Positions 1-39,972 of a DNA stretch of 39,972 bases are shown piece after piece. The stretch is from an uncultured Bacilli bacterium (lineage in GTDB: Bacteria > Bacillota_I > Bacilli_A > RF39 > UBA660), in the NCBI GenBank assembly GCA_905235045.1, contig CAJOJO010000003.1:1-39972 (forward strand). The letters are read 5' to 3'. The notes below the pieces were generated by a model. That model worked only from the letters and a program-made list of their open reading frames with translations, was not told the DNA's origin and made no database searches. The translations under genes were made by a program, and so were the position numbers. How positions within the stretch are numbered: position 1 is the first letter of the stretch; every line of letters starts with the position of its first letter.

Positions 1-1
1 T

Positions 2-2164
2 GGTGATGGTGCAGCTGCTATGCGTTACACAGAATCAAGACTAGCCAAAATATCAATGGAACTTTTAAAAGATATTGATAAAGATACTGTTGATATGATC
101 TGGAACTTTGATGATACTTTAAAAGAACCAGTTGTTTTACCAGCAAAATTTCCTAATTTACTTGTAAATGGATCGAATGGTATATCAGCTGGATATGCAA
201 CCAATATTCCTACTCATAATTTAGGTGAAGTAATTGATGCTACAATTAAAAGAATTGATTCACCAAATTGCCGATTAGAAACTTTATTAGATATCATTAA
301 GGGGCCAGATTTTCCAACTGGTGGTATTGTAGAAGGAAAAAACGGAATAGTTGATGCCTTTACTAGTGGTAAAGGTAAAATTATTGTAAAATCAAAAGTA
401 GAAATAATTAAAGAAAAAGGTAAGCATACTATTTTAATTACCGAAATACCTTTTGAAGTAAATAAAGCTAACTTAGTTAGAAAAATAGACGAAATAAGAA
501 TTGATAAAAAAATAGATGGAATTGTAGAAGTATTAGATGAATCCAACTTTGAAGAACCAACTAGAATAGCTATTAATCTTAAAAAAGAAGCTAATACTGA
601 TTTAATTTTAAATTATTTACTTAAAAATACTGAATTACAAATTTCATATAACTACAATATGGTCGCAATTGTTAATGGTCGACCAATGACAGTAGGTATA
701 ATACCTATCTTAGACGCATACATTGAACATCAAAAAGAAGTAATTACGAGAAGATGTAATTTTGATTTAGATGTTTATAAAGAAAGAATGCATATAATTG
801 AAGGATTAATTAAGGCATTATCAATACTAGATCAAGTAATTAAAACAATTAGAGCTAGTAAAAATCGAAGTGATGCCGAAATTAATTTATGTAAAGAGTA
901 TGGCTTTACGGAAAAACAAGCTAAAGCAATTGTTGCTTTACAATTATACAAATTAACAAATACTGATGTAACAGAATTAGAAGCTGAATTTGAAGATTTA
1001 AAAAGTAAAATAAAAGCTTTAGAATTAATTTTATCTGATGAAGATAAAATGAAATCATTAATGAAACATGAACTTAAAAAAGTAAAAGAAGAATATGGTA
1101 CACCTAGAAAAACCGAAATAAAAGATGAAATAACCGAAATTAAGATAGATGCTGAAGCATTAATTCCAAAAGAAGACGTTATTGTTGTTGTAACAAAAGA
1201 AGGATATATTAAACGTGTTAGTCCTCGTAGTATGGAAGCAACTGAAGATGAAACAGGATTAAAGGAATTAGATTACGCAATTGGTAAATATAAGATGAAT
1301 ACAATGGATACATTATTATTATTTACTGATAAAGGAAATTACTTATATATTCCAGTTTATGAAATACCAGAAATGAAATGGAAAGATTTAGGTAAACATG
1401 TTAGTAACTTAATACCACTTTTAGAAACAGAAAGCATTATAGCTAGTTTACCAGTATATGATTTTAACGAAGATAAATATGTAACAACATTTACGAAAGA
1501 TGGTATGATTAAAAGAACAAAATTAATTGAGTTTAAAGCTAGTCGCTATTCAAAACCAATTACTTGTATGAAACTTAAAGATAATGATGAAGTAATAGAT
1601 GTAAGCTTTGATACTGATAAATATGTCTTTGTTACGACAAAAAATGGTTTAGGTCTTAAATACCGTTTAAGTGAAGTACCAGTTGTGGGTTTAAGAACAA
1701 GTGGTGTCAAATCAATTAACTTAAAACAAGATAGTGTAGTAAGTTCACATATTTATGGTGATAGTGAAGAATACTTAACTGTTATCACGAATAAAATGAC
1801 TGCTAAGAGAATAAAATTATCTGAGTTTGAATGTATCTCAAGAGCGCGTAAAGGTGTTCAAATAATAAGAGATATTAAGACAAACCCATATTATATTTTA
1901 AAAACATTCATTGTTAATTATAAAGAAACAATCGGTTTAAAAACTGATGAAATTAGTTATCTTAAATTAACTGAATTACCAATTATGGATAGATATTCTA
2001 CTGGTTCAAGTATTTCTAAAAAAGAAATAATTGATACCTTTATTTATAAAGAATTAGAAACAAAAGAAAATATAGAATTAAAAAAAGAAGAAAAAGAAAA
2101 TATCGATTTAGATTCAATTGATCAAAAAATGATGACAATTGATGACTTTTTGAAAGATTTATAG
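2..2164 (+). CDS. parC: DNA topoisomerase IV subunit A (ParC), 5'-truncated by window edge
   Basis: Breakage-reunion subunit of topoisomerase IV, which with ParE decatenates daughter chromosomes. The frame is open from base 2 (GDGAAAMRYTESR), so the first in-frame ATG (base 20) is internal and roughly the first 100 residues lie outside the window. The MRYTE motif holds the active-site tyrosine (codon 26-28). Next come the winged-helix/tower region (VLPAKFPNLLVNG, GPDFPTGGI, TEIPFEVNKANLVRKI), a coiled coil and a C-terminal beta-pinwheel. ParC is preferred over GyrA because the text follows Bacillus ParC closely (GISAGYATNIPTHNLGEVIDA) and no GyrA box (QRRGGKG) is seen. The lysine/glutamate-rich end (ENIELKKEEKENIDLD) is an unstructured tail. 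yneF follows 14 nt after the stop. Confidence 0.95.
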   Translation, partial: GDGAAAMRYTESRLAKISMELLKDIDKDTVDMIWNFDDTLKEPVVLPAKFPNLLVNGSNGISAGYATNIPTHNLGEVIDATIKRIDSPNCRLETLLDIIKGPDFPTGGIVEGKNGIVDAFTSGKGKIIVKSKVEIIKEKGKHTILITEIPFEVNKANLVRKIDEIRIDKKIDGIVEVLDESNFEEPTRIAINLKKEANTDLILNYLLKNTELQISYNYNMVAIVNGRPMTVGIIPILDAYIEHQKEVITRRCNFDLDVYKERMHIIEGLIKALSILDQVIKTIRASKNRSDAEINLCKEYGFTEKQAKAIVALQLYKLTNTDVTELEAEFEDLKSKIKALELILSDEDKMKSLMKHELKKVKEEYGTPRKTEIKDEITEIKIDAEALIPKEDVIVVVTKEGYIKRVSPRSMEATEDETGLKELDYAIGKYKMNTMDTLLLFTDKGNYLYIPVYEIPEMKWKDLGKHVSNLIPLLETESIIASLPVYDFNEDKYVTTFTKDGMIKRTKLIEFKASRYSKPITCMKLKDNDEVIDVSFDTDKYVFVTTKNGLGLKYRLSEVPVVGLRTSGVKSINLKQDSVVSSHIYGDSEEYLTVITNKMTAKRIKLSEFECISRARKGVQIIRDIKTNPYYILKTFIVNYKETIGLKTDEISYLKLTELPIMDRYSTGSSISKKEIIDTFIYKELETKENIELKKEEKENIDLDSIDQKMMTIDDFLKDL

Positions 2165-2178
2165 AAAGGAATGATTAG

Positions 2179-2388
2179 ATGTTACATGATATTTTACTTA
2201 TTTTAATAGGACTTATTATTGGAGCTATTATTGGATTTATGATTGCTCGTAAAGTAATGAAAAAATACTTAAAACAAAATCCACCAATCAATGAACAAAT
2301 GATTAGAGCTATGATGAGTGGTATGGGTAGAACTCCAAGTCAAAAACAAGTCAACCAAATGATGAAACAAATGAATAAATATATGTAA
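2179..2388 (+). CDS. yneF: YneF family (UPF0154) small membrane protein
   Basis: A 69-residue protein with one N-terminal membrane helix (about residues 4-24), then a basic stretch and the family signature [17 protein letters not shown] and [14 protein letters not shown]. This matches Bacillus YneF over its full length. Function is unknown. The start has a good Shine-Dalgarno (gaaagga) and lies 14 nt after parC, so the two are probably cotranscribed; a terminator overlaps the stop codon. Confidence 0.9.
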
Positions 2389-2414
2389 GAACTTTAAAAA
2401 AAGTTCTTTTTTTT
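2388..2414 (+). terminator. Rho-independent terminator after yneF
   Basis: Perfect 8-bp stem AGAACTTT / AAAGTTCT with a 4-nt A loop and a run of T's. It closes the parC-yneF unit. Confidence 0.85.
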
Positions 2415-2479
2415 ATATAAACCGACAAATTATTACATATATGGATGTTATCATATACAACTTAAGAAAGGAGATTTTT

Positions 2480-3301
2480 ATGTATAAATTAAAAATAAAA
2501 GAAGATGTATTTGAAAGTATTAAACATATTGATTTTGATGGTAATGAATACTGGTATGCAAGAGAGTTACAAAATGTGTTAGAATATGCTGAATGGAGAA
2601 AGTTTAATGGTGTAATTGAAAAAGCGATAAAAACTTGTGAAAGTAGTGAATATAAGGTTTCTGAACAATTTGTCGGCGCCGACAAGTTGTCAAAGCGCAA
2701 TAATAATGCCGAAGTTATTATTAAAGATTACAAATTAACTAGATATGCATGTTATCTAATAGCTCAAAATGGTGACCCTAGAAAAAAAGTAATAGCTCTA
2801 GCCCAAACTTATTTTGCTATTCAGACAAGAAAGCAAGAGATACTTGAAAGTGAATATGAACAATTATCCGAAGATGAAAAAAGATTGTATATGAGAAGCT
2901 TAACCAAAAAAGGAAATTATAATTTAAATCAGACAGCTTTAAAATCAGGAGTTAAAAATTTTGATAAATTTCATAATTATGGTTATAGAGGTTTATACAA
3001 TGGTGAAACAGCTAATGATATAGCTAAAAGAAAAAAACTCCGATATCGAGAAGATATATTGGATAATATGGGTTCTAGTGAACTTGCTACTAATTTATTT
3101 AGAATTGAACAAACTAATGAAAAGTTAATCAAAGATAATATTAATGGGGAGGATAATGCAAATATGACTCATTATAATGTTGGTAAAAATATAAGAGAAG
3201 TTATTAAAAAGAATGGCGGAACAATGCCAGAAAATTTGCCCACACCTAATAAAAGTTTAAAAGAACTCGAAAAAGAAAATAAACTTATAAGTAATAAATA
3301 A
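2480..3301 (+). CDS. dinD: DinD-like DNA-damage-inducible protein D
   Basis: 273 residues. Start chosen at ATG 2480, preceded by aaaggag, rather than the upstream in-frame ATG at 2441, which has no ribosome site. The N-terminal half has a BRO-N-like core (FDGNEYWYARELQNVLEY, RKFNGVIEKA, DYKLTRYACYLIAQNGDPRK), typical of DinD and phage antirepressor-like proteins. The tail (VGKNIREVIKKNGGTMPENLPTP) is the conserved DinD C terminus. E. coli DinD is LexA-controlled and inhibits RecA filaments; whether that applies here is unknown. I see no clear LexA/DinR box upstream. It stands alone between a terminator and the ileS leader. A second, internally deleted copy lies at 7940-8101. Confidence 0.8.
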   Translation: MYKLKIKEDVFESIKHIDFDGNEYWYARELQNVLEYAEWRKFNGVIEKAIKTCESSEYKVSEQFVGADKLSKRNNNAEVIIKDYKLTRYACYLIAQNGDPRKKVIALAQTYFAIQTRKQEILESEYEQLSEDEKRLYMRSLTKKGNYNLNQTALKSGVKNFDKFHNYGYRGLYNGETANDIAKRKKLRYREDILDNMGSSELATNLFRIEQTNEKLIKDNINGEDNANMTHYNVGKNIREVIKKNGGTMPENLPTPNKSLKELEKENKLISNK

Positions 3302-3332
3302 TTTTTATATATAATAAAATATATAAATTTAC

Positions 3333-3361
3333 TTGCCTTAAATTAAAAAAAGTAATATAAT
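3333..3361 (+). promoter_or_regulatory. Sigma-A promoter of the ileS T-box transcript
   Basis: TTGCCT (3333-3338), 17-nt spacer, TATAAT (3356-3361). Transcription would begin around 3368, just before stem I of the T-box leader. Confidence 0.75.
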
Positions 3362-3367
3362 GTAGTA

Positions 3368-3568
3368 GATAAACAAGTGCGAAAGACGGAATTTAATGAT
3401 TCTTTAAAGAGAGTTCCGGTTTGGTGAAAAGGAATAAGATAGTTAAATTTAGATCACTTTCAAGTTGTGTTTTACGAAGGTAAAAACGGTAACGCGTTAT
3501 AGTTATTGAGTATAAATTAAGGTGGTACCACGTAAAATCACGTCCTTATCGGGATGTGATTTTTTTTA
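3368..3568 (+). promoter_or_regulatory. T-box leader (tRNA-Ile sensing) of ileS
   Basis: Contains the T-box consensus AAGGTGGTACCACG at 3519-3532, followed by a terminator hairpin (AAATCAC / GTGATTT) with a T run ending near 3567. Stem I can close with AAG (3375-3377) against CTT (3457-3459). The triplet just before that closing helix plus one A is ATC (3453-3455), an Ile codon, matching the downstream gene. Uncharged tRNA-Ile should stabilise the antiterminator and switch on ileS. Confidence 0.9.
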
Positions 3569-3583
3569 TGAAAGGATGATTTT

Positions 3584-7855
<4,272 letters not shown>

Positions 7856-7939
7856 ACTTTTAAGAAGGAAATTAAAAAAATAAATCGTAAACTATTTATG
7901 AAAGGGGTAAATCATTCAAAAAAGAAAGGTGGTGAAATA

Positions 7940-8101
7940 ATGAATGAATTAAAAATAAATGAAAGTATTAAGCATATTGATGAAGTTGGCAAAGCAGTTC
8001 GAAAAGCTATAAAAGAAGTAGGTGGTACTATGCCAGAAAATTTACCAACTCCAATAAGTAATATAAAAGAGTTAGAAAATAGAAGTAAGAATATGTTATA
8101 A
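7940..8101 (+). CDS. 53-residue internally deleted DinD derivative
   Basis: The frame has a good ribosome site (aaaggtggtga) and ATG at 7940. Residues 4-14 (LKINESIKHID) match the DinD N terminus at 2480 (LKIKEDVFESIKHID, with a short gap). From VGKAVRKAIKEVGG the text matches the DinD C-terminal tail (VGKNIREVIKKNGG), and both share TMPENLPTP. About 220 internal codons are missing, so this looks like a second dinD copy that lost its middle while keeping start, frame and stop. It lies 17 nt before nfo, a DNA-repair gene. It may be a neutral relic or a retained mini-protein; the sequence alone does not decide. Confidence 0.75.
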   Translation: MNELKINESIKHIDEVGKAVRKAIKEVGGTMPENLPTPISNIKELENRSKNML

Positions 8102-8118
8102 TATTTATAGGTGATTAT

Positions 8119-9009
8119 ATGATTATTGGTTCACATGTAGGATTTACTAAAGATAAACAATTAATTGGAAGTATCGAAGAAGCTCTAAGCTATGGTTCAA
8201 CTACTTTTATGTTTTATACAGGAGCTCCGCAAAATACAAGTAGATTACCAATTAACACTGATTTAACTTTAAAAGCACATGAATTATTAGAATATAATAA
8301 TATTGATTTAAATAATATAATAGTTCATGCCCCTTATATTATTAATCCAGCTAATAATAAAAATCTTGATTTTAATGTATCATTTTTAAAACAAGAAATT
8401 AAAAGAGTAGAAGAATTAGGAATAACTAAAATAGTACTTCATCCAGGTAGTCATGTTGGTTTAGGTACTACTCAAGGTTTAAACAATATTATAGAATGTT
8501 TAAATTTAGTACTTAATGAATCTACTAAAGCTCATATTTTATTAGAAACTATGGCTGGTAAAGGAACAGAATTAGGGTATACTTTTGAACAGTTAAAAAC
8601 AATAATTGATGGTGTAAAATATAATGATAAATTAGGTATTTGTATGGATACATGTCATATGCATGATGCGGGATATGATGTAGCTAATTTTGATAAATTA
8701 TTAAATGAATTTGATCAAATAATTGGCTTAGAAAAACTAGAATGTATTCATATAAATGATAGTAAAAATATAAAAGGTTCTCATAAAGATCGTCATGAAA
8801 ATATTGGCTTAGGTAATATTGGTTTTGATGTTATTTCAAAAATAGTAAATCATGATAAATTAAAAAAAGTTCCTAAAATATTAGAAACCCCTTATACCTC
8901 TTTAAACGGTGAAAGAATATATCCACCTTATAAATTTGAAATAGAAATGCTAAAAGAAAATAAATTTAATTCTAATTTAATAGAAGATATTGAAAAATAC
9001 TATAAATAG
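8119..9009 (+). CDS. nfo: Endonuclease IV (AP endonuclease, Nfo)
   Basis: 296-residue TIM-barrel, zinc-dependent nuclease that cuts 5' of abasic sites in base excision repair. Family blocks seen in order: IGSHVGF, VHAPYIINPA, VLHPGSHVG, LLETMAGKGTELG, GICMDTCHMHDAGYD, CIHINDSKN, DRHENIGLGNIG, ILETPY. These supply the His/Glu/Asp ligands of the three-metal site. The start follows aggtgatt with 17 nt after the mini-DinD frame. The convergent downstream DUF2624-like gene mirrors the nfo neighbourhood of Bacillus. Confidence 0.96.
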   Translation: MIIGSHVGFTKDKQLIGSIEEALSYGSTTFMFYTGAPQNTSRLPINTDLTLKAHELLEYNNIDLNNIIVHAPYIINPANNKNLDFNVSFLKQEIKRVEELGITKIVLHPGSHVGLGTTQGLNNIIECLNLVLNESTKAHILLETMAGKGTELGYTFEQLKTIIDGVKYNDKLGICMDTCHMHDAGYDVANFDKLLNEFDQIIGLEKLECIHINDSKNIKGSHKDRHENIGLGNIGFDVISKIVNHDKLKKVPKILETPYTSLNGERIYPPYKFEIEMLKENKFNSNLIEDIEKYYK

Positions 9010-9017
9010 TATTTTTT
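8993..9017. terminator. Bidirectional terminator between nfo and the DUF2624-like gene
   Basis: 10-bp stem AAAAATACTA / TAGTATTTTT with a 4-nt loop. A's on one side and T's on the other let it work on either strand. Confidence 0.65.
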
Positions 9018-9282
9018 ATTTTAATAATTCGCTATATCTAGATTTATATTCATCTATTAAGTTATTTAAACTATCATATAAATTAGAACTTATTTTATCT
9101 TTAATACTATTTAAAATTGGAACATGATTATTAAAAATAATTACTTCCCAGTTTTCTTTAATTGTATTATATAAAATATTAGCCTCTTTTTCGGTTATTT
9201 TAACATTAAATTTATTTGCGTATAGAAAAACGTCATCTATCGACAAATTATGTACATATTTTTCGATATAATGTTTAAGCAT
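9016..9282 (-). CDS. DUF2624-like small protein
   Basis: 88 residues, helical and charged. The pattern IDDVFLYANKFNVKITEKEANILYNTI resembles Bacillus YqfT (DUF2624), whose gene also neighbours nfo; function is unknown. ATG at 9282 with gaggtga 4 nt upstream. The start codon and ribosome site lie inside a perfect inverted repeat (9275-9311), so the mRNA could fold to hide its own start. Family assignment rests on weak similarity plus context. Confidence 0.55.
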   Translation of the reverse strand: MLKHYIEKYVHNLSIDDVFLYANKFNVKITEKEANILYNTIKENWEVIIFNNHVPILNSIKDKISSNLYDSLNNLIDEYKSRYSELLK

Positions 9283-9311
9283 ATATTCACCTCTATATAA
9301 TATATGCTTAA
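9275..9311. repeat. Perfect 13-bp inverted repeat in a divergent promoter region
   Basis: TTAAGCATATATT (9275-9287) and AATATATGCTTAA (9299-9311) flank an 11-nt spacer. Read on the minus strand, the spacer holds the ribosome site of the DUF2624-like gene and one arm holds its ATG. Read on the plus strand, TATAAT (9296-9301) could be the -10 of the PBP gene. It could be a translational hairpin, an operator, or both. Confidence 0.7.
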
Positions 9312-9329
9312 GGTGATGAGGCGATACAA

Positions 9330-11372
9330 ATGAAAAAACTTAATAAAAAAGTAAAAAAAAGAAATTTAAATAAACAAGTAAAAAAAAGACTAAAAATATT
9401 TAGAATATTTATTATCATTATTATATCTATTTTATTTATCTTTTTATTTATTCACCAAATAATTAGAAATAAATATTATAAAACTAAATTAGATACTTTA
9501 GTTGGTAACATAATTGAAGGATCAACTGCTCCAAGGGGTTATATATATGATAGAAACCATAAATTACTAGTAAATAATACTCCTGTAAAAGTAATCTATT
9601 ATAATAAACCAAAAAATATATCAACTAAAGAAGAAATAAATTCAGCTTTAAAATTAGCTAAATTAATTGAAATTGATTATAGTAAAGTAACTGATTATGA
9701 AATAAGAAATTACTTAATTAGAAAAAATAGTGAAGAAGCAAAAAAATTAATTACGGAAAAAGAATATAAAAAATATCATGAAAGAAAACTAACATATCAA
9801 GAATTAGAAAATCTAAAAAGAGAAAGAATTGATATAAGTAAAATAACCGAACTAGATAAAGAAGCAGCTTATATATATAGTTTAATGAATAGGGGATATT
9901 CATATTTAAAAAAAATAATTAAAGCTAATTGTAGTGATTTAGAATATATAACTGTTGGAACAAGTAATATAAAAGGATTTAATGTTGATTTTTCTTGGGA
10001 AAGAAACTATTTATATGGTGATACATTTAAACTCATATTAGGTAATGTTTCATCTAGTGAAATAGGATTACCTAGTGATTTAAAAGAACATTACTTAAAT
10101 GAAGGATATCAACTAAATGACCGAGTAGGGACAAGTTATTTAGAATACCAATATGATAATTATTTAAGAGGAATAAAAAATAAATATCGATTAAATAAAT
10201 TTAATGATTTAGAATTAATTAGTGAAGGAGAAATTGGCAATAGTTTAGTATTAACAATTGATATTGATTTGCAACAACAAGTAGAAAACATTTTAACAGA
10301 GGAACTAATAAACACTAAAAAAGAACCAAATACGAAATATTATAATCGTTCTTTTGTAATTATTGCGAATCCAAAAACTGGTGAAATTCTAGCAATGGCA
10401 GGTAAACAAATACTAGAAATAGATGGTGAATATCAGATATTTGACTATACACCAGGTATAATGACTGCCCCTGTAGTAGTTGGTTCAATTATTAAAGGAG
10501 CTTCTCATATAGTTGGCTATAATACCGGAGCTTTACAAATTGGTGAACAAAGATATGATAAATGTGTTAAATTAAGAGGGGCTCCCGAAAAATGTTCTTG
10601 GACTAATTTAGGACTTTTAAATGATTTAACAGCCTTAAAGGGGTCAAGTAATACTTATCAGTTTTATACAGCTTTAAAAGTTGCTGGTGTAGATTACTAC
10701 CCAGATATGCCTTTTAATCCTAGTAAAGAATCATTTGAAACATATCGTAATACCTTTAAAGAATTTGGTTTAGGAGTTAAAACCGGAATTGATTTACCAG
10801 TAGAAAGTATAGGTTTAAGTGGTACAAGTGAAGTAGGTGGATTACTTTTGGATTTTGCGATAGGTCAATATGATAACTACACACCAATTCAATTATCACA
10901 ATATATTGGAACAATTGCGAATAATGGTGTTAGAATGAAGCCTTATTTACTTAAAGAAGTATATAAAGATATTAATTTAACAGATAAAATATATGAAAGT
11001 ACTCCAGAAGAACTAAATAAAGTTAATACCCAAGAAATTTATTTAGATCGGGTAAAAGAAGGTTTTAAAATGGTTTTAGAGATAGGTGGTACTGGTTCAG
11101 GATATATTAATCGTGATTATCATCCAGCTGGTAAAACTGGAACAAGTCAAAGTTTTGTCGATAGTGATAATGATGGTAATATTGATAAAGAAACAATTAC
11201 TAATACCTTTGCTGGTTATTTTCCATATGAAGATCCAATCGTTACTTTTACGGTAATTTCGCCAGATATTTACTATAATGAAAATGGCTCAACATATCAA
11301 TCAAACGTTAATAAAAGAATAAGTAAAAGAATAAGTGAATTATATTTTAATAATTTTTATCAAAATAGTTAA
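9330..11372 (+). CDS. Class B penicillin-binding protein (PBP2/PbpH-like transpeptidase)
   Basis: 680 residues; cross-links peptidoglycan outside the membrane. A very basic N terminus precedes one membrane helix (about 25-46), followed by the pedestal region beginning TAPRGYIYDRNHKLLVNN. Transpeptidase motifs: SIIK (nucleophile Ser386, Lys389), SSN (439-441) and KTGT (602-605). The text around SxxK (VVVGSIIKGASHIVGYNTGA) resembles Bacillus PbpA/PbpH, which serve the elongation machinery. No PASTA domains are present, which argues against a PBP2x-type divisome enzyme. ATG 9330 is preceded by a modest aggtgatgagg ribosome site. Monocistronic. Confidence 0.9.
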   Translation: MKKLNKKVKKRNLNKQVKKRLKIFRIFIIIIISILFIFLFIHQIIRNKYYKTKLDTLVGNIIEGSTAPRGYIYDRNHKLLVNNTPVKVIYYNKPKNISTKEEINSALKLAKLIEIDYSKVTDYEIRNYLIRKNSEEAKKLITEKEYKKYHERKLTYQELENLKRERIDISKITELDKEAAYIYSLMNRGYSYLKKIIKANCSDLEYITVGTSNIKGFNVDFSWERNYLYGDTFKLILGNVSSSEIGLPSDLKEHYLNEGYQLNDRVGTSYLEYQYDNYLRGIKNKYRLNKFNDLELISEGEIGNSLVLTIDIDLQQQVENILTEELINTKKEPNTKYYNRSFVIIANPKTGEILAMAGKQILEIDGEYQIFDYTPGIMTAPVVVGSIIKGASHIVGYNTGALQIGEQRYDKCVKLRGAPEKCSWTNLGLLNDLTALKGSSNTYQFYTALKVAGVDYYPDMPFNPSKESFETYRNTFKEFGLGVKTGIDLPVESIGLSGTSEVGGLLLDFAIGQYDNYTPIQLSQYIGTIANNGVRMKPYLLKEVYKDINLTDKIYESTPEELNKVNTQEIYLDRVKEGFKMVLEIGGTGSGYINRDYHPAGKTGTSQSFVDSDNDGNIDKETITNTFAGYFPYEDPIVTFTVISPDIYYNENGSTYQSNVNKRISKRISELYFNNFYQNS

Positions 11373-11399
11373 AAAATAATAAAAAAAGCATAAAATTGT

Positions 11400-11427
11400 T
11401 TGAAAAATAATAATAATTTGATATAAT
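11400..11427 (+). promoter_or_regulatory. Promoter of rpmG-efp
   Basis: TTGAAA (11400-11405), 16-nt spacer, TATAAT (11422-11427) with an upstream TG, giving TGATATAAT. Confidence 0.7.
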
Positions 11428-11460
11428 GTTAATAGTGTTTTATGAAGGAGGAAGAATATT

Positions 11461-11628
11461 ATGGCAAAAAAAGGTGAAAATAGAGCATTAGTAACTTTAA
11501 AATGTACTGTATGTAATGAAAAAAATTATCGTACACCAAAGAATAAGAAAAACACACCTGATCGTATGGAATTAAATAAATATTGTCCTAGATGTAAACA
11601 ACATACAACTCATAAAGAAGAAAAATAA
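11461..11628 (+). CDS. rpmG: 50S ribosomal protein L33 (zinc-binding form)
   Basis: 55 residues starting [15 protein letters not shown], with two Cys pairs (CTVC and CPRC) that form the zinc site of the C+ type of L33. Strong ribosome site (aaggaggaagaatatt). efp starts 12 nt after the stop, and the pair likely shares the promoter at 11400. Confidence 0.95.
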
Positions 11629-11640
11629 TAGGAGGGCATT

Positions 11641-12198
11641 ATGATAGAAGTTAATGACATTAAAAATGGTATGACCTTAATGATAGAAGGTAATATCTAT
11701 CAAGTAGTTGAATTCTTACATGTTAAACCTGGTAAAGGTTCAGCATTTATGAAAACAAAACTAAAAAACTTAAGAACAGGTGGAACTGTTGAAAAAACAT
11801 TTAATACAAACGTTAAATTTGAAAAAGCTAATATAAATCGTTCATCTGTTCAATACTTGTATAATACAGGTGATACTTATTATTTCATGAATATGGAAAC
11901 ATACGAACAATTAGAACTTACTAGTGATCAAATAGGCGATAATAAAAACTACTTAATTGAAAATATGATGGTTGATGTAGTTATGTTTGAAGGTGAATTA
12001 TTAGGCGTTGTTTTACCAGATAAAGTTGAATTTACAGTAACGCAAACTGAACCAGCGGTAAAAGGTAATACAACTAATAATGCTTTAAAAGATGCCTATG
12101 TTGAAACTGGTTTATTAGTAAGAGTTCCTTTATTTATAGAACAAGGTGAAAAAATATTAGTAACAACTGCTGATGGTAAATATTCATCACGTGCTTAA
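11641..12198 (+). CDS. efp: Translation elongation factor P
   Basis: 185 residues, the normal three-domain EF-P length. It relieves ribosome stalling at polyproline stretches. Start MIEVNDIKNGM; the tip loop of domain I is HVKPGKGSAF, with Lys in the position that carries the modification in many species; the ending LVRVPLFIEQGEKILVTTADGKY is the domain III signature. Ribosome site aggagg. No EF-P modification gene lies beside it. Confidence 0.96.
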   Translation: MIEVNDIKNGMTLMIEGNIYQVVEFLHVKPGKGSAFMKTKLKNLRTGGTVEKTFNTNVKFEKANINRSSVQYLYNTGDTYYFMNMETYEQLELTSDQIGDNKNYLIENMMVDVVMFEGELLGVVLPDKVEFTVTQTEPAVKGNTTNNALKDAYVETGLLVRVPLFIEQGEKILVTTADGKYSSRA

Positions 12199-12223
12199 GA
12201 TAGAATAAATCTATCTTTTTTTT
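12197..12223 (+). terminator. Terminator after efp
   Basis: 8-bp stem AAGATAGA / TCTATCTT, 5-nt loop, strong T run. Confidence 0.85.
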
Positions 12224-12246
12224 ATATACTTTACTAGAGGTGAAGT

Positions 12247-12948
12247 ATGTTTAAAAGAATTTTGAAGTATTTATTTAAAGATTTCTATATTTTTACAGCA
12301 GCTTATTCTAATAATGTTTTTCCTGATCCGTTAACTAAGGAAGAGGAAAATGAATTACTAGAAAAAATGCGTTTAGGGGATAAAGAAGCAAGAAATAAAC
12401 TAATTGAACATAATCTAAGATTAGTTGCGCATATTGTAAAAAAATATGATAAAAAAGCAGAAGATAGTGATGACTTAATTAGTATTGGGACAATTGGCTT
12501 AATAAAAGGTATTGATAGTTTTTCTAGTCAACATGGCACAAGAATAACTACTTATTCAGCACGTTGTATTGAGAATGAAATACTTATGTATTTTAGAAGT
12601 AATAAAAAAAACAGTAAAAATATTTCTTTAAACGAAATGATTGGTTTTGATCGCGATGGTAATGAAATAACATTTTTGGACATTTTAAAAACACCAGATC
12701 CAGAATTTGATATGAAACTTCATGAAAAACAAAATATTGATAAATTAAAAAAATATTTTAATATTTTAAATAATAGAGAAAAAGAAATTATGATTGCTAG
12801 ATATGGTTTAAATGGAGAAAAAGAAGTAACTCAAAAAGAAATTGCTTCTTCTTTAGGAATTTCTCGAAGTTATGTATCAAGGATTGAAAAAAGAGCTTTA
12901 ACTAAATTACTTAGAGAATTTATTAAAAATAAAGATATAAATGATTAA
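12247..12948 (+). CDS. sigK: Sigma-K-type RNA polymerase sigma factor
   Basis: 233 residues. Region 2 reads ARNKLIEHNLRLVAHIVKKY and DLISIGTIGLIKGIDSF; region 4 carries the helix-turn-helix KEIASSLGISRSYVSRIEKRA. These blocks are close to the sporulation factor SigK of Bacillus/Clostridium. The N terminus before NNVFPDPLT (KYLFKDFYIFTAAYS) is hydrophobic, like the SigK pro-sequence that must be cleaved for activity. The gene is intact, not split by a skin-type element. No other sporulation genes are recognised here, so it may serve sporulation or be a repurposed relic. Ribosome site gaggtga; it follows the efp terminator and precedes a T-box operon. Confidence 0.8.
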   Translation: MFKRILKYLFKDFYIFTAAYSNNVFPDPLTKEEENELLEKMRLGDKEARNKLIEHNLRLVAHIVKKYDKKAEDSDDLISIGTIGLIKGIDSFSSQHGTRITTYSARCIENEILMYFRSNKKNSKNISLNEMIGFDRDGNEITFLDILKTPDPEFDMKLHEKQNIDKLKKYFNILNNREKEIMIARYGLNGEKEVTQKEIASSLGISRSYVSRIEKRALTKLLREFIKNKDIND

Positions 12949-12976
12949 AATACTATACTTTTTTAATATTTTATTG

Positions 12977-12982
12977 TATAAT
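12977..12982 (+). promoter_or_regulatory. -10 element of the second T-box operon
   Basis: TATAAT in TTGTATAAT, placed correctly for a transcript starting about 12989, just before stem I. No convincing -35. Confidence 0.5.
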
Positions 12983-12989
12983 ATTTGTA

Positions 12990-13184
12990 ATATTTGTTTG
13001 GAAGAGTATTTAATTATTTGTATTTTAGAGAGAATGTATTAGGTGGAAGCATTTATATAAAAATTAAAGAAGACACTAAACGTTAAATAATCGTATATCT
13101 GCGTTAAAGATTAATGAGTATAGAAATATCTATAAATTAAGGTGGCACCACGGTTAATCCGTCCTTAAATTTTAGGTATTTTTT
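12990..13184 (+). promoter_or_regulatory. T-box leader (Asp, possibly also His) of the AAA+/hisS/aspS operon
   Basis: T-box consensus AAGGTGGCACCACGG at 13139-13153, with CCGTCCTT at 13159-13166 as its antiterminator partner. Stem I can close with GTTTGG (12996-13001) against CTAAAC (13076-13081). One A before that helix sits GAC (13072-13074), an Asp codon by the same geometry as the Ile leader; CAC (His, 13074-13076) overlaps it. The terminator is weak (CCTTAAAT / TTTTAGG) but followed by seven T's. Confidence 0.88.
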
Positions 13185-13202
13185 TGGTTTTAGGAGGGTT
13201 TT

Positions 13203-15200
13203 ATGGAAGAAAAGTATTATGGTATTTTAATGCATAGAGTAGCACTTGATGAAGGATTATATGTATTTAAACCAAAAACCTTAATTGAAGGTTATTTAGT
13301 AGAAGAAGAAGAAAATATAACTTGTTTTATGGATAATAATGATTGTGAATATTATTTGGCCACTGATTCATATGTTTTAGATACTGATGAAGATATGGTT
13401 GTTGGGTACCCAATTAGTGAAAGTGAATTACTAGCTAAATTCCCAGAATATGAGTTAGATGATGCTAAATCAATGTATATTGGTGATGCCTTTGAGCACA
13501 TTCATTTAGGTTGTCTTATGTATGATACCGGTGAAATTAAAATAACACCAACTAATTTACAAGAGTATCTTATTAAAATGAATGAATTAGATACCAATGA
13601 AGAAGTAGTGGAAGCTGAATTTAATTTTGAAGAAAATAATAATCTAACTGGTTCAGCTAATAGTGAAGAAGCGGAAGCAAAAGAGTGCATTTTTTTGAGT
13701 ATGGACTATTTTAAAAAGCTAATTGAAATTGATAACTTCGAAGTATTAAAAACCGCCTTACAAAATGCTTATAATGTAGCTAATGAAACATATCAAGAAC
13801 TTGAGCAACAAGCAGAAAAATCTTTAGAAGAAATATATGATCACGTATATAATAGTATTTTAAATATGGATAATCTTACGCAAATGAAAAAAGCAATTAG
13901 TAAAGTTAAGCATATTTACTCAGATGAACTTTCTAGCTTAATGCATAATAGTGAGGATTCAAATGAAAGTATAAAAGAACTTCATACTATTTGTGATCCA
14001 TATTATTTCTTAATAAGAACTGATGATATCAAAGTATTAAAAAGAGAATTTAAAGCTCTTAAAAAAACAACTATTACTAAATTACAAACCTTAGATCCAG
14101 AAATTCAAGAAGAAATCGCAAAAGAATTAAAAGAAATGGCGATTGAAAAACCTAAAGTTAAATTTGATGTTCAAGAGATTAAGAAACATTTTGATGAGCG
14201 TATTATTGGCCAAGAAGAAGCTAAAAAAGACGTTATTTCCGCTATTTATATGAATAAATTAAATAGTGATTCTGCTAATAAAAATAACTGTTTATTATTA
14301 GGACCAACAGGAAGTGGTAAAACATTACTTGCCGAAACTGTTGCTGAATATTTTGATATGCCAATTGAAATTATTGATACAACTCAATTAACTGTACCAG
14401 GATATGTAGGTGCTGATTTAGAGGATTTCTTAGAGAGATTACTTTCTAAAGCTAATGGTGATATTAAAAAAGCTGAAGAAGGTATTGTTGTTTTTGATGA
14501 AATAGATAAAAAAGGAACTGATAGTAATGGTGATATATCTGGTAAAGGTGTTTTAAATACATTACTTCCATTTATTAGTGGAACAACTTATGATGTTAAA
14601 TATAATGGTCGTGTAGTTCATTTTGATACATCAAAGCTAACTATTTTTGCTACTGGCGCATTCACTGAAACATTCAATAAAAATATTTATAATGGGACTA
14701 GTATTGGTTTTGGAAGTACAGTAGAAACTAAAAAAGAAGATATAGAATATTCAACAATAACTCGAGAAGATTTAATTAAGAAAGGCAATATACCTGCCGA
14801 ATTAGTTGGTCGTTTTGCCATTATTACTCAATTATCAGGTCATACCTTAGAATCATTAAAAAGTATTCTAATTAATTCTGATAGAAGCGCTTTATTATCG
14901 GAAAAAGAAAAATTAGCTAATATTGGTATTGAGCTAAGTTGGACAAATGGTTATTTAGAAGCAGTTGCTAATGAAGCAATTAAATTAAAAACTGGTGCTC
15001 GTAGTTTAAAAAGTATTGTTGATAAATCAATAAAACAAGTTAGATGGGAAGTAATTAGTAATTTAGATAAATATAGTGGTATTATCTTAACTGAACAAAC
15101 AGTTGCTGATAATTTAAATTGTTTATTAGTTGATAAAAATGGTGATACTAAAGCATTTAAAGATGAAATTGAAAAGACAAAAGTATTAGTAAAAGAATAA
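13203..15200 (+). CDS. ClpX-like AAA+ unfoldase with an unrecognised N-terminal half
   Basis: 665 residues. From about 325 on it follows ClpX: IIGQEEAKKDVISAIYMNK, Walker A GPTGSGKT (367-374), pore loop GYVG (400-403), Walker B VVFDEIDK (429-436), IGFGS (501-505, matching the ClpP-docking IGF loop) and sensor 2 GARSLKS (Arg600). The ClpX zinc-binding domain is absent. Residues 1-325 contain an acidic globular part (start MEEKYYGILMHRVALDEGLY) and a charged helical region, neither of which I recognise. The RKH-loop region is shortened. Likely an ATP-driven unfoldase delivering substrates to ClpP; partner and substrates are inferred. First gene after the T-box; hisS starts 11 nt downstream. Confidence 0.8.
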   Translation: MEEKYYGILMHRVALDEGLYVFKPKTLIEGYLVEEEENITCFMDNNDCEYYLATDSYVLDTDEDMVVGYPISESELLAKFPEYELDDAKSMYIGDAFEHIHLGCLMYDTGEIKITPTNLQEYLIKMNELDTNEEVVEAEFNFEENNNLTGSANSEEAEAKECIFLSMDYFKKLIEIDNFEVLKTALQNAYNVANETYQELEQQAEKSLEEIYDHVYNSILNMDNLTQMKKAISKVKHIYSDELSSLMHNSEDSNESIKELHTICDPYYFLIRTDDIKVLKREFKALKKTTITKLQTLDPEIQEEIAKELKEMAIEKPKVKFDVQEIKKHFDERIIGQEEAKKDVISAIYMNKLNSDSANKNNCLLLGPTGSGKTLLAETVAEYFDMPIEIIDTTQLTVPGYVGADLEDFLERLLSKANGDIKKAEEGIVVFDEIDKKGTDSNGDISGKGVLNTLLPFISGTTYDVKYNGRVVHFDTSKLTIFATGAFTETFNKNIYNGTSIGFGSTVETKKEDIEYSTITREDLIKKGNIPAELVGRFAIITQLSGHTLESLKSILINSDRSALLSEKEKLANIGIELSWTNGYLEAVANEAIKLKTGARSLKSIVDKSIKQVRWEVISNLDKYSGIILTEQTVADNLNCLLVDKNGDTKAFKDEIEKTKVLVKE

Positions 15201-15211
15201 GGAGGAATAAT

Positions 15212-16501
15212 ATGATTCAAAAACCAAAAGGAACATATGATGTGTATAGTGAAAAAGGAAAAACTATTAGTTATATTGAAGAATTACTCAAAGGAATCAT
15301 GGAAAAATATAATTATGAATATATTCGTACACCAATCTTTGAAGCTAGTGAATTATTTCATCGTGGGGTAGGAGAAACTACGGATATTGTAACTAAAGAA
15401 ACATATGATTTTATTGATCGTGGTAATAGAAATATGACACTACGCCCAGAAGGGACAGCTGGCGTTGTAAGAAGTTTTATTGAAAATAAAATGTATGGTG
15501 AAATATTACCAAGAAAAGTATGGTATTATGGGCCAATGTTTCGTTATGAAAGACCACAATCAGGTAGATTTAGAGAATTCTATCAATTTGGAGTAGAAGT
15601 ATTTGGTAGTGATAATCCATTATTAGATGCTGAAGTAATTAGTATTCCAGTTAATTTATATCGTATGTTAGGTTTAAAAGGTATTAAAGTTAATATTAAC
15701 TCTTTAGGAGATAATGAATCGAGAAATAATTATCGTGAAGCTTTAATTAAATATTTTGAACCACATATTAATAATTTATGTGAAGATTGTCAGGAGAGAT
15801 TTAAGAAAAATCCTTTACGTATTTTAGATTGTAAAATAGATGGTGAATCAGACATTATTAAAAATGCACCTACTACCTTAGACTATTTAAATGATTCTTC
15901 TAAAGAACACTTTGAAAAAGTTAAAAATTATTTGGATGCAATGGATATCCCATATACAGTTAATCCAAATGTAGTTAGAGGATTAGATTATTATACTCAT
16001 ACAGTATTTGAAGTAGAAGCTGATATAAAAGATTTTGGTAGTCAAAATGTATTATGCGGTGGTGGAAGATATAATGGTTTAGTTGAAATGATTGGGGGAC
16101 CTAAATGTAGTGGTGTCGGATTTGCTTTAGGTTTAGAACGTTTATTAAATGCTATAGAAGCTGAAAAAATAGTTTTACCAATTAATGATGGAATTGATAT
16201 TTATTTAGCGCCAATGAGTGAAAATGAAGTTTCATATACTATTAAATTATTAAATACATTAAGATTAAATGGTTTTATAGTAGAAATGGATACTAATAAT
16301 CGAAAGTTATCTAATAACTTTAAACAAGCTGATAGGTTAAATGCTGAATATATAGTTATTATTGGTGAAAATGAAATAAAAAATAAAGAATTAACAATTA
16401 AAAACAATCATACAAAAGAAGAAACTAAAGTAAAAGAAAATGATTTAGTAGATTTTTTTGATGAACATGAATGCACTGGAGGTTGTTGTCATGAAGATTA
16501 A
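15212..16501 (+). CDS. hisS: Histidyl-tRNA synthetase
   Basis: 429-residue class II synthetase. Motif 1 region IRTPIFEASELFHRGVGE; motif 2 YYGPMFRYERPQSGRFREFYQF; HisA block VRGLDYYTHTVFEV; motif 3 GVGFALGLERLL; C-terminal anticodon-binding domain from about residue 330. The extreme C terminus is Cys/His-rich (HECTGGCCHED), and this odd tail overlaps the aspS ribosome site and start. Ribosome site ggagg, 11 nt after the AAA+ gene. Confidence 0.96.
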   Translation: MIQKPKGTYDVYSEKGKTISYIEELLKGIMEKYNYEYIRTPIFEASELFHRGVGETTDIVTKETYDFIDRGNRNMTLRPEGTAGVVRSFIENKMYGEILPRKVWYYGPMFRYERPQSGRFREFYQFGVEVFGSDNPLLDAEVISIPVNLYRMLGLKGIKVNINSLGDNESRNNYREALIKYFEPHINNLCEDCQERFKKNPLRILDCKIDGESDIIKNAPTTLDYLNDSSKEHFEKVKNYLDAMDIPYTVNPNVVRGLDYYTHTVFEVEADIKDFGSQNVLCGGGRYNGLVEMIGGPKCSGVGFALGLERLLNAIEAEKIVLPINDGIDIYLAPMSENEVSYTIKLLNTLRLNGFIVEMDTNNRKLSNNFKQADRLNAEYIVIIGENEIKNKELTIKNNHTKEETKVKENDLVDFFDEHECTGGCCHED

Positions 16502-17801
16502 TGTTAATGAATTAAATAATTATTTAGACCAAGAAATAACGTTTAGTGGTTTTGTTGACGCTATCAGAGATAAAAAATGGGTTATGTTTGTAATCTTAAG
16601 AGACAATACTGGAAAAGTACAAATGACTATTGAAAAAAGTGATGAAAATAACCAAAAATTATTAGACATTATGACTAATTTAACTGTTGAAAGTACAGTT
16701 AAAGTAACTGGTAAATTAGTTAGTAATGAAGCTGTAAAATTAGGTGGTATTGAAATAATTCCTAGTACTATAGAAGTTACAAGTATGGCTCAGCCACTTC
16801 CATTTGATTTTAATAATTTAGATGGTGTTTTAATTGATACCCGATTAGATTATCGTTGGTTAGATTTAAGAAATGAAAAAAATATGTTGGCTCGTCAAAT
16901 AGAATCAACAATGGTTCAAGCAATGCGTGAATTTTTATACAATAATAACTTTACGGAAATTCACACACCAAAATTAATTGGTACTGCCTCTGAATCAGGA
17001 AGTAGTGTATTTGAACTTAAATATTTTGATCGAAAAGCTTATTTAGCTCAATCACCACAATTTTATAAACAAATGGCGATGGCCGCTGGAATGAATCGTA
17101 TTTTTGAAGTAGCGCCTTGTTTTAGAGCGGAAAATTCTAATACCAATAGACATGCTACTGAATTTACTTCATTTGATTTAGAATTTTCTTATATTGATTC
17201 ATATGAAGATGTTATGTCTTTAGAAGAAGATTTATTGATTGCTGGTTTAACTAAAGTTAAAGAATTATATGGTGATAAAATAAAAGAAGTATTTAATAAA
17301 GAAGTTATAATTCCTACTAAACCATTTCCAAAAATGCGATTAAAAGACTTATATCAAGAATTACATGAAAGATATAACTTTGATATACCAGAACATGATA
17401 TAGGTGATATGAATGCTGAAGCCGAAAAATTAACTTATAAATTAGCTTTAGAAAAATATAATTCTGAGTTTATGTTTATTGTTGATTATGCAGCTACTAA
17501 AAGGCCATTTTATCATATGCGAGATGAAAATGGTGTTTTACAAGGCTATGATTTAATATGGCGAGGAACAGAAATAACATCTGGTTCCCAAAGAGAGCAC
17601 AGGTTTGATGAATTAGCTAAAAATGCTAAAGAAAAAGGCTTAGGAAAAGATGTCGAATTTTATTTACAATTCTTTAAATATGGATGTCCGCCACATGGTG
17701 GGTTTGCCATCGGTGTTGATCGCTTAACAATGTTATTATTAGGTTTAACTATTAAAGAAACACAATTTTTATTTAGAGGGCCTAATCGTTTAGAACCATA
17801 A
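16491..17801 (+). CDS. aspS: Aspartyl-tRNA synthetase, archaeal/eukaryal type
   Basis: 436 residues from ATG 16491, chosen because ggagg lies 10 nt upstream; the longer frame from 16458 lacks a site. It overlaps the hisS stop by 11 nt, suggesting coupling. An OB-fold anticodon domain (about 1-100) leads straight into the class II core: motif 1 EIHTPKLIGTASESGSSVF, AQSPQFYKQMAM, motif 2 FEVAPCFRAENSNTNRHATEF, motif 3 GFAIGVDRLTMLLLG. It lacks the large GAD insertion of the ~590-residue bacterial enzyme, so it belongs to the archaeal-type AspRS. Such enzymes can be Asp-specific or also charge tRNA-Asn; I cannot tell which. Confidence 0.92.
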   Translation: MKINVNELNNYLDQEITFSGFVDAIRDKKWVMFVILRDNTGKVQMTIEKSDENNQKLLDIMTNLTVESTVKVTGKLVSNEAVKLGGIEIIPSTIEVTSMAQPLPFDFNNLDGVLIDTRLDYRWLDLRNEKNMLARQIESTMVQAMREFLYNNNFTEIHTPKLIGTASESGSSVFELKYFDRKAYLAQSPQFYKQMAMAAGMNRIFEVAPCFRAENSNTNRHATEFTSFDLEFSYIDSYEDVMSLEEDLLIAGLTKVKELYGDKIKEVFNKEVIIPTKPFPKMRLKDLYQELHERYNFDIPEHDIGDMNAEAEKLTYKLALEKYNSEFMFIVDYAATKRPFYHMRDENGVLQGYDLIWRGTEITSGSQREHRFDELAKNAKEKGLGKDVEFYLQFFKYGCPPHGGFAIGVDRLTMLLLGLTIKETQFLFRGPNRLEP

Positions 17802-17826
17802 AAAAAGAATCATTTGATTCTTTTTT
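17801..17826. terminator. Bidirectional terminator between aspS and the GGDEF gene
   Basis: 11-bp stem AAAAAAGAATC / GATTCTTTTTT with a 4-nt loop between two convergent genes. Confidence 0.85.
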
Positions 17827-18724
17827 ATATTGCCTTTTTATGAAATAATTCTTCAATCGTATTATAATCAATAAGATTATCATCACTAACAATATATGTT
17901 TTATCATTATCATTAGCTTCAAATAAAGTTATTTTGTTACGTCCATTTTCTTTACTTTGGTATAATGCCTCATCAGCATTATAAAACATTCTTCTTCTTT
18001 CCTCAACAATACTATTTAAATTTTGGTATTCAATATCTTTAAAATCATTTATTGCATATATACCAAAACTCATCGTAATATCATTTATTTCTTTATTATT
18101 AGTTTTAATTGATAATTTATTTATGATTTGTCTTAAATTTTCAATTTGTTCATAAATAGTTGCTGAAGCAACATTTTTAAAAATTAAAACAAATTCATCT
18201 CCACCAAAACGACCAATTGAGCAGTTATTTAAATGCTCTTTTAGTTTTTTTGAAATGGTTTCTAATACGACATCACCAGCTAGATGTCCATAAGTATCAT
18301 TAATTGTTTTAAATTTATCAATATCACATACAACAATTGCTAAAGAAGAAATATCATGAGCTTGATTTAATAATATTTGATCTAAAACTGTCATAATAGT
18401 TTCTTTATTAAGCAGATTTGTTGCGCTATCAAATTTAGCTTTTTCCTCAATTTTCTTTAATTTATTATTATTTTCAATTAAATCAAATCGATATTCATTA
18501 TCATCATCATAAAAAATATTAGTTTTTTTAATATAATAATTGCCATTTTTTTCATCGTATAATTCACGGCCATTACTTTTTAATTTTAATAACCTTTCAA
18601 CATCTTTAATTGAGTCTAAATCTTTTGGATAAATAATATTACCTTTATTATCACGAATGATTATATGTTTACCAGATGTTTTTAAATTTTCGGTTATAAT
18701 ACTTAGTATTTTACTATCATCCAT
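17825..18724 (-). CDS. GGDEF-domain protein, probable diguanylate cyclase
   Basis: 299 residues. Residues 1-90 form a small sensor-like domain (HIIIRDNKGNIIYPKDLDS) without membrane helices, then a linker helix and a GGDEF domain (about 95-275) with DIDKFKTINDTYGHLAGD, the intact RFGGDEF active site and DEALYQSKENGRN. It should make cyclic di-GMP from two GTP. No RxxD inhibitory site precedes GGDEF, so product inhibition at that site is not expected. The gene starts 14 nt after gatD (SD aaggagtg) and probably shares the murT transcript, linking a second-messenger enzyme to a wall-modification pair. Confidence 0.88.
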   Translation of the reverse strand: MDDSKILSIITENLKTSGKHIIIRDNKGNIIYPKDLDSIKDVERLLKLKSNGRELYDEKNGNYYIKKTNIFYDDDNEYRFDLIENNNKLKKIEEKAKFDSATNLLNKETIMTVLDQILLNQAHDISSLAIVVCDIDKFKTINDTYGHLAGDVVLETISKKLKEHLNNCSIGRFGGDEFVLIFKNVASATIYEQIENLRQIINKLSIKTNNKEINDITMSFGIYAINDFKDIEYQNLNSIVEERRRMFYNADEALYQSKENGRNKITLFEANDNDKTYIVSDDNLIDYNTIEELFHKKAI

Positions 18725-18738
18725 AAGTTCACTCCTTA

Positions 18739-19443
18739 CTATATATTATTATAATGCAAATTAATAAAATTTTGAAAGGCTTTTTCTTCAATTTTTAAAA
18801 TATTTTTATTAATTTTATATTTTTTATCTTTACTTTTTATCAGATTATTCATTAAGTAAACTAATAATTTCGGATTACGAGCTAAGATAGGCCCAATTAA
18901 ATAAGTCCCATAAAAATTTTTATAATGATAACCCTCAAACTTACTTTTTGGAAAACTACCAGTTCCCCGTAAGACTTCAAATAAGTTATTTTCTTTGATA
19001 TCTTTAATAACGCTTCCTTGATTTTGAAAACCAATAATAGGTATATTTAAGAATTTAAAATAAGCTTCATCAACAATTCTAAAAGATACTCTTGTACTAT
19101 TAAAATCAAATATATTTAAAGCTTTTTTAGTATCAATTGTTTTTCCAAATAATTCAATACTATTACTAGTCGCAATTAGTAATTTATTATCTTCAATATA
19201 TTTTAAGATTTCTTTTTTATATTTTTTAATATGTTTTAATACTAAATCTTGATTATTTTCAGTGCCACCACCAATATATAAAATATCAATATCATCTAAA
19301 TTTATCTCATCATTTAAAGTCATAAATTTAATATTAACTTTTATATTTTGTTTTTCCAAATAATTTTTTATGGCTTTAACATCACCAGATGCCCCATATA
19401 AATTTAGAATATCATAGTATAAATGTCCAATATTAATTGTCAT
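18739..19443 (-). CDS. gatD: GatD-like glutamine amidotransferase, catalytic residues apparently replaced
   Basis: 234 residues; partner of MurT, with which GatD amidates D-Glu of lipid II. Family blocks: NIGHLYYDILNLYG, IDILYIGGGTENNQD, FQNQGSV, GTYLIGPILARNPKLL. In active GatD the nucleophilic Cys sits in a C-G-G-Y-Q-L-L-G type block; here the equivalent reads ATSNSIELFG, with Ser at that place. The catalytic His in the usual GTYLHGP block is Ile here (GTYLIGP). Both key residues therefore look lost although the fold blocks remain. The start overlaps murT by 11 nt (SD gaggga). Confidence 0.82.
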   Translation of the reverse strand: MTINIGHLYYDILNLYGASGDVKAIKNYLEKQNIKVNIKFMTLNDEINLDDIDILYIGGGTENNQDLVLKHIKKYKKEILKYIEDNKLLIATSNSIELFGKTIDTKKALNIFDFNSTRVSFRIVDEAYFKFLNIPIIGFQNQGSVIKDIKENNLFEVLRGTGSFPKSKFEGYHYKNFYGTYLIGPILARNPKLLVYLMNNLIKSKDKKYKINKNILKIEEKAFQNFINLHYNNI

Positions 19444-20755
19444 TTTGTCCCTCCATTAATTCATTAAATGGTTTTACATAATCAAAATTTAGAATACCAT
19501 AAATATTACCTTTGGTTTTTTTCTTGATATAATTAGTTGCTTTTTCTAATGTATCATAAGTTATAATTTTATCTTCAGAAATATTTGCTAATTTAATTCG
19601 AGTGGCGATATCATATGCATGAATTCCCACACATACAACACACTCTAAATTCTTTTTGTTCAATATTTCAAAATCAATATCATATAACCATGATAAATCG
19701 TCATATTCGTAACGTCTACTTATTTCTTTCCATCCAATAACAATTACTTTTTGATCTTTAAAGCGATCAATATATAAAAGTGATTGGTTGAAAGTTGAAT
19801 TGTTTTCATTTTTATTATTTAAAACTGTTACTAATCGGTTTTTATATTCATAAGTATGATATATTTTTGTATCTTTTTTCATATCTTTAATAGCTTGAAT
19901 AGTTTTTTCTATATTAAGTTTTAGAATGTTAGCTAAAGAAAAAGCTGCCATTGTATTATAAATAGAAAATAAAATATTATATCCCATATCAATTATATAT
20001 TTATTATTAACCGTTATGGTATTATTTTTATAATCTATATTAGTAACTAAATAATCAATATTAGGTCTTTTAAAATTGCATTTAGAACAATAGTAATCAC
20101 CATCGTTTTCAAAATGATAATAATTATATTCTAGTTTATTATGACAATTAGGGCAATAATTCATATCTAAACTAGTAAACATATTTTGGGTATAAGAATA
20201 TCTATTTTTATCAATGCCATAATAAATATTTTTACCAACAAACTGCCTTAAATAAGGATCATCACCATTTAAAATTAAAGTCATATTTTTATTTAGGGCT
20301 GATTTTATATCATTCGCAACAATATCAATATGTCCTTGACGTGGTGGTTGATCACGACCAATATTTGTTATAACAACAAAATTAGGTTTAATTGTTTTAA
20401 AAATATGTTTTGTAAAACGTTCATCAACTTCCATAACTAAGAAATCACTTTTTAATTTTCCACTTAAACTAATATCTTCTAATATAGCTGAAGTAATACC
20501 ATTAGTTAGATTAGAACCTTTATCATTATAAGTTACTTTATATCCATTACTTCTTAGAATGTGAACAATTAAACTGGAGGTTGAACCTTTGCCATTACTA
20601 CCAGTAACCGCAATAATATTTTTTGGCAAAGTTATTTTTTCTAGTAAGTGTTTATCTATTTTTAAAGCATAGTATCCTGGTAAAACACTACCACGATTTA
20701 ATAAGCGTCCTAATAGAACCATAATTTTACCAATTAAAATGCTTAAAGTTTTCAT
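19433..20755 (-). CDS. murT: MurT-like Mur ligase (lipid II isoglutaminyl synthase subunit)
   Basis: 440 residues from ATG 20755, preceded by ggtgg; an upstream TTG in frame is less likely. Mur-ligase P-loop VTGSNGKGST, central block EVDERFTKHI and TNIGRDQPPRQGH, a four-Cys zinc ribbon typical of MurT (CPNC ... CSKC), and a C-terminal DUF1727 domain with YDDLSWLYDIDFE. MurT activates D-Glu of lipid II with ATP and receives ammonia from GatD. Some conserved positions differ (RDQPPRQGH where LDRYGE-like text is usual), in keeping with the divergent GatD partner. First gene of murT-gatD-GGDEF. Confidence 0.88.
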   Translation of the reverse strand: MKTLSILIGKIMVLLGRLLNRGSVLPGYYALKIDKHLLEKITLPKNIIAVTGSNGKGSTSSLIVHILRSNGYKVTYNDKGSNLTNGITSAILEDISLSGKLKSDFLVMEVDERFTKHIFKTIKPNFVVITNIGRDQPPRQGHIDIVANDIKSALNKNMTLILNGDDPYLRQFVGKNIYYGIDKNRYSYTQNMFTSLDMNYCPNCHNKLEYNYYHFENDGDYYCSKCNFKRPNIDYLVTNIDYKNNTITVNNKYIIDMGYNILFSIYNTMAAFSLANILKLNIEKTIQAIKDMKKDTKIYHTYEYKNRLVTVLNNKNENNSTFNQSLLYIDRFKDQKVIVIGWKEISRRYEYDDLSWLYDIDFEILNKKNLECVVCVGIHAYDIATRIKLANISEDKIITYDTLEKATNYIKKKTKGNIYGILNFDYVKPFNELMEGQNDN

Positions 20756-20770
20756 AAAACCACCAAACAA

Positions 20771-20779
20771 ATTATATCA
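20771..20779 (-). promoter_or_regulatory. Extended -10 promoter of murT operon
   Basis: TGATATAAT on the minus strand, 15 nt before the murT ATG; the -35 is weak (TTCAAA). Confidence 0.6.
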
Positions 20780-20846
20780 TATTTTAGGAGTTTTTTGAAA
20801 TTTTATTCTATTTTTGTCGAATAGATAAAAAAGGGTATAGAAGTGT

Positions 20847-20855
20847 GCTAGAATA
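20847..20855 (+). promoter_or_regulatory. Extended -10 promoter of the 73-residue ORF
   Basis: TGCTAGAAT 14 nt before the ATG at 20870, with aaggtga between. Confidence 0.45.
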
Positions 20856-20869
20856 GGGAAGGTGAGACT

Positions 20870-21091
20870 ATGAAATCAGATATAATTTACAGTAATGAAA
20901 CGTTGTATGTGATTTTAGAAGGTGTAATGAAAAGAAAGGATATGAAAGACTTGAAAAACAAGCTTGATAATATTATTAGCGAATATGGGATTAGTGATAT
21001 TGTTTTTGACACAAAAAAATTACTAAATCAAAACGATTTATATTTTGATATTTTTAGTGAACATAATAATGTCAGAATTAAAAAAATATGA
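20870..21091 (+). CDS. 73-residue protein, faintly STAS-like, possibly truncated
   Basis: It has a ribosome site (gaaggtgag) and a promoter-like element. LYVILEGVMKRKDMKDLKNK followed by ISDIVFDTKKL is reminiscent of the beta-helix-beta start of STAS anti-anti-sigma proteins such as SpoIIAA, but the text that should follow the phosphorylatable Ser region is absent and the protein ends early. It may be a shortened STAS protein or unrelated. The TGA stop overlaps the tRNA-Glu promoter. Confidence 0.45.
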   Translation: MKSDIIYSNETLYVILEGVMKRKDMKDLKNKLDNIISEYGISDIVFDTKKLLNQNDLYFDIFSEHNNVRIKKI

Positions 21092-21097
21092 TATAAT
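21089..21097 (+). promoter_or_regulatory. Extended -10 promoter of tRNA-Glu
   Basis: TGATATAAT, 8 nt before the tRNA 5' end; it shares bases with the preceding stop codon. Confidence 0.6.
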
Positions 21098-21105
21098 ACT
21101 GGTAT

Positions 21106-21182
21106 GGCCCGTTGGTGAAGCGGTTTAACACATAGCCCTCTCAAGGCTACATTCATGGGTCCGAATCCCATACGGGTCACCA
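21106..21182 (+). tRNA. tRNA-Glu (anticodon CTC), CCA encoded
   Basis: Acceptor GGCCCGT pairs with ACGGGTC (one G-T), discriminator A, then CCA. D stem GTG/CAC, anticodon stem TAGCC/GGCTA with loop CTCTCAA (anticodon CTC), T stem ATGGG/CCCAT. The T loop is TCCGAAT rather than the near-universal TTCGAAT, so position 55 is C. It should read GAG codons. Confidence 0.9.
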
Positions 21183-21192
21183 TATTGAATTT

Positions 21193-21214
21193 AACTAGAT
21201 TATCTAGTTTTTTT
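21193..21214 (+). terminator. Terminator after tRNA-Glu
   Basis: Stem AACTAG / CTAGTT, 5-nt loop, T run. Confidence 0.75.
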
Positions 21215-21282
21215 ATTTTATAATCACGAGCAAAAATTTGCTTTATCACGAACATATGTTGTAATTTATTTGGGTGGTTAAT

Positions 21283-21465
21283 ATGGCGTTAAAAGAAAAA
21301 CTAATAATATTATCAGATTCAGCTAAATATTTCATCTTATGTAATGGTAAATATTTTACTAATCCAGAAATATTTAATAAGAAATTTATTCAAAGTAATT
21401 TACTTTTAGAAAGTAGAGTACCGGTTATTAATTCAGGTATTCAATTGTCGTTATTTAATGAATAG
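21283..21465 (+). pseudogene. Internally deleted remnant of the radical SAM partner of DUF4130 (TIGR03916-like)
   Basis: 60 codons from ATG 21283 (SD gggtgg). The beginning, ALKEKLIILSDSAKY, resembles the N terminus of the radical SAM 'putative DNA modification/repair' family. The rest, AKYFILCNGKYF and the ending QLSLFNE, resembles that family's C terminus. About 350 central codons with the CxxxCxxC cluster site are absent, and the junction falls at a short AKY text that both ends would share. The stop overlaps the next frame by 8 nt, the arrangement expected of the intact pair. Identification is by memory of the family and context. Confidence 0.6.
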
Positions 21466-21661
21466 CTATTTATATGATGGAACTTATTCTTCCCTTATTA
21501 CTTTAATATATAAGTTAACAATTTTAAAGCAAGAACCAAATAATATAGTAAGCGAAGAAAATTTTCTTCCTGATTTGTTTTCAAATTATATTTATTTAAA
21601 TATGGATGATAAAAAAACAATTATCAATCAATTAAAAAGCAAATTAACTAAAAATTTATAA
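21458..21661 (+). pseudogene. Truncated DUF4130 (TIGR03915-like) protein, N-terminal fragment
   Basis: 67 codons. NSYLYDGTYSSLITLIYKL and the following EEPN-type and FLPDLFSNYIYLN text match the N terminus of the DUF4130 family, which usually runs to about 250 residues beside the radical SAM gene. Here a stop follows after KSKLTKNL and no continuation of the family is seen; the next bases instead encode a GroEL scrap. Probably a deletion product. Confidence 0.6.
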
Positions 21662-21662
21662 T

Positions 21663-21812
21663 TTTGAAAGTATTAATAATACTAAAATTATTGATCCTGC
21701 TAATGTAACAATTGAAGCTTTAAAAAATGCATTTTTAATTGCTACTATGTTACTTACTACTAATTGCTTAATTATAAACGAGAATTTTAAATTGGATAAT
21801 CAAATGTTATAA
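21663..21812 (+). pseudogene. groEL: GroEL C-terminal fragment (pseudogene)
   Basis: An open stretch without a start codon encodes FESINNTKIIDPANVTIEAL, then KNAFLIATMLLTTNCLIIN, then a stop at 21810-21812. This matches the end of GroEL (IIDPxKVTRxALxNAxxxAxxxLTTExxV) block for block. About the last 50 of some 540 codons remain, and the conserved GGM-type tail is missing. It directly follows the truncated DUF4130 frame, so a deletion probably joined the two. Confidence 0.75.
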
Positions 21813-21831
21813 GATATTAAAATTTTTCATA

Positions 21832-21860
21832 TTGATAATTATTATATTTTTTGTTAAAAT
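21832..21860 (+). promoter_or_regulatory. Promoter of tRNA-Thr
   Basis: TTGATA (21832-21837), 17-nt spacer, TAAAAT (21855-21860), ending 20 nt before the tRNA. Confidence 0.65.
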
Positions 21861-21880
21861 AACTATGTCGTTATAAATTA

Positions 21881-21954
21881 GCCGATATAGTTTAATGGTA
21901 AAACAAATCCCTCGTAATGATTAGATGTAAGTTCGATTCTTACTTTCGGCACCA
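21881..21954 (+). tRNA. tRNA-Thr (anticodon CGT), CCA encoded, with stem mismatches
   Basis: Acceptor GCCGATA with TTTCGGC leaves a T-T mismatch at pair 6-67. D arm GTTT/AAAC is regular. Anticodon stem AATCC/TGATT has a C-T mismatch next to the loop CTCGTAA (anticodon CGT). T stem GTAAG/CTTAC with loop TTCGATT; discriminator A and CCA. It would read ACG codons. The two mismatches and its position beside gene relics may mean relaxed selection, since a tRNA-Thr(TGT) could cover ACG. Confidence 0.8.
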
Positions 21955-21963
21955 GTAAACAAA

Positions 21964-21990
21964 AAAACTACTTAACGTAGTTTTCTTTTT
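21964..21990. terminator. Terminator between tRNA-Thr and the convergent gene
   Basis: 8-bp stem AAAACTAC / GTAGTTTT, 5-nt loop, T-rich on both strands. Confidence 0.75.
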
Positions 21991-23093
21991 TGTAAAACTT
22001 TATCATAGTAATGACTACATTCAGCATGAGCCATATCAATAAGGACAAATTCTTTTCCATTATATAGAAAATCAATTGACCATTTTCCGTTTAAATTAAC
22101 ATTATGCATTTTTTGGATAATTTGCTTTTCTAAAAGTGGTTCTAATTTGTTAAAGTCATTTTCAATATTTTTAGCTTCATAGGCAAAGTTTAATAAATCC
22201 TTTTTATCATATAAATTATCTAGCATTGTATCAGTATCCCAATAATTATATATACCAAGAATATCATGATTATCAAAGTCGTAGAAAACTCTAAATTCAG
22301 TATTTAAAGGCATTCCATTATAAATTGTTTTTCTTTCGTAATTTGTTTTAATATATTCTCTTAAAATAAGACTAATTTGTTTTTCCCACTCTAATCTAAA
22401 TATTAGGTTATCAAAATTAATCATTAATTTATCAGGTAATTCCTCTAAATTTTTAATATGGCAAGATTCAAAATTAAATTTATTACTAAATCCACTTAGA
22501 CGAATGAACATATCTTTTTTTAAATTAAGTCCTTCACTATGATATTTAATTCTTTCGATAATAGCTCGTTTATTTAATTCATTCCACTTATAACTTTTGA
22601 TTAAATCAATTTCTTTTTGAACAAAAGGTATTATTATTGTTTTTGGTGTTTTAAAACCAATATTTTCGGTTTTAGGAAACCAATATTCTAAGTTATTTTC
22701 TGAATTAAAGGAATGTTCTAGACCAACTTTATTAAGATAGGCATTTTCTTCACTTATGTATTTTTTTGGTTTTCCATTTTCAAAAATCATTTTTGGTAAT
22801 TTTTTAAGAGTATAATTATTATTGATATAGCTTATTTTATCAATATTAGTAGCTTCTGGATTATAATAAACGTGATGATTATAAATAACAACATAATTTT
22901 TAAATTGAACAAAATATTCAATGTAGGTAATATTAGTCATACTAGCATCTTCACTAATAAATATTTGCTTATTTTGATATACTTTAAATTCTGTTAGAGT
23001 TTCATCAGTTAATAAATTTTTTAAATAATTAATGATTTCCTCACTATTTAGTTTAATGATTTCATCATTATGAATAATTCCAGACTTTAACAT
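21972..23093 (-). CDS. Possible ATP-grasp/D123-like protein
   Basis: 373 residues, soluble, no signal. Near the C terminus EFRVFYDFDNHDILGIYNYW, then WSIDFLYNGKEFVLIDMAH, resembles the end of ATP-grasp enzymes of the D123 type (EFR-x-F ... G-x-x-Q/N ... D-x-x ... L-x-D-x-N), including acidic residues that would bind metal. Residues 185-240 (IRLSGFSNKFNFESCH, FDNLIFRLEW) may form the middle of the fold. Substrate unknown. ATG 23093 has agaggt upstream. Convergent with tRNA-Thr. The assignment is a motif impression; it may be a phage-type family. Confidence 0.45.
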   Translation of the reverse strand: MLKSGIIHNDEIIKLNSEEIINYLKNLLTDETLTEFKVYQNKQIFISEDASMTNITYIEYFVQFKNYVVIYNHHVYYNPEATNIDKISYINNNYTLKKLPKMIFENGKPKKYISEENAYLNKVGLEHSFNSENNLEYWFPKTENIGFKTPKTIIIPFVQKEIDLIKSYKWNELNKRAIIERIKYHSEGLNLKKDMFIRLSGFSNKFNFESCHIKNLEELPDKLMINFDNLIFRLEWEKQISLILREYIKTNYERKTIYNGMPLNTEFRVFYDFDNHDILGIYNYWDTDTMLDNLYDKKDLLNFAYEAKNIENDFNKLEPLLEKQIIQKMHNVNLNGKWSIDFLYNGKEFVLIDMAHAECSHYYDKVLQKRKLR

Positions 23094-23164
23094 AATATTA
23101 CCTCTTTCTTGTAATTACGTATTATAGCATATTTTAAAAAAAAGTAAACTTTTATTTATAAATG

Positions 23165-23173
23165 TGCTATAAT
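23165..23173 (+). promoter_or_regulatory. Extended -10 promoter of the 169-residue ORF/GNAT pair
   Basis: TGCTATAAT, 17 nt before ATG 23191. Confidence 0.55.
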
Positions 23174-23190
23174 TAATTTAGGAGGTTAAT

Positions 23191-23700
23191 ATGGAATTAG
23201 TAAATAATGAATATGTAAAGTTAGAAAAAATAGACATTTTTAGTGAGGCTGCTAAGAGTATGAAAAAGCAAGATAACTATTTATCTCAATATTTTCAAGG
23301 CACAATGGAGGCAACACTAAAGTATGAAAAAGAGAATAATATTTTTGTAAATGAAATATATATTCCAACTGATGATTTAGTAGATTCTTTAGTTGAACTA
23401 TTACCAATAAAGAGACAAACATTAATAAATGCTTATTTTTTTGCAAATGCTGAACATAATAATGAAATAGCTTCTAAACTTTTATTGGATATTTTAGAAA
23501 AAGAATCAGAATATTGTACTTTTAAATTTATGCGAGGAAGTGATATCACTGATTATGTTTTAGAACATAGTATTGATGTTAACGAATATTATGATGGTGA
23601 AAAACCACGTCTTGTTTATAATGCCCAAGAAAATACTTTAAAAGATGCATATATATATGGGTTTGATAGATTTAATAAAAAGAAAATAATAAAAAGGTGA
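23191..23700 (+). CDS. Uncharacterised 169-residue protein cotranscribed with an acetyltransferase
   Basis: Strong ribosome site (ggaggttaat). Soluble, acidic, mostly helical by composition; no motif I recognise. The visible pattern is an N-terminal helical part (FSEAAKSMKKQDNYLSQYF), a central LVELLPIKRQTLINAYFFAN and a C-terminal YNAQENTLKDAYIYGFDRF. It ends in TGA, one of few such stops in the window, and that stop lies inside the ribosome site of the GNAT gene 4 nt on, implying coupled translation. Confidence 0.75.
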   Translation: MELVNNEYVKLEKIDIFSEAAKSMKKQDNYLSQYFQGTMEATLKYEKENNIFVNEIYIPTDDLVDSLVELLPIKRQTLINAYFFANAEHNNEIASKLLLDILEKESEYCTFKFMRGSDITDYVLEHSIDVNEYYDGEKPRLVYNAQENTLKDAYIYGFDRFNKKKIIKR

Positions 23701-23704
23701 TATT

Positions 23705-24157
23705 TTGCTAATTAGAAGAGCTGAAAAAGAAGATTGCAATAAACTTGATGAATTATTAACTTTATTAATTAGAGATGAAAAACAATATGATGATAGTATT
23801 GATGATTTTTTTGCTGTAATAGGTTATTATGAAAACTTTATTAATGATTTAGATAAATGTCTATTAGTAGCAGTAGATAACGAAGAAATAATAGGATATA
23901 TATATGGATATAAGCAAGATAAAGATCCAACATCTAGTAAATCAGAATACTTGTTAGATGCTTTATATGTAATTGATAATTATCGTAATCAAGGGATTGG
24001 TAAATCATTAATCAATGAATTTAAAAAGTTTTGTGTAGAAAATAATGCTACTCATATAAATGTAAATGTATGTAGTAAAAATATTGGTGCTAAAACATTA
24101 TATCAAAGTAATGATTTTGAAACCACAAAAGAAACAATGACATTAAAATTAAAGTAA
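23705..24157 (+). CDS. GNAT family N-acetyltransferase
   Basis: 150 residues from a TTG start (23705) behind aaaggtga; no ATG gives a complete fold. Acetyl-CoA binding motif A is ALYVIDNYRNQGIGKSLINEF, with the Q/RxxGxG/A signature NQGIGK, followed by the C-terminal GAKTLYQSNDFE block of GNAT enzymes. The substrate is not predictable. Terminator directly after. Confidence 0.85.
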   Translation: MLIRRAEKEDCNKLDELLTLLIRDEKQYDDSIDDFFAVIGYYENFINDLDKCLLVAVDNEEIIGYIYGYKQDKDPTSSKSEYLLDALYVIDNYRNQGIGKSLINEFKKFCVENNATHINVNVCSKNIGAKTLYQSNDFETTKETMTLKLK

Positions 24158-24175
24158 TCAATGATTGCTTTTTTG
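24152..24175 (+). terminator. Terminator after the GNAT gene
   Basis: Stem AAGTAAT / ATTGCTT (one T-G pair), 5-nt loop, T run. Confidence 0.65.
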
Positions 24176-24195
24176 TTTACATAAATGTTGTAATT

Positions 24196-24204
24196 TGCTA
24201 TAAT
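24196..24204 (+). promoter_or_regulatory. Extended -10 promoter of the zinc-ribbon membrane protein gene
   Basis: TGCTATAAT, 19 nt before ATG 24224. Confidence 0.55.
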
Positions 24205-24223
24205 TTATATAGAGGTGAGTTTT

Positions 24224-25606
24224 ATGTATTGCATGAATTGTGGAAAGAAAATGAGTTCTAAAGATAAATTCTGTGAGAACTGCGGTACAAGTATTGAAGC
24301 TTCAGTAGAAGAAGCAGAAAAGAATAAAGAGGAAACAAAAACGGTTGAAAATGCTGAAAATCTAAAAAAAGAAGCAAAAAAAATTGTTGATACAAGCTTT
24401 ATTCCAAAAAACAAAAAGAAAAAAACATTAAAAATTTTAATTTGCTTACTTATTGTAGCTTTATTAGCAGGTGGTACTTTAGCATATTATAATTTTATTT
24501 ATAAAACACCAACAAGAGCATTCTCTAAAGTAATTAATCAATTTACCGATGGTATTATTGATAACTTAGATAATGATGTTAAAACTGAAAAAGGTTCAGT
24601 TAAATTATCAGCTAAAGTTAAAACATCATCAACTGAATCATCAATGATGGAAATTGTTGATTTATTTGCTGATACTGATTTTAGTATCGATTACGAATTA
24701 GATCGTGATAATAAAATATTTAATTTTGATATGGATATTAATTATGAAGGTAGAAAATTCATTGGTATGGATGCTACTATGGATGAATATAATATGTATT
24801 TCCGCTTTGATGATAGCCAAAAATACATTAAAACTGCTTTAGAAGAAAATCAAAATATATTTGAAATGTTTAAAAATATGGATGATACTAAAGAAATAGT
24901 TAATGGATTTTCTAAAGCTTTAAAAAAATCTTTAAAAGATAAATATTTTGAAAAAGAATCAGCTGAAATAGTTATTGATGGAAAAGATGTTAAAACAACT
25001 AAATATACTTTAATTTTAAATAAAGAAAATTTAATTAATATTATAAGTGATGTTGTTGATAACATAAATGATGATGAAGATTTACTTAAAGTATTAGCTA
25101 AAGCAACTGATATGGAAAAAGAATCAATAAAAGCTGCTTTACAAATGTTTAAAGCTAATATGATTACTTCATCAAATGAAGAATTACCAGTATATAAAAT
25201 AGCAATTTATACTAAAGGATTAAATGATAGTGCTGTTCGTTATGAAGTTGAAGCAGAAGGACAAAAAATAGGTATAACTAAAGTAGATGATGAAACTTAT
25301 ACATTTGATATTATGGGTATAAATTTAGGTGAACTTAAAATAGAAGAAAAAGACAAAGAAAAAAATATTACTTTAACAATTGGTTATATGGGTGAAAAAG
25401 TAATTATAAGTGCTAAATCAAAAGTAGAAAAAGATGTAAAAGTAAAAGAAAAAGATACTTATGGCGCTATTTCAAGTGAAAATGTACCAGATAATTATTT
25501 TGATTCAGTTATGGAAAAAATTACTAATCATAAATTATATGAAGTAATATATAATATAATGTATTCTTCATATTATAGTTATGATGATTATTATTTATAT
25601 GATTAA
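24224..25606 (+). CDS. Zinc-ribbon membrane protein with large extracellular domain
   Basis: 460 residues from ATG 24224 (SD gaggtga), preferred over the in-frame start 9 nt upstream. Residues 1-25 form a zinc ribbon (CMNC ... CENC). A charged linker leads to one membrane helix (about 68-90, ILICLLIVALLAGGTLAYY), and the remaining 370 residues would be outside. The outer part is rich in beta-type repeats of Lys/Asp/Thr (IVIDGKDVKTTKYTLILNKE) and ends in a Tyr/Asp/Ser tail. Similar zinc-ribbon anchored proteins in Firmicutes are of unknown role. Confidence 0.75.
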   Translation: MYCMNCGKKMSSKDKFCENCGTSIEASVEEAEKNKEETKTVENAENLKKEAKKIVDTSFIPKNKKKKTLKILICLLIVALLAGGTLAYYNFIYKTPTRAFSKVINQFTDGIIDNLDNDVKTEKGSVKLSAKVKTSSTESSMMEIVDLFADTDFSIDYELDRDNKIFNFDMDINYEGRKFIGMDATMDEYNMYFRFDDSQKYIKTALEENQNIFEMFKNMDDTKEIVNGFSKALKKSLKDKYFEKESAEIVIDGKDVKTTKYTLILNKENLINIISDVVDNINDDEDLLKVLAKATDMEKESIKAALQMFKANMITSSNEELPVYKIAIYTKGLNDSAVRYEVEAEGQKIGITKVDDETYTFDIMGINLGELKIEEKDKEKNITLTIGYMGEKVIISAKSKVEKDVKVKEKDTYGAISSENVPDNYFDSVMEKITNHKLYEVIYNIMYSSYYSYDDYYLYD

Positions 25607-25637
25607 AAAAAGGAATATTAAATTCCTTTTTTTTTTT
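25605..25637. terminator. Bidirectional terminator
   Basis: AAAAAAAGGAAT / ATTCCTTTTTTT, 5-nt loop, between convergent genes. Confidence 0.85.
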
Positions 25638-26073
25638 ATAAATATTTTTTTAATTCTTCTATTTGACATTCTAGGGCTTTTAAAAAATTTTTAGCTAAAT
25701 TAAGGACTTTACTATCAGCTGTATCTTTATAGTTTTTAATTTTACTTTCAATATCAACAATACCCATAGTAGTACCTTCAATAATCATATGAGCAATCGC
25801 GGCATCACTATTATCAGTCGTAGTTTCTTTTTTTATTCCCATACTAGACATCATTTTCGCCATCATTCCGTTTTTATTTAAGGGTGCATCATATTTTTTC
25901 AAATACTTTTTACTTTGCTTTAAAAAATGCTCATATTCTTTTAATTCTTTTTCAACAACTGGTTTTATTTTATTTTCTTTTTCCTTTAAATCTTTTAGTA
26001 ATTCAGTCATAGTAAATACGCCCATTTCTGCATTTTTATAAATATATTCTAATAATTCTAAATTCTCATCCAT
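25636..26073 (-). CDS. Uncharacterised helical protein (possible ferritin-like fold)
   Basis: 145 residues, no membrane segment. The N-terminal LELLEYIYKNAEMGVFTMTELL and the long amphipathic helices on either side of a Met-rich turn (NGMMAKMMSSMGIKK), then HMIIEGTTMGIVDIESKI, suggest a four-helix bundle. I do not recognise the family with certainty; a ferritin-like or DUF2383-type bundle is a guess. Ribosome site aaaggatg. It stands alone. Confidence 0.65.
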   Translation of the reverse strand: MDENLELLEYIYKNAEMGVFTMTELLKDLKEKENKIKPVVEKELKEYEHFLKQSKKYLKKYDAPLNKNGMMAKMMSSMGIKKETTTDNSDAAIAHMIIEGTTMGIVDIESKIKNYKDTADSKVLNLAKNFLKALECQIEELKKYL

Positions 26074-26174
26074 ATTATCATCCTTTCATATATATAATGT
26101 TTATTTTTAATTAATTTATACAATAGTTGTTTTTTTTTAAATTTTGTAATAAAATTATATTAGAGGTGAATGAT

Positions 26175-26843
26175 ATGAAAAATGTTGTATTTGATGAACA
26201 AGCAAGTAAGAATATGCATATTTTAAGTAAAACGATGTATATAATCACAAAAATCATGACAATTTTATGCTACATAGGATTAGCATTTATTATTTTAGGA
26301 TTAATTATTGTTCCAATAATATTAGGACATATTGATACAAAGAATAATACATTTAAAGTGGCAGATAAGGAATATAGTTACACATTTGCTGATGATAAAT
26401 TAACAATCTATGATGGTACTAAAGAAATAGCAAGTGAAAAAATGGATCTTAATGTTGACTTAAATAAAATCATTTCTGAACATCCATCTTCATATTATAT
26501 AGGTGTTACTGAAACAGTATTTGTTATGGGAACTATTAGTATTATTATTGTTATTTTATTCTTAAAACATTTAGCTAAAATATTTAAAAATATTGGTAAT
26601 GATGATACGCCATTTACTGAAGAAAACATTCTTCATTTAAGAAAAATGGCTCTATTCTTAATAATTAGTGTGTGTTTTTCAGTAGTAGGTAACTTTATCT
26701 TTGAACTTATAGCTGGATTTGATGTAGACTTACATCTTAATTTTACTGATATTATTTATATTTTAATTATTCTTTGCTTGTCATATGTATTTAGTTATGG
26801 ACTAAAACTAGAAAAGCCAAAGAAAAGTGTCAATAAAAAGTAG
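26175..26843 (+). CDS. DUF2975-like multi-pass membrane protein
   Basis: 222 residues from ATG 26175 (SD agaggtga); the longer frame from 26127 has no site. Four membrane helices are predicted by eye (about 22-46, 112-132, 158-182, 194-214), with a small domain between helices 1 and 2. The block DDTPFTEENILHLRKMAL resembles the PF-x-x-E-N-x-x-x-L-R signature of DUF2975 proteins, which often sit beside an XRE regulator; none is present here. Confidence 0.6.
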   Translation: MKNVVFDEQASKNMHILSKTMYIITKIMTILCYIGLAFIILGLIIVPIILGHIDTKNNTFKVADKEYSYTFADDKLTIYDGTKEIASEKMDLNVDLNKIISEHPSSYYIGVTETVFVMGTISIIIVILFLKHLAKIFKNIGNDDTPFTEENILHLRKMALFLIISVCFSVVGNFIFELIAGFDVDLHLNFTDIIYILIILCLSYVFSYGLKLEKPKKSVNKK

Positions 26844-26858
26844 TTTAACTACTTTTTT
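26835..26858 (+). terminator. Terminator after DUF2975-like gene
   Basis: 9-bp stem AAAAAGTAG / CTACTTTTT, 5-nt loop. Confidence 0.8.
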
Positions 26859-26879
26859 ATTGTTTCATAAAAATAAATA

Positions 26880-26888
26880 TGATATACT
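26880..26888 (+). promoter_or_regulatory. Extended -10 promoter of a small membrane protein gene
   Basis: TGATATACT, 15 nt before ATG 26904. Confidence 0.45.
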
Positions 26889-26903
26889 TACTATGGTGAT
26901 AGT

Positions 26904-27098
26904 ATGTATTGGAATCCAAAATTAATTAAATTTATTGTTATTATGTTTGTTGTTTTATTAGAAATTTATAATGTTTTACAAATTATTCGTGGAGAAAACA
27001 TTATTATTCATAGTATTGGTGTTGTTGTTGTTGCAGCAGCTTATATTGTGTATAAAAAATACGAAAAAAAGAAAGAAGAAGAAGACAATAATTTTTAA
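26904..27098 (+). CDS. Small two-helix membrane protein (64 aa)
   Basis: Two hydrophobic helices (about 9-27 and 35-49) and a charged cytoplasmic tail (KKYEKKKEEEDNN). The ribosome site is weak (ggtgat). It has its own promoter-like element and terminator. No family recognised. Confidence 0.6.
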   Translation: MYWNPKLIKFIVIMFVVLLEIYNVLQIIRGENIIIHSIGVVVVAAAYIVYKKYEKKKEEEDNNF

Positions 27099-27124
27099 GA
27101 AAAGTTTTAACTTTTCTTTTTTTA
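27097..27124 (+). terminator. Terminator before obgE
   Basis: Stem AAGAAAAG / CTTTTCTT, 6-nt loop, T run. Confidence 0.75.
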
Positions 27125-27152
27125 TGTTAAAATGTTTACAGGAAGTGATACC

Positions 27153-28424
27153 ATGTTTATTGATGAAGTAGTATTAGATATATTAGCAGGTGATGGTGGT
27201 AATGGTTGTATGGCTTTTCGAAGAGAAAAGCATATTCCAATGGGTGGACCATTTGGTGGTGATGGTGGAAGAGGATCTAACGTTATCTTTAAAGTTGATG
27301 AAGGAATAAATACTTTAATTGACTTACGTTACCAAAAACAAATAAAAGGTAAAAAAGGGGAAAATGGTGAAGGTAAAGCAAAACATGGTAAAAATGCCCC
27401 TGATATTATTATAAGAGTACCATTAGGAACAATTATAACCGATTTAGAATCAAATTTAATAATTGCTGATTTAACTAAAAAAGATGATGAAGTTATAGTT
27501 GCTTATGGTGGTAGAGGAGGACGTGGTAATATTGCTTTAGCTACTCGTTCTAATCCCGCTCCATCATATGCTGAAAATGGTGAACCAGGTGAAACAAGAA
27601 AAGTAAAAATTGAATTAAAATTACTTGCTGATGTTGGTTTAGTTGGGATGCCTAGTGTAGGTAAATCAACATTAATCTCTAAAATATCCGCTTCAAAACC
27701 TAAGATAGCTCCATATCACTTTACAACTCTACATCCTAATTTAGGAGTAGTAAGTGTTAGAAAAGATAAATCATTTGTTGTTGCTGATTTACCAGGGCTA
27801 ATTGAAGGAGCTTCATTAGGCGAAGGTTTAGGAGATAAATTCTTAAAACATATTGAAAGAACAAGAGTAATTGCCCATATAATTGATATGTCTTCTTTTG
27901 AAGGTAGAGATCCATATCAAGATTACATAACAATTAGAAAAGAATTAGAAAATTTTAATAAGAGTTTAATAGAAAAACCAGAAATAATTATTGCTAATAA
28001 AATGGATATGCCTAATAGTCAAGAAAACTTAAAAAAATTTAAAGAAAAAATTGATGCACCAGTATATCCAATATCAGCTATGAATAATGAAGGTATTAGT
28101 GAAGTATTAAATGTTTTATCAGATATGTTAGATAAAATAGCTAAAAAACCATTATTTGAAGAAGAAAAATTTGAAAGTCATATATTATATCAATTTAAAA
28201 AAGAACAACCATTTACCATTACTAAGGAAGATGATACTTGGGTAATTAAAGGTAAAGAAGTAGAAAGAATTTTAAGAATGACAAGATTTACAACCGAAGA
28301 AGCAGCTAATAGATTTGCTAATAAACTAAGAAGAATGGGTATTGATGATAAATTAAGAGAATTAGGAGCCCAAGATGGTGACTATGTTAGAATATTAGAT
28401 TTTGAATTTGAATATAAATTATAA
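27153..28424 (+). CDS. obgE: GTPase ObgE/CgtA
   Basis: 423 residues from ATG 27153 (SD aggaagtga); the frame upstream of it runs through the preceding terminator. Three domains: glycine-rich Obg fold (residues 1-158, GDGGNGCMAFRREKHIPMGG), G domain with P-loop GMPSVGKST, DLPGLIEGAS and NKMD, and a C-terminal OCT domain (VIKGKEVERILRMTRF). A ribosome-associated GTPase required for 50S maturation and stress control. rpmA, often nearby in Bacilli, is not present. Confidence 0.96.
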   Translation: MFIDEVVLDILAGDGGNGCMAFRREKHIPMGGPFGGDGGRGSNVIFKVDEGINTLIDLRYQKQIKGKKGENGEGKAKHGKNAPDIIIRVPLGTIITDLESNLIIADLTKKDDEVIVAYGGRGGRGNIALATRSNPAPSYAENGEPGETRKVKIELKLLADVGLVGMPSVGKSTLISKISASKPKIAPYHFTTLHPNLGVVSVRKDKSFVVADLPGLIEGASLGEGLGDKFLKHIERTRVIAHIIDMSSFEGRDPYQDYITIRKELENFNKSLIEKPEIIIANKMDMPNSQENLKKFKEKIDAPVYPISAMNNEGISEVLNVLSDMLDKIAKKPLFEEEKFESHILYQFKKEQPFTITKEDDTWVIKGKEVERILRMTRFTTEEAANRFANKLRRMGIDDKLRELGAQDGDYVRILDFEFEYKL

Positions 28425-28456
28425 ATGAAAATTTTAAAAAATTTTCATTTTTTTTT
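28423..28456 (+). terminator. Terminator after obgE
   Basis: Stem AAATGAAAAT / ATTTTCATTT, 8-nt loop, T run. Confidence 0.8.
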
Positions 28457-28516
28457 GAAAAAAAGCAGGAATTTAGAAATTTATATCGAATAATGATAGT
28501 GAGGAGGTGAAAAGAG

Positions 28517-30556
28517 ATGAAAAAATACAAGTTAGTTAAACAAGATAATTTAAAAGATTGTGGTGTTGCATCCTTAGCTTCAATCATTGAATATTATAAT
28601 GGTTATGTTCCTTTAGAAGTATTAAGAGAAATGACGAAAACAAATAAAGAAGGAACTAATGCTTATAACATTGTTGAAACAGCTAAACAATTAGGATTTG
28701 AAAGTTATGGAATTAAATGTGAATTAGAAAGTATAGAAAAGACCAATCTTATCTTACCAGCAATAGCTTATACTATAATTGATAATTCATATAAACATTT
28801 CATGGTTATTTATGAAATTGATTATAAAAAAAAGATAGTAGTAATAGCGGATCCGGCTACTAAAATAAAAAAAATATCTTTTTCGGAATTTAAAAAGATA
28901 TATCAAAACATTTTAATCATTTTATATCCCAAAAAAGAAATTCAAAAATATCCTAAAAAAAATATGTTTTTAAAGGATGTAATAAGTATTTTAAAAAAAC
29001 ACAAATTTATAATTATAAAACTACTAATAATTATTTTAGTTTATACAATTTTAAATATCATAAACCTTTATCTCATTCAAAGTATATTAAAAAACATATA
29101 TAAGTATCATATATTTATAACCTGTATATTTATAATTCTTTTTAAAGAAATGATTTCTTTTTATAAAAATAAACTAATAATTATTTTTAGTAATAAAATT
29201 AATTTTGCTTTAACTAATCAAGTATTTTTTCATATTTTAAGACTTCCTTATCAGTATTATCGTAATCGAACAACTGGTGAAGTAATAACCCGTATCAAAG
29301 ATGTTCAAAAACTAGAACAAGGAATATGCAATATTATTATTAGTTTCTTTATTGATACAATATTAATTATTTCAACTGCTTTATTTTTAGTTCATATAAA
29401 TAATACTTTATTTTTAGTTACTTTGTTAGGTACTACTTTATATATCTTAAATTATTTTCTATTTCATCAAAAAATAAAAGAAAATATGGAAAATTTGGTA
29501 ACTAAAAATGATCAAATAAATAACTTTTTCTATGAAACAATTAATGCTTTTGAAACAATAAAAGGTTTAAATATTGAAGATAAATTTATGAGTAAATTTA
29601 AAAATAAATATCATCAATATCAAAACGACTTAAAAAAATTCCAAGATATTTGTAATGTAGAATCATTAGTAAAAAACATAATAGCATCAATATCTTTAGT
29701 TTCTATTTTAGGAATAGGAATGTATTTAATAAAAAATAACCTTTTAACTTTAGAAGAATTATTTGTTTACTATGCTTTATTTTCTTATTTTATTGATCCT
29801 GTTAAAGATATATTTGATAATATGGTATCTTTTAAAGAAATAAAATTAATTATTAAAAGAATTAATGATTTATATTATATTAAAAACAGTAAAAAGGTTT
29901 CTAACCAAATAGATAATATTAAAATTAATAATTTAATATATGAAACAAATAATAAAATCATTTTTAATAATTTAAAATTAAATATAAATAAGAACGATAA
30001 GATTGCCTTAATAGGTGAAAGTGGTAGTGGTAAATCTACATTACTTAAACTAATTAAAAAATATTATCAAAATAATAATGTATTAATAAATAACAATATA
30101 TCCGAAAATGTAAATATAATATATATCTCCCAAAACGAAAACTTATTTACAGATACTTTAGAAGCTAATATTAAGTTAAATCGTAATGTAAGTAAAAAAG
30201 AATACGAAAAAGTTATTGATATATGTGATATTAAAAAAATTATTCATGATAATAATTTAAATTATCAAATGATAATTGAAGAAAATGGTTTTAATATATC
30301 TGGTGGCGAAAAACAAAGAATTGTTTTAGCTAGATCATTACTACAAAAAGCTGATATTCTTTTATTAGATGAAGTATTAAGCGAAGTAGATAGTAATTTA
30401 GAAAGAAAAATATTGAAAAAACTATTAAAGGAATTTAAAAATAAAACAATTATATATGTAACTCATCGATTAGATAATATTGATTTATTTGAAAAAGTAT
30501 TAAAATTAGAAAACAAAAATTTACAAATACTAGAAAGGAGAAAGAGCTATGTTTAG
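28517..30556 (+). CDS. Peptidase-containing ABC transporter (C39; bacteriocin processing and export)
   Basis: 679 residues. N-terminal C39 peptidase (1-135) with QDNLKDCG (Cys15), His94 (YKHFMVI) and Asp112 (ADPA). A six-helix membrane domain follows (about 160-440, including LPYQYYRNRTTGEVITRI), then the ATPase with Walker A GESGSGKST (500-508), signature SGGEKQR (from 595), Walker B ILLLDE and H-loop THRLD. Such transporters cleave double-glycine leaders and export the mature peptide. Very strong ribosome site (gaggaggtgaaaagag). The genes downstream supply matching substrates. Single-polypeptide form, without a separate accessory HlyD-type gene in view. Confidence 0.93.
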   Translation: MKKYKLVKQDNLKDCGVASLASIIEYYNGYVPLEVLREMTKTNKEGTNAYNIVETAKQLGFESYGIKCELESIEKTNLILPAIAYTIIDNSYKHFMVIYEIDYKKKIVVIADPATKIKKISFSEFKKIYQNILIILYPKKEIQKYPKKNMFLKDVISILKKHKFIIIKLLIIILVYTILNIINLYLIQSILKNIYKYHIFITCIFIILFKEMISFYKNKLIIIFSNKINFALTNQVFFHILRLPYQYYRNRTTGEVITRIKDVQKLEQGICNIIISFFIDTILIISTALFLVHINNTLFLVTLLGTTLYILNYFLFHQKIKENMENLVTKNDQINNFFYETINAFETIKGLNIEDKFMSKFKNKYHQYQNDLKKFQDICNVESLVKNIIASISLVSILGIGMYLIKNNLLTLEELFVYYALFSYFIDPVKDIFDNMVSFKEIKLIIKRINDLYYIKNSKKVSNQIDNIKINNLIYETNNKIIFNNLKLNINKNDKIALIGESGSGKSTLLKLIKKYYQNNNVLINNNISENVNIIYISQNENLFTDTLEANIKLNRNVSKKEYEKVIDICDIKKIIHDNNLNYQMIIEENGFNISGGEKQRIVLARSLLQKADILLLDEVLSEVDSNLERKILKKLLKEFKNKTIIYVTHRLDNIDLFEKVLKLENKNLQILERRKSYV

Positions 30557-30605
30557 ATTTTTATTCAAAGCAGCAAGCATTCTTATATGGCTTGTTCTAA
30601 GATAG
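30549..30605 (+). CDS. 18-residue hydrophobic peptide ORF overlapping the transporter end
   Basis: MFRFLFKAASILIWLVLR, behind a good ribosome site (gaaaggag, 8-nt spacing), overlapping the transporter stop by 8 nt. It may be a tiny membrane peptide or a device that brings ribosomes past the transporter stop to the next frame, whose ATG lies inside it. No homologue known to me. Confidence 0.4.
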   Translation: MFRFLFKAASILIWLVLR

Positions 30606-30760
30606 AAGATGTAATTACCTTTGAAATAGATATAACCGAAATGCTTAACGAAGCTGAAATGGTTATTATAAAGGTAATTCATAACAATAAAACAATTAAA
30701 ATAGATCAATATAAAAGGAGGAATAAACGTGTTAAAAAAAGAAGAATTACTGAAAATTAA
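30587..30760 (+). CDS. 57-residue basic ORF in the bacteriocin operon
   Basis: Starts MACSKIEDVITFEIDITEML and ends in an Arg/Lys-rich tail (YKRRNKRVKKRRITEN). No ribosome site precedes ATG 30587, which lies within the 18-codon frame, so translation would depend on coupling. It is in the same frame as the transporter, separated from it by the single TAG at 30554. Its 3' end overlaps the first bacteriocin gene. It could be a small accessory or regulatory protein; unproven. Confidence 0.4.
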   Translation: MACSKIEDVITFEIDITEMLNEAEMVIIKVIHNNKTIKIDQYKRRNKRVKKRRITEN

Positions 30761-30866
30761 TGGTGGTGGATTTTCAGTAAGTCTAGGAATGATATTAGGT
30801 GGAATTTTAACTTTCTTTATTGGTATTTTTGATGGATATACAAGACCTTTAGCGTGTAATAAATGA
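30729..30866 (+). CDS. Double-glycine-leader bacteriocin-like peptide 1
   Basis: 45 residues from GTG 30729 behind a strong ribosome site (aaaaggagg, 7-nt spacing). Leader LKKEELLKINGG fits the C39 consensus (hydrophobic residues at -4, -7 and -12, then GG). The predicted mature peptide is about 32 residues, hydrophobic, with two GxxxG motifs (GMILG, GIFDG) and the ending GYTRPLACNK with a single Cys. The stop overlaps the next ATG (ATGA). Features fit one partner of a class IIb two-peptide bacteriocin. Confidence 0.8.
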   Translation: MLKKEELLKINGGGFSVSLGMILGGILTFFIGIFDGYTRPLACNK

Positions 30867-31012
30867 GCGATAAAGAATTAAAAGAAATTATAGGTGGAGC
30901 TATCAGCGCTACTTTCATCACGGCTGTTGTAAGAGGGATTAACTCTTTGCTTGATTTAGGAAGGAGTTTAGGAACAGCTATTAGAAGAATTACAACAGGT
31001 CAAAAATGCTAA
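30863..31012 (+). CDS. Double-glycine-leader bacteriocin-like peptide 2
   Basis: 49 residues. Leader MSDKELKEIIGG, then a mature part of about 37 residues with GINSLLDLGRSLGTAIRR (GxxxG in GRSLG), a basic C-terminal stretch and a final Cys (TTGQKC). Cationic and amphipathic. Its ATG overlaps the stop of peptide 1, implying 1:1 coupled synthesis as expected for two-peptide bacteriocins. The matching C-terminal Cys in both peptides could allow a disulfide. Confidence 0.8.
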   Translation: MSDKELKEIIGGAISATFITAVVRGINSLLDLGRSLGTAIRRITTGQKC

Positions 31013-31095
31013 AAAAAATTAAAGTTAAAACAATCCTATTATTCCTAGTCATATATATTATTGGTTTTATAATCGGTAATATAATAACTTGTTAA
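31006..31095 (+). CDS. 29-residue membrane peptide, candidate immunity protein
   Basis: MLKKIKVK, then one hydrophobic helix (TILLLFLVIYIIGFIIGNII) and a final TC. The start overlaps the end of peptide 2 (ATGCTAA). Its place directly after the bacteriocin pair and its single membrane span suggest immunity, but a third toxic peptide is possible since it also ends in Cys; it has no GG leader. Confidence 0.55.
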   Translation: MLKKIKVKTILLFLVIYIIGFIIGNIITC

Positions 31096-31121
31096 AAAAG
31101 TCAAATAATTTGACTTTTTTT
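31094..31121 (+). terminator. Terminator of the bacteriocin operon
   Basis: 12-bp stem AAAAAAGTCAAA / TTTGACTTTTTT with a 3-nt loop. Confidence 0.85.
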
Positions 31122-31129
31122 AATTTATA

Positions 31130-31138
31130 TGATATTAT
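31130..31138 (+). promoter_or_regulatory. Extended -10 promoter of a lipoprotein gene
   Basis: TGATATTAT, 18 nt before ATG 31157. Confidence 0.45.
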
Positions 31139-31156
31139 TTAATTAGGAGGGATATT

Positions 31157-31546
31157 ATGAAAAAGGTTTTATTTTTAGCGGTTTTATTGTTTATTATAAC
31201 TGGGTGTGGTGAAAAAAAAGAAGAACAAGAACCATGTTATCCAATAACTGGTGGTTCATTTAATATTATCTTTGAAACAAATAGTGATACTTCTTCAATT
31301 CCAAGTATCAGTGTTTGTATTGCTTGCTCACCAGATTCATATGAAGATTTACCAATAATAGATGATTATTATAAAGAAAGTAGTGGCTGGGGATTTGTAG
31401 GTTGGTACTATGATAGCGAATTAACTAAGAAAGTTGAAGGAACATCAACATTAGATATCAAACCAGTACCAAATGATCCAAAATGTGTCACTGATTATAA
31501 TGATATAACTTTATATGCAAAATGGGAGAAAATAATAGCTGATTAG
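31157..31546 (+). CDS. Lipoprotein with an InlB-type (Listeria-Bacteroides) repeat
   Basis: 129 residues. Signal peptide with lipobox ending ITGC (Cys17), a Glu/Lys linker, then a domain with four further Cys. The C-terminal half (FVGWYYDSELTKKVEG ... ITLYAKWE) matches the beta-grasp InlB B-repeat found in surface proteins of gut bacteria. Ribosome site aggaggg. Role is probably surface binding, not predictable in detail. A weak hairpin (AGCT/AGCT plus T run) follows the stop. Confidence 0.8.
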   Translation: MKKVLFLAVLLFIITGCGEKKEEQEPCYPITGGSFNIIFETNSDTSSIPSISVCIACSPDSYEDLPIIDDYYKESSGWGFVGWYYDSELTKKVEGTSTLDIKPVPNDPKCVTDYNDITLYAKWEKIIAD

Positions 31547-31577
31547 CTTTTTTTTCTTTGCAATAAAAAGAAAAATG

Positions 31578-31606
31578 TTGAAAAATAATATTAATAGTGC
31601 TATACT
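31578..31606 (+). promoter_or_regulatory. Promoter of rpsU-yqeY
   Basis: TTGAAA (31578-31583), 17-nt spacer, TATACT (31601-31606) with upstream TG (TGCTATACT). Confidence 0.8.
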
Positions 31607-31636
31607 ATTGGTAGTCGAAGAAGGGAGGGATATCTT

Positions 31637-31831
31637 ATGACAAAAGTAATAGTCAAAAACGGAAATGTTGAAAATGCACTAAGAATTGTAAAACAAAAAA
31701 GTGCTAAAGATGGTTCCTCAAAAAAAATTCGTGAAAGACAAGAAGGTTATATGAAACCTGGCGTAAAAAGAAGATTAGCTAAAAAAGAAGCTATTAAAAA
31801 TTCAAAAAGAAGACAAAGAGAAAATTACTAA
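31637..31831 (+). CDS. rpsU: 30S ribosomal protein S21
   Basis: 64 residues; basic, with KNGNVENALRIVKQKSAKDG and a C-terminal Arg/Lys tail (KPGVKRRLAKKEAIKNSKRR), as in S21. Strong ribosome site gaagggaggg. It precedes yqeY with an attenuator-like hairpin between, the usual Bacilli order. Confidence 0.95.
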   Translation: MTKVIVKNGNVENALRIVKQKSAKDGSSKKIRERQEGYMKPGVKRRLAKKEAIKNSKRRQRENY

Positions 31832-31850
31832 GAGCTGTTAAGCTCTTTTA
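31830..31850 (+). terminator. Attenuator-like hairpin between rpsU and yqeY
   Basis: 7-bp stem AAGAGCT / AGCTCTT, 4-nt loop, only a short T stretch; probably partial termination so that S21 is made in excess. Confidence 0.55.
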
Positions 31851-31866
31851 TTGAAAGGAAGATTAT

Positions 31867-32307
31867 ATGCGTAATCAAATAATGGATGATTTAAAAACGG
31901 CAATGAAAAATCAAGATAAAGAATTATTAGCTGTTATTCGTATGGTAAAAGGTGCTATTAGTTTAGAAGAAATTAATAAAAAAAGAGAATTAACAGATGA
32001 TGAAGTAATTGATGTAATTGCTAAACAAATTAAAACTAGAAAAGAATCAATTATTGAATTTGAAAAAGGTAATCGTAGTGATTTAGTAGAAAAAACACAA
32101 GCAGAAATTGAAATTCTAAACAAATATATGCCAGAACAATTATCTAATGAAGAAATAGATATCGAAATTGATAAAGCTTTTACTGAATTAAAACCAGAAA
32201 GTATGAAAGATATGGGAAAAATAATGGCTTATTTAACACCAATTTTAAAAGGTAAAGCTGATATGTCTTATGTAAGTAGTAGAATTAAATCTAAATTAAG
32301 TAATTAA
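31867..32307 (+). CDS. yqeY: GatB/YqeY domain-containing protein
   Basis: 146 residues, full length for YqeY, a helical protein related to the C-terminal tRNA-binding domain of GatB. Family text: MDDLKTAMKNQDKELLAVIRMVKGAI, EKGNRSDLVEKTQAEIEIL, YMPEQLSNEEID, MGKIMAYLTPILKGKADM. Its biological role is not established. Ribosome site gaaagga. Confidence 0.93.
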   Translation: MRNQIMDDLKTAMKNQDKELLAVIRMVKGAISLEEINKKRELTDDEVIDVIAKQIKTRKESIIEFEKGNRSDLVEKTQAEIEILNKYMPEQLSNEEIDIEIDKAFTELKPESMKDMGKIMAYLTPILKGKADMSYVSSRIKSKLSN

Positions 32308-32340
32308 AAGCAATTTTTTTTAAAATTTGCTTTTTTTTTT
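32306..32340 (+). terminator. Terminator after yqeY
   Basis: AAAAGCAA / TTTGCTTT stem over a T/A-rich inner helix, followed by ten T's. Confidence 0.8.
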
Positions 32341-32386
32341 AATGAATTTATAGTATAATTGTATATAGATTATAGGGGATGATTCT

Positions 32387-33631
32387 GTGAAACGTGTTTA
32401 TACAAGTGTTGACATTGGTTCTGATACTATTAAAGTAGTTGTTTGTGAATTATTTAATAATAAATTAAACTTATTAGCAGCATCTTCTGTTAAATCTGAC
32501 GGAATAAAAAAGGGTCTAATCGTTGATGGCAAAAAAGCAAGTGATGCCTTAAAAAAAGCCTTAAATGATGTTGAAGAAATGTTAGGAATTAAAATAAAAA
32601 AAGTAATTGCTACTGTTCCTAATTATTTTTCTGAATTTGCAATTGTTAACGGAAGTATTGATCTTGATCCAGAAGAAGAAATAACTGGTCAAGATATTGT
32701 AAAAGTATTTCAAGCAGCAATGAAAGAAAAAGACAAAGGAAACAAAGAAATGGTAACTGTTATTCCAATTGATTTTACAGTTGATGAAACTAAAAATATC
32801 AAAGATCCAAAAGGACAAAAAGGAAATAAATTAAGTACTAGAGCAGTTATGGTTTTAACACCTAAGAAAAACATTTTATCAGTTGCTAGTTTATTAGAAA
32901 ACAATAATTTGGAAGTTGTTGACTTTACTTTATCAAGTGTTGGTGATGTTAACTCAGTAAAAAACCCAATTATTAAAAATGGGGTAGGAGCAATTATAAA
33001 TATAGGTCATGAAACAACATCAATATCACTTTATAACAAAGGAATTATTGTTAATAATTCAATGTTAGGAGTTGGTGGTAAAAATATTGATGATGATATA
33101 TCATATATTTATAAATTAACACCACCTGATGCCCGTATGATTAAAGAAAATTTTGCTTTAGCACACAAAAAATATGCTAGTAAAAGTGAATATTATGATT
33201 TAACTAATAAATTAGGTGAAGATATTAAAATAAATCAATATGAAGTTTCAGAAATAGCTATGTCAAGATTAGAAGAAATACTTGTTTTAGCTAGAAAAGA
33301 AATAAATGTTTTGACAAATCGTGAAGTTGATTATATACTAATTACTGGTGGAACTAGTAGTATGAATAATTTTTCTTTAATTGCCGAAGATGTTTTAGGT
33401 GATAAAACAATCGTTGGTGATATAAGATTAGTTGGTTTAAGAAATAATAAATATTCTGCTGCTGTTGGTAATATTGCTTATTTTATAAGTAAACAGAAAC
33501 TAAAAGGAAAATTATTTTCATTAATTTCACGTGATGATATGGAAGAATTATCAAAAAACAAAAAAAGTGTTATGAACGTTTCAAATGAGTCAATGCTAGG
33601 GAAAGTATTTGGTTACTTCTTTAGTGAATAG
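32387..33631 (+). CDS. ftsA: Cell division protein FtsA
   Basis: 414 residues from GTG 32387 behind agggg. An actin-like ATPase that tethers FtsZ to the membrane: phosphate 1 block [19 protein letters not shown]2-type insertion, phosphate 2 block [16 protein letters not shown], adenosine block [10 protein letters not shown]. The end, [12 protein letters not shown], is an amphipathic membrane-targeting helix. ftsZ begins 11 nt on. TATAAT at 32353-32358 is a likely -10. The Lys-rich stretch around residue 120 is less conserved. Confidence 0.93.
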
Positions 33632-33642
33632 GGAGGATTATT

Positions 33643-34695
33643 ATGTTTGGATTAGAAATGGATCAATTAGCAAGAATAAAAGTAATAGGTGTTGGTGGTG
33701 GAGGAAATAACGCTGTCAATCGTATGATTGAATCAGGAGTACAAGGTGTTGATTTTATAGTTGCCAATACTGATTTACAAGTATTAAACAACTCTAAAGC
33801 ACCAACAAAAATACAAATTGGTACTGAACTTACAAGTGGTTTAGGAGCTGGTGGAAAACCTGAAATTGGTAAAGAATCAGCACTAGAATCAAAAGAAGAA
33901 TTAGAAGCAGCATTAGAAGGCGCAGATATGGTATTTATCACTTGTGGTATGGGTGGTGGAACCGGAACTGGTGCTGCACCAGTTATCGCTGATATTGCTC
34001 AAAATATGGGTGCCTTAACTGTTGGTATCGTAACAAAACCATTCTCATTTGAAGGTAAAAAAAGAATGGAACAAGCTTTAGAAGGTCTAGAAGAACTTAA
34101 GAAGCATGTTGATACTTTAATTGTTATACCAAATGATAAATTAAGAGAAATTATTGATAAACAAACACCATTACTAGAATCATTTAAAGAAGTAGATAAT
34201 GTTTTAAGAAGAGGTGTTCAATCTATTTCTGATTTAATAGCAGTAGCTGGTTTAATTAACTTAGACTTTGCTGATGTTAAAGCAGTTATGGAAAAAAGAG
34301 GTAATGCACTTATTGGTATAGGTATGGGTGTTGGTGAAAATAGAGCAACAGAAGCTGCTAAACAAGCTGTATCAAGTCCATTACTTGAAACAAGTATAAG
34401 TGGTGCTACTGATGCAATTATTAATGTTACTGGTGGTGAAAACTTAACTTTATATGAAGTTGAGGAAGCCGCTAAAGTCATTAGAGAAAGTGCTAATACA
34501 GATATAAATACTATTTTTGGTGCTGTTATTAATGAAAACTTAAATGACGAAATTATCGTAACTGTTATCGCAACTGGTTTTGAAAATCATAAAGATGAAC
34601 AACGTAGTTATGATAATGATGACTTAGTAAGTAATTTTGATGACGATGATGATGATTCTGATTTACCTCCAATTTTAAGAAAAAGAGTATTTTAA
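33643..34695 (+). CDS. ftsZ: Cell division protein FtsZ
   Basis: 350-residue tubulin-like GTPase forming the Z ring. [17 protein letters not shown], the tubulin signature [12 protein letters not shown], the T7-type loop [11 protein letters not shown], and the C-terminal peptide [11 protein letters not shown] that binds FtsA. The linker between the GTPase core and this peptide is very short and Asp-rich ([12 protein letters not shown]), so the total is at the short end for FtsZ. Ribosome site gggagg. Confidence 0.97.
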
Positions 34696-34716
34696 GACAG
34701 CATATACTGTCTTTTA
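34694..34716 (+). terminator. Terminator after ftsZ
   Basis: 7-bp stem AAGACAG / CTGTCTT with a 6-nt loop; the T tail is short. Confidence 0.6.
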
Positions 34717-34738
34717 ATATATAGAAAGAAGGATTTAT

Positions 34739-35407
34739 ATGAAACAAATGGAAAAGATAATGTGGGGATTAGTCTTAATAGCTGTGGGAATAATCCTATG
34801 TTTAAACGCAGCTGAAATCACTGATATTGATATATTCTTTAATGGTTGGTGGACTTTATTTATTATAGTTCCATGTAGTATTAACTTATTTACAGAAAGA
34901 AAAAAATTTGGTTCAATAATTGGTATTATAATCGGAGTATTACTATTATTATCATGTAATGATGTAATTGATTTTTCTGACATGTGGAAATTTGTTATAC
35001 CAGTAATTTTAATTTTATGGGGATTAAAATTATTATTAGGAGGCTCATTTGGTAAAAATAAATTACCAGTTGATTCAGAAATAAATGAAGATAATAAATA
35101 CTATGCTACTTTTAGTGGTAAAAACCTAGATTATACTGATCGTAAAGTAGAAAATATGGAATTAACTGCTACTTTTGGTGGTATTAAATTAGACTTAAGA
35201 AATGCAAAATTAAAAAATGAAACAGTTATCAGAGTTGCTGTAACATTTGGTGGTATTGATATTAAATTACCAGATGATGTTAATGTTATTGATAATACAA
35301 GTTCAATCTTTGGTGGTATAGAGTCTAAGAAAAAATATAAAAAAGAAGCTAAAAAAACTATCTATATTACTGGTAGTGCTGTATTTGGGGGAGTAGATAT
35401 TAAGTGA
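34739..35407 (+). CDS. LiaF-like membrane protein
   Basis: 222 residues. N-terminal membrane block of about four helices (8-25, 35-52, 57-75, 80-98; IMWGLVLIAVGIILCLNAAE), then a soluble C-terminal domain with three FGGI-type turns (LTATFGGIKLDLR, VTFGGIDIKLP, AVFGGVDIK), the hallmark of LiaF/YvqF C-terminal domains. LiaF restrains the LiaRS cell-envelope stress system in Bacillus; no LiaRS genes are in the window. The stop (TGA) overlaps the GTG start of the next gene. Confidence 0.8.
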   Translation: MKQMEKIMWGLVLIAVGIILCLNAAEITDIDIFFNGWWTLFIIVPCSINLFTERKKFGSIIGIIIGVLLLLSCNDVIDFSDMWKFVIPVILILWGLKLLLGGSFGKNKLPVDSEINEDNKYYATFSGKNLDYTDRKVENMELTATFGGIKLDLRNAKLKNETVIRVAVTFGGIDIKLPDDVNVIDNTSSIFGGIESKKKYKKEAKKTIYITGSAVFGGVDIK

Positions 35408-36216
35408 ATACCTGGCATAAAGTAATTAGATATTTTGCCTTAGCTTTTGCTATAAGTATTATATTTAGTATTATAAGTGTGGGATATCAAGTCGTTAATA
35501 TTTTAACTAATGGAGTTATTAATAATACCAAAGTTAGTAGTGAAATATTAAAACTAGAAAAAGATCCTAATAAACAAATATTAGATATTAACGTTAAAGT
35601 AGCTAAAGTAAATATTGTTAAAGGTGAAAAACTAAACGCAACAACTGATAGTAAATATGTTCAAATTGAGAAAAAAAATAATTCTTTAATTATTACGGAA
35701 AAGAAACATTCATTATTAAAAGAACATGGTACTGTAAATGTAACTATACCTGATGAAATGGTATTTGATGCGGTATCATTCATTAGTGGTGTTGGGCGAT
35801 TAAAAGTAAAATCATCAATTCAAACTGGTATTCTAGAAATATCAAGTGGTGTTGGGGAAGCTACTTTTAATGATTTAATAGTTAATAAAAAAGCTAATAT
35901 TAAATCTGGTGTTGGTGACTTTACAATCAAAAATGGTCATTTAACAAATACTAATTTAGAACTAGGAATCGGTGAAGTAAATATTACTGCTAAATTACTT
36001 GATAAAACTAGTATTGAATCAGGAATTGGTAGTGTTAATATAAAATTAATTGGTGAACAAGATGACTATAAAATTACTACTGATAAAGGAATTGGATCTA
36101 TTAGTGTAGATGGTAAATCACTTTCTAATGATTCATCATATGGTGAGGGTTCTAATAAAATTAGTATTAAAGGCGGAATTGGTAGTATTAATGTAGATTT
36201 TGTAAAAGTTAGATAA
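35404..36216 (+). CDS. LiaG-like DUF4097 membrane-anchored protein
   Basis: 270 residues from GTG 35404, overlapping the liaF-like stop by 4 nt. One N-terminal membrane helix (about 10-32), then a right-handed beta-helix-like DUF4097 domain with regular G-V/I-G turns (SGVGRLKVKSS, SSGVGEATF, SGVGDFTIK, GIGEVNI, SGIGSVNI, KGIGSISVDG, GGIGSINVDF). Together with the preceding gene this makes a liaF-liaG type pair, probably sensing or answering envelope stress. Confidence 0.8.
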   Translation: MNTWHKVIRYFALAFAISIIFSIISVGYQVVNILTNGVINNTKVSSEILKLEKDPNKQILDINVKVAKVNIVKGEKLNATTDSKYVQIEKKNNSLIITEKKHSLLKEHGTVNVTIPDEMVFDAVSFISGVGRLKVKSSIQTGILEISSGVGEATFNDLIVNKKANIKSGVGDFTIKNGHLTNTNLELGIGEVNITAKLLDKTSIESGIGSVNIKLIGEQDDYKITTDKGIGSISVDGKSLSNDSSYGEGSNKISIKGGIGSINVDFVKVR

Positions 36217-36231
36217 ATATCTAACTTTTTT
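36204..36231 (+). terminator. Terminator after the liaG-like gene
   Basis: Stem AAAAGTTAGAT / ATCTAACTTTTT with a 4-nt loop. Confidence 0.85.
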
Positions 36232-36241
36232 GTTATATTTA

Positions 36242-36250
36242 TGTTATAAT
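36242..36250 (+). promoter_or_regulatory. Extended -10 promoter of the 36277 unit
   Basis: TGTTATAAT, 26 nt before ATG 36277; gggaggt lies between. Confidence 0.55.
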
Positions 36251-36276
36251 AATAGTGATTTGGGAGGTTTATAATT

Positions 36277-36426
36277 ATGGAGTATGTTAGAACTAATAAT
36301 CCAATAAATGAAAATGCATATCACTTTTCTAGTGAATTTCCTAAGGAATGAGAAGAAGTGATTTATGATATGAGTAATAAAGACAAAGAAAAAAATATTC
36401 AAGCTAGGGGGAAAAGTAAAAAATGA
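36277..36426 (+). pseudogene. Small ORF interrupted by an in-frame TGA
   Basis: ATG 36277 has a strong ribosome site (gggaggt) and a promoter-like element. After 24 codons (ending SSEFPKE) comes TGA at 36349-36351; the same frame then stays open for 24 more codons (EEVIYDMSNKDKEKN...) to a second TGA at 36424, which overlaps the next gene's ATG in the classic ATGA coupling pattern. The whole would be a 49-residue protein with Trp at the TGA (EFPKEWEEVIYDMS). Most likely a fresh TGG-to-TGA nonsense change or a sequencing error; recoding is less likely. Confidence 0.5.
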
Positions 36427-36983
36427 CAATCGAGGAAAAAGTAAATAAAATAAATGAAAGCAAAAAAAAGAATTATTTATTTGTTTCACCAAGAATTATA
36501 ATTGGTGGTGCTAAATTAGTATATGACTATGAATCATTAGAACTATATGAACAAATGGAAGAAAATACTAATAAATTTGCTGAAAATGAAATAGTTAATT
36601 TAATATCTGAAGCAGAATTAAAAAATCAAGAAATAAGTAAATCATTAAGATTAAACCTAATATTTAATGGTGATTTTGATGATTTACCAAAAAAATTAAA
36701 TAATCCAGTTGATTTTATATTAAACAATAAAGAAAGATTTATAGCTGTATATCAATATGTTAAAGAAACTAATGAAAGAGAGTTTTTCTTAGGATTTAGC
36801 CAAGTAGAAAGAATTAATAAATATAGTTATATTTATTTAGATTTTGCTAAATTATTTAAAATATTTGAAGAAAATAATATTAGTTATGATATTGATTTAA
36901 GTAATATTGGCGTAAATACTCATCAAGCTACTAAATTTAAACTTAGTTATTGTCCAATAAAAGAAAAAGTAAAAACTAAATAG
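36423..36983 (+). CDS. Uncharacterised 186-residue protein
   Basis: Start overlaps the TGA of the preceding small frame. It has no obvious ribosome site of its own except an A/G-rich agggggaaaag 8 nt upstream. Soluble; text includes LFVSPRIIIGGAKLVYDY, a helical acidic middle and RFIAVYQYVKETNEREFFLGFSQVERI. No family recognised. Confidence 0.7.
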   Translation: MTIEEKVNKINESKKKNYLFVSPRIIIGGAKLVYDYESLELYEQMEENTNKFAENEIVNLISEAELKNQEISKSLRLNLIFNGDFDDLPKKLNNPVDFILNNKERFIAVYQYVKETNEREFFLGFSQVERINKYSYIYLDFAKLFKIFEENNISYDIDLSNIGVNTHQATKFKLSYCPIKEKVKTK

Positions 36984-37034
36984 TTATGTAATGGAAATAT
37001 GTTAAATAAAGAATTATAAAATTTATCATTTTTA

Positions 37035-37043
37035 TGGTATAAT
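37035..37043 (+). promoter_or_regulatory. Extended -10 promoter of the 37060 ORF
   Basis: TGGTATAAT, only 16 nt before the ATG, so the leader would be about 10 nt. Confidence 0.5.
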
Positions 37044-37059
37044 ATTATTGGTGGAGAGT

Positions 37060-37377
37060 ATGAAAAAAGAAGGATATGGACCAGGAAAAGATATAACAAA
37101 CACATTATTATCAAGGGATTCTTATATGAAAGCTAATACGGAAAAAATGAAAAAAATTATCAATAAAATGGATCTTTCTAAGAATAAGGATACTTATACT
37201 TATGCCAAAAAAATAGTTAATGGTAAAATAGGTGGAATTCCTGTTGATGAATTACCAGATAATTATAACAAAAACCAAATCAATAATAAAAATTTTGATA
37301 ATGTTGAATTATATAATTCATTATCTAAACATAATAAATTTAAACTAAATCAACAAATAAATAAAAAAGAACCTTAA
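37060..37377 (+). CDS. Uncharacterised 105-residue protein
   Basis: ATG 37060, preceded by ggtgg at 5-nt spacing; an upstream TTG in frame is less likely. Lys/Asn-rich and soluble (GYGPGKDITNTLLSRDSYM, GGIPVDELPDNYNKNQI). No family recognised. Own promoter-like element and terminator. Confidence 0.6.
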   Translation: MKKEGYGPGKDITNTLLSRDSYMKANTEKMKKIINKMDLSKNKDTYTYAKKIVNGKIGGIPVDELPDNYNKNQINNKNFDNVELYNSLSKHNKFKLNQQINKKEP

Positions 37378-37394
37378 TTGGTTCTTTATTTTTA
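37366..37394 (+). terminator. Terminator after the 37060 ORF
   Basis: 8-bp stem AAAGAACC / GGTTCTTT, 6-nt loop, T-rich tail. Confidence 0.8.
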
Positions 37395-37402
37395 AATGGA
37401 GC

Positions 37403-37454
37403 GAGTGTCGTAGATATCTACAACTCTTTCTCTAGTGATATGATAAATATCACT
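37403..37454. repeat. Two adjacent palindromes in an intergenic spacer
   Basis: First: GAGT (37403-37406), perfect palindrome GTAGATATCTAC (37410-37421), ACTC (37423-37426). Second: AGTGATAT / ATATCACT (37434-37441, 37447-37454) with a 5-nt loop. No T run follows, so they are not ordinary terminators; they may be protein-binding sites or RNA hairpins ahead of the 37570 gene. Confidence 0.6.
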
Positions 37455-37530
37455 CACTACTAATAATATACCATAAAACTAACTATTTTCAACAACCTTT
37501 AGTAAATTTATTTAAATTTTATTTAAATAA

Positions 37531-37539
37531 TGATATAAT
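37531..37539 (+). promoter_or_regulatory. Extended -10 promoter of the 37570 gene
   Basis: TGATATAAT, 30 nt before ATG 37570. Confidence 0.6.
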
Positions 37540-37569
37540 ATTGTTAGTTATTAAAGGGAGGTTTGCTTA

Positions 37570-38931
37570 ATGGAAGATAAAACTAAAGAAATATTAGAGC
37601 AAGAATATAATGAAAATGTTCAAAAAATTAATGATTTGGACTATAAATCGTGGATTACAAGAATTAATTCTTTTGATAGAAAATTTGAATTAAGCACTGT
37701 ATTTGCAATGATACCATGGATTGCAATTATGTTTACTACGACACTAATTGCTAAATCTAATATAGTTCCATTAGAATTGATTCAACCACTATCTATTGGA
37801 GTTCCTGCATTAATTGGAATTACAGGACAACAAATATTGTATAAGAAGAAAAAATATAAACAAGAATTAAAGGAAGTAAGCAATGCAAAAAGTGAAAAAG
37901 AATTAATTGAAGAAAATACTAGATATGATTTAGAAAAAGCAAAACTTCAAGATAAGAATAGAGCCATAAAAAAGACTTATGATGATTTGGAAGCAAATCA
38001 AATATTTTTAAAGACATATTCCTCAAGATATATTATAAGTGAAAAGGAAGAAAAAGATATTCCAGATGAAGATTTAAAACAAAAAGTTTCTGATATTACC
38101 AACATTTTAGAGGAAGAACAAGAAAAATTAGAAAAAAAATCCGTTAAAAAGTTTTTATCAGAAAGGTTTTGGAGAGTAAGAGATAAATTACTAAGATTTT
38201 CTGATATTATTGTTTGTGGTGGTTTGGGGTTCTTAATGTCTTATATGATTTATAATTTTCCAGGTATAGCAATTAATGCAATGGGCTTACCATTAAATAC
38301 AAGTTTCTTTGAAATGTTTGCCCCAGGAGTTATTGGATTGGTTGTAGGTTCAATTTATGGACTAAACAAAAGAAAGAATCAATTATCAGCATTTAATAAA
38401 ATTAATAATGAATTAGGTGATGAAAAATTACCACAGTTTAGAAATGATGGTGATAGTGATGAATATGAACAACAATTAACAAAGCAAATAGAAAAAGTAA
38501 GTGCGACTAAAATGCAATTAGAAACTACAAAAAGAAAATTAGAAACAAATCAAGAAGTAGATCCAACAGTTAATTCTTTAGAACTTGTCGAGCAGTATTT
38601 AAAACATAGCCAACATTATGATGATTGCTTAAGGGAACAAAATGATAGAGAATTAGCAATGGCGGAGAAGTCAACAAAAGAGTCATATAAGGAAACTTTA
38701 ATTAGAACAATAGAACAATTTTTACCTATGTCTTATCAAGAATTTAAAAAATTAGATTTAGATGAGCAACAAAAAATTATTGATGATATAAAGTTAAAAC
38801 AGGGAAAAGAAGAAAAAGATATGTTTCAAGAAAGATTTGAAAAATTAGTTATGTTACCAACAAGATATTCAAGAAGCGAAAAAGAAAGAATAAAAAAAGA
38901 GGAAGCAAAAATATTAAATTTAAAAAAATAA
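37570..38931 (+). CDS. Uncharacterised membrane/coiled-coil protein
   Basis: 453 residues, strong ribosome site (aagggagg). Two hydrophobic hairpins: about 44-90 (FAMIPWIAIMFTTTLIA, LSIGVPALIGITGQQ) and about 214-262 (IIVCGGLGFLMSYMIYNF, FAPGVIGLVVGSIYGL). Long charged helices lie between them and after them to the C terminus, giving likely coiled coils (KSEKELIEENTRYDLEKAKL; KATKMQLETTK-type text). No catalytic motif seen and no family recognised. It has its own promoter and terminator. Confidence 0.75.
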   Translation: MEDKTKEILEQEYNENVQKINDLDYKSWITRINSFDRKFELSTVFAMIPWIAIMFTTTLIAKSNIVPLELIQPLSIGVPALIGITGQQILYKKKKYKQELKEVSNAKSEKELIEENTRYDLEKAKLQDKNRAIKKTYDDLEANQIFLKTYSSRYIISEKEEKDIPDEDLKQKVSDITNILEEEQEKLEKKSVKKFLSERFWRVRDKLLRFSDIIVCGGLGFLMSYMIYNFPGIAINAMGLPLNTSFFEMFAPGVIGLVVGSIYGLNKRKNQLSAFNKINNELGDEKLPQFRNDGDSDEYEQQLTKQIEKVSATKMQLETTKRKLETNQEVDPTVNSLELVEQYLKHSQHYDDCLREQNDRELAMAEKSTKESYKETLIRTIEQFLPMSYQEFKKLDLDEQQKIIDDIKLKQGKEEKDMFQERFEKLVMLPTRYSRSEKERIKKEEAKILNLKK

Positions 38932-38975
38932 GATGATTTATACCAATTTCGTAATCATCTTTTTCTTTTTTTATT
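38930..38975 (+). terminator. Terminator after the 37570 gene
   Basis: 9-bp stem AAGATGATT / AATCATCTT with a 14-nt loop and T-rich tail. Confidence 0.7.
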
Positions 38976-39031
38976 AATTTAACTAATCGCTATAAACACT
39001 ATCTTTTTTCTTTTAAGGATAACTTTTTATT

Positions 39032-39123
39032 AACTTTCAAGCTGAAACGCGAAAGTTCGACAAACAAAAAATCATCTCAATATGAGATGATATCTATCGT
39101 AAATGTTCGGAAAGTTCGAACAT
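39032..39123. repeat. Three hairpins in a 427-bp gene-free region
   Basis: The stretch 38932-39358 has no convincing ORF. It holds AACTTTC/GAAAGTT (39032-39057), ATCATCTC/GAGATGAT (39071-39091) and ATGTTCG/CGAACAT (39103-39123). GAAAGTTCGA occurs twice (39051-39060 and 39110-39119). On the minus strand the middle hairpin is followed by six T's, so it could terminate a minus-strand transcript, perhaps a small RNA starting from TATAAT near 39190. No such RNA family is recognised. The rest of the spacer is plain AT-rich sequence. Confidence 0.5.
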
Positions 39124-39308
39124 ATTCCTCAATGGAGCGTTCTAATTTCAAAGTAAGTCAAAATGTTTTCTTTTGATAAATCAATTATACAACAATTTTT
39201 TTAAAAATAAAATACCTATAAAATTCTTGTGAATTAAGAATTTCTGAAAATAGTAATATTGCAATCATTTATTATTTTAAAACTTGATATAAAAATTAGT
39301 AAAATATA

Positions 39309-39317
39309 TGGTATAAT
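39309..39317 (+). promoter_or_regulatory. Extended -10 promoter of the lipoprotein gene
   Basis: TGGTATAAT, 42 nt before ATG 39359-39361 numbering start 39360; aaggagg follows. Confidence 0.55.
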
Positions 39318-39358
39318 TTAAATGATAATTCTCTTAAATTATTGTAAGGAGGTTAGTA

Positions 39359-39727
39359 ATGAAAAAACAAATATTAGGTATTTTATTAATTGGCATTTTA
39401 GTTATAGGATTAACTGGTTGTGGTAATTATACAAAGGAAAATGACTCAACTACTAATAATCAAATTAAAAATACTGAAGAAAAAGATAATAACGAGGAAC
39501 ATCATTTTAAGGCTAAAGTAATTGAAGTTCAAAATGGTTATATTATAGTTGAACCAAATGAAGATGAAGAAGAAAGAAAATCTTCTGATAGATTTCGTAT
39601 CGATAATAAGAACAATGCAAGTTATAAAGAAGGACAAATATTAGCGATAACTTATATTGGTGGAATAAATGAAAGTTATCCTGCACAAATTGGTGTAACA
39701 AATATTTCAATAATAGAATCAAATTAA
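39359..39727 (+). CDS. Small lipoprotein, possibly DUF3221-like
   Basis: 122 residues. Signal peptide with lipobox IGLTGC (Cys21), an Asn/Thr/Glu linker, then a small beta domain: FKAKVIEVQNGYIIVEPNED, DRFRID, and YKEGQILAITYIGGI. The layout recalls the OB-like DUF3221 lipoproteins of Firmicutes; function unknown. Strong ribosome site (aaggagg). The start codon follows the spacer described above. Confidence 0.75.
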   Translation: MKKQILGILLIGILVIGLTGCGNYTKENDSTTNNQIKNTEEKDNNEEHHFKAKVIEVQNGYIIVEPNEDEEERKSSDRFRIDNKNNASYKEGQILAITYIGGINESYPAQIGVTNISIIESN

Positions 39728-39765
39728 ATTACAACTTATAAAATTAATCATAAGATTAAGATATT

Positions 39766-39790
39766 AGGAGAATAAAAATTCTCCTTTTTT
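39766..39790 (+). terminator. Terminator after the lipoprotein gene
   Basis: 8-bp stem AGGAGAAT / ATTCTCCT, 4-nt loop, six T's. Confidence 0.85.
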
Positions 39791-39791
39791 G

Positions 39792-39800
39792 TGTTATAAT
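39792..39800 (+). promoter_or_regulatory. Extended -10 promoter of the flavodoxin gene
   Basis: TGTTATAAT, 19 nt before ATG 39820. Confidence 0.55.
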
Positions 39801-39819
39801 TTTATTGGAGGATGATAAA

Positions 39820-39972
39820 ATGAAAGATAAGAAAAGTTTAATAATTTATTTTAGTAGAGCTGATGAGAATTACTCTGTAGGATATATTGATAAAGGTAAT
39901 ACTGAATATGTTGCAGAATATGTTCAAGAATTTACTAATGCAGATATGTTTAAAGTAGAACCATTAGTTCCA
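39820..39972 (+). CDS. Flavodoxin family protein, 3'-truncated by window edge
   Basis: The first 51 codons only. SLIIYFSRADENYSVGYIDKGNTEYVAEYV matches the beta-1/phosphate-loop start of the flavodoxin_4-type family, which binds FMN. Ribosome site ggagg. The rest lies beyond the window. Confidence 0.8.
   Translation, partial: MKDKKSLIIYFSRADENYSVGYIDKGNTEYVAEYVQEFTNADMFKVEPLVP

Follow-up and report, generated by a model that had tools for sequence, protein, structure and literature searches.

T-box leaders respond to uncharged tRNA. ClpX and ClpA dock ClpP through their IGF loops (PMC9035409). In a 39,972-nucleotide stretch of DNA from an uncultured Bacilli bacterium (GenBank assembly GCA_905235045.1, contig CAJOJO010000003.1), the whole of which we call the window, a relative of the second system lies directly behind an example of the first: the order is T-box leader, AAA+ ORF, hisS (11 bases after the ORF) and aspS, which overlaps hisS.

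A ClpX-type motor with a new N-terminal region

The AAA+ ORF, at 13203-15200 on the forward strand, encodes 665 amino acids and has an ATG start with AGGAGG upstream. Its parts are as follows.

13203..15200, + strand: ClpX-type AAA+ unfoldase with a novel N-terminal region, 665 aa (ORF, profile matches and phmmer)
13203..13595, + strand: novel beta-rich N-domain, residues 1-131 (AlphaFold2 of this part alone, pLDDT 95.2, pTM 0.85)
13605..13667, + strand: disordered linker, residues 135-155 (AlphaFold2 pLDDT < 50)
13701..14141, + strand: helical bundle, residues 167-313 (AlphaFold2)
14166..15122, + strand: ClpX-type AAA+ module, residues 322-640 (ClpX profiles, phmmer to PDB)
14301..14324, + strand: Walker A GPTGSGKT, residues 367-374 (motif in alignment)
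14400..14411, + strand: pore-1 loop GYVG, residues 400-403 (Y in 80 of 88 relatives)
14703..14711, + strand: IGF loop, the ClpP-docking tripeptide, residues 501-503, within GTSIGFGST 498-506 ([LIVM]GF in 73 of 88 relatives)

Against the ClpX profiles, the AAA+ half scores 222 bits with NF003745 (cut-off 359) and 203.7 bits with TIGR00382 (cut-off 370.75). Because both scores lie below the equivalog cut-offs, the window protein is ClpX-like but falls outside the curated definition of ClpX. Residues 305-637 match ClpX in a phmmer search of the PDB (E = 3e-55), and a single-sequence scan of the genome contigs with the window protein returned one weak AAA match. The motor is intact: Walker A, DEIDK, GYVG, IGF, a GRF arginine finger (R537) and a sensor-2 GAR are all present, and the motor residues are invariant or nearly so across 88 divergent relatives. 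At the IGF position of these ClpX-type proteins the G is kept in 83 and about 83 are xG[FYIL]-like; the loop is absent from five. A previous reading of this DNA from the sequence only had recognized the GYVG pore and the IGF loop, and both are there, the latter kept despite strong divergence. In some genomes the ClpX-like gene is duplicated in tandem or present in as many as three copies (L058:6096-9505; G043); the IGF loop is missing from one of the tandem copies. Elsewhere, AAA+ genes are split across two frames (L043:847-2415, L153:3673-4862, L068:5164-6782); these are either decaying genes or assembly errors.

The sequence-only reading also held that about 325 unrecognized residues replace the zinc domain of ClpX, and this was borne out. 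Searches of Pfam, PHROGs and the PDB sequences with residues 1-321 of the window protein, and with 81 homologous N-terminal regions, brought up nothing convincing; no zinc-domain match was found in the window protein, whose residues 1-131 are instead predicted to fold as an unrelated beta domain. The AlphaFold2 model was built on an alignment of the homologous N-terminal regions, and residues 1-131 were also modeled on their own because a Foldseek search with the whole N-terminal model against the PDB and BFVD gave matches to the helical bundle only, none of them significant (best E 0.028). The beta domain alone, though confidently modeled, gave no significant Foldseek match in the PDB either (best E 0.48). 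The predicted beta-rich N-domain is thus new at the sensitivities of the Pfam, PHROGs, PDB and Foldseek searches, and none of these identified it as a known adaptor domain. We found no account of such N-domain unfoldases in the literature covered, which leaves out most subscription journals; as far as that search goes, this is an undescribed, recurring variant of ClpX-like unfoldase.

When 385 genomes of the order were searched with a profile of the N-domain, 69 gave matches, all within the host's taxonomic family. Across the class, matches were likewise confined to that family, apart from a marginal one in another family (G671, E = 8.5e-4) that we do not trust. The domain is not tied to the ClpX-type motor. 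It is also found on AAA+ proteins of the CbbX/SpoVK type (Pfam AAA PF00004 plus AAA_lid_6 PF17866), a second motor that the sequence-only reading had no means of seeing, and on small proteins without any AAA+ module (L139, L162, L148). In three loci (L135, L137, L157), a ClpB/ClpC-like double AAA+ protein of about 700 aa without a Clp_N domain adjoins or lies near the CbbX-type N-domain protein; the host's own genome encodes a 698-aa relative of it on contig C9.

A tRNA-Asp leader and the hisS/aspS neighborhood

Around the unfoldase gene, the operon has these features.

12990..13169, + strand: T-box leader (RF00230) reading tRNA-Asp (cmscan 100.5 bits, gathering score 93)
13072..13074, + strand: specifier codon GAC (Asp), as GAA-GAC-AC in the specifier loop, at the equivalent position in related leaders
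13141..13149, + strand: T-box antiterminator core GGTGGCACC, whose UGGC pairs with G73 of tRNA-Asp (leader sequence)
15212..16501, + strand: hisS (TIGR00442, 498.6 bits)
16458..17801, + strand: aspS, non-discriminating (NF003483, 451.5 bits; ORF from the first TTG, with the start likely the ATG at 16491)

Nine related T-box leaders have an Asp specifier at the corresponding position, GAC in all but one (GAU). The bulge UGGC matches the G73 discriminator of tRNA-Asp and tRNA-Asn, not that of tRNA-His. Given the GAC specifier and this fit between UGGC and G73, the leader should sense the charging of tRNA-Asp. Expression of the unfoldase had been proposed to follow both Asp and His tRNA charging; the Asp part of that proposal holds, and the His part is contradicted by the specifier and the bulge. 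Asp-linked expression of the unfoldase is very likely. The 3′ end of the leader folds no better than shuffled sequence (z = -1.3), so thermodynamic folding does not demonstrate a switch between terminator and antiterminator.

Several further observations concern the surroundings of the operon. A SigK-like sporulation sigma factor lies directly 5′ of the T-box (window positions 12247-12948), and the genome is only about 0.9-1 Mb in size. In one genus, a second T-box leader is found 3′ of aspS, before a gene for a 190-aa protein (L153:674-912, L159:1580-1818). The HisRS of the window has a Cys/His-rich C-terminal tail (16440-16501; DEHECTGGCCHED), as do those of L145 (CCHDEDCNCHHEHDCDC), L107, L128, L146 and L148, and the HisRS of other genomes is without one; such tails perhaps bind metal.

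Is the position beside the synthetase genes specific to the window? In a genus-level sample of 36 genomes that have the gene, 9 place it no more than three genes from hisS or aspS and on their strand, with about 0.5 expected; the corresponding binomial P of 2e-9 is naive in that it ignores shared ancestry. The two synthetase genes are the commonest neighbors of the ClpX-like gene, and they occur with AAA+ genes in several arrangements: AAA-hisS-aspS (the window, L036, L038, L043, L107, L111, L114 and L135, and L128 without an adjoining aspS), hisS-AAA (L045, L051), aspS-AAA (L047, L055, L151 and L163, and L145 with hisS further up) and hisS-aspS-AAA (L070, L146, L152). CbbX-type genes precede hisS in L128, L135, L137, L150, L153, L154, L159 and L379. 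An Asp-type T-box or T-box core stands directly 5′ of the AAA+ gene in 11 leaders from as many genomes, seven of them before a ClpX-type motor (the window, L036, L038, L043, L107, L111, L114) and four before a CbbX-type motor (L150, L153, L154, L159), the latter all from one genus. The motor can therefore be swapped while the N-domain stays beside hisS. The coupling to hisS/aspS T-box operons that the sequence-only reading suggested looking for elsewhere does recur in many genera, though in most genera that possess the gene it is found at another place.

This last point bears on the alternative that the position is incidental: a gene that moves around would lie near hisS-aspS through ancestry, and its coupling to the T-box would have no physiological meaning. 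In roughly three quarters of the genera with the gene it lies away from hisS/aspS, in places that are stable yet differ from one another, and five of the linked CbbX-type cases belong to a single genus. Linkage is also clustered on the AAA tree, where parsimony needs 11 steps and shuffled labels need about 18, and ancestry thus accounts for part of it. Against an incidental position, the linkage involves several gene orders, both motors and the N-domain-only proteins, and at least 11 changes are required on that tree. We regard this explanation, which is compatible with ClpP docking, as somewhat unlikely.

C-terminal tails, ClpP and the nature of the family

The two motors have a further feature in common. 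All 10 intact CbbX-type genes with the N-domain encode an [IL]GF C-terminal tail, whose three residues are those of the ClpP-docking motif; in nine it lies within four residues of the end (KKLGF, KNIGF, KKIGF, KHIGF, KTIGFK, KQIGFHK), and the tenth ends in EIGFALTKK. No such C-terminal IGF/LGF tail was found in the 21 CbbX-type homologues without the N-domain from the host's taxonomic family. The tail is not restricted to N-domain proteins: among 25 CbbX-type proteins of the class that are without the N-domain, 2, both from other families (L344, L346), end in KKKIGF or TKFGF, which may be further ClpP-docking tails. One of the 21 homologues, a double CbbX-type AAA+ protein of 972 aa in G069 (L208:4741-8252), contains SKFGF about 30 residues before its end, and its gene shares 4 bases with the second clpP of that genome, a divergent one. 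Divergent second clpP genes, with a Lys-rich N-terminal extension, are also found in G090:C28, G052:C39, G037:C10 and G083:C8 (L216-L219), where they do not adjoin an AAA+ gene of the ClpX-like/N-domain family.

We surveyed 98 genomes of the host's taxonomic family, one per genus. ClpP is encoded in 89, a gene for a ClpX-like counterpart of the window protein was detected in 37 and not in the other 61, and none has a ClpX above the equivalog cut-off. Canonical ClpX occurs in 38 of 149 genomes of the wider class, all outside the host's taxonomic family. The host's own assembly (78% complete) contains a single ClpP (C25:3053-3589, 270.9 bits), so that the claim of plausible docking does not founder on a missing ClpP. 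An ordinary ClpX was not found in this assembly, where the ClpX-like gene is the only one. Also encoded are a ClpC-like protein of 769 aa whose loop reads VGF, likely another ClpP partner and to that extent a point against the window unfoldase in this role, and the ClpB-like protein of contig C9, which has no docking loop.

These data allow a different reading of the motor, as a ClpP-independent remodeler of specific partners such as HisRS/AspRS or their complexes, comparable to CbbX on Rubisco, with the IGF loop as a relic. Presence of the ClpX-like gene is not associated with ClpP (33 of 37 genomes with the gene have ClpP, against 56 of 61 without it; Fisher P = 0.73), four incomplete assemblies have the gene and no detected ClpP (G033, G043, G057, G082), a few members lack the loop, and the same N-domain is borne by cousins of the CbbX type. 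A relic, however, fits poorly with a loop that 73-83 of 88 proteins have kept despite wide divergence, or with the independent appearance of an IGF/LGF tail at the C-terminus of N-domain-bearing CbbX-type proteins, and we judge this remodeling role to be distinctly unlikely. Taken with the known docking by IGF loops, the internal loop, the C-terminal tails and the overlap with clpP in G069 make ClpP docking the most economical prediction for both motors, and docking of the window unfoldase is likely.

Could the gene instead be the lineage's housekeeping ClpX, drifted after loss of its zinc domain? The lack of canonical ClpX in all 98 family genomes and the one ClpX-like gene in the host's genome would fit, yet a gene that goes undetected in 61 of those 98 genomes appears dispensable, and its N-domain is common to another motor family. 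When cellular and phage ClpX are placed in one tree with the ClpX-like family, the family falls nearer to phage ClpX-like proteins than to the cellular ClpX of its class. The grouping of the family with two viral sequences has a support of 1.0 and the family node 0.54, on long branches, so this placement argues only weakly against a drifted ClpX and gives no more than a hint of phage affinity for the AAA module. We consider it quite improbable that the gene is simply such a housekeeping ClpX. That the gene is a phage or mobile-element factor, or a defense gene parked in a core operon, is very improbable: despite the tree and the phage relatives of the AAA half, none of 80 viral loci examined has the N-domain (matches in viral contigs are confined to the AAA half), nor does any plasmid record, and synteny is stable within genera at a locus that is a core translation operon.

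Proposed mechanism and comparison with known systems

The domain make-up, the motif conservation, the Asp-type T-box, the recurring operon and the N-domain on a second motor are direct observations, and they have mechanistic implications. We propose that uncharged tRNA-Asp stabilizes the T-box antiterminator and that, on Asp shortage, the unfoldase would be transcribed together with HisRS and the non-discriminating AspRS. A lineage-specific receptor module, formed by the beta domain, the flexible linker and the helical bundle, would capture clients, the GYVG loops would draw them through the hexameric ring, and the IGF loops would dock this ring on the genome's single ClpP. We thus think it probable that the window encodes a ClpX-type hexamer that unfolds proteins for ClpP, has a new receptor domain and is co-induced with HisRS/AspRS by uncharged tRNA-Asp. 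Because the gene is found repeatedly in an Asp-sensing hisS/aspS operon, the destruction of proteins may be coupled to a shortage of amino acids, and proteolysis driven by amino-acid starvation is plausible. Against a starvation response count the 61 of 98 family genomes in which the gene went undetected, its other positions in most genera and its lack of association with ClpP. As the N-domain tracks hisS/aspS on either motor or alone, our guess is that the clients are translation proteins or the synthetases themselves.

More tentatively, and at rather less than an even chance, all these proteins could form one undescribed ClpP-feeding family, with one receptor domain on interchangeable motors, docking through the tail in the CbbX/SpoVK-type members and an Asp T-box response to shortage. 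If so, partners of ClpP can be rebuilt by exchanging receptor domain and motor, a CbbX-type ring can acquire ClpP docking via a short C-terminal tail, and a proteolytic unfoldase can sit directly under a sensor of tRNA charging. It also suggests a way in which reduced genomes without ClpX, of which there is a large group, may still steer ClpP.

The locus can be compared with several described systems. With ClpX (TIGR00382/NF003745), the window protein shares the AAA+ module at residues 322-640, with GYVG, IGF, the GR arginine finger and the sensor-2 GAR; in place of the C4 zinc-binding N-domain of ClpX it has about 320 unrelated residues, and it scores far below the equivalog cut-off. In sister genomes, motors of the CbbX/CbxX-CfqX/SpoVK type (PF00004 + PF17866) bear the window protein's N-domain, whereas its own motor is of the ClpX type; the N-domain proteins of this type end in IGF/LGF, unlike the 21 homologues without the domain. 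The leader shares the GAC specifier and the UGGC/UGGU bulge with the Asp T-box leaders (RF00230) that precede hisS-aspS, but here the first gene of the operon is an AAA+ unfoldase. Finally, partners of ClpP of the ClpC/ClpE type are likewise unfoldases that feed ClpP through an [LIV]GF loop (PMC9035409), a docking predicted here; they differ in having a pair of AAA+ modules and, in most cases, a Clp_N domain, and their N-terminal region is unrelated to that of the window protein.
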